A DNA stretch of 64,000 nucleotides from Cystobacter fuscus (lineage in GTDB: Bacteria; Myxococcota; Myxococcia; Myxococcales; Myxococcaceae). Under the pieces are notes generated by a model. That model ran no database searches, was not told the origin of the DNA, and worked only from the letters and a program-made list of their open reading frames with translations. The DNA is taken from the NCBI RefSeq assembly GCF_002305875.1, contig NZ_CP022098.1:5766001-5830000 (forward strand), in the 5' to 3' direction. Shown piece by piece: positions 1 through 64,000 of this stretch. The first letter of the stretch is position 1. The number at the start of each line of letters is the position of its first letter. Made by a program: the position numbers and the translations under genes.

Positions 1-153
1 GCGGAGGTGTACTCGACCTCGGGAGGGTACGATCTGCTGGCCAAGTTCCACCTCGACAAGGCCCAGGACATCGGTCGCTTCGTCACCGAGCGAATCCAGA
101 CGATGCCCGGCATCAAGGACACCTACACCATCACCACCTTCAGCGCCTTCTAG
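1..153 (+). CDS. Lrp/AsnC ligand-binding-domain protein, 3' end only
   Basis: The window opens inside this gene: frame 1 reads for 50 codons to TAG at 151-153. The translation matches the C-terminal 50 residues of the small Lrp-type protein encoded at 14312-14551, differing by one residue (Ile for Val in KAQDIGR). That full-length copy is only 79 aa, the size of a stand-alone AsnC/Lrp ligand-binding (RAM) domain without a DNA-binding part, so this gene is probably a stand-alone domain too. Such domains bind small ligands, often amino acids, and form ring oligomers. By analogy with the second copy, an ADOP-type permease gene may lie just upstream of the window; that is inference. Confidence 0.75.
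   Translation, partial: AEVYSTSGGYDLLAKFHLDKAQDIGRFVTERIQTMPGIKDTYTITTFSAF
1..153 (+). repeat. Direct repeat, left copy (Lrp-type gene 3' end)
   Basis: Positions 1-153 are identical to 14399-14551 except for three single-base differences, at about 15, 70 and 102 (G/C, A/G and A/G). Similarity continues after the stop codon in the string agcgggcgggggcgg, interrupted by an 11-nt insertion in the right copy. Identity this high, including silent sites and spacer, points to recent duplication or gene conversion. The left limit of the repeat lies outside the window. Confidence 0.9.
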
Positions 154-194
154 CGGGCGGGGGCGGTGTCCGTAATCGAGTACGTGAGGCTGCG

Positions 195-944
195 ATGATG
201 AAGGTGACTTCGGTTCAGGAGACGGCCCCGGTGGAGACCCCTTCTTCGACGACCCAGCAGAAGCCCCTCCTGCAGCTCGAGGGCATCACGAAGGTCTTCG
301 AGACGGAGGAGGTGGAGACGCATGCGCTCTCCGACGTCCACTTCACGGTGCGGCCCGGTGAGTGGGTCTCCATCGTGGGGCCCTCGGGCTCGGGGAAGAC
401 GACGCTGCTGGCGCTGCTGGGGCTGTTGGACACGGCCTCCAAGGGCTCCTACTTGCTGGATGGCCGGTCGGTGCTGGACCTGTCCCCAGCGGAACAGGCG
501 CTGGTGCGCAACCAGCACATCGGCTTCATCTTCCAGAGCTTCAACCTCATCGGCGATCTCTCCGTCTATGAGAACGTGGAGCTGCCGCTCACCTATCGCG
601 GCATGCCGGCGGACGAGCGCCGCCAGCGGGTGGAGCGGGCGCTGGAGCAGGTGGGAATGAGCCACCGGGCGCGGCATATGCCGGGGCAGCTCTCCGGCGG
701 CCAGCAGCAGCGCGTGGCCGTGGCGCGTGCCGTGGCGGGGGCGCCGCTCATCCTCCTGGCCGACGAGCCCACCGGTAACCTCGACTCCAAGAACGGCGAG
801 CAGGTGATGCAGCTGCTCTCCGAGCTCCACAAGGGCGGCGCCACCCTCATCATGGTGACGCACGATCCGAACCAGGCGCGGCTCGGTACGCGCATGGTGA
901 GCCTCTTCGACGGCCGCGTCGTCCAGGACGAGCGCCTCCGCTGA
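195..944 (+). CDS. ABC transporter ATP-binding protein (MacB/LolD class)
   Basis: A 249-aa nucleotide-binding subunit that should power an FtsX/MacB-like permease at the inner membrane, either an exporter of small molecules or peptides or a lipoprotein-release-type machine. Visible motifs in order: Walker A GPSGSGKTT, Q-loop FQSFNL, signature LSGGQQQR, Walker B LILLADEPTGNLDS, and switch histidine in MVTHD. The string DEPTGNLDS is typical of the MacB/LolD/FtsE branch. ATG at 195 (another directly at 198) follows a GTGAGG-like ribosome site. The gene is followed after 17 nt by a response regulator and then a kinase, so the three look co-transcribed. The nearest possible permease is the ADOP protein at 11882-14266, now separated by the RiPP locus; another may lie upstream of the window. 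Confidence 0.93.
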   Translation: MMKVTSVQETAPVETPSSTTQQKPLLQLEGITKVFETEEVETHALSDVHFTVRPGEWVSIVGPSGSGKTTLLALLGLLDTASKGSYLLDGRSVLDLSPAEQALVRNQHIGFIFQSFNLIGDLSVYENVELPLTYRGMPADERRQRVERALEQVGMSHRARHMPGQLSGGQQQRVAVARAVAGAPLILLADEPTGNLDSKNGEQVMQLLSELHKGGATLIMVTHDPNQARLGTRMVSLFDGRVVQDERLR

Positions 945-961
945 CCTCTCCGAGAGCCGCC

Positions 962-2374
962 GTGTCCGAGTCCGCATCCGCCACCCCCGCCGGTGCGCCG
1001 CAGCCGCGCATCCTCATCGCCGACGACCAGGCCGACGTCCTGGAGGCGTTGCGCTTCCTGCTCAAGCGCGACGGGTACGTCATCCACTCCGCTCAGTCCC
1101 CGGCCGGCGTCCTGGCCACGCTGGAGTCCGAGGACGTGGATGTGCTGTTGATGGATCTCAACTACGCGCGGGACACCACCTCCGGGCGAGAGGGGTTGGA
1201 GCTGCTCGCGCGCGTGCGCCAGCTCGACTCCTTGTTGCCGGTGGTGGTGATGACGGCGTGGGGCAGCGTGGAGGGGGCGGTGGAGGCCATGCGTGGCGGA
1301 GCGCGCGACTACGTGCAGAAGCCGTGGGACAACACGCGGCTGCTGGCCACGCTGCGCACCCAGCTCGAGCTGAGCCGGGCGCTGCGCCGTTCCCGCAGGC
1401 TGGAGGAGGAGAACACCCACCTGCGCAAGGGCGGGGAGCGCCCGGCCTTCGTCGGCGAGTCCCGGGCGATGCAGCCCATTCGCCGCATGGTGGAGCGCGT
1501 GGCGCCCTCGGGGGCCAACGTCCTCATCACCGGAGAGCACGGCACGGGCAAGGAGGTGGTGGCGCGGTGGATCCACACGGCCTCGGGTCACCCCGAGCGG
1601 CCCTTCGTCGCCGTCAACTCGGGAGGACTGTCCGAGGGCCTCTTCGAGAGCGAGTTGTTCGGCCACGTGAAGGGGGCTTTCACCGACGCGAAGACGGATC
1701 GCATCGGCAGCTTCGAGCTGGCCGACGGGGGGACGCTCTTCCTGGACGAGATTGGCAACATGCCGCTCACGCAGCAGGCCAAGCTCCTGCGCGTGCTCCA
1801 GACGGGCGAACTGCACCCGGTGGGCTCCTCCAAGGTACGCCGGGTGTCGGTGCGCGTCGTCTCCGCGACGAACGTGGACCTGTCCAGGGCGGTGGCCGAG
1901 GGCTGTTTCCGCGAGGACCTGCTCTACCGGCTCAACACGGTGGAGGTGCACCTGCCGCCGTTGAGGGAGCGTCGCGAGGACATCGCCCCGCTGGCCGCGC
2001 ATTTCCTCGGCGTGCATGGGCAGCGCTACGGGCGCACCGGCTTGAAGCTGTCGCCCTCCGCGCTGGACGCGCTGATGGCCTACCCGTGGCCCGGCAACGT
2101 GCGCGAGCTGGAGCACGCGGTGGAGCGCGCGCTGCTCATGGCCAGCGGGGACGAGGTGATGGCGGAGGACCTCCTCCTGCGGCGCGGTGGAGGGGGCCGC
2201 GAGGGTCAGGCCCGGCTGGAAGAGATGACGCTGGAGGAGGTGGAGCGCTACCTCATCGAGCGCTCCCTCGGCCGCCACGAGGGCAATGTCAGTGAGGCGG
2301 CGAAGGCGCTCGGCCTGTCGCGCAGCGCGCTCTACCGTCGCATGCAGTACTACGGCATCAAGGGCGCCCGGTGA
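962..2374 (+). CDS. Sigma-54-dependent response regulator (NtrC family)
   Basis: A 470-aa transcription activator with three domains. Residues 16-130 are a receiver: acidic pair D21-D22, predicted phospho-acceptor D65 in LLMDLN, and a Lys near residue 120 in VQKPW. A central AAA+ domain (about 160-385) has Walker A GEHGTGKE, GAFTDA (a variant of the sigma-54 contact motif GAFTGA) and Walker B GGTLFLDEIG. A Fis-type helix-turn-helix closes the protein (EAAKALGLSRSALYRRM). It should activate sigma-54 promoters when phosphorylated by the kinase encoded next. GTG start at 962; the stop codon overlaps the kinase start by four bases (GTGA), implying translational coupling. Being in one operon with an ABC ATPase suggests it controls an exporter, but the target promoters are unknown. 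Confidence 0.95.
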   Translation: MSESASATPAGAPQPRILIADDQADVLEALRFLLKRDGYVIHSAQSPAGVLATLESEDVDVLLMDLNYARDTTSGREGLELLARVRQLDSLLPVVVMTAWGSVEGAVEAMRGGARDYVQKPWDNTRLLATLRTQLELSRALRRSRRLEEENTHLRKGGERPAFVGESRAMQPIRRMVERVAPSGANVLITGEHGTGKEVVARWIHTASGHPERPFVAVNSGGLSEGLFESELFGHVKGAFTDAKTDRIGSFELADGGTLFLDEIGNMPLTQQAKLLRVLQTGELHPVGSSKVRRVSVRVVSATNVDLSRAVAEGCFREDLLYRLNTVEVHLPPLRERREDIAPLAAHFLGVHGQRYGRTGLKLSPSALDALMAYPWPGNVRELEHAVERALLMASGDEVMAEDLLLRRGGGGREGQARLEEMTLEEVERYLIERSLGRHEGNVSEAAKALGLSRSALYRRMQYYGIKGAR

Positions 2375-3720
2375 GTCGGCGCAAGCCGCTCGCGCACGAT
2401 GTCCACATCTTCCTGCTGGCGCTGCTGGCGGGGCTGCCGGGCTCCGTCACCGCGCTCGTGCTCCTTTGGGGAGGGGACGCGAGCGCGAAGGTGTGCTGGT
2501 CCTTCACCGTGCTGGTGTTGGGCGTGTACCTGGGCGCGGCCTTCGCCGTGCGCGAGCGCGCCACCCGGCCGCTGCAGACGGTGGCCAACCTGCTCGCGGC
2601 CCTGCGCGAGGGGGACTATTCGGTGCGTGGGCGCGGTGCGCGGGGGGGAGATTCCCTGGGCGAGGTGCACCTGGAGACCAACGCCCTGGCCGAGACGCTG
2701 CGCGAGCAGCGGCTGGGGGCGATGGAGGCGGACGTGCTCCTCTCCCAGGTGATGCAGGAGATCGACGTCGCGGTGCTGACCTTCGACGCGGAGGGGACGC
2801 TGAAGCTCGTCAACCGTGCCGGAGAGCGGCTGCTCGGATTGCCTCGCGCGTGGCTGATGAACCAGAAGGCGGAGGAGCTCGGGCTGGCGGAGTTGCTGGA
2901 GGGCGTCGTGCCGCGGCGGCTCACGCGCACCTTCGCGGTGGAGGGCGGTCCGTACGAGTTGCGGCGGGGGACGTTCCGGCAGGGCGGGTTGCCCCACCAA
3001 CTGGTGGTGATCGCGGACCTGCGGCTGGCGCTGCGCGAGGAGGAGCGCGAGGCGTGGCGACGGATGGTGCGGGTGCTGAGCCATGAGATCAACAACTCGC
3101 TGGCGCCCATCCACTCCATCTCGGACTCGCTGAAGGCCACGCTGGCGCAGAGCCCTCGCCCGGCGGATTGGGAGGAGGACGCGCGGATGGGTCTGGGCAT
3201 CATCGCGCGTCGCAGCGAGGCGCTGGGGCGCTTCATGTCCGCCTATGCCCGGCTGGCGCGCCTGCCCCCTCCGAAGCTCTCGCCGCTGGAGGTGGACCCG
3301 TGGGTACGGCGTGTGGTGGCGCTGGAGACGCGGCTGCCGGTGGAGGTTCGCCCGGGGCCCTCGCTCACGGTGAGCGCGGACGGAGATCAGTTGGAGCAGC
3401 TGCTCATCAACCTGGTGCGCAACGCGGTGGACGCGGCGCGCGAGCGCCAGGGCAGGGTGTGGGTGTCGTGGACGGCTCCCTCGGCGGACGCGGTGGAGGT
3501 CTGGGTGGAGGACGAGGGCCCGGGCCTGGCGGACACGGCCAACCTCTTCGTGCCCTTCTTCACGACGAAGCCGGAGGGCAGTGGCATCGGCCTGGCGCTC
3601 AGCCGGCAGATCGCCGAGGCACATGGGGGCAGCCTGCGCCTGGAGAACCGGATGGAGGGCCCGGGGTGCCGTGCGCGGCTGCGGCTGCCGTTGAACGCGG
3701 CCGCGCTCCGCTTCCTCTAG
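2371..3720 (+). CDS. Membrane sensor histidine kinase, NtrY-like
   Basis: A 449-aa kinase and the likely partner of the preceding regulator. Two hydrophobic segments near the N-terminus (about residues 8-30 and 37-55) anchor it; they are followed by a HAMP-like stretch, a PAS-like domain (about 125-215), a HisKA domain with H238 in VLSHEINNS, and an HATPase domain with N-box NLVRNAVDAA, G1 box DEGPGL and G2 box GSGIGLAL. The loop between the membrane segments is very short, so sensing is probably intramembrane or cytosolic. GTG start, 4-nt overlap with the upstream stop. Its TAG stop (3718-3720) lies in a CTAG palindrome that also supplies the stop of the convergent HExxH gene, so the operon ends flush against the RiPP cluster with no visible terminator between. 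Confidence 0.92.
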   Translation: MSRRKPLAHDVHIFLLALLAGLPGSVTALVLLWGGDASAKVCWSFTVLVLGVYLGAAFAVRERATRPLQTVANLLAALREGDYSVRGRGARGGDSLGEVHLETNALAETLREQRLGAMEADVLLSQVMQEIDVAVLTFDAEGTLKLVNRAGERLLGLPRAWLMNQKAEELGLAELLEGVVPRRLTRTFAVEGGPYELRRGTFRQGGLPHQLVVIADLRLALREEEREAWRRMVRVLSHEINNSLAPIHSISDSLKATLAQSPRPADWEEDARMGLGIIARRSEALGRFMSAYARLARLPPPKLSPLEVDPWVRRVVALETRLPVEVRPGPSLTVSADGDQLEQLLINLVRNAVDAARERQGRVWVSWTAPSADAVEVWVEDEGPGLADTANLFVPFFTTKPEGSGIGLALSRQIAEAHGGSLRLENRMEGPGCRARLRLPLNAAALRFL

Positions 3721-4892
3721 GCCGAAGGCAGGACATCCGCGGCGACGAGCTTCGCTCGAAGCGGCAGGTAGATGTCCTTGCCCGCTCCTTCGAGATGTTC
3801 GTCGTGGAGCACCTGGAGTTCTCGATCCATGCCGACGACGAACGCCCTGTTCTCGGCTTGATGGCGAGCCATCTCGGCTGGCTCGAAGACACCCTTGACG
3901 GAGTCCAACGCCTGCAGCGCGAGCAGGATGTTCCCGAACGCGTGGAAGCCGAGCAGGATCTTGTCGAGCGGCCTCTCGGTCTTCATCAGGACCGAATAGG
4001 CTTTCGGTGCATTCACCTTCTCCACGCGGGTATTCCACTGGAGCAGGTGGAAATACTGGTGCGAGCACTCGTGGATGAGCATGACGATGGTCGTGAGCGG
4101 GCTGGTCACGGGGACATGGACGTGACCCGGCCAGGACGAGAAGGACTGGCTGTGCGTGCCCCTCGTGCACTCCTCCAGTGGGGCGACTTCGCGCAGCAGA
4201 CCCGCGATCCAGACGAAGTACTCTGGCAGGCGCTCTTCCAACAGCGCCATCGTGGCCTCGAAGCGGCCCTTGCTTCCGGGCTCGGCGGAGCGGATCCCTC
4301 GCCTGGCCTCCGGGTGCCAATACCTCAACCACTCGTCATTGGTGAGCACGGCGGAGCCCGAGCTTCCCACGCGCAGCGCGGCTTGCTCGTTCTCCACCCA
4401 CACCGCTGAGATTCCCCCCGTGTCGAGCTTGTTGAGGCGAAGCACGGTGTCCCCGGCCCCATTTCGGATCGTCAGCACGGTGTGGTCGCCCGTGACGATG
4501 AAGCGATCTCCGTGCACGAAATGGCCGGCGACAGCCAGGGGATGGGAGGCGACGATGTCCACCTCGAGGGACGGCACCAGCCCGTTCAAGAAGGCGGCGA
4601 GCTGGAACTGCCCGGAGATCCACGACCAGTTGTCCTTCGTCACGTTCCGCGTCAGGCCCAGGGCCGCGGCGCCCATTTCGGGCATCCATCCGCGGACCGA
4701 CAGGCGCTGCGGCGTGATCGCGTCACGCGGGATGGGAATCCTGGGGACGCCCAGCTCGTCGGCGAAGCCATTGGCCTTGTCGAGCAGTGCCCGGAAGGTC
4801 CTGCAGCTGAGATTCTCCGCGAGGGGCAGGAAGTTCCCCTGATAGGGATTCGAGAACTTGGAGAAGAGCATCGTGGGCTCCTTGGCTGCCAT
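3717..4892 (-). CDS. HExxH protein C, probable peptide beta-hydroxylase
   Basis: 391 aa. The signature is LIHECSHQ, with H274, E275 and H278 as likely metal ligands, followed about 45 residues later by the conserved GFHAFGN, whose His could be a further ligand. The N-terminal block (FSNPYQG, LPLAENLSCR) is shared with the paralogs at 4908-6068 and 8837-9994. Proteins of this type in radical-SAM RiPP clusters are known as alpha-ketoglutarate-HExxH peptide beta-hydroxylases rather than proteases; that role is assigned here from motif and context. AGGAGG stands 9 nt before the ATG at 4892. It is the last gene of the cluster, 16 nt after the stop of paralog B, and its stop shares a CTAG palindrome with the convergent kinase gene. 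Substrate residue unknown. Confidence 0.85.
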   Translation of the reverse strand: MAAKEPTMLFSKFSNPYQGNFLPLAENLSCRTFRALLDKANGFADELGVPRIPIPRDAITPQRLSVRGWMPEMGAAALGLTRNVTKDNWSWISGQFQLAAFLNGLVPSLEVDIVASHPLAVAGHFVHGDRFIVTGDHTVLTIRNGAGDTVLRLNKLDTGGISAVWVENEQAALRVGSSGSAVLTNDEWLRYWHPEARRGIRSAEPGSKGRFEATMALLEERLPEYFVWIAGLLREVAPLEECTRGTHSQSFSSWPGHVHVPVTSPLTTIVMLIHECSHQYFHLLQWNTRVEKVNAPKAYSVLMKTERPLDKILLGFHAFGNILLALQALDSVKGVFEPAEMARHQAENRAFVVGMDRELQVLHDEHLEGAGKDIYLPLRAKLVAADVLPSA

Positions 4893-4907
4893 GGTCGTCG
4901 GCCTCCT

Positions 4908-6068
4908 CTACACGGACGGCAGGAAACCCGCCGCGACGAGCCTCTTGCGAAGGGGCAGGTAGATGTCCTTGCCCACCTCCTTCAGATATGTCTCGAAGAG
5001 CGGTTGCAGCTCCTGGTCCAGCCCGACGGTGAGCGCCAGGTGCTTTCGCAGTTGCTTCTCCATGTCGCTCTCGTCGAAGCGGTACTTCGAGGATTGGAGC
5101 GTACGAAGCGCGAGGAGCACGTTGCCGAAGGCATGGAAGCCAAGAAGGATCTTCTCGAGCGGTCTCTTCGTATTCTTGAGGACGGAATAGGTTTCCGGCG
5201 CATCCGCCCGCACCATCTGGCTGTGCCAGAGGAGCAGGTTGAAGTACTGGTGGGAGCACTCGTGGACGAGGACGATCACGTTGCTGATGGGGGACGAGAA
5301 CGAGACCGAGGCCTGCACATGGCCAGGGTAGAGCGCGAACGAGCCGCTGTCCGTGCCCGCATCGCGTCCGCGAAGCAGCGCCAGCTCCTTCAGCAACATC
5401 GTCACCCAGACGAAGTACTCGGGGATGGACTCTTCCAGGAGGGACAGCGCGCTCTCGTAATGCTCCTTGTCCCGCAGCGGCGCCTCCGACAAGGGCCGCC
5501 GCTCATCCTGCGGGTACCAGTGCGCCATCCATTCGTCCCCGCCCAGCACCGCGACCGCCGCGCTCCCCAATCGAACCACGTCCTGGCGATCCTTGATCCA
5601 CACCGGTGCCATGCCAGGCAGCTCGAGCTTCCGCAGCTCGAGCACCGTCGTTCCACCGCCGTTCTTGACCGTGAGCCCCTGCTTGTCTCCCCGGAAGAGC
5701 AGCTTGTCCTCCCGGACGAAATGGCCGGCGACCGAGAACGGGGTCGGGCCCGTCACCTCGAGCTGGAGCTCTGGCAGCAATTCGTTCAAGAAGGCGGCCA
5801 GCATCAGCTGCCCGGAGAGCCATGACCAGTTCTCCCGGGTCACCCCGCGAGCGAGCCCCATGGCGACGACGCCGAGCTCGGGCGTCCACGAGCGGGCCGA
5901 CAGCCGCTTGGGGGAGATGGCCTCGTCGCTGATGGGCAGCTTCGGGTAGCCGAGCTGCTCCGCCTGGGCATTCGTCTTCGCGAGCACGCTGCGCAGGCTC
6001 CGGCAAACGAGGTTCTCCGCGAGGCGCACAAAGTCACCCTCATAAGGGGTCGAGAACGCGGACAGCAT
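4908..6068 (-). CDS. HExxH protein B, probable peptide beta-hydroxylase
   Basis: 386 aa, second of three paralogs. It carries LVHECSHQ (H269, E270, H273) and, downstream, GFHAFGNVLLAL, plus the shared N-terminal block FSTPYEG and LAENLVCR. The start was set at the ATG at 6068, preceded by GAGGAG; an ATG 18 nt upstream lacks such a site. The alpha-ketoglutarate-HExxH hydroxylase reading comes from family resemblance and from the neighbouring radical SAM enzyme and precursor. No signal peptide is present, so it acts in the cytoplasm before export. It lies between the exporter gene (42 nt upstream) and paralog C (16 nt downstream). A zinc peptidase is the alternative reading of HExxH, less likely because three copies sit in a RiPP operon that already has a C39 protease. 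Confidence 0.84.
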   Translation of the reverse strand: MLSAFSTPYEGDFVRLAENLVCRSLRSVLAKTNAQAEQLGYPKLPISDEAISPKRLSARSWTPELGVVAMGLARGVTRENWSWLSGQLMLAAFLNELLPELQLEVTGPTPFSVAGHFVREDKLLFRGDKQGLTVKNGGGTTVLELRKLELPGMAPVWIKDRQDVVRLGSAAVAVLGGDEWMAHWYPQDERRPLSEAPLRDKEHYESALSLLEESIPEYFVWVTMLLKELALLRGRDAGTDSGSFALYPGHVQASVSFSSPISNVIVLVHECSHQYFNLLLWHSQMVRADAPETYSVLKNTKRPLEKILLGFHAFGNVLLALRTLQSSKYRFDESDMEKQLRKHLALTVGLDQELQPLFETYLKEVGKDIYLPLRKRLVAAGFLPSV

Positions 6069-6110
6069 GTCGTCTCCTCTTCTCAATGGGTGGCCATGAC
6101 GGGGTTGTCG

Positions 6111-8258
6111 TCAGGCGGTCACAACATCAAGCGCGCGGGGCGCCATCTCGGTCAACTGGCCATTGCGCAAGAGCAGCACCCGGTCGGCGCGCTCGATGGT
6201 CGCCGAACGATGGGCGATGATGATCTTGGTGGCGTCCAGGTTCTGGAGATGATCGAGGATCTGCCGTTCGCTCTGGGCGTCGATGTTGGCGGTCCCTTCG
6301 TCGAGCATCAGGATCCGGGGCTTGCGGTACAACGCGCGGGCGAGGAGGACCTTCTGCTTCTGGCCTTCGGACAGGGGGGAGCTCAGCTGGCCCACCCGCG
6401 TGTTGTAGGCCATGGGCATGCGTTCGATGTCCTGGCGAACGCACGCCAGCTCCGCACACGCGGCAACCCTCTCGATGTCGATTTCCGGGTCGAGCAGCGC
6501 GATGTTCTCCGCGAGCGTGCCGTTGAAGAGCTGGTCGTCCTGCGTCACCACTCCGATCTGGGAGCGGAGCATCGCGAGTGACATCTCCTGGAGGTTCTTC
6601 GAGTCGTACTGGATCCGCCCGTCCGTGGGCCGGTAGAGACCCAGCAGCAACTTGAGCAAGGTCGTCTTGCCCGCGCCGTTCTCCCCGATGATGGCGACGA
6701 ACTCACCCGGGGCGATCCGCAGGTTCACCTTGTCGAGGATCACCGCGTCCATGGGACTGTACCGGAACGACAAGGACTCGACGGCGAGCTCGCCGCTCAG
6801 CGCCCACTCGACCGGGCGGCGAACGGGCGTGGCGGTCGAGGAGGCCAGGGCGGGGGTGAGCACCTCGGGCGACTCCGGCTCCGCGAGGATGAGATCCTCC
6901 AGCCGCTCGAGGCGGACGCCGAGGATCCGGAACTCGAAGAAGCGCTCGACCAGCAGCGTCGCCCGGGTGAGGAAGTGCGAGTTGTAGAAGATCGCGGCCA
7001 GCAATGTTCCTATCGTCATGAGCCCGCCGGCCACCTGGTTGCCCGCGAGCAGGACGAAGAGCGCCACGTTCAAGCCAACGAGCATGAACTTGAGGCTCCG
7101 ATAGGCGATCTCGAATTTGCCAGACCGCTTCTGCTCGTGGATCAACCGGCCGTAATTGTGGAGCCAGGACTGGTAGCGCCTTCCCTCGATTCCGTTCACC
7201 TTCGTGGTGAAGATCGTGGACAGGGTCTCGATCAGGATGCCGTTCTCTTCGCCCTTGGCGAACACCAGGGCCTGCTCACGGCTCCGAGCACCCTGATAAC
7301 CGAAGCTCTTGAGCACGAAGTACGCGGCGGCGGTGAGCAGCGACACCGCTCCGAGCGCCGACGAGAACCGGAACACCATGGTGATGGACAAGAGGGTCAT
7401 CAGGCCGTCGATCAGCCCCAACGGCAAGGTGCCGAGCATGAATCGCTCGATCTCGTCCGTTACCCTGTATCGCTCGATCAGGTGGCCGATGGGCCGCTTC
7501 TCGAAGAAGGCCAACGGCAGCCGGATCGCCTGTCGGAACACCCGCTGCATCATCTCCTGGTTCAACGTGGTGCCGGCGCGGAGGGCCGCGTAATCGCGGA
7601 TGAAGTTGGTCGCGCCGTGAAGGAGCGCGGCGAGCATCAGCAGGCCGGCGGCGCGAAGGATGAACCCCTCATCCTTGTTGGCGATGCCGTTGTCGACGAT
7701 CGTCCGCATGATGATCGGCTGCGTCAGGAGCAGCAGCTCGAGCAGCGCGGACAGGAGCAAGATCTGGATGAGGTTCGTCTTCCATTGCCCGAGCGAGCCG
7801 AGCACATCGAAGAGCGTGAGCTTCTTGCCCCGGGCCACCTTGGAGAAGTCATCGGCCGGCTCGAGCTCGAGCACGATTCCGGTGAAGTGGTTGGAAATCT
7901 CGTCGCGCCGGAGGACCTTGGTGCCTTTGGCCGGATCGTGGATGGTGAACGTGTTGCGTCGCACCTGCTTCAAGACGACCAGGTGCTCGAGATCCCAATG
8001 CAGCATCGCGGGCGTTTTCACCGCCGGGAGCTGATCGAGGTCACAGCGCATCACCCGCGACTTGAAGCCGAGCTGCCTGGCCGCATCGATGATGCCACGC
8101 ATGGACAGCCCCTTGAGCGACACGGGGAAGAGCTTGCGCAGGTCGTCGATGCTGGTCTCCTGGCCGTGATACCACGCGATCATGGTCAGGCAGGCCAGGC
8201 CGCATTCGGAGCCCTCTGCCTGGAAGACCATCGGGAGCTGTCGACGCCTGTTCCACAT
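6111..8258 (-). CDS. Peptidase-containing ABC transporter (C39 family)
   Basis: 715 aa from the chosen ATG. This single polypeptide cuts the leader from the modified peptide and exports the core. N-terminal C39 protease: catalytic Cys19 in EGSECGLACLTM with the oxyanion Gln13, the His in LEHLVVL, and the Asp in IHDPAKGT. A six-helix transmembrane domain follows (about 150-440), then the ATPase with Walker A GENGAGKTT, signature LSEGQKQKV (Glu replaces the usual second Gly), Walker B ILMLDEGTANID and H-loop IIAHR. The ATG at 8258 lies directly before the protease domain; GTG at 8306, overlapping the stop of the HlyD-like gene as GTGA, is an alternative start and would add 16 residues. C39 exporters cut after double-Gly-type sites, consistent with the AAG motif of the precursor. 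Confidence 0.93.
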   Translation of the reverse strand: MWNRRRQLPMVFQAEGSECGLACLTMIAWYHGQETSIDDLRKLFPVSLKGLSMRGIIDAARQLGFKSRVMRCDLDQLPAVKTPAMLHWDLEHLVVLKQVRRNTFTIHDPAKGTKVLRRDEISNHFTGIVLELEPADDFSKVARGKKLTLFDVLGSLGQWKTNLIQILLLSALLELLLLTQPIIMRTIVDNGIANKDEGFILRAAGLLMLAALLHGATNFIRDYAALRAGTTLNQEMMQRVFRQAIRLPLAFFEKRPIGHLIERYRVTDEIERFMLGTLPLGLIDGLMTLLSITMVFRFSSALGAVSLLTAAAYFVLKSFGYQGARSREQALVFAKGEENGILIETLSTIFTTKVNGIEGRRYQSWLHNYGRLIHEQKRSGKFEIAYRSLKFMLVGLNVALFVLLAGNQVAGGLMTIGTLLAAIFYNSHFLTRATLLVERFFEFRILGVRLERLEDLILAEPESPEVLTPALASSTATPVRRPVEWALSGELAVESLSFRYSPMDAVILDKVNLRIAPGEFVAIIGENGAGKTTLLKLLLGLYRPTDGRIQYDSKNLQEMSLAMLRSQIGVVTQDDQLFNGTLAENIALLDPEIDIERVAACAELACVRQDIERMPMAYNTRVGQLSSPLSEGQKQKVLLARALYRKPRILMLDEGTANIDAQSERQILDHLQNLDATKIIIAHRSATIERADRVLLLRNGQLTEMAPRALDVVTA

Positions 8259-8302
8259 GGATTCACTTCTCCGTCCAGCGCCGCGGTCCGCGGCGCCGGA
8301 AA

Positions 8303-8797
8303 TCACTGATGCCACTCGAGGACGGCCCGCGGTGGCAGGACGAGCGCCGCCTCCGCTGTCCGTGGCAGATGGATTTCGGAATCGGCCGTAACACCCACGA
8401 TCCTACCTTCGACCTGGGTGCAACCAGGCCCCAGGGCGCACGCACCACGTGATTTTCCGCTCACCCGCAGGGGATACGAGCGCTGGCCCCCCTCGAGCTC
8501 GAGGCGAACCTCGTCCCCGGGCCCGATGCCCTCCAGCAACTCCTGACGAGCCGCGACCGAGACCACCACGGTTCCGGCGCCCTGCTGCTGGCTCAGCCGC
8601 GCCGACACCCGCGGCTGATAGGTCGAGGTGAGAAATGCGTAATACAGGAGGAGCAGCGCGGCCGTGGGAACCAGCAGCCAGACGCTCGAGAGCGGCTTGC
8701 CGTTGACGGGAATCCCATAGAAGCGGGTCTTCTGGTACTTGAACACCTCCGCTCGGAAGAGCGCCCGCTCCTCTCCGATGCGCGACGATTTGACCAT
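8303..8797 (-). CDS. Short HlyD-like membrane protein of the RiPP exporter
   Basis: 164 aa. An N-terminal cytosolic stretch (MVKSSRIGEERALFRAEVFK) is followed by one membrane helix around residues 38-58 (LLVPTAALLLLYYAFL) and a small beta-rich part resembling the lipoyl/barrel portion of HlyD-type adaptors. Position and topology fit the periplasmic adaptor partner of the C39 exporter next to it. It is far shorter than the usual 350-450 aa: the long coiled-coil hairpin that reaches an outer-membrane channel is absent, and the only cysteines lie close together (CALGPGC). It may be a genuine minimal adaptor or a shrunken remnant, but the reading frame is clean and the TGA overlaps a possible start of the exporter, so it looks functional. 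The ribosome site is weak. Confidence 0.72.
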   Translation of the reverse strand: MVKSSRIGEERALFRAEVFKYQKTRFYGIPVNGKPLSSVWLLVPTAALLLLYYAFLTSTYQPRVSARLSQQQGAGTVVVSVAARQELLEGIGPGDEVRLELEGGQRSYPLRVSGKSRGACALGPGCTQVEGRIVGVTADSEIHLPRTAEAALVLPPRAVLEWHQ

Positions 8798-8836
8798 GTG
8801 CGTCAGTCCGGGTGTGACAGTCGCGAGAAAGGGGGT

Positions 8837-9994
8837 CTACGCGGGAGGCAAGAGGTTGGCGTCGACGAGCCTCTTGCGCAGCGGGTAGTAGATTTCCTTT
8901 CCCATCTCCTCGAGGTGTTCGGCACCGTGCTGGCGAAGGGGTTCATCCAGCGCGACGGCCCAGGACTCATGGGTTCGTAGCTGCTTTTCGAGCTCCTCGC
9001 GATCGACGCGCCCCGCGAACGACTGGAGCGGCATGAGCCCCAGAAGGACGTTGCCGACCGCATGGAAGCCCACGAGGACGCGATCCAACGGCCGCTTCGT
9101 CTTCTTCAGGATCGAATAACCCGCTGGGGCGGAAGGCTTCGCCAGGCGCCCGTGCCAGAAGAGCAGGTTCAAGAACTGGTGGGAGCACTCGTGGATGAGC
9201 ATGATCAGCGCGGTCAGCACCGTCGCGGCCGAGCCATGCACGTGGCCTGGATACAATCCGAAGGATTGGTTCTGCGTCCCATGCTCGTGGGCCTCGATGA
9301 GGACGAGCTCCCGCAGCACCGTGGTGACCCAGAGGAAGTACTCCGGGATGCACTCCTCCATGATCGCCATCGCCGACTCGAGCCGCGCCGTGTCGCCCCG
9401 GCTGTCGGCGGAAAGGACACCGCGGTGTCCCTCCGGAAGCCAGTAGCTCATCCACTCGTCGTTGCCGAGCAGCGCAACGGCCGCGTTCCCGAGCCGCACG
9501 GAGTTCCCCTGGCTCTTCAGCCAGGCCGGCGCCATTCCGGGCACCTGCAGCTTCTCCAAGGCCAGCACCGTCTGGCCCGCGCCGTTCTTGACGAGGAGCT
9601 GCTGGCTGTCGCCCCGGAAGAGCAGCCGCTCATCCCGCAGGAAGTGCCCGGCGACCGTGACCGGGTGTGGCCCCGTGAACTCCAGCTCGAGCGACGGAAT
9701 CAACTGGCTCAGGAACGCGGCCAGCATGAGCTGACCCGAGATCCAGGACCAGCTGTCCTTCGTCACCCCGCGACCGATCCCCATGGAGGCGGCGCCGATC
9801 TCCGGCATCCACCCTCCCACCGACAAGCGTCGGGGTGTGATCGCGTCATTGCCGAGGTCCACCCGCGCGGCGCCAAGCTGCTCCGCGTGCGAGTTGGCAT
9901 GTGCCACCAGGCCTCGGAACATCCGGCAGCTGAGGTTCTCCGCCAGGGGGAGGAACGCGCCTTCGTGCGGATTCGAGAACACAGAAAACACCAT
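8837..9994 (-). CDS. HExxH protein A, probable peptide beta-hydroxylase
   Basis: 385 aa, the copy nearest the maturase. It has LIHECSHQ (H268, E269, H272), then GFHAVGNVLLGL, and the N-terminal block FSNPHEG and LPLAENLSCR common to all three paralogs. The ATG at 9994 sits 9 nt after GAGG; a GTG at 10003 is the other option. The gene ends 39 nt before the HlyD-like gene and begins 27 nt after the maturase stop, so it is surely in the same transcript. Expected chemistry is iron- and 2-oxoglutarate-dependent hydroxylation at a beta carbon of the precursor core. The three copies have clearly diverged in the central part while keeping the metal motif, so each may act on a different residue. Confidence 0.85.
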   Translation of the reverse strand: MVFSVFSNPHEGAFLPLAENLSCRMFRGLVAHANSHAEQLGAARVDLGNDAITPRRLSVGGWMPEIGAASMGIGRGVTKDSWSWISGQLMLAAFLSQLIPSLELEFTGPHPVTVAGHFLRDERLLFRGDSQQLLVKNGAGQTVLALEKLQVPGMAPAWLKSQGNSVRLGNAAVALLGNDEWMSYWLPEGHRGVLSADSRGDTARLESAMAIMEECIPEYFLWVTTVLRELVLIEAHEHGTQNQSFGLYPGHVHGSAATVLTALIMLIHECSHQFLNLLFWHGRLAKPSAPAGYSILKKTKRPLDRVLVGFHAVGNVLLGLMPLQSFAGRVDREELEKQLRTHESWAVALDEPLRQHGAEHLEEMGKEIYYPLRKRLVDANLLPPA

Positions 9995-10021
9995 GGGGTC
10001 CACCCTCGCGTTGCTTCCGGG

Positions 10022-11266
10022 CTACTTCATCAAGGCCTGGTACGTGTCCTTGGCGGTGGACGTCGTCGGTTGTGACAGCCGCCCGGCGAGATCCTCGACC
10101 GAGACCCGCGTCTTCTTCACCAGGAATCCCGCCACCTCCTCGTGAATCATCTTGATGGTGTCGCAGAGGACGGACTTCTTCGCGAACCCTTCCGCCTTCG
10201 AGTAGCGGTTGAACAGCTCGCCCGAACGGCACGAGCGGAACCATTCGCACCCCTGGCACTCGGCTGGAACCTGATCGATGGCATCGTTGAGCATCTGCCA
10301 GGTCGGACTCTCGAGCAGGTCGCGCAAGGACTTGCCGAAGATCTTGACGCCGGTGTTCGCGAACCGCTCGTCCAGCCCCAGCATGTTGTCATCGACGAGG
10401 ATATCCCCTTCGCTGGAGATCGTCGCGATGTGGTGGCGGCGCGACTTGCGCTGGTCGTTGAACTCGGCGCCTTGCGTGGACCTGAGCGCCAGGAGGACAT
10501 CGGAGATGCTTCTGACGAAGTGGAACTGCGGGTAGATCAGCTGATCCAGCGTGTAGCGCACGAGCTTGCGGTGGGACTCGACCTCCTGGTTCCACTTCAC
10601 CGCGTCCGGGTTGTCCCACCCGCCTCGCGGGAAGTTGAGGTTCGGGTTGCGGATTCCGAGCTCGCGGACGAAGTGCTCGAGCAGCTTGTCGCTCTCGTTG
10701 GACGGATGGACCACGCAGATGGCGCCCACGTTGTTCAGGCGCCCCTGGCTGGCCGCGGCCTGCAGGGCACGCAGCCCGCGCACGGTCGCCTCGTAGCTGC
10801 CGCGGCCCGCGTGATCAGGCCTCCGGCGGTCGTGGATTTCCCGGGACCCATCGATGCTGACCCCGACCTTGAACTTGTGCTTCTCGAAGAGGGAGATCCA
10901 TTCCTCGTCGATCAGGACACCGTTGGTCTGGATGGCGAAGGCGACCTTGACCTTGCCCTCGAGGGTGTTGCGGATCGTCGTGCAAAGGCTGTCGAAGATG
11001 GACTTCTTCAAGAGCAACGGCTCGCCACCGTGGAAGACGACGTGCAGCTGCCCGAGCTTGAGGTCATTGACGGAGCGCACGAGGAACCCGGGCAGCTCAT
11101 CCATGACTTCCTGGGTGATGAATGCCTTGTTCTTGTATCCGCTGAACTCCTGCATGTAGTAGTAGCAGTAATCGCAGGCGAGATTGCATCGTTCCGCCAC
11201 CTTGAGAACGATGTCGAAGCTGAGGGCTTCGTTTGAAGTCGTGGTGGGGACGGGGGTCGCGGACAT
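10022..11266 (-). CDS. Radical SAM/SPASM peptide maturase
   Basis: 414 aa. The 4Fe-4S motif CNLACDYC (C27, C31, C34) and the GGEP motif define a radical SAM enzyme. A C-terminal SPASM-like region with CQGCEWFRSC and a further Cys in SVLCDTIK would hold auxiliary clusters. Its closest conceptual relatives are the FxsB/XyeB/HaaB-type maturases that join an aromatic ring (Phe, Tyr, Trp or His) to a beta carbon two residues downstream, giving three-residue cyclophanes, and FxsB-type loci often carry HExxH proteins as here. The start (ATG at 11266) follows GAGGAAC; the longer frame to 11323 lacks a ribosome site. Which bond it makes in this precursor is not decided by sequence. Confidence 0.9.
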   Translation of the reverse strand: MSATPVPTTTSNEALSFDIVLKVAERCNLACDYCYYYMQEFSGYKNKAFITQEVMDELPGFLVRSVNDLKLGQLHVVFHGGEPLLLKKSIFDSLCTTIRNTLEGKVKVAFAIQTNGVLIDEEWISLFEKHKFKVGVSIDGSREIHDRRRPDHAGRGSYEATVRGLRALQAAASQGRLNNVGAICVVHPSNESDKLLEHFVRELGIRNPNLNFPRGGWDNPDAVKWNQEVESHRKLVRYTLDQLIYPQFHFVRSISDVLLALRSTQGAEFNDQRKSRRHHIATISSEGDILVDDNMLGLDERFANTGVKIFGKSLRDLLESPTWQMLNDAIDQVPAECQGCEWFRSCRSGELFNRYSKAEGFAKKSVLCDTIKMIHEEVAGFLVKKTRVSVEDLAGRLSQPTTSTAKDTYQALMK

Positions 11267-11525
11267 GGGTCGGGTTCCTCGAGTTCGATTCGAGTTCAGC
11301 GAAGTGGTGGGCCACTGCTCCAAGGGAGCAGCGTGAGGCGGGCCCCCTTCGTCTCGGCTGTCACCCGGTCAAAAGACACCCCAGTTCGGATTCGAGCTGA
11401 GGTGCTGGGATTACAGACTCGAGCTGCAGCCCCGAGGGTGTTGGGAGTCGGTTTCGGCGGACCTCAGTCCTGAATGGTTGATTTCCAAGCGAGGAGAGGA
11501 CGGGGGCATTTGTCGAAACAGTCTC
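11267..11525 (-). other. Precursor-to-maturase spacer
   Basis: A 259-nt gap between the precursor stop and the maturase start, long for this compact cluster. It contains a 7-bp inverted repeat (CTGCTCC / GGAGCAG, about 11312-11331) but no T-run. In RiPP loci such spacers often hold a leaky attenuator that makes precursor mRNA more abundant than enzyme mRNA; that role is inferred. No second core-like small ORF was found in it. Confidence 0.4.
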
Positions 11526-11708
11526 TTAGCTGCTCGAGTGGTTGTTCTGGTGGTAGCTCGAGTGGTTCGCGCCGGCCGCGATGATGTCCAGGTACTCGTC
11601 GAGGCTGTCGCCCAGACGCTCATCGAGGGCCGCGTCGAGCGCGCCCTGATCCTTCTCCTCGCTCTTGACAAGCTTCGCCGAGAGCTTCTGCAGAATGCTG
11701 TCGCTCAT
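11526..11708 (-). CDS. RiPP precursor peptide, 60 aa
   Basis: A strong AGGAGG stands 6 nt before the ATG at 11708. The first about 46 residues form a charged, helical leader (MSDSILQKLSAKLVK...) ending LDEYLDIIAAG. That end resembles a double-glycine leader: Leu at -7 and Ile at -4 if cleavage follows AAG. The remaining ANHSSYHQNNHSSS is wholly polar and contains no Cys, Thr, Asp or Glu. It divides into tetrads NHSS, YHQN and NHSS plus a final Ser, with His at core positions 3, 7 and 11. Divergent transcription from the ADOP permease shares a 170-nt region with TTGACA on the minus strand at 11805-11800, a possible -35 element without a well-placed -10. No homologue is recognised from memory. 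Confidence 0.82.
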   Translation of the reverse strand: MSDSILQKLSAKLVKSEEKDQGALDAALDERLGDSLDEYLDIIAAGANHSSYHQNNHSSS

Positions 11709-11881
11709 TGTTTCCTCCTATGTGGCCCAATGTAAGGTGTTCCCATGGCGCGAACCCCCCACCTTGGGTAAAATAACGCTCGCATCGTGCTTGCCCGTTT
11801 GTCAACAAAGTTTGGTGGTTGTCAGTAAGGTGTCTACTACTGTTGCTCCAGCCCGCCCATGCCCGGGAGGTCGCAGTCCCA

Positions 11882-14266
11882 ATGGAGTCGCTCCTCAGAG
11901 ATGTCCGGTTCGCCTGGCGGGGCCTGCGCCGTACCCCGGGCTTCACCTTCGCCGTGGTGCTCACGCTTGGTCTGGCGTTGGGCATCAACATGGTGATCTT
12001 CAGCCTGGTGCACGCGTTGGTGCTGCGCCCGTTGCCCTTTTCCAGGAGTGGGGAGCTGGTGCGGCTGTATTGCACCCAGCCCACGGAGGGGGGCGTGAGT
12101 CCCTCGGAGCCAGAGGTGGCCGCGTGGGCGGAGGAGACAGGCGCCTTCAGTGGAGTGGTGGGCTTTCATTATACTTCCGTCAACCGCACGGGAGGGGAGC
12201 TGCCCGAGCGGCTCCTGGCGGCGCGCGTCACCCCCAACCTCCTCTCCACGGTGGGCGTGGGGCCCGCGGCGGGCCGCCCGTTCGAGCCCGCGGACGCCAG
12301 GCCCGGCGCGGCGCCCTCGGCGCTCGTCTCCCACTCGCTGGCGACGCGGCTGTTCTCCACCGCGCAGGCGGCGGTCGGCCAGACGCTCTGGCTGGATGGC
12401 AGCGCGGTGCGCGTCATGGGCGTATTGCCCCCGGGCTTCGTGTTGGGTGATTCCGGCCGCGAGGTCGATGTCTGGCTGCCGCTCGAGCTGCGCAAGACCC
12501 CGGAGGCCCAGGGCGATCACCATCTCACGGTGCTCGCCCGGCTGAAGCCCGGCGTGTCATTGGAGGCCGCGCGCGCCGCGGCCGCCCGCCGCAGTGCCCT
12601 GCTGCATGAAGGTGTGGGCACGAGCACCGAGCCGCCACATGGCGTGCAGGCCCAGTCGTGGCAGGAGAACGTCACCGGGCCCGTGCGCTCGGTGGTGTTC
12701 GCCCTTTGGGGCGCGGCCGCCTTCGTCCTGCTCATCGCTTGCGCCAACGTGGGCAACCTCCTGTTGGCGCGCGCCATCCACCGTCGGCGCGAGGGGGCCA
12801 TCCGCGTCGCGCTCGGGGCGAGCCTGGGGCGTCGCGTGTGGGAGGCGCTCGCCGAGAGCGTGCTGTTGTCCATGCTGGGCGGCACGGTGGGGTTGTTCCT
12901 CGCCCTCTGGGGGACCGACCTCGCGTCCGCGCTGCTTCCGTCGACGCTGCGCGGCCTTTCCTCGCCCGGGCTGCACCTGCCGGTGCTGCTCTTCGCGGTG
13001 GGGATGTGTCTGGGGGTTGGAATGGTCCTCGGGTTGGTGCCCGCGATCGACTCCGCCCGCGTCTCGCTCCTGCCGCTGCTGGGTGGGGGGCACGGCAGCA
13101 CGGGTGCTCATCACCCGCTGCGCGCGGGTCTGGTGGTGGTGCAGCTCGTGCTGGCCTTCGTGCTGCTCACGGGGGTGGGTCTGCTCGTGCGCACGCTCGC
13201 GCAGCTCTCCTCGCTGGACCTGGGCTTCCGGCCGGAAGGCGTGGTGACCGCGGCGGTGCAGTTGCCGGACCAGCGCTACCCGGACGAGGCCGCGCGCATC
13301 CGAGCCGCCGTCCAGCTCGAGGCGGCGCTGTCCGCGCTTCCTGGCGTCCAGGCCGTGGGGCTCCTGCGGGAGGTTCCCCTGGGAGGCTCCACCTCGTCGT
13401 CGGGCATCATGATGGAGGGCACGGACGATACGGTGCGTCGGCACGCCGAGCACCGCGTGGCCAGCGCTGGCGCCCTCAAGGCCCTGGGGGTGCCACTGAA
13501 GCGCGGCCGCCTCTTCGCCGAGACAGACGCTCCGGGTGCGCCCCCGGTGGCGCTGGTCAACGAGTCCTTCGTTCGTACCTTCCTCGGAGGCCGGGACGCC
13601 CTGGACACCCGCTTCACCTTCGATGGGAACACGTGGTGGACGGTGGTGGGCGTGGTGGGAGACATCCGCCACCGCGAGCTGACGGAGCCCCCGGCTCCGG
13701 CCTTCTATGTGCCGGTGGCCCAGACGGGGCCCACCCAACTGCACCTCCTCATACGGGGCGCGCCCCTTCCCACGCTCGCGCAGGTCCGCGAGGTGGTGCG
13801 CGGCGTGGACCCCGAGTTGCCGGTGCCCACGCTGGAGCAGCTTGGCGCGTTGGTGGTGCGTGGCCAGCGGCGCTACCAGATGACGCTCGATCTGCTCTCC
13901 GCGCTTTCAGGGCTCGCGCTGTTCCTGGCGGCCCTGGGCATCTGGGGCGTGGTGTCCTACGGCGTCTCCCAGCGCACGCGCGAGCTGTCCATCCGTCGTG
14001 CCCTGGGGGCGAGCGAGGGTCATCTGGTGTGGCTGGTCGTGGGCGCCGCCGCGCGGCTGATTGGGATCGCGCTCCTGGTGGGCCTTCCGGCGGCGGTGGG
14101 GCTCGGGCAGATGATGCGCGGCCTCCTTTACGGTGTCACTCCTGCGGACGTCCCCACTCTATTGGGCGTGGCGGCGCTGCTGGGCACGGTGGGGCTGTTC
14201 TCCGCGTGGTTGCCAGCGCGGCGCGCGGCGAAGGTGGAGCTGGGGCTTGCCCTGCGGGCGGAATAG
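11882..14266 (+). CDS. ADOP/MacB-type ABC permease
   Basis: About 794 aa. It begins MESLLRDVRFAWRGLRRTPG, the hallmark N-terminus of the ADOP (duplicated orphan permease) family. Two FtsX-like halves are visible: four-helix blocks separated by MacB-like periplasmic domains, with hydrophobic segments near residues 20-45, 270-300, 320-350, 365-390, 415-435, 675-700 and 720-790. Such permeases have no own ATPase and need a MacB-class NBD such as that at 195-944. GGGAGG precedes the ATG at 11882; an upstream GTG at 11819 would add 21 non-family residues. It is transcribed away from the RiPP precursor. Whether it serves the RiPP locus or, more likely, the separate two-component/ABC system cannot be told from sequence. 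Confidence 0.88.
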   Translation: MESLLRDVRFAWRGLRRTPGFTFAVVLTLGLALGINMVIFSLVHALVLRPLPFSRSGELVRLYCTQPTEGGVSPSEPEVAAWAEETGAFSGVVGFHYTSVNRTGGELPERLLAARVTPNLLSTVGVGPAAGRPFEPADARPGAAPSALVSHSLATRLFSTAQAAVGQTLWLDGSAVRVMGVLPPGFVLGDSGREVDVWLPLELRKTPEAQGDHHLTVLARLKPGVSLEAARAAAARRSALLHEGVGTSTEPPHGVQAQSWQENVTGPVRSVVFALWGAAAFVLLIACANVGNLLLARAIHRRREGAIRVALGASLGRRVWEALAESVLLSMLGGTVGLFLALWGTDLASALLPSTLRGLSSPGLHLPVLLFAVGMCLGVGMVLGLVPAIDSARVSLLPLLGGGHGSTGAHHPLRAGLVVVQLVLAFVLLTGVGLLVRTLAQLSSLDLGFRPEGVVTAAVQLPDQRYPDEAARIRAAVQLEAALSALPGVQAVGLLREVPLGGSTSSSGIMMEGTDDTVRRHAEHRVASAGALKALGVPLKRGRLFAETDAPGAPPVALVNESFVRTFLGGRDALDTRFTFDGNTWWTVVGVVGDIRHRELTEPPAPAFYVPVAQTGPTQLHLLIRGAPLPTLAQVREVVRGVDPELPVPTLEQLGALVVRGQRRYQMTLDLLSALSGLALFLAALGIWGVVSYGVSQRTRELSIRRALGASEGHLVWLVVGAAARLIGIALLVGLPAAVGLGQMMRGLLYGVTPADVPTLLGVAALLGTVGLFSAWLPARRAAKVELGLALRAE

Positions 14267-14311
14267 GTCCTGGACGAGCAGGACCAACGCGGCGTGATAG
14301 GGTGGGAGGCC

Positions 14312-14551
14312 GTGCACACCATCTTCGTCATGATCAAGTGTGAGCTGGGGCAGACGTACAAGACGGCGGCGATGATCGCCGACCAGGTCGACGAGGCAGC
14401 GGAGGTGTACTCCACCTCGGGAGGGTACGATCTGCTGGCCAAGTTCCACCTCGACAAGGCCCAGGACGTCGGTCGCTTCGTCACCGAGCGGATCCAGACG
14501 ATGCCCGGCATCAAGGACACCTACACCATCACCACCTTCAGCGCCTTCTAG
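14312..14551 (+). CDS. Stand-alone Lrp/AsnC ligand-binding-domain protein
   Basis: 79 aa beginning VHTIFVMIKCELG, the typical first strand of an AsnC/Lrp RAM domain, and ending TYTITTFSAF. It lacks the helix-turn-helix of true Lrp regulators. The GTG at 14312 follows GGGAGG; an in-frame GTG 18 nt upstream lies within that site region and is less likely. It starts 46 nt after the permease stop, so the two are probably co-transcribed. Stand-alone RAM proteins form oligomers that bind small ligands and can modulate other proteins; the function here is unknown. Its last 153 nt recur almost unchanged at 1-153. Confidence 0.85.
   Translation: MHTIFVMIKCELGQTYKTAAMIADQVDEAAEVYSTSGGYDLLAKFHLDKAQDVGRFVTERIQTMPGIKDTYTITTFSAF
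14399..14551 (+). repeat. Direct repeat, right copy (Lrp-type gene 3' end)
   Basis: Matches 1-153 with three substitutions over 153 nt. The two copies are in the same orientation, 14.4 kb apart, and bracket the ABC/two-component operon, the RiPP cluster and the ADOP permease. Confidence 0.9.
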
Positions 14552-14616
14552 CAGCGCCTGCCAGCGGGCGGGGGCGGGAGCCCGGCTCGGGTGACCGGGC
14601 CCCCCTCCCACCGTGA

Positions 14617-16977
14617 CTAGATGCCCGGCGCCGCCGCGTCCTCCTGGGAGGCGTGGCCGTCACCCCGCGAGGACGGGCTCCCGTCGCCATGGGCGTGGGA
14701 GGCGTTGTCGCGCACCGGGAGGCCGAGGGGAGCCCACTCGCCCGTCTTCGGCTCGAACTCCAGCACCTCCGAGTGGCCCACGTCGTAGAACCAGGCGTGC
14801 AGCCGCACCTCGCCGGCGTCGTACTTGCGGCGCAGCACGGGGTTGGTGAGCGCGTTGTCCAGCTGCACCAGGGCGTTGGCCTTGGCCGCGTCCTCGGGGG
14901 TGGCGTTGGGGGGCAGCTTGCCGAGCACGGGCGTGGCCTCGGCCAGCCAGTTGACCACCCCGGGCAGCCCCTCGGGCTTGTCCTTGCTCAGCAGCGCCTT
15001 CATGGCGCCGCAGGCCGAGTGGCCGCAGACGATGACGTCCGACACGCCCAGCACCTCCAGCCCGTACTCGATGGCGCTGCTCACCGCGGGGGACAGGGGC
15101 GAGTGGTTCTCGGGCACGAGGTTGCCCACGTTGCGCACGATGAACAGCTCGCCGGGATCCGTGGAGGTGATGAGGCTCGGGCTGATGCGGCTGTCGGCGC
15201 AGGTGATGAGCAGCGTGTGCGGCGTCTGGCCCTTGGCGAGCCGGCCGAACAGCTCCCCGTAGCGGGGGCGGCGCGCGCGGCGGAAGCGCTCCACGCCGTG
15301 CACCAACCGATCCCTCGGCGAGGTCTGCGTCGCGCCCTGGAGGCCCTGGAGGCGGGCCACCACGTCGGACTCGGTGAGGGCGAAGAGCTCCTCGAAGCGC
15401 GAGTCCTCTCCGGCCTGGCGCAAGAGCAGGCGCTGCACCTCGGGCAGCGCGCCCTGGATGACGAGCGGGTGCTGGGCCTCCAGCAGCTCACGCACCAGCT
15501 GCGTCATCAGCTCCGCGCCCGACACGTCCATGGCCGTCACGTCCGAGAAGTCGAACACCATGCCGCGCCCGGGCTCCAGCGCGTGGGCCTCGTTGCGCAT
15601 GGCCTCGATCTTCCCGGCGCTCAGGAAGGTGATGGGGCCGGTGAGCAGGAAGCGGTAGGGCCCGGCCGAGTTCGTGTGGACGATTCCCGCCTGGCCCCGG
15701 CCCAGCCGCGCGACGGCGATGGCCAGCGCCACGATGATGCCCGCCTGCACGCCGACGATGAAGTCCAGGAGCACGACGGACGCGAAGGTGACGATGAACA
15801 CCGTCCCCTCCGTGCGCGACACCTTCCAGAGTCCCAGCAGCTCCCGCGGGCGCAGCATGCGCACCGCCAGGGCCATCAGCACGCCGACGAGCGCCACGAT
15901 GGGGATGTGCGCGAGCACGGGCAGCAGCAGCAACACCGCCCCCAGCACGAGCAGCGCGTGCAGCAGCGTGGCGCGCCGGGTGCGTCCCCCGGCCTTCGCG
16001 TTGAGCGCGGCGCGCGCGTAGGCACCCGCCGCCGGGATGCCGCCGAGCAGCGACACGGCCATGTTGCTCAGTCCCAGGCCCACGAGATCCTGATCCGGAT
16101 CATGCGTGGGACGCGGAGACAGCCTGGCCACCACGCCGCCGGCCGTCACCGCCGTCAGGGACGACAGGGCGTAGACGACGAGCGCGGTGCTCATCAACTG
16201 GACCCAGCCCGACGTGGGCATGCTCGGCATGGCGGGCAGGGGCAGCGCGTGGGGCAGCGCGCCGAGCGTCGGCACGTCCAGGCGCAGGCCCAGGACGAGG
16301 GCGCTGGTGACGGCGACGGCGATGAGGGGCGAGGGCAGCTTGGGCGCCACCCGGGGCAGGGTCAGGGTGATGGCCAGCGTGAGCGCGGTGAGGGCGAGCG
16401 CGACGGGCTGGGTCTGATGAATCAACTGACCCAGGTGCGCCAGGACGTCGAACACGTGGTTCTGGTCCGGAGCCGGCAGGCCCAGGGCGCGCGGGAGCTG
16501 CCAGACGAGGAGGATGGCGCCGATGCCGGCGGTGAAGCCCGACACCACCGGCATGGGCACCAGGCGGATGGCGCGGCCGAGCCCCAGCAGGCCGGTGAGC
16601 ACCTGCAGCACACCCACCACCAGGCCGATGGTGAGCAGGCCCCGCAGGCCGTACTGCTGCACGGCCGAGGCGATGAGCACCGCCATGGCGGCGGTCGGGC
16701 CCGTCACCAGCAGGGGCGTGCCGCCAAACAAGGAGCCGACGACGCCCGCGACGATGGCCGTCACCAGGGCGATTTCCGGGGACACTCCCGAGGCCAGACC
16801 GATGGCCAGGGACAGGGGGACGGCCACGCTGGCCACCTGCAAGGCGGCCACGACGTCTTCCTTGAGATCACGGGAGGAGAAGAGGGCCTTCCACTCGGGA
16901 AGCAGCTCGCGCAGGCCGAGGCCCGAGCGCACGGAGGGGAGGTGAGGACGAAGCCGGGAAAGGAAGTTCACACTCAT
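14617..16977 (-). CDS. SulP anion transporter fused to beta-carbonic anhydrase
   Basis: 786 aa. An N-terminal SulP permease (about 25-430; GVSPEIALVTAIVAG, TGPTAAMAVL, ISGFTAGIG-like and GGIPAAGAYAR segments; 10-14 helices) is followed by a STAS domain (about 445-545) and a beta-carbonic anhydrase (about 570-760). The anhydrase keeps C593 in TCADSR, D595, and H653/C656 in CGHSACGA as predicted zinc-site residues. Such fusions are read as bicarbonate transporters that hydrate or dehydrate their substrate at the membrane. ATG at 16977 begins MSVNFLSRLRP; an ATG at 17055 would add 26 unlikely residues, and neither has a strong ribosome site. It is convergent with the Lrp-type gene; a GC-rich hairpin (14580-14600) lies between. 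Confidence 0.92.
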   Translation of the reverse strand: MSVNFLSRLRPHLPSVRSGLGLRELLPEWKALFSSRDLKEDVVAALQVASVAVPLSLAIGLASGVSPEIALVTAIVAGVVGSLFGGTPLLVTGPTAAMAVLIASAVQQYGLRGLLTIGLVVGVLQVLTGLLGLGRAIRLVPMPVVSGFTAGIGAILLVWQLPRALGLPAPDQNHVFDVLAHLGQLIHQTQPVALALTALTLAITLTLPRVAPKLPSPLIAVAVTSALVLGLRLDVPTLGALPHALPLPAMPSMPTSGWVQLMSTALVVYALSSLTAVTAGGVVARLSPRPTHDPDQDLVGLGLSNMAVSLLGGIPAAGAYARAALNAKAGGRTRRATLLHALLVLGAVLLLLPVLAHIPIVALVGVLMALAVRMLRPRELLGLWKVSRTEGTVFIVTFASVVLLDFIVGVQAGIIVALAIAVARLGRGQAGIVHTNSAGPYRFLLTGPITFLSAGKIEAMRNEAHALEPGRGMVFDFSDVTAMDVSGAELMTQLVRELLEAQHPLVIQGALPEVQRLLLRQAGEDSRFEELFALTESDVVARLQGLQGATQTSPRDRLVHGVERFRRARRPRYGELFGRLAKGQTPHTLLITCADSRISPSLITSTDPGELFIVRNVGNLVPENHSPLSPAVSSAIEYGLEVLGVSDVIVCGHSACGAMKALLSKDKPEGLPGVVNWLAEATPVLGKLPPNATPEDAAKANALVQLDNALTNPVLRRKYDAGEVRLHAWFYDVGHSEVLEFEPKTGEWAPLGLPVRDNASHAHGDGSPSSRGDGHASQEDAAAPGI

Positions 16978-17119
16978 GGCGTAAAAAGTGAAGTCGATGA
17001 CACAGCGGCGCCATGGCGCCCGGGCAACGACATGCCCGGGGACCACGAGCCCCATGGAGTTGAAGAATGAAGAAAGGGAGACGCTTCTGTCGGACCGAGG
17101 GGATGGGCGCCCGAGGCAC

Positions 17120-17527
17120 CTACCCCCCGATGCGTTGCTCGTCGTCCGGCGGAACGCGGGGCGGCATCAACGCCGCACGCCAACGTGCCACGGCGATATG
17201 CGTCTCGTGCGAGGGGAGCGCCGCGGCCACCCGGCTCTCGGGCCGGGACTCGTGCCGGGGCTCCAGCCTCCACCGTCTCGCCGCTCCGGCGGACCAGCGC
17301 ATCTGGCAGCCCGAACGCAGTCCGGGCAGCTCCGCCCTCTCGGCCAGTGTCGGACGGGGGGAGTCCTCGACCTCCAGTCCCTGCGCGCACCGTTGCCAGA
17401 ACCCCGCCTGGACGAGCACGGATGGCTGCTGGAGGGACAGCAGGGCGCACAGCAAGAGCTGGAGGAACGGAAGGCGCAAGGGCTCTAATCTAACCCATCT
17501 GGGTGACGCGGCGCATCCCCAATTCAT
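17120..17527 (-). CDS. Possible small secreted protein, doubtful
   Basis: An open frame whose translation includes a signal-peptide-like stretch (LPFLQLLLCALLSLQQPSVLVQA) followed by an Arg-rich, low-complexity tail. No family is recognised and no good ribosome site precedes the possible starts (ATG 17527, or TTG 17479 directly before the hydrophobic stretch). The codon pattern is not clearly that of the neighbours. It is reported because it is the only candidate in the 700-nt gap between the SulP gene and the kinase. Confidence 0.3.
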   Translation of the reverse strand: MNWGCAASPRWVRLEPLRLPFLQLLLCALLSLQQPSVLVQAGFWQRCAQGLEVEDSPRPTLAERAELPGLRSGCQMRWSAGAARRWRLEPRHESRPESRVAAALPSHETHIAVARWRAALMPPRVPPDDEQRIGG

Positions 17528-17543
17528 TTGAGCCCATGCAACT

Positions 17544-17553
17544 TTCACGTGAA
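17544..17553. promoter_or_regulatory. Palindrome TTCACGTGAA upstream of kinase gene
   Basis: A perfect 10-bp palindrome in the AT-richer stretch (about 17500-17660) before the GTG at 17689. It may be an operator. No convincing -35/-10 pair could be placed around it. Confidence 0.35.
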
Positions 17554-17688
17554 TCACTGGATTCCAGGTTCATGCTGACAGATTTACCAGTCAAGATAAA
17601 CGGGATAAGTGTGTAAAATGAGGCGGTTCCTCGTGATAGTATGATGCGACGTTGAAGGTCACCCCGAAGGGCCGCGGAGGGTGTATCC

Positions 17689-19947
17689 GTGGACTCCACC
17701 GGCGAGCCTTCAGGAGGACCGTACAACGTGATGCCGTCGCTCAGGCCCATCCGCTTCCTGCTCTACCCGTCGCTCGGGGAGGTGCGGGAGCACGTCCGCG
17801 TCGAACTCTTCGGCCGGACCTTGTCCGAGCAACTGGGACGCACCGTGGTGATGGAGCTGGCGCCCACCTACGAGTTCCTGGAGGCCGAGCTGCAGCGGGG
17901 ACAGGTGGACATGGCGTGGGCCACGGCCGAGCAATGTGACGCCTACGAGCCGCGGGCCCGGGCGGTGGTGCGCGCGGTGCGCTCGGGCAGCTGGCACTAC
18001 CACGCCGCCCTGGTGTGCCGCGCGGACACGCCGCTCACGCTCGAGACGCTGCGAGGCCAGCGCGCCGCCTGGGTGGCCCCGCACTCCACGGGAGGGCATC
18101 TGCTGCCCCTGCGTTTCCTGGCCCAGCGGGGCCTCTCCCCGGACTCGCTCTTCGGGGAGCAGCGCTTCCTGGGCACCTACCGCCGGGCGCTCCGGGCGGT
18201 GATCTCGGGGGAGGCGGACGTGACGTCCGTGTTCGCCAGCCACTCCAACGAGCACGCCATCCGCGCCACCCTGGCGGGCTTCGTCGGCCACGAGCACACG
18301 CGGCTCGTCCCGTTCCTCTACACCGAGCCCACCCTGGCCGATGGCATCATCCTCACCCCGCGGCTGTCCGAGGCGGAGGCCCAGGCGATCGTCGCCGTGC
18401 TCACGCGGATGAACGTGGATGGCTCGGGCCTGGAGATGTTGATGGGGCCCTTCCGGGTGGAGGGCTTCGTCCTTCCGTCCGAGGCGGAGCGCACGCCCAC
18501 CGCCAGCCGGCCGATGCTCGGCGCCGAGTACGTCGTGGCGGAGCTGGACGGGCAGGAGCGCTGCCACCGGATGTGGGCGCCCTCGGGCCGCGCCTTCGGT
18601 CGGGACATCACCGGCGCCGACGGGCGCACGCTGTCGGAGCTGCTGGGCCAGGAGGCGAGCGAGCCCCTGCTGTCGTTGGCCCGCACGGTGCGCCAGCGCG
18701 GCCTGGGCGGAAGGTTGGACTACCGGCTGGACGTGGAGGGGGAGCCGCGCTGGTACGTGGCGGAAATCACCCCCTGTGTCCCCCAGGAGGGCGCGGCCGG
18801 GGCTCGCCTGGGCCTGCTGGTGCGCGACGTCTCGGCGATGCGCGCCCTGGAGGAGCCCATGTACCGCCTGGCCTCCTTTCCGCTGCTGCATCCCGAGCCG
18901 TTGCTGGAGCTGAGCTCGCAGGGCGAGCTGCGCTACGCCAACGCGGCCACGTACTCGGCCTTCCCGGAGCTGCTGGAGCAGGAGGCGCAGCACCCGATCG
19001 TGCAGGCCGCGCTGCAGTGGGCCTGGCGTGGCGCGCCCGCGGGTGAGCCCATGCCCACGGTGCAGCTGCGCGGCCACGACTGGGAGCTCACGGTGTTGCA
19101 GCTGAGCGATCCGCCCGGCCTGCGCTTGTTCGCGCGCGACGTGACGGTGCGCAAGCAGATGGAGGCGCGGCTGCTCCAGGCGGATCGGCTCTCGGCGCTG
19201 GGCTCGCTGGCGGCGGCGGTGGGGCACGAGATGAACAACCCGCTGGCCTTCATGCTGGCCAACCTCTCCTTCGCGCGCGAGGAGCTGGAGCGGCTCGGCC
19301 AACTGCCACGTCTGCGCGGCGAGGCGGGGCAGGCGCTGGACGACGTGCTGGAGGCCCTGTCCGAGACGGTGCAGGGCGCGCTGCGCCTCAAGCACATCGT
19401 CCAGGACTTGCGCACGCTCTCGCGCAAGCCGCCGGAGCACCGGGCGCGCGTGGACGTGCGGCCGGTGCTGGACAACGCGCTGAAGCTGGTGCGCGGCGAG
19501 CTGGTGGCCCGGGCGCGGCTGGAGCGCGACTTCCACGAGGTGCCGCCCGTGGACGCGGACGAGGCCCGGCTCAGCCAGCTCTTCCTCAACCTGCTGCTCA
19601 ACGCCGTGCAGGCCATGGACGTGGAGAACTGCGCGCGCAACGTGCTGCGCGTGGCCGTCTACACGGGCGAGGAAGGCGAGGTGGTGGTGGAGGTCCAGGA
19701 CACCGGCCGGGGCCTGCCCCCCGAGGCGCTCTCGCGCATCTTCGAGCCCGTCGTCTCCGCGCGCGCCCCGCACACGGGGCTGGGCCTGTCGGTGAGCCAC
19801 GCCATCGTCACGAGCCTGGGCGGCACGCTGCGCGCCGAGAGCCACGAGGGCCGCGGCACGCTGCTCACCCTCACGCTGCCCGAGGCGGGAGATCAGCCCT
19901 GGCCCCGCTCGGAGCCGGACGCCTCTCCGGCGCTGCTCGCCGGGTAG
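17689..19947 (+). CDS. Histidine kinase with PhnD-like sensor domain
   Basis: 752 aa. Residues about 18-265 resemble a phosphonate ABC substrate-binding protein (PhnD class: IRFLLYPSLG, GQVDMAWAT, ISGEADVTSVFAS). Two PAS-like regions follow (about 285-395 and 400-480), then a HisKA domain with H513 in AVGHEMNNPL and an HATPase domain with NLLLNAVQAM, DTGRGL and GLGLSVSHAIV. No signal peptide or membrane helix is evident, so the binding-protein fold seems to sit in the cytoplasm as a ligand sensor. GGAGG stands 8 nt before the GTG at 17689. No response regulator adjoins it, so it is an orphan kinase, a common situation in myxobacteria. Confidence 0.9.
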   Translation: MDSTGEPSGGPYNVMPSLRPIRFLLYPSLGEVREHVRVELFGRTLSEQLGRTVVMELAPTYEFLEAELQRGQVDMAWATAEQCDAYEPRARAVVRAVRSGSWHYHAALVCRADTPLTLETLRGQRAAWVAPHSTGGHLLPLRFLAQRGLSPDSLFGEQRFLGTYRRALRAVISGEADVTSVFASHSNEHAIRATLAGFVGHEHTRLVPFLYTEPTLADGIILTPRLSEAEAQAIVAVLTRMNVDGSGLEMLMGPFRVEGFVLPSEAERTPTASRPMLGAEYVVAELDGQERCHRMWAPSGRAFGRDITGADGRTLSELLGQEASEPLLSLARTVRQRGLGGRLDYRLDVEGEPRWYVAEITPCVPQEGAAGARLGLLVRDVSAMRALEEPMYRLASFPLLHPEPLLELSSQGELRYANAATYSAFPELLEQEAQHPIVQAALQWAWRGAPAGEPMPTVQLRGHDWELTVLQLSDPPGLRLFARDVTVRKQMEARLLQADRLSALGSLAAAVGHEMNNPLAFMLANLSFAREELERLGQLPRLRGEAGQALDDVLEALSETVQGALRLKHIVQDLRTLSRKPPEHRARVDVRPVLDNALKLVRGELVARARLERDFHEVPPVDADEARLSQLFLNLLLNAVQAMDVENCARNVLRVAVYTGEEGEVVVEVQDTGRGLPPEALSRIFEPVVSARAPHTGLGLSVSHAIVTSLGGTLRAESHEGRGTLLTLTLPEAGDQPWPRSEPDASPALLAG

Positions 19948-19965
19948 GGCAGGCGAGCCCGGCGC

Positions 19966-20586
19966 TCAATCCCAGGAGAACTCCACCTCGTTGTCCAGCG
20001 GCCCCACCTGCCGGCCCCGCACCTCGGCGGTGGTGATGCCCAGCGTGCGGAACAGCCCCACCAACCCGCCCTCGTGGCTGAGGTAGAGCAGGAAGTCGCG
20101 CCGGGTGACGAGTATCCCCCGACGGCTTCCCGTCCAGTGCACGGACAGCTCCCCGAAGCTCGCCGCCGCCCGGAAGGCCACCGGCATGTTGTTGATGAGC
20201 TGCCGCGGCCCCTCCTTCGTCAGCAGCATGAAGGCCTTGCCCACCACCGAGCTGAGGAAGCCGGGCGCGAGCCCCGAGGACATGCGGCGTATCGCGTTGT
20301 CGAACGAGCCGTACTTCTCCTGGAGCATCCACGCCGCCGTGTACTGCAGCCGGAGGTAGTCGCTGACGGGATAGGTGAAGAAGCTCTTGAAGCTCGCCTC
20401 CACGCACTGTGCCTGGCAGCGCGCCATGGCCTCGTCGCCCAGCTCCATGCGCACCGCGTCGAGCAGGTTGTGGAAGGACAATCCCCGCACGGTGTCGGTG
20501 GCCGTCGCCAGTGAGAGCCGCCGTTGCAACTCCATCTCCGTCCCCAACCCCGACTCTCCCTCCATGGAGATTTGACTCGCCGTCAT
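19966..20586 (-). CDS. DUF2378 (TIGR02265) family protein
   Basis: 206 aa. The pattern (RGLSFHNLLDAV, a helical middle with SGLAPGFLSSVVGKAF, a C-terminal beta region ending EVEFSWD) is that of DUF2378/TIGR02265, a family expanded almost only in myxobacteria and of unknown function. GGAGGAG lies just upstream of the ATG at 20586; the frame is open further up to 20634 without a ribosome site. It follows the 378-aa gene by 120 nt on the same strand and could be the last gene of the RiPP-like cassette, but these genes are dispersed in myxobacterial genomes, so the link is weak. It is convergent with the kinase gene. Confidence 0.85.
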   Translation of the reverse strand: MTASQISMEGESGLGTEMELQRRLSLATATDTVRGLSFHNLLDAVRMELGDEAMARCQAQCVEASFKSFFTYPVSDYLRLQYTAAWMLQEKYGSFDNAIRRMSSGLAPGFLSSVVGKAFMLLTKEGPRQLINNMPVAFRAAASFGELSVHWTGSRRGILVTRRDFLLYLSHEGGLVGLFRTLGITTAEVRGRQVGPLDNEVEFSWD

Positions 20587-20706
20587 CCTCTGGCTCCTCC
20601 CATCGCGTCCAGGGCGGAAGACTCTAGCCGTCATGCACTCCGAAGGGCCATGCCTTGGCGGAGGATGGGGGTGTCTGGCGGGAGGGGGAGGGAGGAGGCG
20701 AGGGCT

Positions 20707-21843
20707 TCACGGGGCGAGCGAGGCGCGGACCTCGTCGAGGTCTCCGAAGACATAGCGCCCCCGCCGCCGATCCTGGCCCAGCCAGCGCTGGATGAGCGCG
20801 AGGTAGGCCTTGGCCTCGGGAGGGCGGCCGGGTTGGAAGACGAGCTTCACGTGGTTGAGCCGCCGCAGGAAGACGGGGAGGGCGTGAGGGGCCAGTCCCG
20901 CGGACAAGGTCCTCAGGTGGGAGGGAAGGGCCTCGGGACGCGAGCGCAGGTGGAGATGCCCCACCCAGTCCACGAGCGCCCGCCGCTTGGTGGGCAGACA
21001 CAGGCCCCGAGCCTCGAGCACCTCGAGCAGCGCCGACCAGCGCGCGGTGTCCGCCTCGTGCAGGCTCTCCGCCTGATGGCACTCCACGCCCAGGCGGGGC
21101 TGGACGGTTTCGTCCACGTCCAGGCTCAGCGCCAGGCGCTCCACGTGAGGCACCACCGCCGACAGCAGCGGCTCCCACTCGGAGGAGGCTCCCGGCCAGC
21201 CGACGCGCTCGAGGTAGTCCGGCAGGGTGTCGGGCGTCAGGCCATGCAGACACAGCCGCACCCCCTCGAAGCGGCGCGAGAACATGGCGCCCACGGCCGA
21301 CACCTGGCCGCCGGATGGCAGGGCCTCGAGGCAGGCGACCACCCGCTCCCGGATGGCGGGAGCCAGCGGCTCGCCCCAGAGCAGGGCGAGGGCCTGCTCC
21401 ATGACCTCCAGGTCGCGCGTCGCCCCCCGCTCGTATTCGATGAAGAAGGAGGGGATGGGCTCCTGCTCGGGCGTCCCCTCGACGTCGAACTCCAGGAAGA
21501 TGTCGCCAATCTCCCGCGCCAGGGGTGAGCCCGGCTCGTCCCAGCGCGCGCCGAAGCGCCGCAGACGCTCCCAGACGGGGTGGGTGAAACGCGAGAGCTC
21601 GAACCGCCCTCCGGGGTCTCCCCGTCCGGCGAGCACCGCGCGGCTGCCATCCGCGGCGAGGAACCTCACGCCCAGATCCGCCAGCGCCTGGGGCTGACCC
21701 AGCCGGCACTCGAAGCCGGAGGCCGAGGCGGGCGGGAGCTGCCGGGCGATCCGCTGGAGATTCCCGAACGCCTCGGACGAGATGAGCGCGGGAGACAGGT
21801 GCGGCGCGGCGAGTCTCAGGTACGCATCCAATGCATCGCTCAT
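20707..21843 (-). CDS. Unknown 378-aa protein of RiPP-like cassette
   Basis: Not recognised. The protein is soluble (no signal peptide or membrane helix), mixed alpha/beta, beginning MSDALDAYLRLAAPHLSPAL and rich in Leu, Arg and acidic residues. GGAGG precedes the ATG at 21843. It starts 104 nt after the stop of the 39-aa leader-like peptide and lies in line with the toroid-cyclase-like gene, so it is plausibly a modifying enzyme or partner for that peptide. No cofactor-binding motif (radical SAM, ATP-grasp, Walker, HExxH) could be seen. Repeated LP and LRxL spacing in the last 150 residues may indicate helical repeats. Confidence 0.6.
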   Translation of the reverse strand: MSDALDAYLRLAAPHLSPALISSEAFGNLQRIARQLPPASASGFECRLGQPQALADLGVRFLAADGSRAVLAGRGDPGGRFELSRFTHPVWERLRRFGARWDEPGSPLAREIGDIFLEFDVEGTPEQEPIPSFFIEYERGATRDLEVMEQALALLWGEPLAPAIRERVVACLEALPSGGQVSAVGAMFSRRFEGVRLCLHGLTPDTLPDYLERVGWPGASSEWEPLLSAVVPHVERLALSLDVDETVQPRLGVECHQAESLHEADTARWSALLEVLEARGLCLPTKRRALVDWVGHLHLRSRPEALPSHLRTLSAGLAPHALPVFLRRLNHVKLVFQPGRPPEAKAYLALIQRWLGQDRRRGRYVFGDLDEVRASLAP

Positions 21844-21947
21844 GGGCCCCCTCCTTCAATGCCTGACAACCCTGGCTGTCCAAACAAACAACGGACGGGC
21901 GCGTTCAGGGCGCCCGTCCGTGGGAACGACAGGGTTGCGGGTAGGGC

Positions 21948-22067
21948 TTACTGCCAGGCCTGCGTGTTGCTCAATTCCTGCGCCTCGCCGGAGATGAGAT
22001 CATCCAGCGCTTCGTCGCTCAGCTCGGTGAGATTGGCAGGCTGCTCGGAGAGGGTCTCGTTGCTCAT
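21948..22067 (-). CDS. Leader-like 39-aa peptide, possible RiPP precursor
   Basis: The ATG at 22067 stands 6 nt after GAGGT. The peptide has the acidic helical motif LSDEALDDLISG, very like double-glycine-type leaders (LSDEELDxVxGG), followed by a short tail EAQELSNTQAWQ. An upstream in-frame ATG at 22145 is ignored because of the good ribosome site here. It is the fourth element of a same-strand set: toroid protein, 54-aa protein, this peptide, 378-aa protein. If it is a precursor, the core would be about 11-12 residues with a single Trp. No peptidase or exporter adjoins it; the C39 exporter at 6111-8258 is 14 kb away. Confidence 0.6.
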   Translation of the reverse strand: MSNETLSEQPANLTELSDEALDDLISGEAQELSNTQAWQ

Positions 22068-22141
22068 GGCATTACCTCGCTGGGGATAGTGGTCCTGGAT
22101 GGGGGGACGAGTATCTGTCCAGGTTCGCTCCCGGCGGTCAG

Positions 22142-22306
22142 TCATTCCGTCCGCCGAAAGCGATTAGAAGAATAAAGAGTGGCCAATGAGAAGTCAAAGT
22201 GTCTGCCTCTCTTTTTCTGTAAGTCATTGATGACCTCCCCTGGGTCGGAAAACAACCCGTCTGGAGTACAGTAAGACAGGACAGGCGGGCTGTATTGGAT
22301 TGTCAT
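22142..22306 (-). CDS. Small 54-aa protein coupled to toroid gene
   Basis: Its ATG overlaps the TGA of the upstream gene (ATGA, 22306-22303) with GAGGG 6 nt before it, a classic coupled start. The translation begins MTIQYSPPVLSYCTPDGLF and ends in a basic tail RFRRTE; it has one Cys. The codon GC content is lower than in its neighbours. No family is recognised. It could be a recognition element, an immunity peptide or a second substrate; its position between the cyclase-like gene and the leader-like peptide makes it part of that cassette. Confidence 0.55.
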   Translation of the reverse strand: MTIQYSPPVLSYCTPDGLFSDPGEVINDLQKKRGRHFDFSLATLYSSNRFRRTE

Positions 22307-23388
22307 GAGAGCCCTCGGCCGGGACGCGGCCCCTCGAGGCAATCGGCCAGGGCCGACACCACGGTGGCGGTGGTGAAGAGCCGGTTGCGATCCGTGAGCA
22401 CGGGCAGCAGGAGGCAGCCCTGGGGATCCTCCCAGGGCGCGTGCTCCCCGGGGCGAGGCATCCGCATGAGGGGGGCGCTGTCCCAATCCCCCTCGGGCCG
22501 TTGGGTTCGCACCAACCATTGGAGACCGGAGCGCAGCGCGGCGCCGGAGGGCCCGGGGTCGAGCCGCAGCGTGGCGAGGGCGAGCGCGGTGTCGAACGCG
22601 GTGGACGCGCCCCCGATGCCGTTGCCCCAGCCCCCATCCTCCCGCTGGGTGTCCAGCGTCCAACGCACCGCGCGGGCCACCGCCCCGGACGTGTCTCCCT
22701 CGAGCTGGAGCAGCTCCGCCGCGTGGCGGGTGGTGTACGTCCGGCCGTGCCACCAATAGGCGTCCCAGAAGCCCTCGGGAGACTGTCGTTGCCGCACCCG
22801 GTGGGCACAGGCCTCGAGCACGGGCCGGTGACGCGGCGCTCCCACGGCGTGCAGCACCCGTCCGGCCAGGGCGCTGACGCACAGGTGCACGTCACACCAG
22901 CTACTGCCCGGATAGCTGGCCCAACCATCCAGGGAGGGCTGCTCGGCGGGGCGGTACGTGCGAAAGCCCCCCTCGGTCTCGTCCCAATAGTGCAGCAGCC
23001 GCGCGCAGGCCTCGGCGAGCGCCGCCTCGTCGGAGGGCTCGCCCCGGGTGTGGGAGAGGAAGTGCACCACGTTGGCGGTGGAGTCGGCGTCGGCGGGGGT
23101 GGCCAGGCTGAAGCCCCAGCCCCCCTCCTTATGAGCGTGTGCCTTCAACCAGTCACGCGCCCGCCGCAACACGGCCGGGTCCGCTCCTACCCGGGCCAAT
23201 GCCTGTCCGACATAGGCGGTGACCCATTGCGAGCTGATGACGTCCCGGTCGCCCACCACGAACCGGAAGCGGAAATCCAACCAGCGCCCATCCGCCTTTT
23301 GTGCCTGCTCCAGGGCACGCCGGGCTCGCGCGAGCGACTCGATGACCGTGGCTTCCAGTTCCGGCGCGTGCTGCGGGATGGCATCCAT
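22303..23388 (-). CDS. Terpene-cyclase-like alpha/alpha-toroid protein
   Basis: 361 aa with squalene-cyclase/prenyltransferase-type repeats: QKADGRWLDF, KEGGWGFSLA, TEGGFRTY, SPEGFWDAYWW, EDGGWGNGIGG and RPEGDWDSAP, each followed by a helix with conserved small residues. It therefore folds as an alpha/alpha barrel, but it is about half the length of a true squalene-hopene cyclase (one barrel instead of two), and the segment DADST at the place of a DxDD motif lacks the last Asp. A hydrocarbon cyclase role is unlikely; similar single barrels occur next to peptide genes. GGAGG lies 6 nt before the ATG at 23388; the frame is open to 23472. It heads the cassette that includes the leader-like peptide. 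Confidence 0.75.
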   Translation of the reverse strand: MDAIPQHAPELEATVIESLARARRALEQAQKADGRWLDFRFRFVVGDRDVISSQWVTAYVGQALARVGADPAVLRRARDWLKAHAHKEGGWGFSLATPADADSTANVVHFLSHTRGEPSDEAALAEACARLLHYWDETEGGFRTYRPAEQPSLDGWASYPGSSWCDVHLCVSALAGRVLHAVGAPRHRPVLEACAHRVRQRQSPEGFWDAYWWHGRTYTTRHAAELLQLEGDTSGAVARAVRWTLDTQREDGGWGNGIGGASTAFDTALALATLRLDPGPSGAALRSGLQWLVRTQRPEGDWDSAPLMRMPRPGEHAPWEDPQGCLLLPVLTDRNRLFTTATVVSALADCLEGPRPGRGLS

Positions 23389-23589
23389 CCGCGTCCTCCC
23401 CCCTGGGTGGCGGCTTCCCTCCAGTATGACTGGCTTCATGTGGTGCCGCGATCTTTTCGATCGGTCAGACACCTTGCAAGATCCAGCCTAGGCCGACAAT
23501 TCTAGCGAATACCTGGATTCCGCGATTCTTCGGGGGAGGGAGCGGCGGCGGTGACGCGCGCCACCGCTCCCCGGTACTCCCACCGCTAG

Positions 23590-25008
<1,419 letters not shown>

Positions 25009-25091
25009 GCGGTTGCTCCTGCGTGGCGGCAGGGGTCGGATGGGGCGGGGAGTCGCTCGCCACACCCGGGCCTCGGAAGCCACGAGTCAGC

Positions 25092-25153
25092 GAGCGCCGT
25101 TACGGGAACCTGAGCCTGGCGGGGAGTCCTCCCCGTTGCAGCGCTCCTCAGGG
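25092..25153 (-). promoter_or_regulatory. SAH riboswitch upstream of ahcY
   Basis: Read on the minus strand, the leader contains P1 CCTGAG/CTCAGG (25152-25147 with 25114-25109), the conserved GAGCGCTGCAAC, a P2 hairpin GGGGAG-GA-CTCCCC, GCCAGGCTC, and AACGGCGCTC whose GCGCTC pairs with GAGCGC (25146-25141 with 25097-25092) to form the pseudoknot. This is the SAH riboswitch consensus almost to the letter, and it stands 84 nt before the adenosylhomocysteinase start, its classic location. Ligand binding is expected to turn the gene on. Confidence 0.93.
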
Positions 25154-25195
25154 TGCGCGCACCCTACCTCAAGGTCGCCGTCCGTCGCCAGGGAA

Positions 25196-25250
25196 CAAAA
25201 AGGCGGGGAGGGAAGGGGGGCCCACCCGCCCGGCTCCTTCCCACCCCGCC
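25196..25250 (-). terminator. Rho-independent terminator after GH3 gene
   Basis: On the minus strand GGCGGGGTGGGAAGG pairs with CCTTCCCTCCCCGCC (14 of 15 bp) around a 19-nt loop and is followed by TTTTT. It lies 29-83 nt after the glucosidase stop and before the ahcY riboswitch, so it insulates the two units. Confidence 0.85.
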
Positions 25251-25278
25251 CTGGAGGCGCGTCGAACGAGGCCTCCGA

Positions 25279-28008
25279 CTACTTCTTCCCGGAGAGGGCC
25301 GCCGGGGTCGGGGCGCCCGCGCACGTGACCGTGCCCGGCTTGTTCGGCACCCAGCGGATGTTGGCGATCGTCAGCTTCATCGTGCCGGAGGTGGTGAGCA
25401 ACAGGGGCGTGTCGACCTCCTGGTAGTTCACGTTCTCGTCATTGAAGCACACGAGCGGGAGGGCGACCTCCGTCCACTCCCCGAGGGGCAGCGCCTTGAA
25501 GGCCTGGGTGACGTCGAGCTCGGCGCGCTGGGGCCACGGGGTGTCCACCCGGGCGGTCACCCCGCTGGTCGGGTACTCGCTCATCTTGAGGTCGAACACC
25601 ACCGAGCTGTTCGAGTTGCGGTACGCCTGGAGGTTGCGCCGCTCCCCGGACGCCTGCATGAGGATCTGCCCCGCCTTCGTCCAGGTGGCCTCGATGCCGG
25701 CCCACTGGCTGCCCACGCGGTCACCCGTCGGGGTGGCGATGACCTCGCCCTGGAGCGTCTGGGTGCTATCGCCCGTGGACTGGCGCACCTCGATGTCCCA
25801 CTTGGGATCCGCGCCAATGCGCATGACCCAGCCGTTCTGGTTGCCGCGCTCGAAGATGACCAGCGGCTGGTTCGTGGTGTCCGTCGGCAGGTCGCCCGCG
25901 CCGCAGCCCTTCGCCGGGCTGGCCTCCTCGAGCGCGCCCTGCTCCTGGCCCTGGGCGTAGCTCAGACCGTAGCCGTAGGGGTAGAGGGGCTCGTAGCTCG
26001 CATCCAGCCGGTTGATCGCCGTCTGGCAGGCGCTCTTGGGCCAGGAGTAGGACAGCTTGCCGGTGAAGTCGAAGTCGACCGAGCCGTCCTCCTTCTTGAA
26101 CAGCACGTCCGTGATGCCGTCCCCCTCGGTGCCGGGCAGGAAGGCCGCGACGAAGGCATCCGAGCGGTTGAGCTCCCTGTGGGTGTAGAGCGGGCGGCCC
26201 GAGTACAGCACGGTGACGATCTTCTTCACGCCCTTGGCCTTCAGGCTGTTGAGGAGCTCCAGATCCCTCTTGCCCTTGAAGGGGGCGCCGCCGGAGTTGC
26301 TCAGCCGGATGTTGGAGTACTCCAGGGTGAAGTTGTCCCCGATGTCGCCGTAGCCCTCGGCGTAGGGGATTTCCCCGAGCACCACCACGGCCACGTCGTA
26401 GCTCGCGTCCGCGAGCGCTCCGTCGGCGCTGTGCACGGCATTGGGGGCGATCTTCTGGATGGCGCCCCACAGCGTGGTGCCACCGCCGAACTCCTCGTTC
26501 GTGTTGTCATTGCCCTGCCAGCTCAGGGACCAGCCACCGGACTGATCCCTCAGGCTGTCGGCGCTCTCGCCCGCCACGAGGATCTTCGCCGAGCGCGCGA
26601 GCGGCAGCGTGTTGCCGTTGTTCTTGAGCAGCACGAGCGACTTGCGCACCGCCTCGCGCGCCACGGCCCGGTGCTCGGGCGTGCCGACCTGGGCGGTGGT
26701 CATGCGCTCGGAGGGCTTGGGCTTGGTGAACAGGCCCGCGCGGAGCTTCACGCGCAGGATGCGGCGCACCGCGTCGTCGATGCGCTCCTGCTTGATCTCC
26801 CCCTTCTTCACCGAGTCGATGGTGTTCGTGATGAAGGCTTTCCAGTCCGAGGGCACCATGATCATGTCCACGCCGGCGTTGATCGCCTCCGGGCAGTTCG
26901 CGGCGGTGCAGGTGATGGGCGAGTCGCTGTTGTCCGGCTTGATCTGCCCGAGGCCGTTCCAGTCGGAGATGACGTAGCCGTCGAAGCCCATCTTGTTCTT
27001 CAGCACGTCCGTCAGCAGGTACTTGCCGGCGTGCATCTTGTAGGGCTTGGCGCTCTCGCCCTTGGAGGCATCCTTCCAGCTGCTGAAGGACGCCATGACC
27101 GTCTGGGCACCCGCCTCGAGCGCGGTGACGTAGCCGCGGCCGTGGATGTTGAGCAGATCCTGCTCGGTGACGAAGGTGATGCCTTCGTTCTTGCCCTTGA
27201 GGGTGCCGCCATCCCCCAGGAAGTGCTTGGGCGTGGCGACGACCTTCTCGTTGGCCTTGGCGTCCTTGCCGAGCTGACCCTGGAGCCCCTCGACGATCTT
27301 CCCCCCGTACGCCGCCACGAGGGCGGGATCCTCGGAGTAGCCCTCATAGGTGCGGCCCCAGCGATCATCGCGCACCACGGCGAGCGTCGGACCGAAGACC
27401 CAGTCGATGCCGGTGCTGACCACCTCGCGCGCCGTCACCTCGCCAATGCGCTTGATCAGCTCCGGATCCCGCGTGGCGCCCAGGCCGATGTTGTGCGGGA
27501 AGAACGTCGCGCCCTTCACGTTGTTGTGGCCGTGCACCGCGTCCGTTCCCCAGGTGATGGGGATCTGGTGGGGGTTGGCCGTCTTGTCCATCGAGGCCTC
27601 CCAATACCTGTCGGCGAGCGACGTCCAGTCCTGGATCGTCGCGGCCTTGTTCGAGTTGGGCCAGGCGCCGCCTCCGTTGAGCACCGAGCCGATGTGGTAG
27701 TCGCGCACCTGCTCGGGCGTGATGCTCTTGATTTCGGGCTGGGTCATCTGCCCGATCTTCTCCTCGAGCGTCATCGCGCTCACGATGGCGTCGATGCGCT
27801 TCTCCAGCTCCTCGTCGCGAGGGATGGTGCTCTGCACCCGGGGCCAGTCCGGCAGCGGCTCCAGGGGCTTGTCGATGGCCTGCTCGGGCGGGGGATTCGT
27901 GGGGTCGGGGTCGGGCGTCGGCTCCGGTTTCGAGGGGCACGCCGTCAACGCCAGTAGCGCCACGAGCGCGCACGCGGGAGTCTTGCGCCTTGCGAACAGC
28001 CGTTCCAT
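25279..28008 (-). CDS. GH3 beta-glucosidase/exoglucanase lipoprotein
   Basis: 909 aa. A lipoprotein signal (ALVALLALTAC, lipobox LTAC at about residues 18-21) and a Pro/Asp linker precede a glycoside hydrolase family 3 barrel (about 60-410; TWGTDAVHGHNNV, RVVRDDRWGRTYEGYSEDP-type region), with the predicted nucleophile Asp in GYVISDWNG. The second GH3 domain follows (about 430-640, SLVLLKNNGNTLPL), and a C-terminal beta-sandwich like the ExoP-type extension (about 690-900). It should release glucose from beta-glucans at the cell surface. GGAG lies 8 nt before the ATG at 28008; an in-frame start further up (28092) lacks the signal context. A 260-nt AT-richer promoter region separates it from the PEBP gene. 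Confidence 0.93.
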   Translation of the reverse strand: MERLFARRKTPACALVALLALTACPSKPEPTPDPDPTNPPPEQAIDKPLEPLPDWPRVQSTIPRDEELEKRIDAIVSAMTLEEKIGQMTQPEIKSITPEQVRDYHIGSVLNGGGAWPNSNKAATIQDWTSLADRYWEASMDKTANPHQIPITWGTDAVHGHNNVKGATFFPHNIGLGATRDPELIKRIGEVTAREVVSTGIDWVFGPTLAVVRDDRWGRTYEGYSEDPALVAAYGGKIVEGLQGQLGKDAKANEKVVATPKHFLGDGGTLKGKNEGITFVTEQDLLNIHGRGYVTALEAGAQTVMASFSSWKDASKGESAKPYKMHAGKYLLTDVLKNKMGFDGYVISDWNGLGQIKPDNSDSPITCTAANCPEAINAGVDMIMVPSDWKAFITNTIDSVKKGEIKQERIDDAVRRILRVKLRAGLFTKPKPSERMTTAQVGTPEHRAVAREAVRKSLVLLKNNGNTLPLARSAKILVAGESADSLRDQSGGWSLSWQGNDNTNEEFGGGTTLWGAIQKIAPNAVHSADGALADASYDVAVVVLGEIPYAEGYGDIGDNFTLEYSNIRLSNSGGAPFKGKRDLELLNSLKAKGVKKIVTVLYSGRPLYTHRELNRSDAFVAAFLPGTEGDGITDVLFKKEDGSVDFDFTGKLSYSWPKSACQTAINRLDASYEPLYPYGYGLSYAQGQEQGALEEASPAKGCGAGDLPTDTTNQPLVIFERGNQNGWVMRIGADPKWDIEVRQSTGDSTQTLQGEVIATPTGDRVGSQWAGIEATWTKAGQILMQASGERRNLQAYRNSNSSVVFDLKMSEYPTSGVTARVDTPWPQRAELDVTQAFKALPLGEWTEVALPLVCFNDENVNYQEVDTPLLLTTSGTMKLTIANIRWVPNKPGTVTCAGAPTPAALSGKK

Positions 28009-28269
28009 GTACTCTCCAACTTGTCGGGTAGGGTGCACTGACTCGCGTGTGCTGCTCCGGGCCATGCGAAATGAAAGTCCATGGAGCAGCAACCGCGTGT
28101 CGAAGCGGCGGCGACGCTAGAGGCAATGGACTGGTCACGCAACGGCCAAGTGAAACTGTCAGCCTTTGAGCAGAACACGAGCAATCGCTTGTGACAGCGG
28201 CGTGGCTTGCCGCGTCAAGCATTGCTGCCACGAGCCAGCAACTTGATCCCTCCCGTCCTGGTCGGGGAA

Positions 28270-28869
28270 TCAGTGGAGCGCGCCGCGCTGGTAGGTGCCC
28301 ACCAGTTCACCAAAGCCCAGCACGTGGCCCTTCATCTGGCGCAGGAGCGAGGAGCGTCCCGGGTGCGTGCCGCGGTGGAGCTCCCGATCCAGGGCGAAGA
28401 GCTGGAAGTGGTAGTGGTGCGCGGAGTCACCACGGGGCGGCGAGCAGCCCACCCAACCGGTGCGCAGCAGCGTCGTGCGACCCGTCTCGACCGTCGTCGC
28501 CTGCTCCTTGCTCAACAGGATGCCCAGGCTGCGGGCCTCCGGGGGCATCAGGGCGATCCAATGCACGAAGGGCTGGGGCGTGGGGGCGTCGGGATCCTCG
28601 GCGATGAGGACGAGCGAGCGCGTCCGCTCGGGCACGTCCCGCCACAACAGGGGCGGAGTGAGGCTGTCCCCATCCGCGGTGTACCGGCTGGGAATGGGCC
28701 CGCCCTGGTTGAAGGCCACGGAATCCATGGGGATGATCACCGGCAGTCCACGCACACCGAGCCGGGCGGACGCGAGCCGCTCGGCTCCCGCCCTGACCGA
28801 CGAGCGGCCTCCGAGGAGGAGGTGGGGAACTCCCGTCAGCAAAGCCCGAACCGTATGACCGATTTCCAT
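28270..28869 (-). CDS. YbhB/YbcL-family (PEBP-like) protein
   Basis: 199 aa. Contains the phosphatidylethanolamine-binding-protein fold motifs: IPSRYTADGDSLTPPLLW, LIAEDPDAP, FVHWIAL, RTGWVGCSPPRGD and HHYHFQLFALD. The bacterial YbhB/YbcL proteins are small anion-pocket proteins of uncertain role. GGGAGG precedes the ATG at 28869. An N-terminal extension of about 48 residues (MEIGHTVRALLTGVPHLLLG) goes before the domain and could be amphipathic or membrane-associated. It follows the VWA gene at 116 nt on the same strand. Confidence 0.9.
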   Translation of the reverse strand: MEIGHTVRALLTGVPHLLLGGRSSVRAGAERLASARLGVRGLPVIIPMDSVAFNQGGPIPSRYTADGDSLTPPLLWRDVPERTRSLVLIAEDPDAPTPQPFVHWIALMPPEARSLGILLSKEQATTVETGRTTLLRTGWVGCSPPRGDSAHHYHFQLFALDRELHRGTHPGRSSLLRQMKGHVLGFGELVGTYQRGALH

Positions 28870-28985
28870 GGGTGAAGCCTCCCGCGACAACCTTGGCTCC
28901 ACCCCCGCCGTGAAGCAGCGACACGGTGGGGGGACGAGAGCCTTCCTGGCTGGTCTTCCGGGGAGCGCTTCGGGCACATGGCCGC

Positions 28986-30830
28986 TCAGCGGGCGTCGCG
29001 GGCCGTGGCGCCGAGCAGTCCACGCGCCTGGGCGACGAGCCGGGTGAATTCCGCCCGGTCGGACTGTCCCTCGGTGGCGCCCTCGGCGAGCTTCTGCACC
29101 GTGGCGAGGTTCCACTCCTTGGCGCTCGGGCTGCCCCGGAGCACGTCCGCGGTGGCCGCCACCGCCAGGGCGAAGCGGAAGTCGGCGGAGGCCGCCTCGA
29201 GCGAGGCGCGCATCATCTTCGGCTCGAAGGGGAAGGCCTGCTCGGCGGCCTCGGTCCCGGAGGGCGTCTTCGCGCGGATGCGCACCGTGCCCAGGGACGC
29301 CTGGGGCTGGGTGAGCTCCACCTCGTAGAGCGCGGTGACGCTGTGGCCGGCGCCAATCTCGCCCGCGTCCACCTTGTCGTCGCGGAAGTCCTGGTCGGCG
29401 ATGTTCCGGTTCTCGTAACCCACCAGCCGGTAGCGGCGCACCACCTTGGGGTCGAACTCCACCTGCACCTTCACGTCCTTGGCGATGACCTCCAGGGTGC
29501 CGGTGAGCTGCTGCTCGAAGACCTTGCGCGCTTCCTTGTGGCTGTCGATGTAGAAGCAGTTGCCGTTGCCCTTGTCGGCGAGCTTCTCCATCAGGTCATC
29601 CCGGTAGTTGCCCATGCCGAAGCCGATGGTCGACAGGGTGACGCCTTCCTTCACGTAGCCCTCGATGCCGCGCAGCATGGTGTCCGCGGAGAGGTTGGGG
29701 CCGATGTTGGCGTCGCCATCCGTGAGCACCACCACGCGCGACACCACGCGGGCCGAGGCCTTCTTCACCGCGTGCCGATAGGCCATCTCCATGCCCGAGC
29801 CCATGGCGGTGCCGCCCCCGGACTCCAGCGAGTCGATGGCCTTGTAGATGCGCTCCAGGTCCGTCGCCGGGGTGGGCGACAGCACGTCCCGGGTGCTCCC
29901 CGCGTAGGTGACGAGCGCCACCGTGTCGTTCTCGTTGAGGTTCTTCACCGCGATCTTCATCGCCTCCTTGGCCAGCGGCAGCTTGTCCGGCTGGCTCATG
30001 GAGCCACTGGTGTCCACGAGGAAGACGAGGTGCGCGGGCTTGCGCTGCGAGCGCGAGACGCTCTTGCCCTGGATGCCCACGCGTACGAAGTGCCGGCCCT
30101 GGGCGAAGGGGGAGGGCGCGCCCTCCAGGTGCACGCGGAAGGCGCCCTCCTCGGGAGGGGCGTAGCGGTACTTGAAGTAGTTGACGAACTCCTCCACCCG
30201 CACCGACGCGCCCGGGGGCAGCGAGCCCTGGGTGAGGTAGCGGCGGGCCACCGTGTACGAGGCCGTGTCCACGTCCACCGCGAAGGTGGAGAGCTTGTCC
30301 GCGGCGGTCTCGGTGAAGGCGTTGGGCGTGTGTTCGGCGAAGGTGTTGCCCGGCGACACGGGCTCGGGTGCGCGGTCGTACAATTGAGTGGGCAGCTTCG
30401 CGGGGGCGGGTTTCGCGGCGCGCTTCATCTCCATCTTGGGGGCGAGGGAGGCCTGGGGGGCGGCGAGGGCCCTCCCGGCGGACGCGGCGCTGACTCCCGC
30501 GGTCGCCGATCCTTCGTCCACGACCGCGTCTGCTTCAACCTCGGCGGGGGCGGGTGCCGCCTCGAGCTCCATCTGGGGCGCGCGGCGAGCAGGGGGGGCG
30601 GCGAGGACTTCGCGCTGATCGAGCTTCTTGCTGGCGGGCGCCGCCACGAATTCCTGCTGGGGCTCGGGCGGGGGGGGAGGAGGGCTGTCGGCGAGGACTT
30701 CCTTCCGCGCGACCTCCTTGCCCTGGATGACCGCGGCGGGGTTGGAGGACGTGCTGCATCCGGAAACGAGGCTCAGGGCGAGGGCGGCGCCTCCCCAACG
30801 GCTCAGGGGGTTGGGCTTGGACGAGGGCAT
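28986..30830 (-). CDS. VWA-domain lipoprotein (YfbK-like)
   Basis: 614 aa. The lipobox SLVSGC is followed by about 120 residues of Ala/Pro/Glu-rich linker, then a YfbK-type N-terminal region (FAVDVDTASYTVARRYL, VRVEEFVNYF), a von Willebrand A domain with the metal site DTSGSMS (about 275) and TDGDANIG, and a C-terminal DUF3520-type region. It should sit in the outer membrane as a metal-dependent adhesion or scaffold protein; the precise partner is unknown. GGAGCG precedes the ATG at 30830. The Ala/Pro linker contains short imperfect repeats (LDQREVLAAPPARRAPQMELEAAP split). Confidence 0.9.
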   Translation of the reverse strand: MPSSKPNPLSRWGGAALALSLVSGCSTSSNPAAVIQGKEVARKEVLADSPPPPPPEPQQEFVAAPASKKLDQREVLAAPPARRAPQMELEAAPAPAEVEADAVVDEGSATAGVSAASAGRALAAPQASLAPKMEMKRAAKPAPAKLPTQLYDRAPEPVSPGNTFAEHTPNAFTETAADKLSTFAVDVDTASYTVARRYLTQGSLPPGASVRVEEFVNYFKYRYAPPEEGAFRVHLEGAPSPFAQGRHFVRVGIQGKSVSRSQRKPAHLVFLVDTSGSMSQPDKLPLAKEAMKIAVKNLNENDTVALVTYAGSTRDVLSPTPATDLERIYKAIDSLESGGGTAMGSGMEMAYRHAVKKASARVVSRVVVLTDGDANIGPNLSADTMLRGIEGYVKEGVTLSTIGFGMGNYRDDLMEKLADKGNGNCFYIDSHKEARKVFEQQLTGTLEVIAKDVKVQVEFDPKVVRRYRLVGYENRNIADQDFRDDKVDAGEIGAGHSVTALYEVELTQPQASLGTVRIRAKTPSGTEAAEQAFPFEPKMMRASLEAASADFRFALAVAATADVLRGSPSAKEWNLATVQKLAEGATEGQSDRAEFTRLVAQARGLLGATARDAR

Positions 30831-30890
30831 GTGCGCTCCAGGGCGGTCCGTGGACATGGGCCCTGCAAACGCACCAGCCGCGCGTTCGAT

Positions 30891-31988
30891 CTACCGGGGT
30901 CGCGCGAATTCTTCCTCACGACCTTGCCGGGCGGCTCGGGAGAGGAGCCGTCGCAGCGGCAGGTCTCGCACCAGCTCCAGGCCCTGGCACAGCGCGTAGG
31001 TCAGCAGGATGAGCAGCCCCGTCAGCAGGGCATACTGTCCCCAGCCACAGCGGTTGCCCCACACCACCTCGAAGCTGAAGCCGAAGACGTGGAAGTAGAG
31101 CAGCCCCAGGTGGATGACGTACGCGGACAGGGACGAGGAGCCGAAGGACTCCACGAAGCGGCGGAGCCGTGAGGGGACTCCCTCCGAACCCCGCCACGCC
31201 TCCAGCGCCACCAGCGCGAGCAGCGGGATGCACACCCACAGCCAGCGCTCGGCCGCGTTGGAGGGGTTGGTGACGTAGAAGTGGTGGTCCGGGTAGAGGG
31301 CCTTGAGGGGCCGCGCGGCGTACGAGCCGGCCAACCCGAGCCCGATGAGCAGCAGCAGGGCCCTCACGAGCCCCGAGCGGCCCTGCTCTCCGGTGACGGC
31401 TCCCGCGTACGCGCCGAGCCAGGCGAAGCCGAGCCAGGGCAACAAGGGAAACACCGCCCCGGTGGACTTGTTGAGCAGGAAGGCCCAGGGCCCGCTCACG
31501 TCCTCGCTCAGGGGCGAGAGGAAGAAGGTGATGAACGCCAGCGCCAGGGTCACTCCGCGCAGCACGCGAGGCCGTGAGGCCAGGCCCGCGCCGACGCCCA
31601 GCAGGAGCAGCAGCGACAGTCCCACGCAGTGCAGGATGTCCATGCGCACGAGCCACCGTGGCTCCTGGAACAGGGGAAACCACATCCAGTTGACGAGCGT
31701 GGCCGCGCCGAGCACCTGGAGGATCCGCCGCAGGTTGCGCCCGAGCCGCTCGCCGCGCCTGCCGCTCGCGGTGCTGCGCACCAGCAGGAGAGCGAGCGCG
31801 AAGCCCGCGGAGAAGAGGAAGGCCGGGGCCACCACGCCGTCCGCCCGGAGCAGCTCCCTCGCCGCCTTGCTCACGCGCAGGTCCGGCCGCAGCAGCACGA
31901 GCGCGTGGCATTGGATCATCATCAGCACGGCGAGTCCACGCAGCCAGTCGATGGCGCGCACCCGCTCGAGGGCAGGCGGAGGGCTCAT
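30891..31988 (-). CDS. Acyltransferase-like membrane protein (DUF1624/OpgC type)
   Basis: 365 aa with about ten membrane helices. The N-terminus RVRAIDWLRGLAVLMMIQCH is the hallmark of the heparan-alpha-glucosaminide N-acetyltransferase catalytic-like (DUF1624) and acyltransferase-3 superfamily, with the conserved His in the first helix. It may move acyl groups to surface sugars across the inner membrane. The ATG at 31988 overlaps the TGA of the DUF3105 gene by four bases, so the two are coupled. The frame is open far upstream but that part is antisense-like. Confidence 0.8.
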   Translation of the reverse strand: MSPPPALERVRAIDWLRGLAVLMMIQCHALVLLRPDLRVSKAARELLRADGVVAPAFLFSAGFALALLLVRSTASGRRGERLGRNLRRILQVLGAATLVNWMWFPLFQEPRWLVRMDILHCVGLSLLLLLGVGAGLASRPRVLRGVTLALAFITFFLSPLSEDVSGPWAFLLNKSTGAVFPLLPWLGFAWLGAYAGAVTGEQGRSGLVRALLLLIGLGLAGSYAARPLKALYPDHHFYVTNPSNAAERWLWVCIPLLALVALEAWRGSEGVPSRLRRFVESFGSSSLSAYVIHLGLLYFHVFGFSFEVVWGNRCGWGQYALLTGLLILLTYALCQGLELVRDLPLRRLLSRAARQGREEEFARPR

Positions 31989-32521
31989 GGAAGGCAGGAC
32001 AGCTCGGGTTCGGGGGCGCCCTGGTCTTGCAGGCGCAGCAGGCAGCGCAGGGCCACGGGGTCGGGAGTGTCCGCGCTCCAGGAGCGCCGCCACAGCAGGG
32101 CGGCCACGCGCGTGGGGATGCGCGAGTCCGGCGCGACGAGGGCGCGCACCACGCCGTTGCTTCCCACGCGGGCCTCCTTCTGGAGTTCCGTCAGCGTGGC
32201 GACGATCTCGGGGCAACCCTCGGGGCAGTTGTAGAGGAAGACGGCGTGCCCGTGCTCCAGGTTGTGTACCCACATGCACCGGTTGGGCTCGGTGTCATAC
32301 GCCCGGCAGCTCAAGGTGTTCGCGCAATGCGGCCCGCTGGTGGGCGGATTCAGGCCGTCCCCGCACTGGGTGCTCGAGCAGGACACGTGCTGGGTGCTCG
32401 CGGGGGCGGGGGAGAGCGGAAAGTCATAGGGTGCACACTCCGCGTCGTCGGGAAGACTCGGGCCGCACGCGGAGAGGAGAACCCACGACAGGAGGTGGAC
32501 GAGGCGCAGGGGCGACGACAT
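31985..32521 (-). CDS. DUF3105-type lipoprotein
   Basis: 178 aa. A short lipoprotein signal (LLSWVLLSAC, lipobox LSAC) is followed by a DUF3105-like core: NPPTSGPHC, RCMWVHNLEHGHAVFLYNCP. The paired His residues and Cys residues suggest a metal- or disulfide-bearing pocket; the function is unknown. Coupled by a 4-nt overlap to the acyltransferase-like gene downstream. It is divergent from the M2 peptidase gene, with a 118-nt shared upstream region. Confidence 0.85.
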   Translation of the reverse strand: MSSPLRLVHLLSWVLLSACGPSLPDDAECAPYDFPLSPAPASTQHVSCSSTQCGDGLNPPTSGPHCANTLSCRAYDTEPNRCMWVHNLEHGHAVFLYNCPEGCPEIVATLTELQKEARVGSNGVVRALVAPDSRIPTRVAALLWRRSWSADTPDPVALRCLLRLQDQGAPEPELSCLP

Positions 32522-32639
32522 CCATGCGGTCTTATCGCATCCCGCGCGGGGATGGGGGAGTCACCTGGAGGCGTGCCGGGATGCTTGGACGCCGAGAAGG
32601 GTTGCATCCGGATCCCGTTCCTCTAGCGTTCGCCCCCTC

Positions 32640-34562
32640 ATGACTCACACCCCGCTCCGTTCCTTCTTCCTGCGCGCGGCCCTCCTGGCCGTGCCGCTCG
32701 CCGCCTCCGCTGGCTGCACGTCCTCGGCCCATGGCGCCACGGCCGCGCCCTCCGAGGCCGCTCCCGGCGCGACCCCCGCGACGGTTCCCCCCCAGTCCGC
32801 CACCACGCAGGCCGACGGGGCGGCCCTCACCGCGGAGGACGCGCGCCAGTTCGCCACCCGCGTGAATGACGAGCTCAAGCGCTTGTGGGTGAAGCAGGCC
32901 ACGGCCGATTGGATCAAATCCACCTACATCACCGACGACACGGAGCGCAACGCGGCGAGCGTCAACGAGGAGGTGATGGCCTACCTCAGCCAGGCCATCC
33001 CGCAGGCCGCGCGCTTCAAGGACGTGAAGGGGCTGGATGCGGAGTCCGCGCGCGTGCTGCGGCTGCTGCGGCTGTCCTCCATGCTGCCCGCGCCCAACGA
33101 GCCGGCGCAGCGCTCGGAGCTGGCGTCCATCGCCGCGAAGCTCGAGGGCATCTACGGCAAGGGCAAGTATTGCGGCAAGGATGGCAAGGGGGCCTGCAAG
33201 GACCTGGGCGAGCTGTCCGACGTCATGGCCACCAACCGCGACTACAACACGCTGCTGGAGGCGTGGGTGGGGTGGCACACCATCTCCCAGCCCATGCGTC
33301 CGCTCTACGAGCGCCTGGTGTCGCTGTCCAACGCGGGTGCCCAGGAGATCGGCTTCAAGGACCTGGGGGCGCTGTGGCGCTCGAACTACGACATGCCGCC
33401 CGAGGCCTTCGAGCAGGAGGCCCAGCGGCTGTGGGGGCAGGTCAAGCCGCTCTATGACGACCTGCACTGCTACGTGCGCGCCCGTCTCGCCAAGCAGTAC
33501 GGCGAGGACAAGGTGCCCGCGGGCAAGGCCATTCCCGCGCACCTGTTGGGCAACATGTGGGCGCAGGAGTGGAACAACATCTATGGCCTCGTGGAGCCCT
33601 ACAAGGGCCAGCCCAGCCTGGACGTGGACGCGGAGCTGAAGAAGCAGAAGTACGACGCCATCCGCATGGTGAAGCTGGGCGAGGGGTTCTTCACCTCGCT
33701 GGGCCTCAAGCCCCTGCCGGAGACGTTCTGGCAGCGCTCGCAGTTCACCAAGCCGCGCGATCGCGAGGTGGTGTGCCATGCCAGCGCGTGGGACGTCACC
33801 TACGACAACGACTTGCGCATCAAGATGTGCATCAAGACCACCGAGGAGGACCTGGTCACCATCCACCACGAGCTGGGGCACGACTACTACTACACGTATT
33901 ACTACAAGCTGCCGGTGCTCTTTCAGCAGGGCGCCAATGATGGCTTTCACGAGGCCATCGGTGATGCCATCACCCTGTCCATCACCCCGGGCTATCTCAA
34001 ACAGATGGGCCTGTTGAAGGACGTGCCCACGGGGGACAAGGGCCTCATCAACCTGCAGATGAAGGACGCGATGGAGAAGGTGGCCTTCCTGCCCTTCGGT
34101 CTGCTGGTGGATCAATGGCGTTGGGAGGTGTTCTCCGGGCGGGTGACGCCGGCGGACTACAACGCGTCCTGGTGGGCGCTGCGCGAGAAGTACCAGGGCG
34201 TGCGCGCGCCGGTGGAGCGCTCGGAGAAGGACTTCGACGCGGGCGCCAAGTACCACGTCCCCGCCAACGTGCCCTACACGCGCTACTTCCTGGCGCGCAT
34301 CCTCCAATTCCAGTTCCACCGCGCCCTCTGCCAGGCCGCCGGCCACCAGGGCCCGCTGCACGAGTGCTCCATCTATGGCAACAAGGAGGCTGGCAAACGG
34401 CTCCAGGCCATGCTGGAGCTGGGCGCGAGCAAGCCCTGGCCCGAGGCGCTCGTGGCGCTCACCGGCCAGCGGGAGATGGATGCTTCGGCCATGCTGGAAT
34501 ACTTCACTCCCCTGCGTCGCTGGTTGCAGGAACAGAACAAGGGACAGCAGTGCGGTTGGTAA
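32640..34562 (+). CDS. M2 (angiotensin-converting-enzyme-like) metallopeptidase lipoprotein
   Basis: 640 aa. A signal with lipobox ASAGC leads into an M2-type zinc dipeptidyl carboxypeptidase: H410-E411-L-G-H414 in IHHELGHDYYY, then the third ligand Glu in GFHEAIGDAI, and the chloride-site-like tail region FQFHRALC. It would trim C-terminal dipeptides from peptides in the periplasm or at the surface, suiting a predatory or proteolytic lifestyle (inference). The ATG at 32640 has only a weak ribosome site. The cold-shock gene follows at 128 nt. Confidence 0.94.
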   Translation: MTHTPLRSFFLRAALLAVPLAASAGCTSSAHGATAAPSEAAPGATPATVPPQSATTQADGAALTAEDARQFATRVNDELKRLWVKQATADWIKSTYITDDTERNAASVNEEVMAYLSQAIPQAARFKDVKGLDAESARVLRLLRLSSMLPAPNEPAQRSELASIAAKLEGIYGKGKYCGKDGKGACKDLGELSDVMATNRDYNTLLEAWVGWHTISQPMRPLYERLVSLSNAGAQEIGFKDLGALWRSNYDMPPEAFEQEAQRLWGQVKPLYDDLHCYVRARLAKQYGEDKVPAGKAIPAHLLGNMWAQEWNNIYGLVEPYKGQPSLDVDAELKKQKYDAIRMVKLGEGFFTSLGLKPLPETFWQRSQFTKPRDREVVCHASAWDVTYDNDLRIKMCIKTTEEDLVTIHHELGHDYYYTYYYKLPVLFQQGANDGFHEAIGDAITLSITPGYLKQMGLLKDVPTGDKGLINLQMKDAMEKVAFLPFGLLVDQWRWEVFSGRVTPADYNASWWALREKYQGVRAPVERSEKDFDAGAKYHVPANVPYTRYFLARILQFQFHRALCQAAGHQGPLHECSIYGNKEAGKRLQAMLELGASKPWPEALVALTGQREMDASAMLEYFTPLRRWLQEQNKGQQCGW

Positions 34563-34690
34563 GTCCAGGCAGACCACCCGGTAGACAGGCCTGAAGCACT
34601 CGCTTACATTGGTGGCCGCTTGGCTGGGCTTTCTCCAGCCGGGACCTGGCGGCGAAGGTCCGCGCGGGTGTCGACGGAAGAAGAGTGCAA

Positions 34691-34894
34691 ATGGCGACTG
34701 GTACCGTGAAGTGGTTCAACGATGCGAAGGGCTTTGGATTCATCACGCAGGACGGCGGTGGCGAGGACGTGTTCTGCCACCACACCGCCATCCAGGTGGA
34801 TGGGTTCCGCACCCTGGCCGAGGGCCAGCAGGTGGAGTTCGAGGTGACCCGCGGCCCCAAGGGCTTGCAGGCGCAGAACGTTCGCCCGGTGTAA
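34691..34894 (+). CDS. Cold-shock-domain protein
   Basis: 67 aa, [18 protein letters not shown] onwards: an OB-fold single-stranded nucleic-acid chaperone. RNP1 is KGFGFI; RNP2 is DVFCHHTAI, where Cys and His replace the usual Val and Phe/Ser. The start is the ATG at 34691 after GGAAGAAGAG. The 128-nt upstream stretch may act as a 5' leader of the kind that controls cold-shock mRNAs. A strong terminator follows 30 nt after the stop. Confidence 0.96.
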
Positions 34895-34924
34895 CGCTGA
34901 ATCACTTTCTCAGCTGTTCCCCAT

Positions 34925-34965
34925 AAAAGGGTCCGGTCCGACTGGGATCGGGCCCTTTTCTTCTT
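34925..34965 (+). terminator. Rho-independent terminator after cold-shock gene
   Basis: AAAAGGGTCCG pairs with CGGGCCCTTTT (11 bp, one G-T) around a 13-nt loop, followed by CTTCTTT. It ends the cold-shock transcript just before the next gene's GTG at 34981. Confidence 0.88.
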
Positions 34966-34980
34966 TCCGGAGTCCCTCGC

Positions 34981-37089
34981 GTGTCCTCGCGCTCGAAGTC
35001 CTGGTTCCGCGCCCCCCGCGCATCCGTGGCCGCCCTGCTCACCTGCCTGGGTTGTGCCTCGGGTTCATCCGCCGTCTCCCCCCATCCGTCTTCCCCGGAG
35101 ACCTCGTCCATGAAGTCCTCTCCCTCGCGTCCGGAGCTGGTGGCCCGGCTCGTCGCCCGCCATGGTGAGGCGCACCGGGCCCGCATCGAGCGCGGAGTGG
35201 CGCAGGTGGCCGCGCTGTGGCGCGAGGAGGACGGAGACCTGGAGGCCTTCGTCACCGAGTACTTCATCCCCGACGAGGCGGCGCTCGACGCCACCCTGGC
35301 CCGGCTGGAGCAGGCGCTGGAGCAGCTCGATGGACACCTGAACGAGGTGGGCCGGGAGCTGCGGCGCCCCACGGATCTGGACCTGGGGCCGTTGCTTCCG
35401 GTGGATGCACTGCTCGCCGCCCATGATCCGAGCGCGCACGTCACCGAGGATTTGTTCCGCGCGAAGGTGGGCTTCGTGGCGCTGCTCAACTTCCCGCTCA
35501 CCACGCTCACCGAGCGCATGGAGCAGGGCCCGGGCTACACGCGCCGCCAGTGGGCGGAAGTCCGGCTCACGGGTCGCTTCAACAGCCGCGTGCCCGCCGA
35601 GGTGCGGCAGGAGGCGACGCGCGCGAGCGCGGCCGCGGACCTCTACATCGCCGAGTACAACCTCTGGATGCACCACCTGGTGGACGCCCAGGGGCGCCGG
35701 CTCTTTCCCAAGGGCATGCGGCTCATCAGTCACTGGAACCTGCGCGACGAGCTGAAGTCGCGCTACGCGGATCCAGAGGGCGTGGCGAAGCAGCGGATGA
35801 TCATCCAGGTGATGAGCCGCATCGTCACGCAGACGATCCCCGCGGCGGTCATCGACAATCCGCGCGTGGATTGGGATCCCTTCACCAACACGGTGAAGGC
35901 GGCGCCCGCGGAGGAGGTGGAGGCGGACGTGCCCCAGCGCCCGGTGGTGGTGGATGGAGCGCGCGAGGACGACGTGCGCTACGCGAAGCTGCTGGCGCAC
36001 TTCCACGCGGCGCGCAAGGTGGACCCCTACGTGCCGGTGGCGCCCACGGCGCTCGCCCGGAGCTTCGAGCTGGGACGGGAGCTGCCCGAGGCCCGGGTGA
36101 AGGCGCTGTTGGAGCAGGTGCTCACCTCTCCGCTGGTGCCCCGGGTGGCGAAGGTCATCGAGCAGCGCCTGGGCCGCGCGCTCGAGCCGCAGGAGCTGTG
36201 GTACGCCGGCTTCAAGGCGAACGCGACGCGCCCCGAGGCGGAGCTGGACGCGCTCACGCGAAAGCGCTACCCGACCGCGGACGCCTATGCCCGGGACATG
36301 CCCCGCCTGCTCCAGGAGCTGGGGTTCTCCAAGGAGAAGGCCACCTTCCTCGCCGAGCACATCCGGGTGGATCCGGCGCGCGGCGCTGGCCACGCGATGC
36401 AGGCGGCGCGGCGCGGCGACTTCCCCCGGCTGCGCACGCGCGTGGGCCCGGGCGGCATGGACTACAAGGGCTACAACATCGCGGTGCACGAGATGGGGCA
36501 CAACGTGGAGCAGGTGTTCTCGCTCTACAACGTGGACCACACGCTGCTCGCGGGCGTGCCCAACAACGCCTTCACCGAGGCGCTCGCCTTCGTCTTCCAG
36601 GCACGAGACATGGAACTGCTCGGCCTGGCGAAGCCCGACGCGGCGAGCGAGCGCGAGCGGGTGCTCAACGACTTCTGGCAGACGTGGGAGATCGCCGGCG
36701 TGGCGCTGGTGGACATCGCGGTCTGGCATTGGATGTACGAGCACCCGGACGCCACGCCCGCGAGCCTGCGCGAGGCGGTGGTGCGCATCGCCCAGGAGAC
36801 GTGGGATCGCTACTACGCGCCCGTGCTGGGCGGGCAGGGCACGCCGCTCCTGGGCATCTACAGCCACATGATCTCCTACCCGCTGTACCTGGCGGACTAC
36901 CCGCTGGGACACCTCATCGCCTTCCAGCTCGAGGAGCACCTGCGCAAGTCCGGCAAGCTGGGCGCGGAGTTCGAGCGGATGGCGAGCCAGGGCGCCCTGA
37001 CCCCCGATGTGTGGATGACGAAGGCCACGGGCGCGCCGGTGAGCGCCGAGCCGCTGCTGCGCGCCACGGAGAAGGCACTCGGCCAGTGA
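34981..37089 (+). CDS. Gluzincin-type metallopeptidase lipoprotein, unassigned family
   Basis: 702 aa. The N-terminus carries a lipobox (LLTCLGC). The zinc motif is H503-E504-M-G-H507 in AVHEMGHNVEQ, followed by AFTEALAFVFQ with a Glu well placed as third ligand, so it is a gluzincin; the helical architecture recalls M2/M3 peptidases but the family cannot be named. GTG start at 34981 directly after the terminator of the preceding gene; an ATG at 35110 inside would remove the signal and is less likely. It is the second secreted zinc peptidase in 5 kb. It converges with the TetR gene, leaving 4 nt between stops. Confidence 0.8.
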   Translation: MSSRSKSWFRAPRASVAALLTCLGCASGSSAVSPHPSSPETSSMKSSPSRPELVARLVARHGEAHRARIERGVAQVAALWREEDGDLEAFVTEYFIPDEAALDATLARLEQALEQLDGHLNEVGRELRRPTDLDLGPLLPVDALLAAHDPSAHVTEDLFRAKVGFVALLNFPLTTLTERMEQGPGYTRRQWAEVRLTGRFNSRVPAEVRQEATRASAAADLYIAEYNLWMHHLVDAQGRRLFPKGMRLISHWNLRDELKSRYADPEGVAKQRMIIQVMSRIVTQTIPAAVIDNPRVDWDPFTNTVKAAPAEEVEADVPQRPVVVDGAREDDVRYAKLLAHFHAARKVDPYVPVAPTALARSFELGRELPEARVKALLEQVLTSPLVPRVAKVIEQRLGRALEPQELWYAGFKANATRPEAELDALTRKRYPTADAYARDMPRLLQELGFSKEKATFLAEHIRVDPARGAGHAMQAARRGDFPRLRTRVGPGGMDYKGYNIAVHEMGHNVEQVFSLYNVDHTLLAGVPNNAFTEALAFVFQARDMELLGLAKPDAASERERVLNDFWQTWEIAGVALVDIAVWHWMYEHPDATPASLREAVVRIAQETWDRYYAPVLGGQGTPLLGIYSHMISYPLYLADYPLGHLIAFQLEEHLRKSGKLGAEFERMASQGALTPDVWMTKATGAPVSAEPLLRATEKALGQ

Positions 37090-37093
37090 GCGG

Positions 37094-37732
37094 TCAGCGC
37101 TTCCCGGTGGCGGCCTGCTCGGAGAGCGCGCGCAGGCCGCCGAGGGTCATGGCGGTGAGCCGCTCGAGGTAGTCCGGCGGGGTGGATTGCCCCGTCACGA
37201 TCACCCGCCAATAGAGCGGGGCGCCGAGCAGATCCAGGGCGAGGTCGACATCGAGGTCGGGTGACAGCTCGCCCCGGTCCATGGCCCGGCGCAACAGCTC
37301 CTGGGCCCGGGCGCGCCGTCCCTGTTGGATTCCCGTGCGCACCGCCGAGGAGAGCGCCGGTGTGCGTCGCATCTCCGCGTGCATGTCCGGCAGGATGCGC
37401 GTGATGAGCGGCCGGCGCAGCAGGGCCCGGGTCTGCTCGAGCAGGGCCGCGACGTCGCCGCGCAGCGACCCCGTGTCCGGGATGTCGATCAGATCGGTGC
37501 CCACCTCGGCGAGCAGCTCCGACACCATCTCCAGCTTCGAGGGCCAGCGCCGGTAGATGGCCGCCTTGCCCACCCCGGCGCGCTTGGCCACGGCCTCGAT
37601 GCTCAGCGCGGCATACCCCGTCTTCGCCAGCTCGCGGAACAGGGCGCGGGTGATGGCGCTGGTGACGTCGGCCTGGAGCACCGCCGCTCCGGCGACCTTC
37701 CTCTGCGTTCTTCGCATGGGCTTTCCGTTCAT
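37094..37732 (-). CDS. TetR-family transcriptional repressor
   Basis: 212 aa. The N-terminal helix-turn-helix is typical (ITRALFRELAKTGYAALSIEAVAKRAGVGKAAIYRRWPSK read in parts) with the TetR recognition pattern GVGKAAIYRRWPSK; the C-terminal ligand domain is of the TetR_C_11-like type. The start is placed at the ATG at 37732; an ATG at 37774 would overlap the promoter region and one at 37717 is also possible. It is divergent from the SnoaL-like/NmrA-like pair, whose promoter region carries a palindrome (37792-37807), so it most likely represses those genes and itself. Confidence 0.92.
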   Translation of the reverse strand: MNGKPMRRTQRKVAGAAVLQADVTSAITRALFRELAKTGYAALSIEAVAKRAGVGKAAIYRRWPSKLEMVSELLAEVGTDLIDIPDTGSLRGDVAALLEQTRALLRRPLITRILPDMHAEMRRTPALSSAVRTGIQQGRRARAQELLRRAMDRGELSPDLDVDLALDLLGAPLYWRVIVTGQSTPPDYLERLTAMTLGGLRALSEQAATGKR

Positions 37733-37791
37733 GGTCTTCACGTTACGACGATACGCTTGCGTTCCATCGTCCACTGCCCTATTTATACGTC

Positions 37792-37807
37792 GGAACGCAG
37801 CCGTTCC
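37792..37807. promoter_or_regulatory. Candidate TetR operator GGAACG-CAGC-CGTTCC
   Basis: A perfect 6-4-6 inverted repeat just downstream of TTATAC (37784-37789, a possible -10), with an extra half-site CGTTCC at 37760-37765. A longer inverted pair, CTTCACGTT (37736-37744) and AACGTGAAG (37808-37816), brackets the whole intergenic region. The arrangement fits one repressor controlling divergent genes. Confidence 0.6.
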
Positions 37808-37836
37808 AACGTGAAGTCGCGAAGGGGAGAGAAACC

Positions 37837-38286
37837 ATGTGGATGAGTCACCAGGAAGACGCGCTCCAGAACCCCAACATCCGGCTGTTCGTGTCGGGCT
37901 ACCGGGCCCTGCTCGACGGGAATGCCGAGGGCTTCGTGGACATGTGGGCCGAGGACGGCTCGCTGGATTTCCCCTATGCCCCCCCGGGCTTCCCCCAGCG
38001 GCTCGACGACAAGGCGGCCATCCGTGAGCACTTGCGGAGGTTCCCCGAGATGCTGCGCATCGACCGCCTCAGCGAGCCGGTCTTCCATCAGTCCCAGGAT
38101 CCGCGGGTGCTCATCGCGGAGTTCTCCTGCGAGGGGCAGGCCGTGGCCACCGGCAGGCCGTACAACCAGAAGTACATCTCGGTGGTCGAGTTCCGGGATG
38201 GGCGGATCGTGAAGTACCGGGACTACTGGAACCCGGTGATCGCGCTGCGGGCCATGGCCATTCCCTTGGACACCAAGGAGGGATGA
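37837..38286 (+). CDS. SnoaL-like / PhzA-PhzB-type (NTF2 fold) protein
   Basis: 149 aa. The pattern LFVSGYRALLDGNAEGFVDMWAEDG and the later NQKYISVVEFRDGRIVKYRDYWNP is that of NTF2-fold SnoaL/PhzA-like proteins, cone-shaped small-molecule-binding enzymes. GGGGAGAG precedes the ATG at 37837. It overlaps the next gene by four bases (ATGA), so they form an operon under the divergent TetR repressor. Probably part of a detoxification or redox response to a small organic ligand. Confidence 0.88.
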   Translation: MWMSHQEDALQNPNIRLFVSGYRALLDGNAEGFVDMWAEDGSLDFPYAPPGFPQRLDDKAAIREHLRRFPEMLRIDRLSEPVFHQSQDPRVLIAEFSCEGQAVATGRPYNQKYISVVEFRDGRIVKYRDYWNPVIALRAMAIPLDTKEG

Positions 38287-39143
38287 CGATGAGCAAGCCT
38301 GGGATTCTCGTGACGGGTGGTACGGGCAAGACGGGTGGCCGCGTGGTCCGGCGGCTGAAGGAGCTGGGTTGGCCGGTGCGTCTGGCCAGCCGCTCGGGGA
38401 GCGCGCCCGAGGGAGTCGAGGCTGTGCGCTTCGACTGGAACCAACCGGAGGGCCACGCCCGCGCGCTGGACGGCGTGGAGCGCGTCTACCTGGTCGCGCC
38501 GGTGGGAGACACGGATCCGCTGCCGATCATGTCGGCGTTCGTCGAGCGGGCGCGCGCGGCGGGGGTGCGCCGGTTCGTGTTGCTCAGCGCCTCGTCGTTG
38601 CCGGAGGGTGGACCGGCCATGGGCGGCGTGCACCGGTTGTTGCGCGAGACCGCGCCGGAGTGGACCGTGCTGCGCCCCTCGTGGTTCATGCAGAACTTCT
38701 CCGAGGGGCAGCACCAGGCCACCTTGCGAGATGAAGGGGCGCTGTACTCGGCGACGGGCGAGGGACGCGTGCCCTTCATCGACGCCGACGACATCGCGGA
38801 GGTGGGCGTCCGGGCGCTCATCGACGAGCAGGCGCACAACACGGCGCACCTGCTGACGGGGCCTCGCGCGCTGAGCTACGCGGAAGCGGCGGGCATCATC
38901 GGCGCCGCGCTGGGCCGGCCCGTGCGCCACGTCAACCTGTCGGAAGAGGCGCTCGCCGAGCGCTGGAGCCGCCTGGGAATGGCGCGGGACTACGCCGCGC
39001 TGCTGGCGTCCATGGATGGAGCCATTGCCCGGGGGGCGGAGGATCGGACGACCGCCACCGTCGAGCAGGTGACGGGGCGGCCTCCGAGGGATTTCGTGGA
39101 CTTCGCCCGGGCCTCGGTGTCGGCCTGGCGCGGGCAGGGATGA
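38283..39143 (+). CDS. NAD(P)-binding NmrA-like oxidoreductase
   Basis: 286 aa. The Rossmann motif ILVTGGTGKTGGRV at the N-terminus, then RFVLLSASSLP and LRPSWFMQNF, mark an NmrA/atypical short-chain-dehydrogenase protein such as the NAD(P)H-sensing or quinone-reductase-like members (QOR2 group). The ATG at 38283 overlaps the stop of the SnoaL-like gene. It ends 7 nt before the convergent FKBP gene; no terminator is visible between. Confidence 0.92.
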   Translation: MTMSKPGILVTGGTGKTGGRVVRRLKELGWPVRLASRSGSAPEGVEAVRFDWNQPEGHARALDGVERVYLVAPVGDTDPLPIMSAFVERARAAGVRRFVLLSASSLPEGGPAMGGVHRLLRETAPEWTVLRPSWFMQNFSEGQHQATLRDEGALYSATGEGRVPFIDADDIAEVGVRALIDEQAHNTAHLLTGPRALSYAEAAGIIGAALGRPVRHVNLSEEALAERWSRLGMARDYAALLASMDGAIARGAEDRTTATVEQVTGRPPRDFVDFARASVSAWRGQG

Positions 39144-39150
39144 GCCGTGG

Positions 39151-39879
39151 CTACTTCTTGGGCTCGGGCGTGGCGCGCGGCACGTCGGCGCCCTGACCGC
39201 CGATGCCCAGCAGCTCCACCTCGAACACCAGGGTGGCGTTGGGCGGGATGGTGGGAGGCGAGCCCTGCTCCCCGTAGGCCTGCTTGGCGGGGCACACGAG
39301 CTGCGCCTTGCCGCCCACCTTCAGCTTCTGCACGCCCTCGGTCCAGCAGGGGATGACGCCGTTGAGGGGGAACTCGGCCGGCTCGCCGCGCTTGTAGGAG
39401 CTGTCGAACTCCGTGCCGTTGGTGAGCGTGCCGCGGTAGTTGACCTTCACGGTGTCGGTCGCCTTGGGGCTCGCGCCGGTGCCCGCCTTGAGCTCCTTGA
39501 AGATGATGCCGGAGGGCAGCTTCACGGCGCCCTTCTCCTTGGCGGCGTCCTCCAGGAACTTCTGGCCGACCTTCTCCTGCCGGCCCTTGGCGAGCGCCTG
39601 CAGCTTGGGCCCGTACGTGTCCAGGTCCACCGCGGGCTTGGCGTTGGTGAGCGAGTCCGTCAGGCCCTTCTTGACGATCTCGATCTCCGCCGGGCTCAGG
39701 TCGAAGATCTTGATGCTCCGGCCGATCGACAGCCCGAGCGCGTAGATCGCCTTGTCATCCTCCGTCTTGAGCGAAGCCGAGGACGAGGAGGCCGGGGCCG
39801 GAGCCGGAGCCGGGGCCTGCGCCAGGGCCTGCATTCCAGTGAAACCGATGACCGCCGCTGCCAGTACACCCAATCGCAT
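39151..39879 (-). CDS. FKBP-type peptidyl-prolyl isomerase, secreted
   Basis: 242 aa. A signal peptide (LGVLAAAVIGFTGMQALAQ) with an Ala/Pro linker is followed by an FkpA-type N-terminal dimerisation region (about 45-115) and an FKBP domain (about 125-225: VKVNYRGTLTNGTEFDSS, WTEGVQKLKVGGKAQL, AYGEQGSPPTIPPNATLVFEVEL read in parts). It folds secreted proteins in the periplasm. Start at the ATG at 39879; upstream in-frame codons lack a signal peptide. Confidence 0.95.
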   Translation of the reverse strand: MRLGVLAAAVIGFTGMQALAQAPAPAPAPASSSSASLKTEDDKAIYALGLSIGRSIKIFDLSPAEIEIVKKGLTDSLTNAKPAVDLDTYGPKLQALAKGRQEKVGQKFLEDAAKEKGAVKLPSGIIFKELKAGTGASPKATDTVKVNYRGTLTNGTEFDSSYKRGEPAEFPLNGVIPCWTEGVQKLKVGGKAQLVCPAKQAYGEQGSPPTIPPNATLVFEVELLGIGGQGADVPRATPEPKK

Positions 39880-40055
39880 GTGGGAATCCGCCTTTCGAAG
39901 AGCGGCGTGAAACATAGGCGCGTCCGCGTATTCCTGCTGACCGTTTTCTTGCGGCTTGTCCGGATGCTCCTACCCTCGCGGGCAGTGCGCTGCAGGCAGG
40001 AAGCGGCCTGTAGCGGTGTCTGTCCCCGGAGTGGTGCCACCGGAAGGGTGTGACG

Positions 40056-40394
40056 ATGAGCGACAAGCGGAAGAACGCGCGGGTTCCCCTCGACATCTAC
40101 CTGAACAAGTACATGTCGGGTGTGCCGTACATGGTGCACGCCAGCGACATCAGTCAGGAGGGCGTGAGTCTGGGACGCCTCATCGAGCCCGAGCAGTCCG
40201 CCAGTCGGGTGGGGTTGCAGTTCCAGCTCCCCGGCTCCGAGGAAGTCATCTACGCCGAGGGCGAGGTGGTGCGCGAGTGGGTGGAGGCCAGTCCTCGTCC
40301 GCACGAGCGCTCGGGCGTGCGCTTCACGCTGCTCACCTCGCGGCACCGGCAGATGATCGACGAGTACGTGTCGCGCGGCACGCGAGGCCACTGA
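40056..40394 (+). CDS. PilZ-domain protein
   Basis: 112 aa. Begins MSDKRKNARVPLDIYLNKY; the RKNAR stretch corresponds to the RxxxR cyclic-di-GMP motif, and ASDISQEGVSLGR to the D/NxSxxG motif, so nucleotide binding is plausible. A GTG six bases upstream (40050) is an alternative start. Probably couples cyclic-di-GMP level to motility or surface functions, through a partner not visible here. It is a single-gene unit between the FKBP and LPP20-like genes. Confidence 0.88.
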   Translation: MSDKRKNARVPLDIYLNKYMSGVPYMVHASDISQEGVSLGRLIEPEQSASRVGLQFQLPGSEEVIYAEGEVVREWVEASPRPHERSGVRFTLLTSRHRQMIDEYVSRGTRGH

Positions 40395-40491
40395 GCCACG
40401 CGTTCCCCGATTGCTCCCTGATTGCTCCGTTGAAGGGCGGCCGGACGAGCCGCCTTGACCGGGTGGGGAGCACGCCGTTGAATCCCGGGCC

Positions 40492-41289
40492 ATGCGAAGC
40501 GCAGCGTGGTGGAGTCGCGGGTGGCGGGTGCTGGGAGTGCTCGGGGTGTGGGCGCCCTTGTCGGTGCTGGCCGCGGGTGGGAGCGTGGATTGGCAGCGGC
40601 AGGTGCTCCGGGTGACGGGCAATGGCCCCCCGGACGTGAAGGCCAGCAATCCGGCGCAGGCGAGGTTGGGGGCGGAGCGCTCGGCGAAGGAGCACGCCCT
40701 GGCCGACTTGATGGAGCTGGTGAAGGGTGTGCCGCTGCGCTCGGACCGGACCGTGGGTGAGGAGATGGCCCGGGAGGAAACGCACCGCCGGATCGAGGAG
40801 GTGCTGCGCGGCCAGCAGGTCGTCCGCAAGCGCTACTACTCCGACGGGGGCGTGCAGTGGGACGTGGAGGTGCCCTTGGGCGCGCTCACCCAGGTGCTCG
40901 TCACGCCGGAGCCGGAGACGAAACCCTCCGAGCGGAGCACGGAGTCCCCGGCCAAGGCGAGCAAGGCCACGGGGCTGGTGGTGGATGCGCGCAAGCTGGG
41001 GATGACCCCGGTGCTGGCGCCCCGGTTGATCGACGCGGCCTCGGGCGAGCGGCTCTATGGTCTGGCGTCACTGGACGCGGAGGCGCGCAAAATCACGGGC
41101 GTGGCGGGGTTCTTCCAGCGCCTGGAGGACGCGCGCAAGGCGGGGAGGGTGGGCGCGAAGCCGCTCGTCATCGAGGCGGCGCGGCTCGAGGGCTCGGATC
41201 TCCAGCTCGGGCCGGACGCGGTGAAGAAGCTGGGGGATCTCGAGCCGCGGCTGCTGGCCGAGGGCCGGGTGGCGATCCTCATTCAATAG
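40492..41289 (+). CDS. Secreted LPP20/FlgT-like protein
   Basis: 265 aa with a signal peptide (LGVLGVWAPLSVLAAGG). The following region, VDWQRQVLRVTGNGPPDV and ARLGAERSAKEHALADLMELVKGV, resembles the LPP20 or FlgT-N fold, which has repeated occurrences in surface lipoproteins of unknown role. The C-terminal part (about 155-265) has a second, similarly sized domain. It is followed after 12 nt by the PEGA-like lipoprotein gene. No good ribosome site at the ATG at 40492. Confidence 0.7.
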   Translation: MRSAAWWSRGWRVLGVLGVWAPLSVLAAGGSVDWQRQVLRVTGNGPPDVKASNPAQARLGAERSAKEHALADLMELVKGVPLRSDRTVGEEMAREETHRRIEEVLRGQQVVRKRYYSDGGVQWDVEVPLGALTQVLVTPEPETKPSERSTESPAKASKATGLVVDARKLGMTPVLAPRLIDAASGERLYGLASLDAEARKITGVAGFFQRLEDARKAGRVGAKPLVIEAARLEGSDLQLGPDAVKKLGDLEPRLLAEGRVAILIQ

Positions 41290-41301
41290 GAGGGAGCGCG
41301 G

Positions 41302-41700
41302 ATGCGGGCAGCGGGTGGGTGGTGGAGGCGCGGGTGGAGAGGGGCCGTGTGGGTGTGCGGGCTGGGGCTCGGGTGTGCGTCGGGTCCCGGGGCGGTGCAG
41401 TCCCCGACGGTGGATCGGGCGCGCGAGATGCTGCGGACCGGACGGGCGCGTGGAGGCAACCTGGTGTTGCGGTGCGAGCCCGGGGACGCGGACGTGTACC
41501 TGGATGGGGTCGCCCAGGGCTTCTGCTCGGACTTCGGGGACGCCCAGGGGGGGTTGCACGTGGGCGAGGGCCTGCACCGCGTCGACGTGAAGAAGGACGG
41601 CTACTGGCCCTACACCACGTACTACGAGCCCGGCCGGGCCCGGGCGGCGTTGACCATCCAGCTGCGGGAGAGGGCGCCGGGGGGTGGGCAGTCCCCGTGA
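41302..41700 (+). CDS. PEGA-like small lipoprotein
   Basis: 132 aa. A lipobox (CGLGLGC) leads into GGNLVLRCEPGDADVYLDGVAQG and a final beta-strand pair, the look of a single PEGA domain, a small surface-associated fold. GGAGGG lies just before the ATG at 41302. Co-transcribed with the LPP20-like gene; probable envelope role. Confidence 0.72.
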   Translation: MRAAGGWWRRGWRGAVWVCGLGLGCASGPGAVQSPTVDRAREMLRTGRARGGNLVLRCEPGDADVYLDGVAQGFCSDFGDAQGGLHVGEGLHRVDVKKDGYWPYTTYYEPGRARAALTIQLRERAPGGGQSP

Positions 41701-41753
41701 GCCGCCCGGGCGCGCTTCCGGTGTAGCTTCGGGGTCACGGCTCGCCTGGAAGG

Positions 41754-42986
41754 GTGGGCAAGAAGAGAAGGGGTGCGGTCATCGGACGCAACAAGAGAGG
41801 CAAGGCGCAGGCGGTGAAGGCGCCCGTGGCCCCGAGGGCGGTAGAGACTCCGGCGGAACCGGCGCTGAAGGTGGTCCGGAGCGAGCCCGAGGCCCTGCTG
41901 TCGGAAGCCGAGGCCCGGCGGGTGGACTTCGTCTGGTCGGCGGTGATGGTGGGCGTGCTGGGGCTGGTGTTCGCGCTGCTCTCGGTCTTCGGCGGAGTGG
42001 CGGTCCCGGTGCTGCTGGCGCTGGGCACGGCCTATGTGCTCAACCCCGTCGTCACGGGCCTGGAGCGCCGGGGGATTGATCGGACGTGGGGGACGAGCGC
42101 GGTGTTCGCCGCGTGCACGCTGGCGACTGCCGGAGGGGTGCTCTACCTGGTGCCCGTCTTCCGGGACGAGGCCGCGAAGCTGCCGGAGTTCTTCGTGCGG
42201 GCGAGCTCGCAGGTGGTGCCCCAGGTGGAGTCGTTGTTGGGCCATCCCCTGCCGGATCTGCTCCAGCAGCGCATGACGGAGCTGGGCGGACGGGCGTCGG
42301 AGCTGTTGCAGAGCGCGGGACCCACCGCGGCGCGGCTGGTGGCGAGTTTCGCGGGCAACACGGCGCGCTTCGTGACCACGCTGCTGGGGCTGTTGGTGGT
42401 GCCGGTGCTGGCCTTCTTCTTCCTGCAGGACTACCCCCGGCTGGTGGAGCTGGTGCGCGGGTTGGTGCCCCGCCGGGCGGAGCGGCTGGTGAGCCAGCGC
42501 TTCTCCGAGGTGGATGACGTGCTGTCGGCCTTCGTGCGCGGACAGGTGACGGTGGGGGCGATCCTGTCGGTGCTCTACAGCGTGGGGCTGGGGTTCGCGC
42601 GCATCGACATGGCGATCGTCATCGGGGTGATCGCGGGCTTTGGCAACATGGTGCCCTACCTGGGCACGGGCGTGGGCGTGGTGCTGGCGCTGCTGGGGGT
42701 GATGCTGTCCTGGCAGGGCGCGTGGCAGCTCGCCGTCGTGGTGGGCACGTTCGTGGTGGGGCAGATGGCCGAGGGCTTCATCATCACGCCGCGCGTCGTG
42801 GGCGACAAGGTGGGCCTGTCCTCGATGGCCGTCATCATCGCCATCCTGGCGTTTGGCGAGCTGTTCGGCTTCACCGGCATCCTGCTCGCGGTGCCCACGA
42901 CGGCCATCCTCAAGGTGGTGCTGAGCGTGGTGGTGGAGCGCTACCAGAAGACGTCCGTCTATACGGGCGAGAAGCCCACCCCCTGA
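41754..42986 (+). CDS. AI-2E (PerM) family membrane protein
   Basis: 410 aa. A basic N-terminus is followed by 7-8 membrane helices (VDFVWSAVMVGVLGLVFALL; ALGTAYVLNPVVTGL; LLGLLVVPVLAFFFLQDYP; IGVIAGFGNMVPYLGTGVG; the final QMAEGFIITPRVVG), all features of the AI-2E/PerM transporter family, whose substrates include various ions and signals. The GTG at 41754 follows GGAAG too closely, so the exact start is uncertain; about 45 residues at the N-terminus are outside the family core. Confidence 0.9.
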   Translation: MGKKRRGAVIGRNKRGKAQAVKAPVAPRAVETPAEPALKVVRSEPEALLSEAEARRVDFVWSAVMVGVLGLVFALLSVFGGVAVPVLLALGTAYVLNPVVTGLERRGIDRTWGTSAVFAACTLATAGGVLYLVPVFRDEAAKLPEFFVRASSQVVPQVESLLGHPLPDLLQQRMTELGGRASELLQSAGPTAARLVASFAGNTARFVTTLLGLLVVPVLAFFFLQDYPRLVELVRGLVPRRAERLVSQRFSEVDDVLSAFVRGQVTVGAILSVLYSVGLGFARIDMAIVIGVIAGFGNMVPYLGTGVGVVLALLGVMLSWQGAWQLAVVVGTFVVGQMAEGFIITPRVVGDKVGLSSMAVIIAILAFGELFGFTGILLAVPTTAILKVVLSVVVERYQKTSVYTGEKPTP

Positions 42987-43059
42987 ATCCCGGGCCCGGT
43001 AGCGGGCAACGGAGCCGGGGGGGTTGGCGCCTGGGGGGGAGGGGAGCTAGGCAAGGGGC

Positions 43060-43806
43060 GTGGCGAAGCGCGAAGCAATGGAGCGGGACGTGGCGGGCCT
43101 CGGGCTCCTTCATGAGGAAATCATCGCCTGCCGGGCCTGTCCCCGGCTGGTGGAGTGGCGGGAGAAGATCGCCCGGGAGAAGCGCCGGGCCTACCGGGAC
43201 TGGACGTACTGGGGCCGGGCGGTGCCGGGGTTTGGAGATCCCCGGGCGGGCATGGTCATCGTGGGACTGGCGCCCGCGGCGCATGGTGCCAACCGGACGG
43301 GCCGGTACTTCACGGGGGACCGGTCGGGAGAGTTCCTGTTCGCCGGGCTGCACCGGGCGGGGTTCGCCAATCAGCCCCGGAGCGACCACCGCGACGACGG
43401 GCTGGAGCTGACCGGGGCCTTCATCTCCGCGCCCTGCCGGTGCGCGCCTCCCGACAACAAGCCCCTGCCGGAGGAGCTGGTGCGCTGCACGCCCTTCTTC
43501 GACCGGGAGCTGGCCCTGCTGCCCGTCCGGGTGGTCCTGGCGCTGGGGAGCATCGCCTGGAACGCGACGCTCGCCTGGATGCAGCGCACGGGGGTGGAGC
43601 TTCCCTCGCCCCGGCCCGCCTTCGGCCACGGGGCCGAGCTGGCCGTGCCGGGGGCTCCGGTGCTGCTGGGCAGCTACCACGTCAGCCAGCAGAACACCCA
43701 GACGGGGCGGCTCACCCCCGCCATGTTCGACGCGGTGACGGCCCGGGCCCGGGTGTTGTTGGCGTCCGCGCGGGAAGAGCGCGCACGCGTGTCGCTGTTT
43801 CCTTGA
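43060..43806 (+). CDS. Type-5 uracil-DNA glycosylase (UdgB)
   Basis: 248 aa. Four Cys residues around CRACPR and CRCAPPD suit the 4Fe-4S cluster of family 4/5 glycosylases; the catalytic block GLAPAAHGANRTGR and the C-terminal GSYHVSQQNT mark the UdgB group (family 5), which lacks the usual catalytic Asp/Asn and removes uracil, hypoxanthine and xanthine from DNA. GTG start at 43060 after AAGGGG, or ATG at 43078. It is 61 nt upstream of tRNA-Val. High-GC organisms suffer frequent cytosine deamination, which such enzymes repair. Confidence 0.95.
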   Translation: MAKREAMERDVAGLGLLHEEIIACRACPRLVEWREKIAREKRRAYRDWTYWGRAVPGFGDPRAGMVIVGLAPAAHGANRTGRYFTGDRSGEFLFAGLHRAGFANQPRSDHRDDGLELTGAFISAPCRCAPPDNKPLPEELVRCTPFFDRELALLPVRVVLALGSIAWNATLAWMQRTGVELPSPRPAFGHGAELAVPGAPVLLGSYHVSQQNTQTGRLTPAMFDAVTARARVLLASAREERARVSLFP

Positions 43807-43867
43807 CAGCCGAGGGCGCCCCCTGTAATTCCCCGCCCGCCTCGTGACGACGAGTCCCGCGGCGAAC

Positions 43868-43939
<72 letters not shown>

Positions 43940-43962
43940 CAAGCATCACGGTTTTCAACGCG

Positions 43963-44002
43963 CGGGCGGCAGGCTGATCAGCCTTGCCGCCCGTGTTCTT
44001 TT
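43963..44002 (+). terminator. Terminator between tRNA-Val and thrS
   Basis: CGGGCGGCA pairs with TGCCGCCCG, enclosing the perfect palindrome GGCTGATCAGCC and one bulged T, then TGTTCTTTT. A 40-nt hairpin ends the tRNA transcript; as it lies only 13 nt before the thrS start it could also attenuate thrS. Confidence 0.85.
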
Positions 44003-44014
44003 CCGAGGTCTCCC

Positions 44015-45943
44015 ATGGCGGATCAAATCACGGTGACGCTCCCCGACGGCAGCCAGAAGCAGGCGGCGCGGGGCACGAGCATCGCTGACTTCGTGCGTGA
44101 GGGCATTGGGGCGGGCCTGGCCAAGGCCGCGCTCTTCGCGCGGGTGAACGGCGAGGACATGGACTTGTCGCGCCGGCTCGAGTCGGACGTGAAGCTGCAG
44201 ATCTTCACCTCCAAGAGCCCCGAGGGGTTGGAGCTCATCCGGCACGACGCCGCGCACGTGGTGGCGGCGGTGGTGCAGCGGCTCTATCCCGGCACCCAGG
44301 TGACGATCGGCCCGTCCACGGAGGACGGCTTCTACTACGACTTCTTCCGCGACCGGCCCTTCACGCCCGAGGACCTGGAGAAGATCGAGGCGGAGGCCAA
44401 CAAGGAGATCGCCCAGAACCAGCCCTTCGTGCGCAGCGAGGTCTCCATGGAGGAGGCCATCCAGCTCTTCGAGGGCAAGGGCGAGAAGTTCAAGGTCGAG
44501 ATCGTCAAGGACATCGCGGCCAAGGGCGCCAAGACGCTCACGCTCTACACCCACGGCGACTGGGTGGACTTCTGTCTCGGGCCCCACGCGCCGAGCACCG
44601 GGAAGATCGGCGTCATCAAGCTCATGTCCACGAGCGGTGCCTACTGGCGCGGCGATCATCGCAACCCGATGCTCCAGCGCATCTACGGCACGGCCTTCTT
44701 CGACAAGAAGGCGCTCCAGGAGCACCTCAACCGGCTGGAGGAGGCGCGCAAGCGCGACCACCGCAAGCTGGGCAAGGAACTGGATCTCTTCCACTTCCAC
44801 CAGTTCTCGCCCGGCGGCGCCTTCTGGACCCCCAAGGGCACCACCCTCTACAACACCCTGTCGGCCTTCATGCGCCGGCTGACGACCGACAACGGCTACG
44901 TGGAGATCAAGACCCCGCTGCTCTACAACAAGGGCCTGTGGGAGACGAGCGGCCACTGGGGCAAGTACAAGGAGAACATGTTCCTCGTGCTGGACAACGA
45001 GAGCGGCGAGCACGACTTCTCGCTCAAGCCGATGAACTGCCCCAGCCACCACCTGTACTACGGCTTCAAGAAGCACAGCTACCGCGACCTGCCCCTGCGC
45101 CTGCACACCCAGGACGTACTGCACCGCAACGAGGCGGCCGGCTCGCTGGGCGGCCTCACGCGCGTGCGCCAGTTCGCCCAGGACGACGCCCACATCTACT
45201 GCCGCGAGGATCAGATCCCCGACGAGGTGAAGCACTTCGTCCGCATCCTGGATCACGTCTACAAGGCCGTGGGGCTGAGCTACTCGGTGAAGTTGTCCAC
45301 GCGGCCGGAGAAGCGGCTCGGCGATGACTCGCTGTGGGATCGGGCCGAGGGCGGCCTGAAGAGCGCGCTGGAGAGCCTGGGTCTGCAGTACGAGCTCAAG
45401 CCGGGCGATGGCGCCTTCTACGGCCCGAAGATCGACTTCGACGTGTCCGACAGCATCGGCCGCAAGTGGCAGCTGGGCACCATCCAGCTCGACTACCTGG
45501 CGCCCGAGCGCTTCGATCTCACCTACGTGGGCGAGGACAACGCCGAGCACCGCCCGGTCGTGCTGCACCGCGCCATCTACGGCTCCTTCGAGCGCTTCAT
45601 CGCCATCCTCATCGAGCACTTCGCGGGGGCGTTCCCGGCGTGGCTGGCGCCCGTGCAGGTCACGCTCGTCACCGTGGCGGACCGGCAGCTCGACTACGCC
45701 CGCCAGGTGCGCGACCGGCTGCGCTCCAAGGGCTACCGGGTGGAACTGGACGAGCGGGGAATCACCCTCAACGCCAAGATCCGCGAGGGTCAGGTGCAGA
45801 AGATCCCCTTCACCCTGGTGATCGGCGACAACGAGGTGGAGGCGGGCGCGGTCTCCCCCCGCCGCTACGGCGGAGAGGACCTCAAGAGCATGAAGCTGGA
45901 GCTCTTCGAGGCCCTGCTGGAGAAGGAAGCGGCCTGGCCCTGA
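44015..45943 (+). CDS. thrS: Threonyl-tRNA synthetase
   Basis: 642 aa, the usual length. An N-terminal TGS domain ([10 protein letters not shown]), an editing domain with HDAAH and the Cys in DFCLGPH, then the class II core: MNCPSHH (zinc Cys), [19 protein letters not shown] (motif 2 region), [13 protein letters not shown] (motif 3 region), and a C-terminal anticodon-binding domain. It charges tRNA-Thr. The ATG at 44015 was chosen; the frame is open through the tRNA-Val gene but this is chance. It begins the thrS-infC-rpmI-rplT-pheS-pheT-ihfA block. Confidence 0.98.
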
Positions 45944-45987
45944 TGTCCTACCTGTCCTCCCTGGAGTCCGGGACCTTCTGAGGGCCC

Positions 45988-46015
45988 TTGACTCCCGGAG
46001 GCTGGCAAGTATCTT
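45988..46015 (+). promoter_or_regulatory. Candidate promoter of infC operon
   Basis: TTGACT (45988-45993) and TATCTT (46010-46015) with a 16-nt spacer, a good sigma-70-like match in this GC-rich genome. It lies in the thrS-infC gap and would give a transcript starting about 45 nt before the ribosome site of infC. Confidence 0.55.
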
Positions 46016-46065
46016 GCCCCCCTTCCGAGGGGGGTACCTACTCCCACTAGCTGGAGGACTGTCAC

Positions 46066-46779
<714 letters not shown>

Positions 46780-46854
46780 ATGAACCCGGTGGAGGGTCTC
46801 TCGAGGCCCGCCACCTCCAGACGGACGTCGAGCGAGAAGGAAGGAAACGGCATC

Positions 46855-47064
46855 ATGCCCAAGTTGAAGACCCGGAGCAGCGCGAAGAAGCGCTTCCACG
46901 TGAAGAAGTCCGGCCAGGTGAAGTTCGCCAAGGCCTATGGCAAGCACCTGTTCACCCACGCCAAGAGCCAGAAGCTCAAGCGCGAGCACCGGGGCACGGG
47001 TCACCTCCGGGACATGGACGCCAAGAAGGTGCGTCTGGAGCTGTTCCCGTACGGGGCCAACTAG
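46855..47064 (+). CDS. rpmI: 50S ribosomal protein L35
   Basis: 69 aa, MPKLKTRSSAKKRFHV onwards, basic throughout; slightly longer than the common 64-66. AAGGAAGG precedes the ATG at 46855; the frame continues upstream to 46780 but has no ribosome site there. Second gene of the infC-rpmI-rplT operon. In several bacteria L20 represses this operon by binding the leader; a comparable target was not identified in the 75-nt gap. Confidence 0.97.
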   Translation: MPKLKTRSSAKKRFHVKKSGQVKFAKAYGKHLFTHAKSQKLKREHRGTGHLRDMDAKKVRLELFPYGAN

Positions 47065-47162
47065 TCGGCAAGCGCAGTCGCAGTCGCAGTGGCAGCAAGA
47101 GGGCCCTGACGGTGTGCGAGAGCACCGGGGGTTTTCAAACACCTCGAAGGTAGGAGTGAGTC

Positions 47163-47510
47163 ATGCGCGTCAAAAAAGGATTCAAGGCCCGTCGTCGTCG
47201 TAATCGCATTCTGAAGCTGGCCAAGGGCTACCGGGGCCGCCGCAAGAATTGCTACAAGCGGGCCAACCAGGCCGTGGAGCGCGCGCTGGATTACGCCAGC
47301 CGTGATCGCGCGCAGCGCAAGCGCAACTTCCGCTCGCTGTGGATCGTCCGCATCAACGCGGCCGCTCGCCTCACGGGCCTGTCGTACTCGCGGCTGATCT
47401 CCGGTCTGGCCAAGAACAAGATCGCCCTGGATCGCAAGGTCCTCGCCGATCTGGCCGTGGCGGATCCCGCCGGTTTTGCCGCCGTCGCCAACATCGCGAA
47501 GGCGGCCTGA
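47163..47510 (+). CDS. rplT: 50S ribosomal protein L20
   Basis: 115 aa, [20 protein letters not shown] onwards, with the long basic N-terminal helix that threads into 23S rRNA and organises early assembly. AGGAG stands 7 nt before the ATG. It ends the ribosomal-protein part; a terminator-like hairpin with ten Ts follows before pheS. Confidence 0.98.
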
Positions 47511-47576
47511 GAAGAAGCGGCAGTGGCGGCGGTCCGGGGTGTTCCCGGGCCGTCCTCCGCTCCTGGAAGTGAACCG

Positions 47577-47606
47577 GGCTGCCCCTGTGGGCGGCCTTTT
47601 TTTTTT
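47577..47606 (+). terminator. Hairpin terminator or attenuator before pheS
   Basis: GGCTGCCC pairs with GGGCGGCC (8 bp, one G-T) around a 4-nt loop CTGT, followed by ten Ts (47597-47606). It is a strong intrinsic terminator only 37 nt before the pheS start. As pheS has no other promoter visible here, partial read-through (attenuation) is likely. No Phe-rich leader ORF was found. Confidence 0.85.
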
Positions 47607-47642
47607 GCCCCGGCATGAGCCCGGGGAGGAAGGCGAAGTCCG

Positions 47643-48691
<1,049 letters not shown>

Positions 48692-48692
<1 letters not shown>

Positions 48693-51103
48693 TGAAGATC
48701 TCGGTCAAGTGGCTCAAGGACTATGTGGCGCTGCCCGCGGCCGTGGAGGAGCTGGCGCGCAAGTTGACGGCGGTGGGTCTGGAGATCGAGGGCCTGGATC
48801 GCCCCGGCGAGGCCCTGCGCGGCGTCGTGGTGGCGCAGATCCAGGAGTCCGTCCAGCACCCCAACGCGGACAAGCTGTCCGTCACCAAGGTGGACCTGGG
48901 CGGCCCGGAGAAGCTCCAGGTGGTGTGCGGCGCCAAGAACTTCAAGGTCGGGGACAAGGTGCCCCTGGCCACCCTCGGCACGAAGCTGCCCAATGGCGTG
49001 GAGATCAAGCAGGCTCCGCTGCGCGGCGTGGACAGCTTCGGCATGCTCTGCTCGGCCAAGGAGCTGGGCCTGTCCGAGGAGTCCTCCGGCCTGCTCATCC
49101 TCCCGCCGGAGCTCGTGCCCGGCACGCCCATCGCCGAGGCGCTCGGGGTGGATGACGTGGTGCTGGAGGTGAACGTCACCCCCAACCGGCCCGATGCCCT
49201 GTCCCACCTGGGCGTGGCGCGCGAGGTGGCCGTGGCCACGGGCTCGCCCCTGAAGCTTCCCGAGCCCCGGCTCGCGGAGTCCGGCGAGCCCGCCTCCAGC
49301 AAGATCAAGGTGCGCATCGAGGACCCCGTGCGCTGCCCGCGCTACGCGGCCCGCGTCATCGAGAACGTGAAGATCGGCCCCTCGCCCCAGTGGCTCCAGG
49401 ACCGGCTCAAGGCGTGCGGCGTGCGCCCCATCAGCAACGTGGTGGACGTGACGAACTTCGTCCTCCTGGAGTACGGCCAGCCCCTGCACGCCTTCGACCT
49501 GGCCAAGGTGGCGGGCCAGGAGATCATCGTCCGCACCGCTCGGCCCGGCGAGAAGATGACCACGCTGGATGGCAAGCAGCGCGCGCTGGATGCCGAGGAT
49601 CTGCTCGTCTGTGACCGCGACCGGGCCCAGGCCCTGGCCGGAGTGATGGGCGGCGAGGACAGCGAGGTGAGCGCGAGCACCACCCGCGTGGTGCTGGAGT
49701 CCGCCCACTTCCAGCCCTCGAGCATCCGCCGCTCCTCCAAGCGCCATGGCCTGCACACCGAGGCCTCGCACCGCTTCGAGCGCGGGGCGGACCTGGATGC
49801 CGTCGTGCCCGCGGTGGATCGGGCCGCGGCGCTCATCGCCGAGCTGGCCGGTGGCACGGTGGCGCCGGGCCGCGTGGACGTGTACCCCCAGCCCCAGCCG
49901 CTGCGCCGGGTGTCCATGCGCTATGGCCGGGTGGAGAAGGTGCTCGGCGTGGCCATCGCCGAGGCGGACTGCCGGCGCATTCTCGGCACCCTGGGCTTCA
50001 AGGCCGTGGAGGAGGGGAGCGGGCAGACGACCTTCGAGGTGCCCCGCGCCCGCGTGGACGTGGAGCGGGAGGAGGACCTCTTCGAGGAACTCGCCCGCGT
50101 CCACGGCTACGACAACATCCCCGCGAAGCTGCCGCGCGGCCTCGCCGAGCTGGCCCCCGAGCCGCCCGCCACCGAGGCCGAGCGCCGCGCCCGTCAGGCA
50201 CTCGCCGGAGCGGGGTTGAGCGAGGTGGTGAACTACTCCTTCGTGATGCCGCGCGTGCTGGAGGCCCTCGGGGGCAAGGAGCAGCCGGTGGCGCTGCTCA
50301 ACCCGCTGAGCGTCGAGCAGTCGGTGATGCGCACGAGCCTGTTGCCCGGCCTGCTGGAGAACCTCTCACGCAGCGTGCGGCACCAGGTGGACACCGTGTT
50401 CGTGTACGAGATGGGACGGGCCTACCTGCGCGACCCCGCCGGCGGCCAGGGTCAGCAGCCGGCCGCGCGAGAGGTGCCTCGTCTGGCGGGCCTGTGCTGG
50501 GGCCTGCGTGGTGGCCGCACCTGGACCCAGAAGGACGCGAGGGCGGACTTCTACGACGCCAAGGGCGCCGTGGAGGGGGTGCTGCACGCGCTCCATGTGG
50601 ACGGAGTCCGCTTCGTCCCCGCGGAGGCCCCGGCGTACCATCCGCGCGCCTGTGCCCGGGTGGAGCTGGCCGACGGCACGGTGCTCGGCCATGTGGGCGA
50701 GCTGCACCCGCGTGTGACCAAGGCCCTGGAGCTGCCTCGGGACGTCTTCGCCTTCGAGCTGGACACGGGGCCGCTCTATGCCGCCGCCCGGCTCGTGCCC
50801 GCCTGGGGGGGCCTGCCTCGCTTCCCGGCGGTGCTGCGGGACCTGGCCGTGGTGGTGCCCCTGGAGCTGCCCAACGACGAGGTCCGTCGGGTCATCCTCG
50901 AGGTCGGCGGGCCGCTGGTGGAGGACGCGCTCGTCTTCGACGTCTACACGGGCAAGCCCATCCCCGAGGGACGCAAGAACCTGGCGTACGCCATCCGCTA
51001 CCGCTCGCCCGAGCGCACCCTCACCGACGCGGAGGTGGGCACCGCCCACCAGCGCATCATCGCCGAGGTCAACCAGCGCCTGGGCGGCGCCCTGCGCGCC
51101 TGA
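48692..51103 (+). CDS. pheT: Phenylalanyl-tRNA synthetase beta subunit
   Basis: 803 aa, full length. Domain order: N-terminal MKISVKWLKDYVALP, tRNA-binding OB domain (about 40-150, HPNADKLSVTKVDLGG), B3/B4 editing domain (about 210-380), B5 domain, the catalytic-like domain, and the C-terminal FDX-ACB anticodon-binding domain ending NQRLGGALRA. Directly coupled to pheS. Confidence 0.98.
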
Positions 51104-51136
51104 GAACGCGAAAAACCTGAGTGAAACCGGTGGGTT

Positions 51137-51159
51137 GACAGTCGTTGGGGAAGACTGTC
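51137..51159. promoter_or_regulatory. Inverted repeat GACAGTC/GACTGTC before ihfA
   Basis: A perfect 7-bp inverted repeat with a 9-nt loop, overlapping TTGACA (51135-51140), a possible -35 element. It may be an operator for ihfA (IHF autoregulation) or an RNA hairpin in a pheT-ihfA read-through transcript. Confidence 0.5.
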
Positions 51160-51205
51160 ACAGTCCGCCGGGTTCACCCCGGAAGAGGGACGCGAAGGCA
51201 CGCGC

Positions 51206-51622
51206 ATGACCAAGGCGGACATCATCGAGGGCGTCTACGAGAAGGTCGGCTTCTCCAAGAAGGAGTCGGCGGAGATCGTGGAACTCGTCTTCGACACCTT
51301 CAAGGAAACGCTCGAGCGGGGGGACAAGATCAAGATCTCGGGCTTCGGCAACTTCCAGGTGCGCCAGAAGAAGGCGCGCGTGGGCCGCAACCCGCAGACG
51401 GGCAAGGAGATCGAGATCTCGGCGCGCCGGGTGCTGACCTTCCGGCCGAGCGCGGTGCTCAAGGCGGCGCTCAACGGCGAGCAGATTCCGGAGAACCACT
51501 CCGAGCTGGACGCCGCCGAGGAGGCCGCCGCCGACGCCGCCGAGGCCGCCGGGTTGGATCCCGAGGACATGGACGAGGAGTTCGAGGGGCTCGAGCCCGT
51601 GAAGGTGTCGCGGGCGGAATGA
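51206..51622 (+). CDS. ihfA: Integration host factor alpha subunit, acid-tailed
   Basis: 138 aa. The first about 98 residues are a standard HU/IHF fold: [42 protein letters not shown] (beta arm) and [19 protein letters not shown]. An extra about 40 residues rich in Ala, Glu and Asp ([14 protein letters not shown]) follow, absent from the E. coli protein. The genome position after pheST is the same as in E. coli. It bends DNA at specific sites. The acidic tail could modulate DNA affinity or partner contacts. Confidence 0.93.
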
Positions 51623-51745
51623 AGGCGAAAGCCGGGTGATTTTTTCGAGGGCTGCCCGATCTCTTTCTTGACCTGAAGATGGGGTAGGGGCATAAGGCAG
51701 CCCATCTCGCCGACGCCGAAAGGCACCGCGCGGGAGACAGCACAA

Positions 51746-51822
<77 letters not shown>

Positions 51823-51824
51823 TC

Positions 51825-51875
51825 GAAGACCCTGGAGTCTGGCTTCACGGTGGACTCCAGGGTCTTCATCTTCCC
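51825..51875 (+). terminator. Hairpin between tRNA-Pro and tRNA-Asp
   Basis: A perfect 15-bp stem GAAGACCCTGGAGTC/GACTCCAGGGTCTTC with a 13-nt loop directly after tRNA-Pro, then ATCTTCCCC. Long stem but poor T-run: terminator or processing signal. Confidence 0.65.
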
Positions 51876-51896
51876 CATCGGGAAGGCAGTCGTTGT

Positions 51897-51973
<77 letters not shown>

Positions 51974-51977
51974 AAGA

Positions 51978-52015
51978 AGCCCAGCAATCCTCCGGGGTTG
52001 CTGGGCTTTTTCTTT
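51978..52015 (+). terminator. Rho-independent terminator after tRNA-Asp
   Basis: AGCCCAGCAA pairs perfectly with TTGCTGGGCT (10 bp) around a 10-nt loop, followed by TTTTCTTT. Confidence 0.92.
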
Positions 52016-52086
52016 GCCCGCGTGTGCCCTCGGCGTGCCCCTTCGGCGCTTCGGACCGGAGCGGCATGGAGCTGGCGCACAGGTGC

Positions 52087-52834
52087 TCAAGGGGTGGAGC
52101 GCCCGCCAATCTCCGGGAAGCGCTCGTAGGCCCGTTTGAGCGCGTCCAGGTGAGCGGGGTGGCGCATCGGTGAGCCTGACAACCCACCCGCCCGTCGCGG
52201 TGCGCCGTGAGCGTGACAGCAGCTCCGCGTCGCGGGCCGGGTCCGGAAAGCCGATGGCCCGTGCGGCAGCGGGCGACCAGTAGTTCAGCCACCCGAGGCG
52301 ATGCGGAATCTCTGGCGAGCGCATGGCACTGGGGGACCTGATCACCGGCAGGCCACGGGGAGGCGGCTCCAGGTCGTCTGGCCGATTCTTCGTCTGGCGT
52401 GCAATGTCCACCCCCGCGCTGAACGGCGTCGCGTGCCCCCAGAACGCGCGTGCTTCCTCCGCCACAGCCTCTAGCAAAGCCGCCGCAGCCGCGATGCCGT
52501 CCGCGGACAGAGGCACTGACACATGGAATTCAAACTGTGCCCGACCGCCAGGAGACATCCCCGCCGGTTTCCCCCATCCCATTACTCTCACTCGGAAGTT
52601 GTCATCGATGCTGCGCAGAGTCGGAAACTCCCCGCGCTTACTCTCACGGGCAACGAGTGCATCACGATCCTGTAACGGAACAAGTTGTCCCTCGTCAGAA
52701 ATCATAAGCCCGATGCACAAACCAGGAACTGCGCGTTCCATTCCATGAACAACAGCCAATGGACGGCCATCATTGACCGCAAGCGCAGGCGCGTAGACGA
52801 TCATGGTCATCTGGTCTTTTTGTGTGGCGGACAT
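52087..52834 (-). pseudogene. Immunity-type protein gene, frameshifted copy
   Basis: The translation from the ATG at 52834 (MSATQKDQMTMIVYAPALAV) parallels the intact protein at 56794-57552 over most of its length: VVHGMERAVPG, ARAFWGHATPF, SPEIPHRLGWLNYWSP and RRTATGGWVVRLTDAP. After this the copy lacks 14 nt relative to its paralog, which throws the end out of frame; the reading frame then runs on past the natural stop (52087) and into tRNA-Asp at 51932. The last 65 nt of the gene remain near-identical to the paralog in another frame. The family resembles DUF3396-type immunity proteins of contact-dependent toxins. It is placed one base after the stop of the toxin remnant, as in the intact pair. 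Confidence 0.78.
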
Positions 52835-52835
52835 T

Positions 52836-53072
52836 TCAGCACCAATCCATGAGGACGATAACGCCCTGAAGTTGCGGTTCCTCGATTTCCAGCATGGCCT
52901 TGTGAGTGGCGCTTCGCACGCCGACCTGGAAGTCAAATACCGTCTGGCGGCGAGGAGCCCTGAGCGCGTACTCCGTCAGGCTGTCAGTTCTTCGATGTGG
53001 CGTCTGTGCTCGTTCGAAAAGCTGTCGGCGGAACTTGTTGGTCTCCATGCGACCGAAGGCAACTCCAATCTT
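52836..53072 (-). pseudogene. Toxin C-terminal remnant (DUF6310-like)
   Basis: About 70-78 residues end FDFQVGVRSATHKAMLE...VIVLMDWC, matching the last stretch of the intact toxin at 57554-58561 (YNFVVGVKSTAHKIALE...VIMDWC). Upstream, the frame closes with TAA at about 53073, and the signal peptide, linker and most of the nuclease-like domain are gone. An ATG at 53048 could give a 70-aa product, but the remnant is best read as a decayed gene. The next 130 nt towards 53200 show no clear coding sequence. Confidence 0.7.
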
Positions 53073-53199
53073 TTAAGGCAATGGCCAAGGGCGGCATTGG
53101 CCTCGCCAACAATGAGCTTCAGCGCCATGACGACATCGTGATTGCGATACTTCGAATCCAGGGGGGAGTCCCACTGCCGCGGCGGGCGCCGCGCGGGGA

Positions 53200-54639
53200 T
53201 CAGGGCCGCTCGAGCCGGCGCCAGCGTCCGGCGTGCGCCGTCTCGCGCCAGGTGTCGAAGGGCTCGGGCGGCGTGCCCTCGCCGAAGACGAGCACGGTGT
53301 CGAACCACTGGCGCTGCTCCAGGGTGGCGGCGCGCACGTCGCTCACCGGCGCCTGACCGGGCAGGGCGTGCACCGGGTGGTGCCTGGCATCCGTGAAGAA
53401 GTCATGGCCCACGCCGCCCCGGGTGGCGGTGAGCCACTGCCCCAGGTGCGCCAGGTAGATGTGGCGGCTGCCCAGCACGGTGGCGCCCACCAGGGACAAG
53501 TAGCCGTTGCGCCCCGGTGGCCCACCGGCCATCACCTCGTCGAGGCCCTCCACCGCCCGGGCGAAGCGCTCGTGGAAGACGGCCGTCTCGCCCAGGGAGA
53601 ACAGGCTCAGCAGGACGAGGCCCGCGCGCAGGGCCCGGGGCAGCACGCGCCAGTCCACCATCAAGAGCGAGCACATGCCCGCGAGCACCGGCAGCCGCAC
53701 ACTCACGAGGAAGATGCCCGAGAGCGTCTTGGGGGTGACGAGGTAGAGCGCCACGAGCGCGAGGAAGGCCATGGCCGGGGCGGCGGGCTCCTCGCGCCGG
53801 CGGCGCAGCCAGTACACCCCGAAGGCGAGCGTCACCAGCAGCGGCCCCACGGCCGCGAGCCAGCCCTCGGGCTGGTACGTCTTGAAGAACCAGTTGATGT
53901 GCGAGGCGGCGTTGTACTCGGTCACCGGCCAGTCGCCGGGGGTGACGGCCCGGGTGGCCATGCTCCAGGCCTTGGGCAAGGAGAGCAGCACGGGCAGTCC
54001 CATGCTCACGGCGAGCCCCTGGATGCGCGCGCGCCACGGTCGCCCACTCAACGCCACCGCCGCCATGGCCACGCTGATCGCCGCGAACGCCACCAGGTGG
54101 GACAGGAAGGTGGCCGCCGCGAGGAGGTTCACCCAGATGAACCTCCTGGGGCTCGGAGCCTCGAGCGCCCGGACGAAGGCGGCGAGGGTGAGGAAGGCGA
54201 GGGACTGGGCGAACAGCCCGGAGAGCAGGCCGTACCAGTACGACAGGTTGAAGGCGAGGGGCAGGCCCACGAGGAGCACCGCGTCCGAGCGCCGCCAGGC
54301 GCGCACCAGGGCGAGGTGGGACACGGGGTAGAGCATCAGCGCGAGCCACAGGCCCACCCGCACGGCCACCGCGCCGTTGGTGACGATCGCCAGGGGCAAC
54401 AGCAGCCAGTAGATGAGGCCATAGCCCCACGGGAAGTGCACGCCATACACCGCGCGCACGGCGGGATCTCCCCGGAGCGCGAGCCTCAGGGTCTCCAACT
54501 GGGCGCCATGCGCGGCCAGATCCACGCAGGGCGGAGACCCCGCGACGCACCATGAGGCGAAGAGGCCCCACAGCGCGAAGAGGAGTGGAAGGTGCCAGCG
54601 CCGCGCGGAGGCAGAACCGCACGGGGGAGCAGAGAGCAT
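53200..54639 (-). CDS. Multi-pass membrane protein, GT-C-like
   Basis: 479 aa with about ten membrane helices in the first 360 residues and a C-terminal soluble part of about 120. The layout (long first periplasmic loop after helix 1 with an acidic pair in CVDLAAHGAQLETLR, then regular helix pairs) resembles GT-C glycosyltransferases that use lipid-linked sugars, but no specific family is recognised. GTG/ATG start near 54639. It lies between the two toxin-immunity cassettes and may be unrelated to them. Confidence 0.6.
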   Translation of the reverse strand: MLSAPPCGSASARRWHLPLLFALWGLFASWCVAGSPPCVDLAAHGAQLETLRLALRGDPAVRAVYGVHFPWGYGLIYWLLLPLAIVTNGAVAVRVGLWLALMLYPVSHLALVRAWRRSDAVLLVGLPLAFNLSYWYGLLSGLFAQSLAFLTLAAFVRALEAPSPRRFIWVNLLAAATFLSHLVAFAAISVAMAAVALSGRPWRARIQGLAVSMGLPVLLSLPKAWSMATRAVTPGDWPVTEYNAASHINWFFKTYQPEGWLAAVGPLLVTLAFGVYWLRRRREEPAAPAMAFLALVALYLVTPKTLSGIFLVSVRLPVLAGMCSLLMVDWRVLPRALRAGLVLLSLFSLGETAVFHERFARAVEGLDEVMAGGPPGRNGYLSLVGATVLGSRHIYLAHLGQWLTATRGGVGHDFFTDARHHPVHALPGQAPVSDVRAATLEQRQWFDTVLVFGEGTPPEPFDTWRETAHAGRWRRLERP

Positions 54640-54721
54640 GACGCCTCTTACCCGGCTTCCACGAGGCGGCGAAGTCCGAGTAGGAGGTTCCGGGGAGGCG
54701 CATGCCTCTCACGCGGGCCTG

Positions 54722-56407
54722 CTAGTCCTTCGTGCAGACCACGTCGTCCACCTGGAGGTGGTCGCGGTCCGCCACGCTGCGGCCGGGGTAGAAGAACAGG
54801 CGCCAGTCACGCACGTTGCCGGTGAAGCGGAAGAACACCGGCTCCCAGGCATCGCTGTCCACCGTGATGAAGTCCGTCTGAGGGCTCCAGCCGGCGCTCG
54901 AGTAGATGCGGTGGCGGATGGTGCCGTGGCCCCTCACCCGGTACGAGCAGGAGTAGTTGCCGGTCGGCACGTTGAACTTCTGGAGCGTGAAGCGTTCGGC
55001 GACCTGGATGGGGACGACGAACTGGAGCGCACGCGAGCCTCCGTGCACCGCCTGCGTGTAGGGCACGAGGCGCGAGGGCTTGATCTCCGAGCCCGGATCC
55101 GCGACGCCGTTGTCCAGCCCGTACCAGTAGTCGGGAATGTACGGGGTGCCGTAGTACGGAATGGGCGTGTTGCTCCAGTTCTCGAAGCCGCCGTTGCGGA
55201 TGATGTTCGCGGGGTGCTCGGCGGAGACACAGCGACGGGTCGCCGGGTCGCAGGCGGGCAGGTCGCCGCGGCAGTCGTAGGTGGTGAAGCAGGCCCCAGG
55301 GGACAGCTCGCACACGCCCGTCGTGGGGTTGCAGCTCGTCGCCGGGTTGTTGCAGACGACGCCCGCGCAGGGGTCGCCTTCCACGCAGAGGTGCGAGGCG
55401 GTATCACAGACGGGCGTCTGCGGAGTGCCGGCGCAATCCGCATGGCGGACGCAGCGGTCCGCCGCGGTCACGCACGTGTGGGACGCATCGCAGGTCTGCC
55501 ACTCGCTGCACTGGGTGGCGTTGTTGCAGCGGCCGGAGAGCGGCTCACAGGTCGCGGTGGCGTTCACGCAGCGCTCCCATGACTGGCAGCTGACCATGTC
55601 ACACGGCTCCGGGGCGCGGGCGCAGCGCACGTCGTCGATGATCAGGTGGTCGCTCCGGGTGTTCCGGAGGCTGAAGACGAACTCGAAGGTGTCGTAGACG
55701 GGGTTGGCGAGGTTGAAGGCGTACGACACCCGGGTCCAGTCCTGGGTCTCGACCGTGGTGTAGCTCGAGTACGAGGAGTAATCGGTGTCGAAGAAGGCGT
55801 TGCGGATCTCACCGGAGCCCCGCACCTGGTAGGTGCAGGAGTAGCGGCCGGCGGGCATGGACTTCGCGACGGTGGTGAAGCGCTTGTGCGTGCCCGTGTC
55901 ATTGATCAGCCGGGCCGCGTTGAGGCCCTGGTAGGGATTCGTCGTCACCTTCTGCACCGCGTCGCTGGTGAGGTTCGACTTGCTGCCCAGCCACTGGGAG
56001 GGAAGCGCGCCGGGCCATTCCTCGAAGCTCCAGTTGTCGAGGACGCTCGTCCCGGCGTCGGAGCCCGCATCGGGCGTCTCCGTGCCCGCGTCCGGCGTCT
56101 CGGTCCCCGAATCAGGCGTCCCGGTGCCCGCATCCGGAACCTCGGTGCCAGCGTCCGGAGTCTCCGTGCCCGAGTCCGGGGTCCCAGTGCCAGAGTCCGG
56201 AGTCTCGGTGCCCGAGTCGGGCGTCTCCGTCCCGGAGTCCGGAGGCTCCGAGCCTGAATCCGGCACTTCGGTGCCAGCATCCGGCTGCTGCGTGCCCGCG
56301 TCCGGTCGTGGCTGACCGGAATCAGGGGGCCCTTCTGGATCCGTCGAATCACCGCAGGCGGTCAGCAGGACCATCAGCGACGTCAGGCATACTCGGAACA
56401 ACTTCAC
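54722..56407 (-). CDS. Surface lipoprotein with heptad repeats and paired modules
   Basis: 561 aa. Lipobox (VLLTAC) at about residues 13-18, then 13 copies of a PD[SA]GTET-like heptad (about 28-118), then a beta-rich module (about 125-285: NWSFEEWPG, SLRNTRSDHLIIDDVRC), a Cys-rich middle (about 290-390, about 24 Cys, EGF/trypsin-inhibitor-like), and a second copy of the module (about 400-561: NGGFENWSN, HLQVDDVVC). The twin modules look like carbohydrate-binding CBM4/9 or CBM22-type domains. The acidic Pro repeat is a surface-spacer design common in myxobacterial lipoproteins. Substrate unknown. Confidence 0.78.
   Translation of the reverse strand: MKLFRVCLTSLMVLLTACGDSTDPEGPPDSGQPRPDAGTQQPDAGTEVPDSGSEPPDSGTETPDSGTETPDSGTGTPDSGTETPDAGTEVPDAGTGTPDSGTETPDAGTETPDAGSDAGTSVLDNWSFEEWPGALPSQWLGSKSNLTSDAVQKVTTNPYQGLNAARLINDTGTHKRFTTVAKSMPAGRYSCTYQVRGSGEIRNAFFDTDYSSYSSYTTVETQDWTRVSYAFNLANPVYDTFEFVFSLRNTRSDHLIIDDVRCARAPEPCDMVSCQSWERCVNATATCEPLSGRCNNATQCSEWQTCDASHTCVTAADRCVRHADCAGTPQTPVCDTASHLCVEGDPCAGVVCNNPATSCNPTTGVCELSPGACFTTYDCRGDLPACDPATRRCVSAEHPANIIRNGGFENWSNTPIPYYGTPYIPDYWYGLDNGVADPGSEIKPSRLVPYTQAVHGGSRALQFVVPIQVAERFTLQKFNVPTGNYSCSYRVRGHGTIRHRIYSSAGWSPQTDFITVDSDAWEPVFFRFTGNVRDWRLFFYPGRSVADRDHLQVDDVVCTKD
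56054..56326 (-). repeat. Tandem 21-nt repeats coding for PD[SA]GTET heptads
   Basis: Thirteen head-to-tail 21-nt units (273 nt) with degenerate third positions inside the lipoprotein gene. The unit stays in frame, so copy number can change without breaking the gene. Confidence 0.85.
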
Positions 56408-56793
56408 AGCAAACCTCCAGCTTCAAAGGAACGAGTTCTACCTAGCATCTCCGATAAGCCTGAAATAGTTCAATGTCGGAGGAATGCAAAGACTCGGTGT
56501 CAGAAGCGTCCTTCTGATTCGGTACAGTCAGGTAAGAAGTGACAAAGCAGAACAACCTGCCGCAGGTGCCCCCGGGTATGAGCATCCGTCCGCCAGTCAC
56601 TGGCGCGAAGGAGGCCTTCCATGGGTCGTCGCAAGCATCGGGTTGGGTCGAGGACGCTTGCACTCTGTCAAGGGGGTCAAAAATTCCTGTCGCCTGACAG
56701 GCGGGCCGCGTACCGGCACCCTCGGGAACGTCACCTTCCCAGTGAGCCCGAAGACGGAACCTTGAGCATGGCCACTGCGAGCCGCGCCGAGTC
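56408..56793. other. Non-coding gap, lipoprotein promoter side
   Basis: 386 nt without a supportable gene. Its left part is AT-richer and should hold the promoter of the lipoprotein gene. A 6-4-6 inverted repeat CCTGTC-GCCT-GACAGG lies at 56686-56701. Nothing else is seen. Confidence 0.5.
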
Positions 56794-57552
56794 TCAAGGG
56801 GTGGCTCGCCCGCCGATCTCCGGGAAGCGCTCGTAGGCCCGTTTGAGCGCGTCCAGGTGGGCGGGGTTATCGAGATCGAGCGGCGCGTCCGTGAGCTGCA
56901 CGACCCACCCGCCCGTCGCGGTGCGCCGCGCCCGTGAGAGCAAGTCCGCGTCGCGCGCCGTGTCCGGAAACCCGATGGCCTGAGCAGCGGCGGCCGACCA
57001 GTAGTTCAGCCACCCGAGGCAATGCGGAATCTCAGGCGAGCAGATGTAGTCTGGGAACCTGAGCGTGGGCAGCCCCCGTGGCGGAACTCCTGGCTTACGC
57101 ACCGGATCGACCGTCTGCCGCGAAATTTCCACGGTCGCGTTGGATGGCGTGGCGTGCCCCCAATACGCGCGTGCGCCTTCCCCAATGGCCGCTAGCACAT
57201 CCGCTACCGCAGCGATACTGGCTGGGTCGAGTGGCAGGTGCGCATGAACTTCAAAATGCGGCATGCCATCTGCGGCAAGACCGTTCGGATTTTCCCACCC
57301 GGAAATCGCCACCAGGTGGTCATCGTCATCGTTGCAAAGGAACGGAAACCCTCCGTCTGTCCTGTTGGACGCAACCCACTCATCGCGGTGATGTAGCGGG
57401 ATGAGGTCTTCCTTCTCCGAGGTCGTCCACTCCAAGCGCAATCCAGGAAGCGCACGCTCCATTCCATGAACGATGGCAAGCGGGCGTTCATCGTCGCCCA
57501 CGAGCGCAGGCGCGTACACGCTGATAGTAATCCCATTTCGACCAAACACCAT
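56794..57552 (-). CDS. Probable immunity protein (DUF3396-like), intact
   Basis: 252 aa, MVFGRNGITISVYAPALV onwards. The ATG at 57552 is separated from the toxin's TGA by a single base. The pattern VHGMERALPGLRLEW, ARAYWGHATP, SPEIPHCLGWLNYW and TGGWVVQLTDAPLDL resembles DUF3396-type proteins, used as immunity factors to polymorphic or type VI toxins. A longer reading to 57654 is antisense to the toxin end. It should protect the producer from the adjacent nuclease-like toxin. The nearly identical C-terminal coding DNA in the broken copy at 52087 implies recent duplication or conversion. Confidence 0.75.
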   Translation of the reverse strand: MVFGRNGITISVYAPALVGDDERPLAIVHGMERALPGLRLEWTTSEKEDLIPLHHRDEWVASNRTDGGFPFLCNDDDDHLVAISGWENPNGLAADGMPHFEVHAHLPLDPASIAAVADVLAAIGEGARAYWGHATPSNATVEISRQTVDPVRKPGVPPRGLPTLRFPDYICSPEIPHCLGWLNYWSAAAAQAIGFPDTARDADLLSRARRTATGGWVVQLTDAPLDLDNPAHLDALKRAYERFPEIGGRATP

Positions 57553-57553
57553 G

Positions 57554-58561
57554 TCAGCACCAGTCCATAATGACGATGTTGAGGTTGCGATCCAGGCTCT
57601 CAAGAGCAATTTTATGTGCGGTGCTTTTGACGCCAACGACAAAATTATAGCCACATGCTTCTGCGAGCCTTTTCTCGCGTTGTATTTCCGGCAGTTTCAT
57701 CCTGACAAAGAACATTTGAGAGCGGGATGGTTGTTTTTCAAAGTCATCCGTCTTGACCTCCCAGAGCGTACGCGTGGCCAGTTGCAGCGCGTCGAAATTC
57801 TTCCCATTCACGTACACATCCCCACCAGGGAAGGTGTTGCCCGGCAGCATGTCGGCACATTCGTTGTGCGGGTCATGGCCGCCACGGTGGCGCGGCAAGG
57901 GGATGGGATTGCATCTCGGGTCGTCTTCCTCCACGAGGGCGGACGCGAGCTGCTTCTGCGGCGAGGGCTCCCGTGCCGGTGCTTTCGTCGCACGAGGCTG
58001 GGCCTCAAGTTCCACCATGAGCTGCCGTGAGGACTCCGAGACGTCCCGCAGCCGTGCCTCGAACTCCCGTTGAGCGTCGACCCAGGGCGGGCGGCTGTCC
58101 TGCTCCGGCCCGACGGTGCTGGAGGGCCAGAGCAGGACGAGGGCCACGAGCACCGGACCCATCCTGGAGAGCGCCAAAGGAGCCTCGCTCGCGCGTCCAG
58201 CCTGCGCGAAGCCCTCGACTCCCCTCGCCACCTCTGCGGCTTGCCCGCTCGTCCTCGCGGCACGGGAGAAGCGCTCGAAGGCCCGTTCCGCTGCGGTGAG
58301 TTTGCGGTCCAACTGTTCCCACTGACGCGGCTCGATGTCTTTGCGCGCCCGAGACAGCAGTGCCCTGGCCTTGTCCAGATCCGCCTTTCCAATCCACGAC
58401 CGTTCCGGTGTTGGTTCCATCGGCGCCGAAACGAGCCGGATGCGCGGGCCCGAGGTGGGAGTCGGCGCGAAGGCATGGGGCCGTGGCATCGACGGCGGGG
58501 CGGGCGCGCTAGCGCATGTGGTGAGCAGCAACAGGAGCGCGCTCCAGGTTCGCAAGCGCAT
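57554..58561 (-). CDS. Nuclease-type toxin lipoprotein (DUF6310-like)
   Basis: 335 aa. A lipoprotein-like signal (LLLLLTTC) is followed by a Pro/Ala-rich and helical middle (about 60-215) with a hydrophobic stretch (PVLVALVLLWPS) near residue 140, then a C-terminal domain (about 225-335) like DUF6310: HNECADMLPGN, LWEVKTDDF and VVGVKSTAHK. D, E-x-K and later residues fit a restriction-endonuclease-fold toxin core, so DNase activity is likely but not proven. Start at ATG 58561 (GTG 58567 in frame). Immediately followed by its immunity gene. A remnant of a second copy lies at 52836-53072. Confidence 0.72.
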   Translation of the reverse strand: MRLRTWSALLLLLTTCASAPAPPSMPRPHAFAPTPTSGPRIRLVSAPMEPTPERSWIGKADLDKARALLSRARKDIEPRQWEQLDRKLTAAERAFERFSRAARTSGQAAEVARGVEGFAQAGRASEAPLALSRMGPVLVALVLLWPSSTVGPEQDSRPPWVDAQREFEARLRDVSESSRQLMVELEAQPRATKAPAREPSPQKQLASALVEEDDPRCNPIPLPRHRGGHDPHNECADMLPGNTFPGGDVYVNGKNFDALQLATRTLWEVKTDDFEKQPSRSQMFFVRMKLPEIQREKRLAEACGYNFVVGVKSTAHKIALESLDRNLNIVIMDWC

Positions 58562-58955
58562 CGTCACGTCTTTTCGCCAAGCGAGGGGGCAGGCTCAAGT
58601 CGGGCCCGCTGGGGAGTATGTCAGCATGCCCCGATGGCAAGGGACGAGCACGCGGGGGAACCCCTCGGTAGCTATCTGGCGGGGACGAGGGGCGACCCTC
58701 GGACTCGAAGCCCAGGGACAGAAGGCCTCGAAAGGAGCTCGAGCGAGCTTGCAGGCCGCAACGTGAGTGAAGTCCGAGCAGGCCTCGAAAGGGCAATCGT
58801 GGGAGCCGACCTGACGCACATACCAGGCCGCTCTCGGACGAGGAACTGCTGTCCAGCGCCGGCCCGTCTTCCTGCTTTTCGCATGGAGCGAGATCCAACT
58901 TTACTGGATTTCTGCAATAACCAGGAAAAGCACTGAGGCCTTCCTGGAGAGTTCC
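58562..58955. other. Non-coding gap between toxin and protease genes
   Basis: 394 nt between divergent genes (toxin leftward, protease rightward); it should contain both promoters. The last 80 nt are AT-richer. No gene, RNA or strong repeat is seen. Confidence 0.5.
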
Positions 58956-61900
58956 ATGCGCATCCTGGTGCCCCTGCTCGCGGCGGGACTCGTCCTCACC
59001 GCCTGCGAATCCCCGGTCGTTCCCCGCCCAGCCGATGAAGCCGCCTCCCTGGGGGCGACGGAGAAGTCCCTCGTCACGGAGGGCCGCCTGCTCAAGGCGG
59101 AGAAGCCCGTGGCGGGCCGGTACATCGTCGTGCTCGATGACAAGAGCGTGGGCAGGACCCAGACGGGGCAGTTCGCCAGGCAGATCGCCACGCAGCATGG
59201 GGCGAGCGTCAAGCGCGTGTACTCGCGCGCCCTCCAGGGCTTCGCCGCGACGATGACGGAGGAGGCCGCGCGGCGGCTGAGCCAGGATCCACGCGTGCGC
59301 TACGTGGAGGAGGACAGCGAGCTGACCCTCATGGGCACCCAGGCCCATGCCCCCTGGGGACTGGATCGCATTGATCAGCGGAACCGGCCGCTGGACGGGA
59401 CGTACCACTATGACGCCACCGGCAGCGGCGTGCATGTCTACGTGTTGGACACGGGCATCCGCTTCAGCCACGCCGAGTTCGGGGGCAGGGCCGTGCCCGG
59501 CGTCTCCTTCGTCGAGGACGGCAACGGTGCGGATGACTGCAACGGCCATGGCACGCACATCGCGGGGACGATCGGCGGCGCGACGTACGGTGTGGCCAAG
59601 GGGGTGACGCTGCACTCCGTGCGGGCGTGGGACTGCATGGGCAGAGGGGACGTGTCCGCGGTGATCGCGGCCGTCGACTGGATCGCCACCCACCACGAGA
59701 AGCCCGCGGTGGCCAACCTCAGCGCCGCGGGCGCCAGCTCGCCCGCGCTGGACGACGCGGTCACCCGTGCCATCAACGCGGGCGTCACCTTCGTGGTCGC
59801 GGCGGGCAACGAGCAGTCCACCGTCTGCCAGCGCTCTCCGGCCCGCGTGCCCGCCGCGCTGACCATCGGCGCCTCGGACATCGATGACTCCAAGCCCCTC
59901 TTCTCCAACTCCGACGCCTGCGTGGACTTCTTCGCGCCGGGAGTGGACATCCCCTCGGCCTGGAGCACGAGCGACACCAGCACCCACCTGCTGACGGGCA
60001 CCTCGGCGGCGACCGCGCACGTGGCGGGCGCGGCGGCGCTCTATCTGGAGGGCCACCCGCTGGCCACGCCCGGTGAGGTCTCCACCGAGCTGACCTCCCG
60101 GGCCAACCCCGACGTGCTCACCGGGGCCTGGCCACCCGCGTCCAGCCGGCTCCTGTACACCCTGGGCAATGGGGACGACCAGACGCCGCCCCAGGTCGTC
60201 CTCACCTCGCCCTCCGCCGGGGCCGTGGTGAGCGGTACGCTGACCCTCACCGCCACCGCGACGGACACCTCGGGCATTGCCCGGGTCGAGTTCTTCCTCG
60301 GCGACCGCCGGCTCGGCTGGGATGACACGGCGCCCTATGAGCTGGCCTGGAACAGCGTCGGCTCCCTCAACGGCCCGTTGGTGTTCAGCGCCCGGGCGTA
60401 TGACGCCCACTACAACCCGGGCGCGAGCGCTCCCATCGAGGTGCTGCTCGAGAACGCCGGACAGGCGGTATTCGAGCCCGCCTGGGGGACGCCCGTCTGC
60501 GCGAGCGTGGGGGACCGGTGCGACTCGGGGCGGCTCCTGGAGGGGAGGGGGACCGCGGGCCCCGAGCTCAACCAGCCCAATACCCTCGGGGGCCTGTGTC
60601 CGGATGGAATCGGTGGCAGGCACCTCGCCGACCCCTCCGTGGAGCGGATCGTCGTCTTCCCGAGCCAGGGCACCTCACTCCAGGAGGGCCAGCTGGCCAC
60701 GGTCCAGGTCACCGTCTACGCGGAGATGAACCCCTATCTCGGCTTCGAGCACGTGGATCTCTTCGCCGCGGCCGACGCGAGCCAGCCAGTCTGGACGCCC
60801 ATCGCGCAGCTGTTGCCGAACGCCCTGGGCCTCCAGGTCCTCACGGCCAGATACCTGCTTCCGGTGGGGGGCGTGCAGGTGCTCCGGGCCGAGATCCTCA
60901 GCAGTGGCAACCCTCCCACGCCCTGTTCGCGGATCAGCTGGCGGACCGACCATGACGACCTCGTCTTCTCGGTGGCGCCAGCACCACGGGACACCACGCC
61001 CCCGAGCGTGGCCATCACCTCGCCCGCGCGAGGCGCCACGGTCAACGGCGGCGTCCCCGTCCAGGTGACGGCGAGCGACGACGTCGCCGTGCAGCGCGTG
61101 GAGCTGTACGCGGGCTCGACGCTGCTCGCGACGCACACCCAGAGCGCCTACACGTGGACCTGGGCGACGCGCTCGCTGTCCAACGGCCCCTACACCCTCA
61201 CCGCGCGGGCCTATGACTTGGCCGGGCAGGTCTCGGAGCACTCGGTGAACGTGATCGTGGACAATGATTTCGTCCCACCGTCCTCGGTCGCGCTCACGGC
61301 ACCCGCTCCGGCAACGGTCGTCAGTGGCACCGTCACCCTGGAGGCGAGCGCGAGCGACGATCGGGGCATCTCGCGCGTGGAGTTCCTCGTGGACGGAGTG
61401 ATCGTGGGCAGCGACACCACGGCCCCGTTCACGCTCGACTGGGACTCGGCGAGCGTGTTCAACGGCGCCCACGCGGTGAAGGTCAGGGCCCACGATGGGG
61501 CGAACCCGCCGGTGGACAGCGCGCCCGTCACGCTCGAGGCGAGCAACGTGGGCAACGCGCGCTACGATCCGCTCTTGAAGGCCCCCCGGTGTGACACCCT
61601 GGCGGAGCGCTGCGACACCCGGACCCTGGTCGACGGACGGGCCACCACCGAGCTGAACACGCCCAACACCCTGGATGGGTGCCTCGATGACACGTACACC
61701 GGGCTGAGCGAGTCCATCTCGCGCATCCGGGTGAGCAGCACGGACGGGACGCCCCTCACCGAGGGCAAGCGGGTTCGCGTCGAGGTGGACGTGCAGGCCT
61801 ACACCTTCGCGTCCGCGTCCGTGGACACGCTGGAGCTGTACTCCGCGGCGGATGTGACCTCGCCGGTGTGGACGTTCGTCACGGAGCTGAAGCCGCGCTA

Positions 61901-64000
61901 CCAGGGATCGCAGACGCTCTCGGCGGAGTACGTGCTGCCCGTGGGAGGTCTTCAGGCCCTGCGCGCCGCCTTCTACCTGGGTGGCACGGGGCCCTGTGGC
62001 ACGAGTCAGTCCCAGAACAAGCTCAATGAACGCGACGACCTGGTCTTCCCGGTCATGCGGGCCACGGACGCCACGCCCCCCCAGGTGGTGCTCGTCACCC
62101 CCAAGAGCGGCGAGACGCTGGAGGGCAAGGTCACGGTGATGGCCTCGGCGAGCGACGACTTCGGCGTGGTGGCCGTGGACTTCTACGACGGCGAGACGCT
62201 GATTGGCACGGATGTCCGGGAGCCCTATGGCGTGGTGTGGTCCACCCGGGGCCTGCCCAACGGCGTCCACACGCTGACGGCCCGGGCGCGGGATCTGGCG
62301 GGCCACGTGGGCACCTCCCAGCCCGTGCAGGTGACGACGGACAACGACTACCAGGTGCCCGTGGTGGCCATCCGGGAGCCGCTCGCGGGTGCACGGGTCA
62401 CGGGCTCCGTCCCCGTCCTCGTGGACGCCTCGGACAACAGGGGCATCAGCAAGCTGGAGCTCTACGCCGGGGCCAACCTGCGCGGCACCGTCAGCAATGG
62501 GTTGGGGACCCTGACGTGGAATACGTGGTGGGAGAACCAGGTGGATCGCGCCTACTCCCTGACCGTCCGGGCCTACGACGCGGCCGGCAACGTGACGGTC
62601 TCGGCCCCGGTGGTGGTGACCTATGCGGTCGAGATCACGCCGCCCACCGTGACGCTCACCGCGCCCGTCGGGGGGACGACGCTCTCGGGGACCGTGCAGG
62701 TCTCGGGGACCGCGTCCGATGACTCCGGGGTGTCCAAGCTCGAGTTCCTCCTGGACGGCACGCTGCTGCGCTCCGCGCTCGGTGCCACCTACAGCTTCTA
62801 TTGGGACACCCAGACGGCGGTCGGCGGCACCCACACGCTCACCGTGCGCGCCACCGATGCGCACGGCAACGTGGCCACGTCCTCGCGGACCGTGGTGATC
62901 GATGTGACGGCCCCCGTGGTGGCCCTCACCTCACCGGGCGGCGGGGCCGCGCTTACGGGCGTGGTGTCGCTCCAGGCGGACGCCACGGACGACGTCGGGG
63001 TCACCTGGGTCGAATTCTACGTGGACGGGCTCTTCCTGGCCCGGGACACGACGGTGCCCTTCGGCGTGGACTGGGACACGACCTCGGAGGCGGACGGCAA
63101 CCACACGCTGACGGCCCGAGCCTACGACGCGCTCAACCGCATGACGACGAGCGCCGCCGTCACGGTGAGCACCCTCCAGCCCGTCAGCGCCCTCTACGAC
63201 GCCACGCTCCGCGTGCCCCGGTGCGCCACGCTCACGAGCGTGTGTGACACCACCAACCTCGTGAGGGAACGCGCGGGCGCCGAGCCCCATTCGCCCAACA
63301 CGCTTTACTCGGCCTGCTCCGAGGCCCCGTGGACCGGCGGGCGGGTGATCAAGCGCATCCGGTTGTCGAGCCTCGAGGGCACGCCGTTCGCGTCCGGCCA
63401 GCGCGTCCGGGCGGAGGTCCATGTCGGCTCGGTGTCACCCGGCACGGATGCGCTCGACCTGTTCATCACGAGCAACACCTCCACGCCCGTGTGGACCCTT
63501 CTGACCACGATCGTGCCGGCGACGAGCGGGGCACAGGTGCTCTCGGCGGAGTTCGACCTGCCCGCGGGCTTCTCGCAGGCGGTGCGTGCCCAGCTCCGCG
63601 TGGGGGGCAGCGCCAGCTCGGCCTGCAGCAACAGCTCCTCCTATAACGAGCAGGACGACCTGGCCTTCAGCGTGAAGTCCAACCCCACGGTGTCCCTCAC
63701 GGCACCCGCTCCGGGCGCGCGGGTGGCGGGCGTGGCCTCCGTGACGGCCTCGGCCCTCGATGACCAGGGCCTGGCGCGGGTCGAGTTCTTCGTGGATGGG
63801 ACGCTGATCGGCACGGACACCAGCGCGCCCTACGCGGTGGGCTGGAACACCGTGGGCGTGGCGGATGGCGCGCATGTGCTCACCGCCAGGGCCCATGACC
63901 TGGAGGGCAACATCGGGGACTCCGCCGCGGTCGGGGTGACGGTGGACAACACCCCTCCGGACGTGGTGCTCACGTCCCCCGCGCAGGGGGCCTTCATCCG
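58956..64000 (+). CDS. Subtilisin-like (S8) protease with Ig-like repeats, 3' end missing
   Basis: At least 1,681 aa; the window ends in the gene. A lipobox (LVLTAC) is followed by an I9 propeptide (about 45-120: [29 protein letters not shown]) and the S8 catalytic domain with D165 in VYVLDTGI, H198 in NGHGTHIAG and S350 in [12 protein letters not shown]; the last differs from the canonical GTSMATPHVAG. After about residue 390 come at least eight Ig-like (Big-type) repeats marked by TSP or TAP starts, SDD[VR]G, VEFxVDG and [11 protein letters not shown]. A second, Cys-bearing module (about 160 aa: RCDT, NTPNTL, Q-x-L-SAEY-x-LP-x-G, DDL-x-FxV) occurs three times between groups of Ig repeats. 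ATG at 58956 after CTGGAGAG. Probably a surface or secreted predation enzyme. Confidence 0.93.

Follow-up and report, generated by a model that had tools for sequence, protein, structure and literature searches.

The window (the whole 64,000-nucleotide stretch of DNA analysed here) belongs to a genome of 12.35 Mb assembled as a single contig. Seven consecutive genes lie on its minus strand from position 11708 down to 3717. They encode a precursor peptide, a radical SAM/SPASM enzyme, a first HExxH enzyme, a small protein, a C39-ABC exporter, and a second and third HExxH enzyme. The precursor and radical SAM genes are separated by 259 bases; the gaps between the genes beyond are shorter than 40 bases. 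The features are:

11526..11708, minus strand: precursor peptide gene P0001 (60 aa), with residues 1-46 as leader and 47-60 as predicted core
11571..11573, minus strand: Gly46, predicted leader residue -1; dipeptide AG; residue -4 is Ile and residue -7 is Leu
11529..11570, minus strand: predicted core ANHSSYHQNNHSSS, with H-S-S (core 3-5), H-Q-N (7-9) and H-S-S (11-13) as candidate triads
10022..11266, minus strand: radical SAM/SPASM enzyme P0002 (414 aa), predicted to be a cyclophane-forming maturase
8837..10003, minus strand: HExxH enzyme 1 (P0003), 388 aa, HECSH at residue 271; TIGR04267 46.9 bits, cut-off 40
8303..8797, minus strand: small protein P0008 (164 aa); contains a hydrophobic stretch and faintly resembles the N-terminal part of an HlyD adaptor
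6111..8315, minus strand: C39 peptidase-containing ABC exporter P0004, 734 aa; Pfam Peptidase_C39, ABC_membrane and ABC_tran above cut-off
4908..6086, minus strand: HExxH enzyme 2 (P0005), 392 aa; TIGR04267 52.1 bits, cut-off 40
3717..4892, minus strand: HExxH enzyme 3 (P0006), 391 aa; TIGR04267 52.2 bits, cut-off 40
11819..14266, plus strand: ADOP-family permease, a divergent neighbour whose link to the cluster is uncertain; TIGR03434 755.2 bits, cut-off 622.3

P0001 starts with ATG, has a ribosome-site match (AGGAGGAAACA) upstream, and is translated as the predicted leader MSDSILQKLSAKLVKSEEKDQGALDAALDERLGDSLDEYLDIIAAG followed by the predicted core. Positions 11526-11573 comprise the stop codon (11526-11528), the 14 core residues and the preceding Gly. 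The original prediction placed His at core positions 3, 7 and 11 and found the tetrad NHSS twice in the core. The translation bears out both statements, and the two NHSS copies are encoded by an identical 12 bases (AACCACTCGAGC). No promoter or terminator match was found at 11200-11950. The RNA fold of the gap between the precursor and radical SAM genes has a z of -1.95, and 7 of 200 shuffles folded equally well.

Of the window's 367 mechanical ORFs with lengths of 30-130 aa, P0001 alone has the pattern H-x3-H-x3-H in its last 40 residues. Across larger fetched loci the pattern is found in 6/2562 ORFs of that length, a count which holds the locus L035 (see below) twice, because L047 covers that locus too. 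Two of the six rows are the L035 precursor, one is the L036 precursor, two are an accidental L035 ORF, and the last is an ORF in L106 that lacks a ribosome-site match and seems accidental. With core composition fixed, the chance of all P0001 His falling on one step-four ladder is 6/364 (p = 0.0165); the window ladder taken alone is therefore weak evidence.

Two homologous clusters were found. L035 is in a Verrucomicrobia MAG (QHNH01000011.1; genome G195), and its radical SAM enzyme is 57% identical to P0002. L036 is in G019, a genome of the window's family, and its radical SAM enzyme is 41% identical. Their precursors have 62 residues (L035; C-terminal end AAA/HLDIHNSAHQSVPSPN) and 68 residues (L036; C-terminal end SGA/AIHGSAHGSGHLSGHGSIGRQAE); the predicted leader lengths of the three precursors are 46, 46 and 45 residues. 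Both clusters contain precursor, radical SAM, HExxH, small protein and C39-ABC genes. P0001 is taken to be a precursor partly because its homologues adjoin these same kinds of enzyme. The gene order of L036 matches that of the window; the L035 cluster differs in having a divergent ABC gene. After the L035 cluster (L035:11995-14832) there are two genes which we take to be carbamoyltransferase-like and aspartyl beta-hydroxylase-like. An ADOP permease gene adjoins the cluster at all three loci (11819-14266 in the window, L036:4280-6754 and L035:3922-6366); it may belong to the system or may simply be a common gene.

The three best NCBIfam matches of P0002 are all cyclophane maturase models: TIGR04496 XyeB (244.7 bits, cut-off 450), YhhB (203.4, cut-off 445) and FxsB (181.8, cut-off 370). 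No curated cut-off was reached among the 25 models listed. Because the best matches are to these families yet fall under their cut-offs, kinship to cyclophane maturases is clear whereas membership of a named family is not. An HxsB-type maturase of the His-Xaa-Ser system is not indicated, as P0002 scores only 78.8 bits with TIGR03978 (cut-off 370). Among solved structures, the radical SAM profile (A2) matches ChlB (9gm3) at E 1.5e-38.

TIGR04267, which all three HExxH enzymes match above cut-off, is the model for aKG-HExxH-type peptide beta-hydroxylases. The motifs HECSH and RP-x7-FHA are intact in all three proteins. Profile matches to solved structures are weak (SjiH, E 0.0011; ChlH, E 0.24). 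A predicted model of P0003 (mean pLDDT 77) aligns with SjiH at Z 21.8 (344 residues, 4.2 A) and with ChlH at Z 19.4 (286 residues, 4.2 A), and the next row is at 7.3. Foldseek with the same model also ranks SjiH and ChlH first (E 2.6e-9 and 3.3e-5). P0003 is thus predicted from its model to have the ChlH/SjiH fold.

In P0004, the Peptidase_C39 domain (121.6 bits) is fused to an ABC exporter; the protein scores 459.9 bits with TIGR03796, which is under the cut-off of 853.3. C39 leaders have GG, GA or GS before the cut and hydrophobic residues at -4, -7 and -12, according to the available part of PMC10885120. By that rule the AG of the window is a non-canonical pair, while the residues at -4 (Ile) and -7 (Leu) agree with it; the residue at -12 is Ser. 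The predicted leader of L035 ends in AA, with Ile, Leu and Val at the three positions, and that of G019 in GA, with Val, Leu and Leu. The small protein P0008 has no NCBIfam match and a single Pfam match far under cut-off. Related proteins sit after the HExxH gene in L035 (34% identity) and L036 (25%). An hhalign comparison of P0008 with an HlyD-like protein gave a probability of 40, with resemblance to the N-terminal part alone; the kinship to HlyD is weak.

The precursors of the two relatives are 36% and 34% identical to P0001, and the pairwise matches have E-values of 0.002 and 2e-4 (as single comparisons). Conservation of the His spacing in homologous precursors had been named as a check on the original prediction; step four is conserved in 2/2 of those found. 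In the predicted cores, His is at positions 1/5/9 in L035, 3/7/11/15 in G019 and 3/7/11 in the window. Most other core residues are changed between the three precursors. Invariant columns in the three-precursor alignment (A3) include the His at window residues 49/53/57, plus Ser59. Under random His placement, the probability of a step-four ladder is 0.0143 for L035 and 0.0012 for G019 (joint 1.8e-5); these values rest on predicted core ends, and the relatives are non-independent samples.

The residue two positions after each His (i+2) is S, N and S in the window, D, S and S in L035, and S at all four positions in G019; it is S, N or D at 10/10 His. With the His fixed, the probability of this is 0.34 in the window, 0.07 in L035 and 0.0003 in G019, so the preference is carried mainly by G019. 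The conserved unit is therefore best read as H-x-(Ser/Asn/Asp)-x. Gene order, protein families, the conserved His step and the i+2 residues are all read directly from sequence. The original prediction had listed H-S-S (twice), H-Q-N and Y-H-Q as candidate cross-link sites. The i+2 residues at all ten His support H-S-S and H-Q-N as candidate triads. The three-way alignment speaks against Y-H-Q, as the Tyr is replaced by Ile or Ala in the relatives. The same alignment disposes of NHSS as the repeat unit: the Asn before His varies, and the predicted G019 core has no Asn.

A more distant locus with a cyclophane-type radical SAM enzyme is found in G645 (213.5 bits with the profile, 31% identity to P0002). 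A small ORF there (L112:5008-5187), which has a GAGGA ribosome-site match, ends in GGHYSITHISIVFLEE and has two H-x-S triads at step five. No HExxH gene was found in the 14 kb fetched. Step four is therefore not general, and the H-x-S triad may be older than step four.

The copy number of the HExxH gene differs between the clusters. The two single-copy enzymes, those of L035 and G019, have 104 columns in common; 70 of these are kept in P0003, 71 in P0005 and 72 in P0006, so that none of the copies is visibly degenerate. Identity to P0003 is 53% for P0005 and 50% for P0006, versus 38% for the L035 enzyme and 28% for the G019 enzyme. The three window proteins cluster together with moderate support (86/88) in a six-row tree. 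Judged from these sequences, the three copies are probably a lineage-specific expansion of working genes, perhaps with divided labour. G195 has a single match to the L035 HExxH protein at E 1e-5. TIGR04267 is matched once in G019 and five times in the window's genome. Three of these five are the cluster genes; the other two, encoded elsewhere, could in principle act on the window peptide too.

Each part of the system is of a known kind. It resembles the triceptides of the 3-CyFE enzymes (XncB/XyeB, OscB, MscB, HaaB and YhhB), as far as the available descriptions go, in having a radical SAM/SPASM enzyme and aromatic-x-residue triads in the core, here in the form H-x-S/N/D at every His of the three precursors. 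It differs from them in that P0002 is under the XyeB, YhhB and FxsB cut-offs, and in the step-four His ladder, the Ser/Asn at i+2 and the stand-alone HExxH enzymes in the operon. According to the available part of PMC11002830, HaaB joins His C2 to the Ala beta carbon and YhhB joins His C2 to Arg, with links at i+2; MscB makes a Phe C4 to Ser link. ChlB/ChlH (9gm3, 8s5f) is similar in both its radical SAM part (1.5e-38) and its HExxH fold (Z 19.4). However, it is a fused radical SAM and aKG-HExxH protein, whereas the window genes are separate and the HExxH gene is in three copies. ChlH adds hydroxyl groups to His and Asp in a cyclophane peptide (PMC12636437, available part). SjiH (PDB 22ob, 22nu) is the best structural match of the P0003 model but is only 12% identical to it in the structural alignment; the literature search found no paper on SjiH. 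PflC and PosC are stand-alone HEXXH enzymes, each acting on several residues of one precursor (PMC12636437, available part). They differ from the window system in hydroxylating Gln and cleaving the backbone in the company of an MNIO enzyme, and that part of the text describes no cyclophane radical SAM enzyme. A His ladder of fixed step combined with S/N/D partners and three stand-alone HExxH genes did not come up in literature searches over open-licence papers; the primary ChlBH and Tyr/His triceptide papers are outside that scope, so an earlier description is possible.

Taken together, P0001 is probably the precursor from which an exported triceptide-like RiPP is made, by ring closure along the His ladder followed by hydroxylation. 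Ring formation, the atoms joined, the hydroxylation sites, the cut site and the function are what we infer here. The leader would bring the peptide to P0002, which would move along the core and link each ladder His, through its imidazole, to the beta carbon at i+2. By analogy with HaaB, YhhB and MscB, the proposed rings are H3-S5, H7-N9 and H11-S13: three small rings with one residue between them. The HExxH enzymes, as alpha-ketoglutarate/iron oxygenases, would then hydroxylate beta carbons, likeliest those of His or of the ring neighbours. The C39 exporter would cleave past the leader, after Gly46, and export the peptide. Survival of the His columns and Ser59 at 36% and 34% precursor identity speaks for this reading. 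The sub-threshold scores of P0002, the AG leader end and the step of five in G645 speak against it, and clusters with a period-four ladder number only three. The reading predicts His-to-Ser and His-to-Asn links, neither of which was found in the available parts of PMC12636437, PMC11002830 and PMC10885120.

The same observations bear on other explanations. The radical SAM enzyme might act elsewhere or otherwise, for example by a Y-H-Q link or by epimerisation, with the His ladder used only for recognition. P0002 lies under the listed named cut-offs and no characterised close kin were found; there is also a Tyr directly before the central His. However, that Tyr is not conserved, the His columns and the i+2 S/N/D are what lasts in the core, and cyclophane maturases are the best-scoring families, so that this explanation is considered unlikely. 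The ladder might instead be a metal-binding motif in which every fourth residue places a His on the same side of a helix, with only hydroxylation, or nothing, taking place at the His. H-x3-H is a usual metal-binding spacing. Metal binding would have no need of S/N/D two residues after the His in 10/10 cases, the G019 core is Gly-rich and, judged by its composition, would make a poor helix, and a cyclophane-type radical SAM enzyme is present in all three clusters; a metal-binding role of this kind is quite improbable. That P0001 is no precursor at all but a small ORF whose His pattern arose by accident is hardly credible: the window pattern alone would allow it (p = 0.0165), but the ribosome site, the position upstream of the radical SAM gene and the two homologues in equivalent positions do not fit with chance.

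The role of the three hydroxylases must also be considered. The original prediction noted that three Asn/His positions match three hydroxylase-like genes in number. The count is true in the window, where each HExxH enzyme could be dedicated to a single His (or Asn) of the three, and the nearly equal conservation of the copies (70, 71 and 72 of 104) means that each may have its own task. As a rule the match fails, since L035 has one HExxH gene for three His and G019 (L036) has one for four, with no Asn in its predicted core; one hydroxylase per site is ruled out in that general form. Furthermore, single HExxH enzymes modify several residues of one peptide, as PflC and PosC do with several consecutive Gln (PMC12636437, available part). 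Strict one-per-site action in the window is accordingly rated a poor prospect. A bolder form of the triceptide-like reading can be put forward speculatively, as a rather unlikely case. Here, an iterative radical SAM enzyme would make a His-to-Ser/Asn/Asp cyclophane at every fourth residue, and three diverged HExxH enzymes with divided labour would hydroxylate the product. This would yield a rigid, multiply hydroxylated imidazole scaffold, possibly metal-binding, of a kind not yet isolated.

The cluster is a compact natural test of a cyclophane maturase stepping along a regular substrate, and of why three hydroxylase copies stay where the two relatives found have one. It is also rare. The radical SAM profile at E 1e-70 is matched in 2/195 genomes of the window's phylum, and the HExxH profile at 1e-10 in three of the 195, one of which (G144) has a different system. 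In the phylum of L035 the HExxH profile finds one genome of 387, L035's own, and in its order the radical SAM profile finds 2/213. When genome contigs were scanned with P0002, a single relative, L035, came up. The profile searches covered only the phyla of the window and L035, so the number of such clusters is at least three. As the cluster is rare (2/195) and far under the named-family cut-offs, mining by named families could miss it.

Searches with the precursor itself were less selective. Of the 195 genomes, 48 had a match to P0001 at E up to 1; the G019 precursor was among them at E 0.495, upstream of its radical SAM gene, and the matches besides window and G019 were at E 0.0187 and up, mostly in long frames. 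The precursor profile gave 40/195 at E up to 0.1, the strong matches being only the window and G019, both of which were used in building it. A plasmid search found five radical SAM relatives with 30-35% identity. No His ladder was seen beside the two of these five that were inspected (Paracoccus and Pseudoalteromonas); the Pseudoalteromonas precursor-like ORF has Y-x-Q repeats with uneven spacing. The L035 HExxH protein gave one partial match among plasmids, and a search of viral contigs turned up one distant relative. In G144 there are a distant HExxH protein (E 7.8e-22), two radical SAM genes (28-29% identity to P0002) and a precursor-like ORF with the C-terminal end GGYAKWSKA and no His ladder.

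TIGR04267 is more widespread, being present in 30 of the 195 genomes. Fifteen loci were fetched from 14 genomes, and a P0002-related radical SAM enzyme is found at four of the 15, with identity of at most 27%. Only one small ORF at these loci has a His ladder, the seemingly accidental one of L106. Tandem TIGR04267 pairs about 1.5 kb apart are found in several genomes of the window's family (G136, G141, G032 and others). No P0002 relative was found beside the G136 pair (L101); the G141 locus fetched (L102) is a different, single match. Elsewhere in the window's genome (L098:8912-10462, near 5475000 of G000:C1) an HExxH protein follows a precursor-like ORF of about 90 residues with a Gln run and a C-terminus like SAGVQFAPSDSGFAV. 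The same layout is found in L104 and in L097, where the ORF has 106 residues and a variant end. The Gln runs recall the consecutive-Gln hydroxylation by PflC/PosC described in the available part of PMC12636437.
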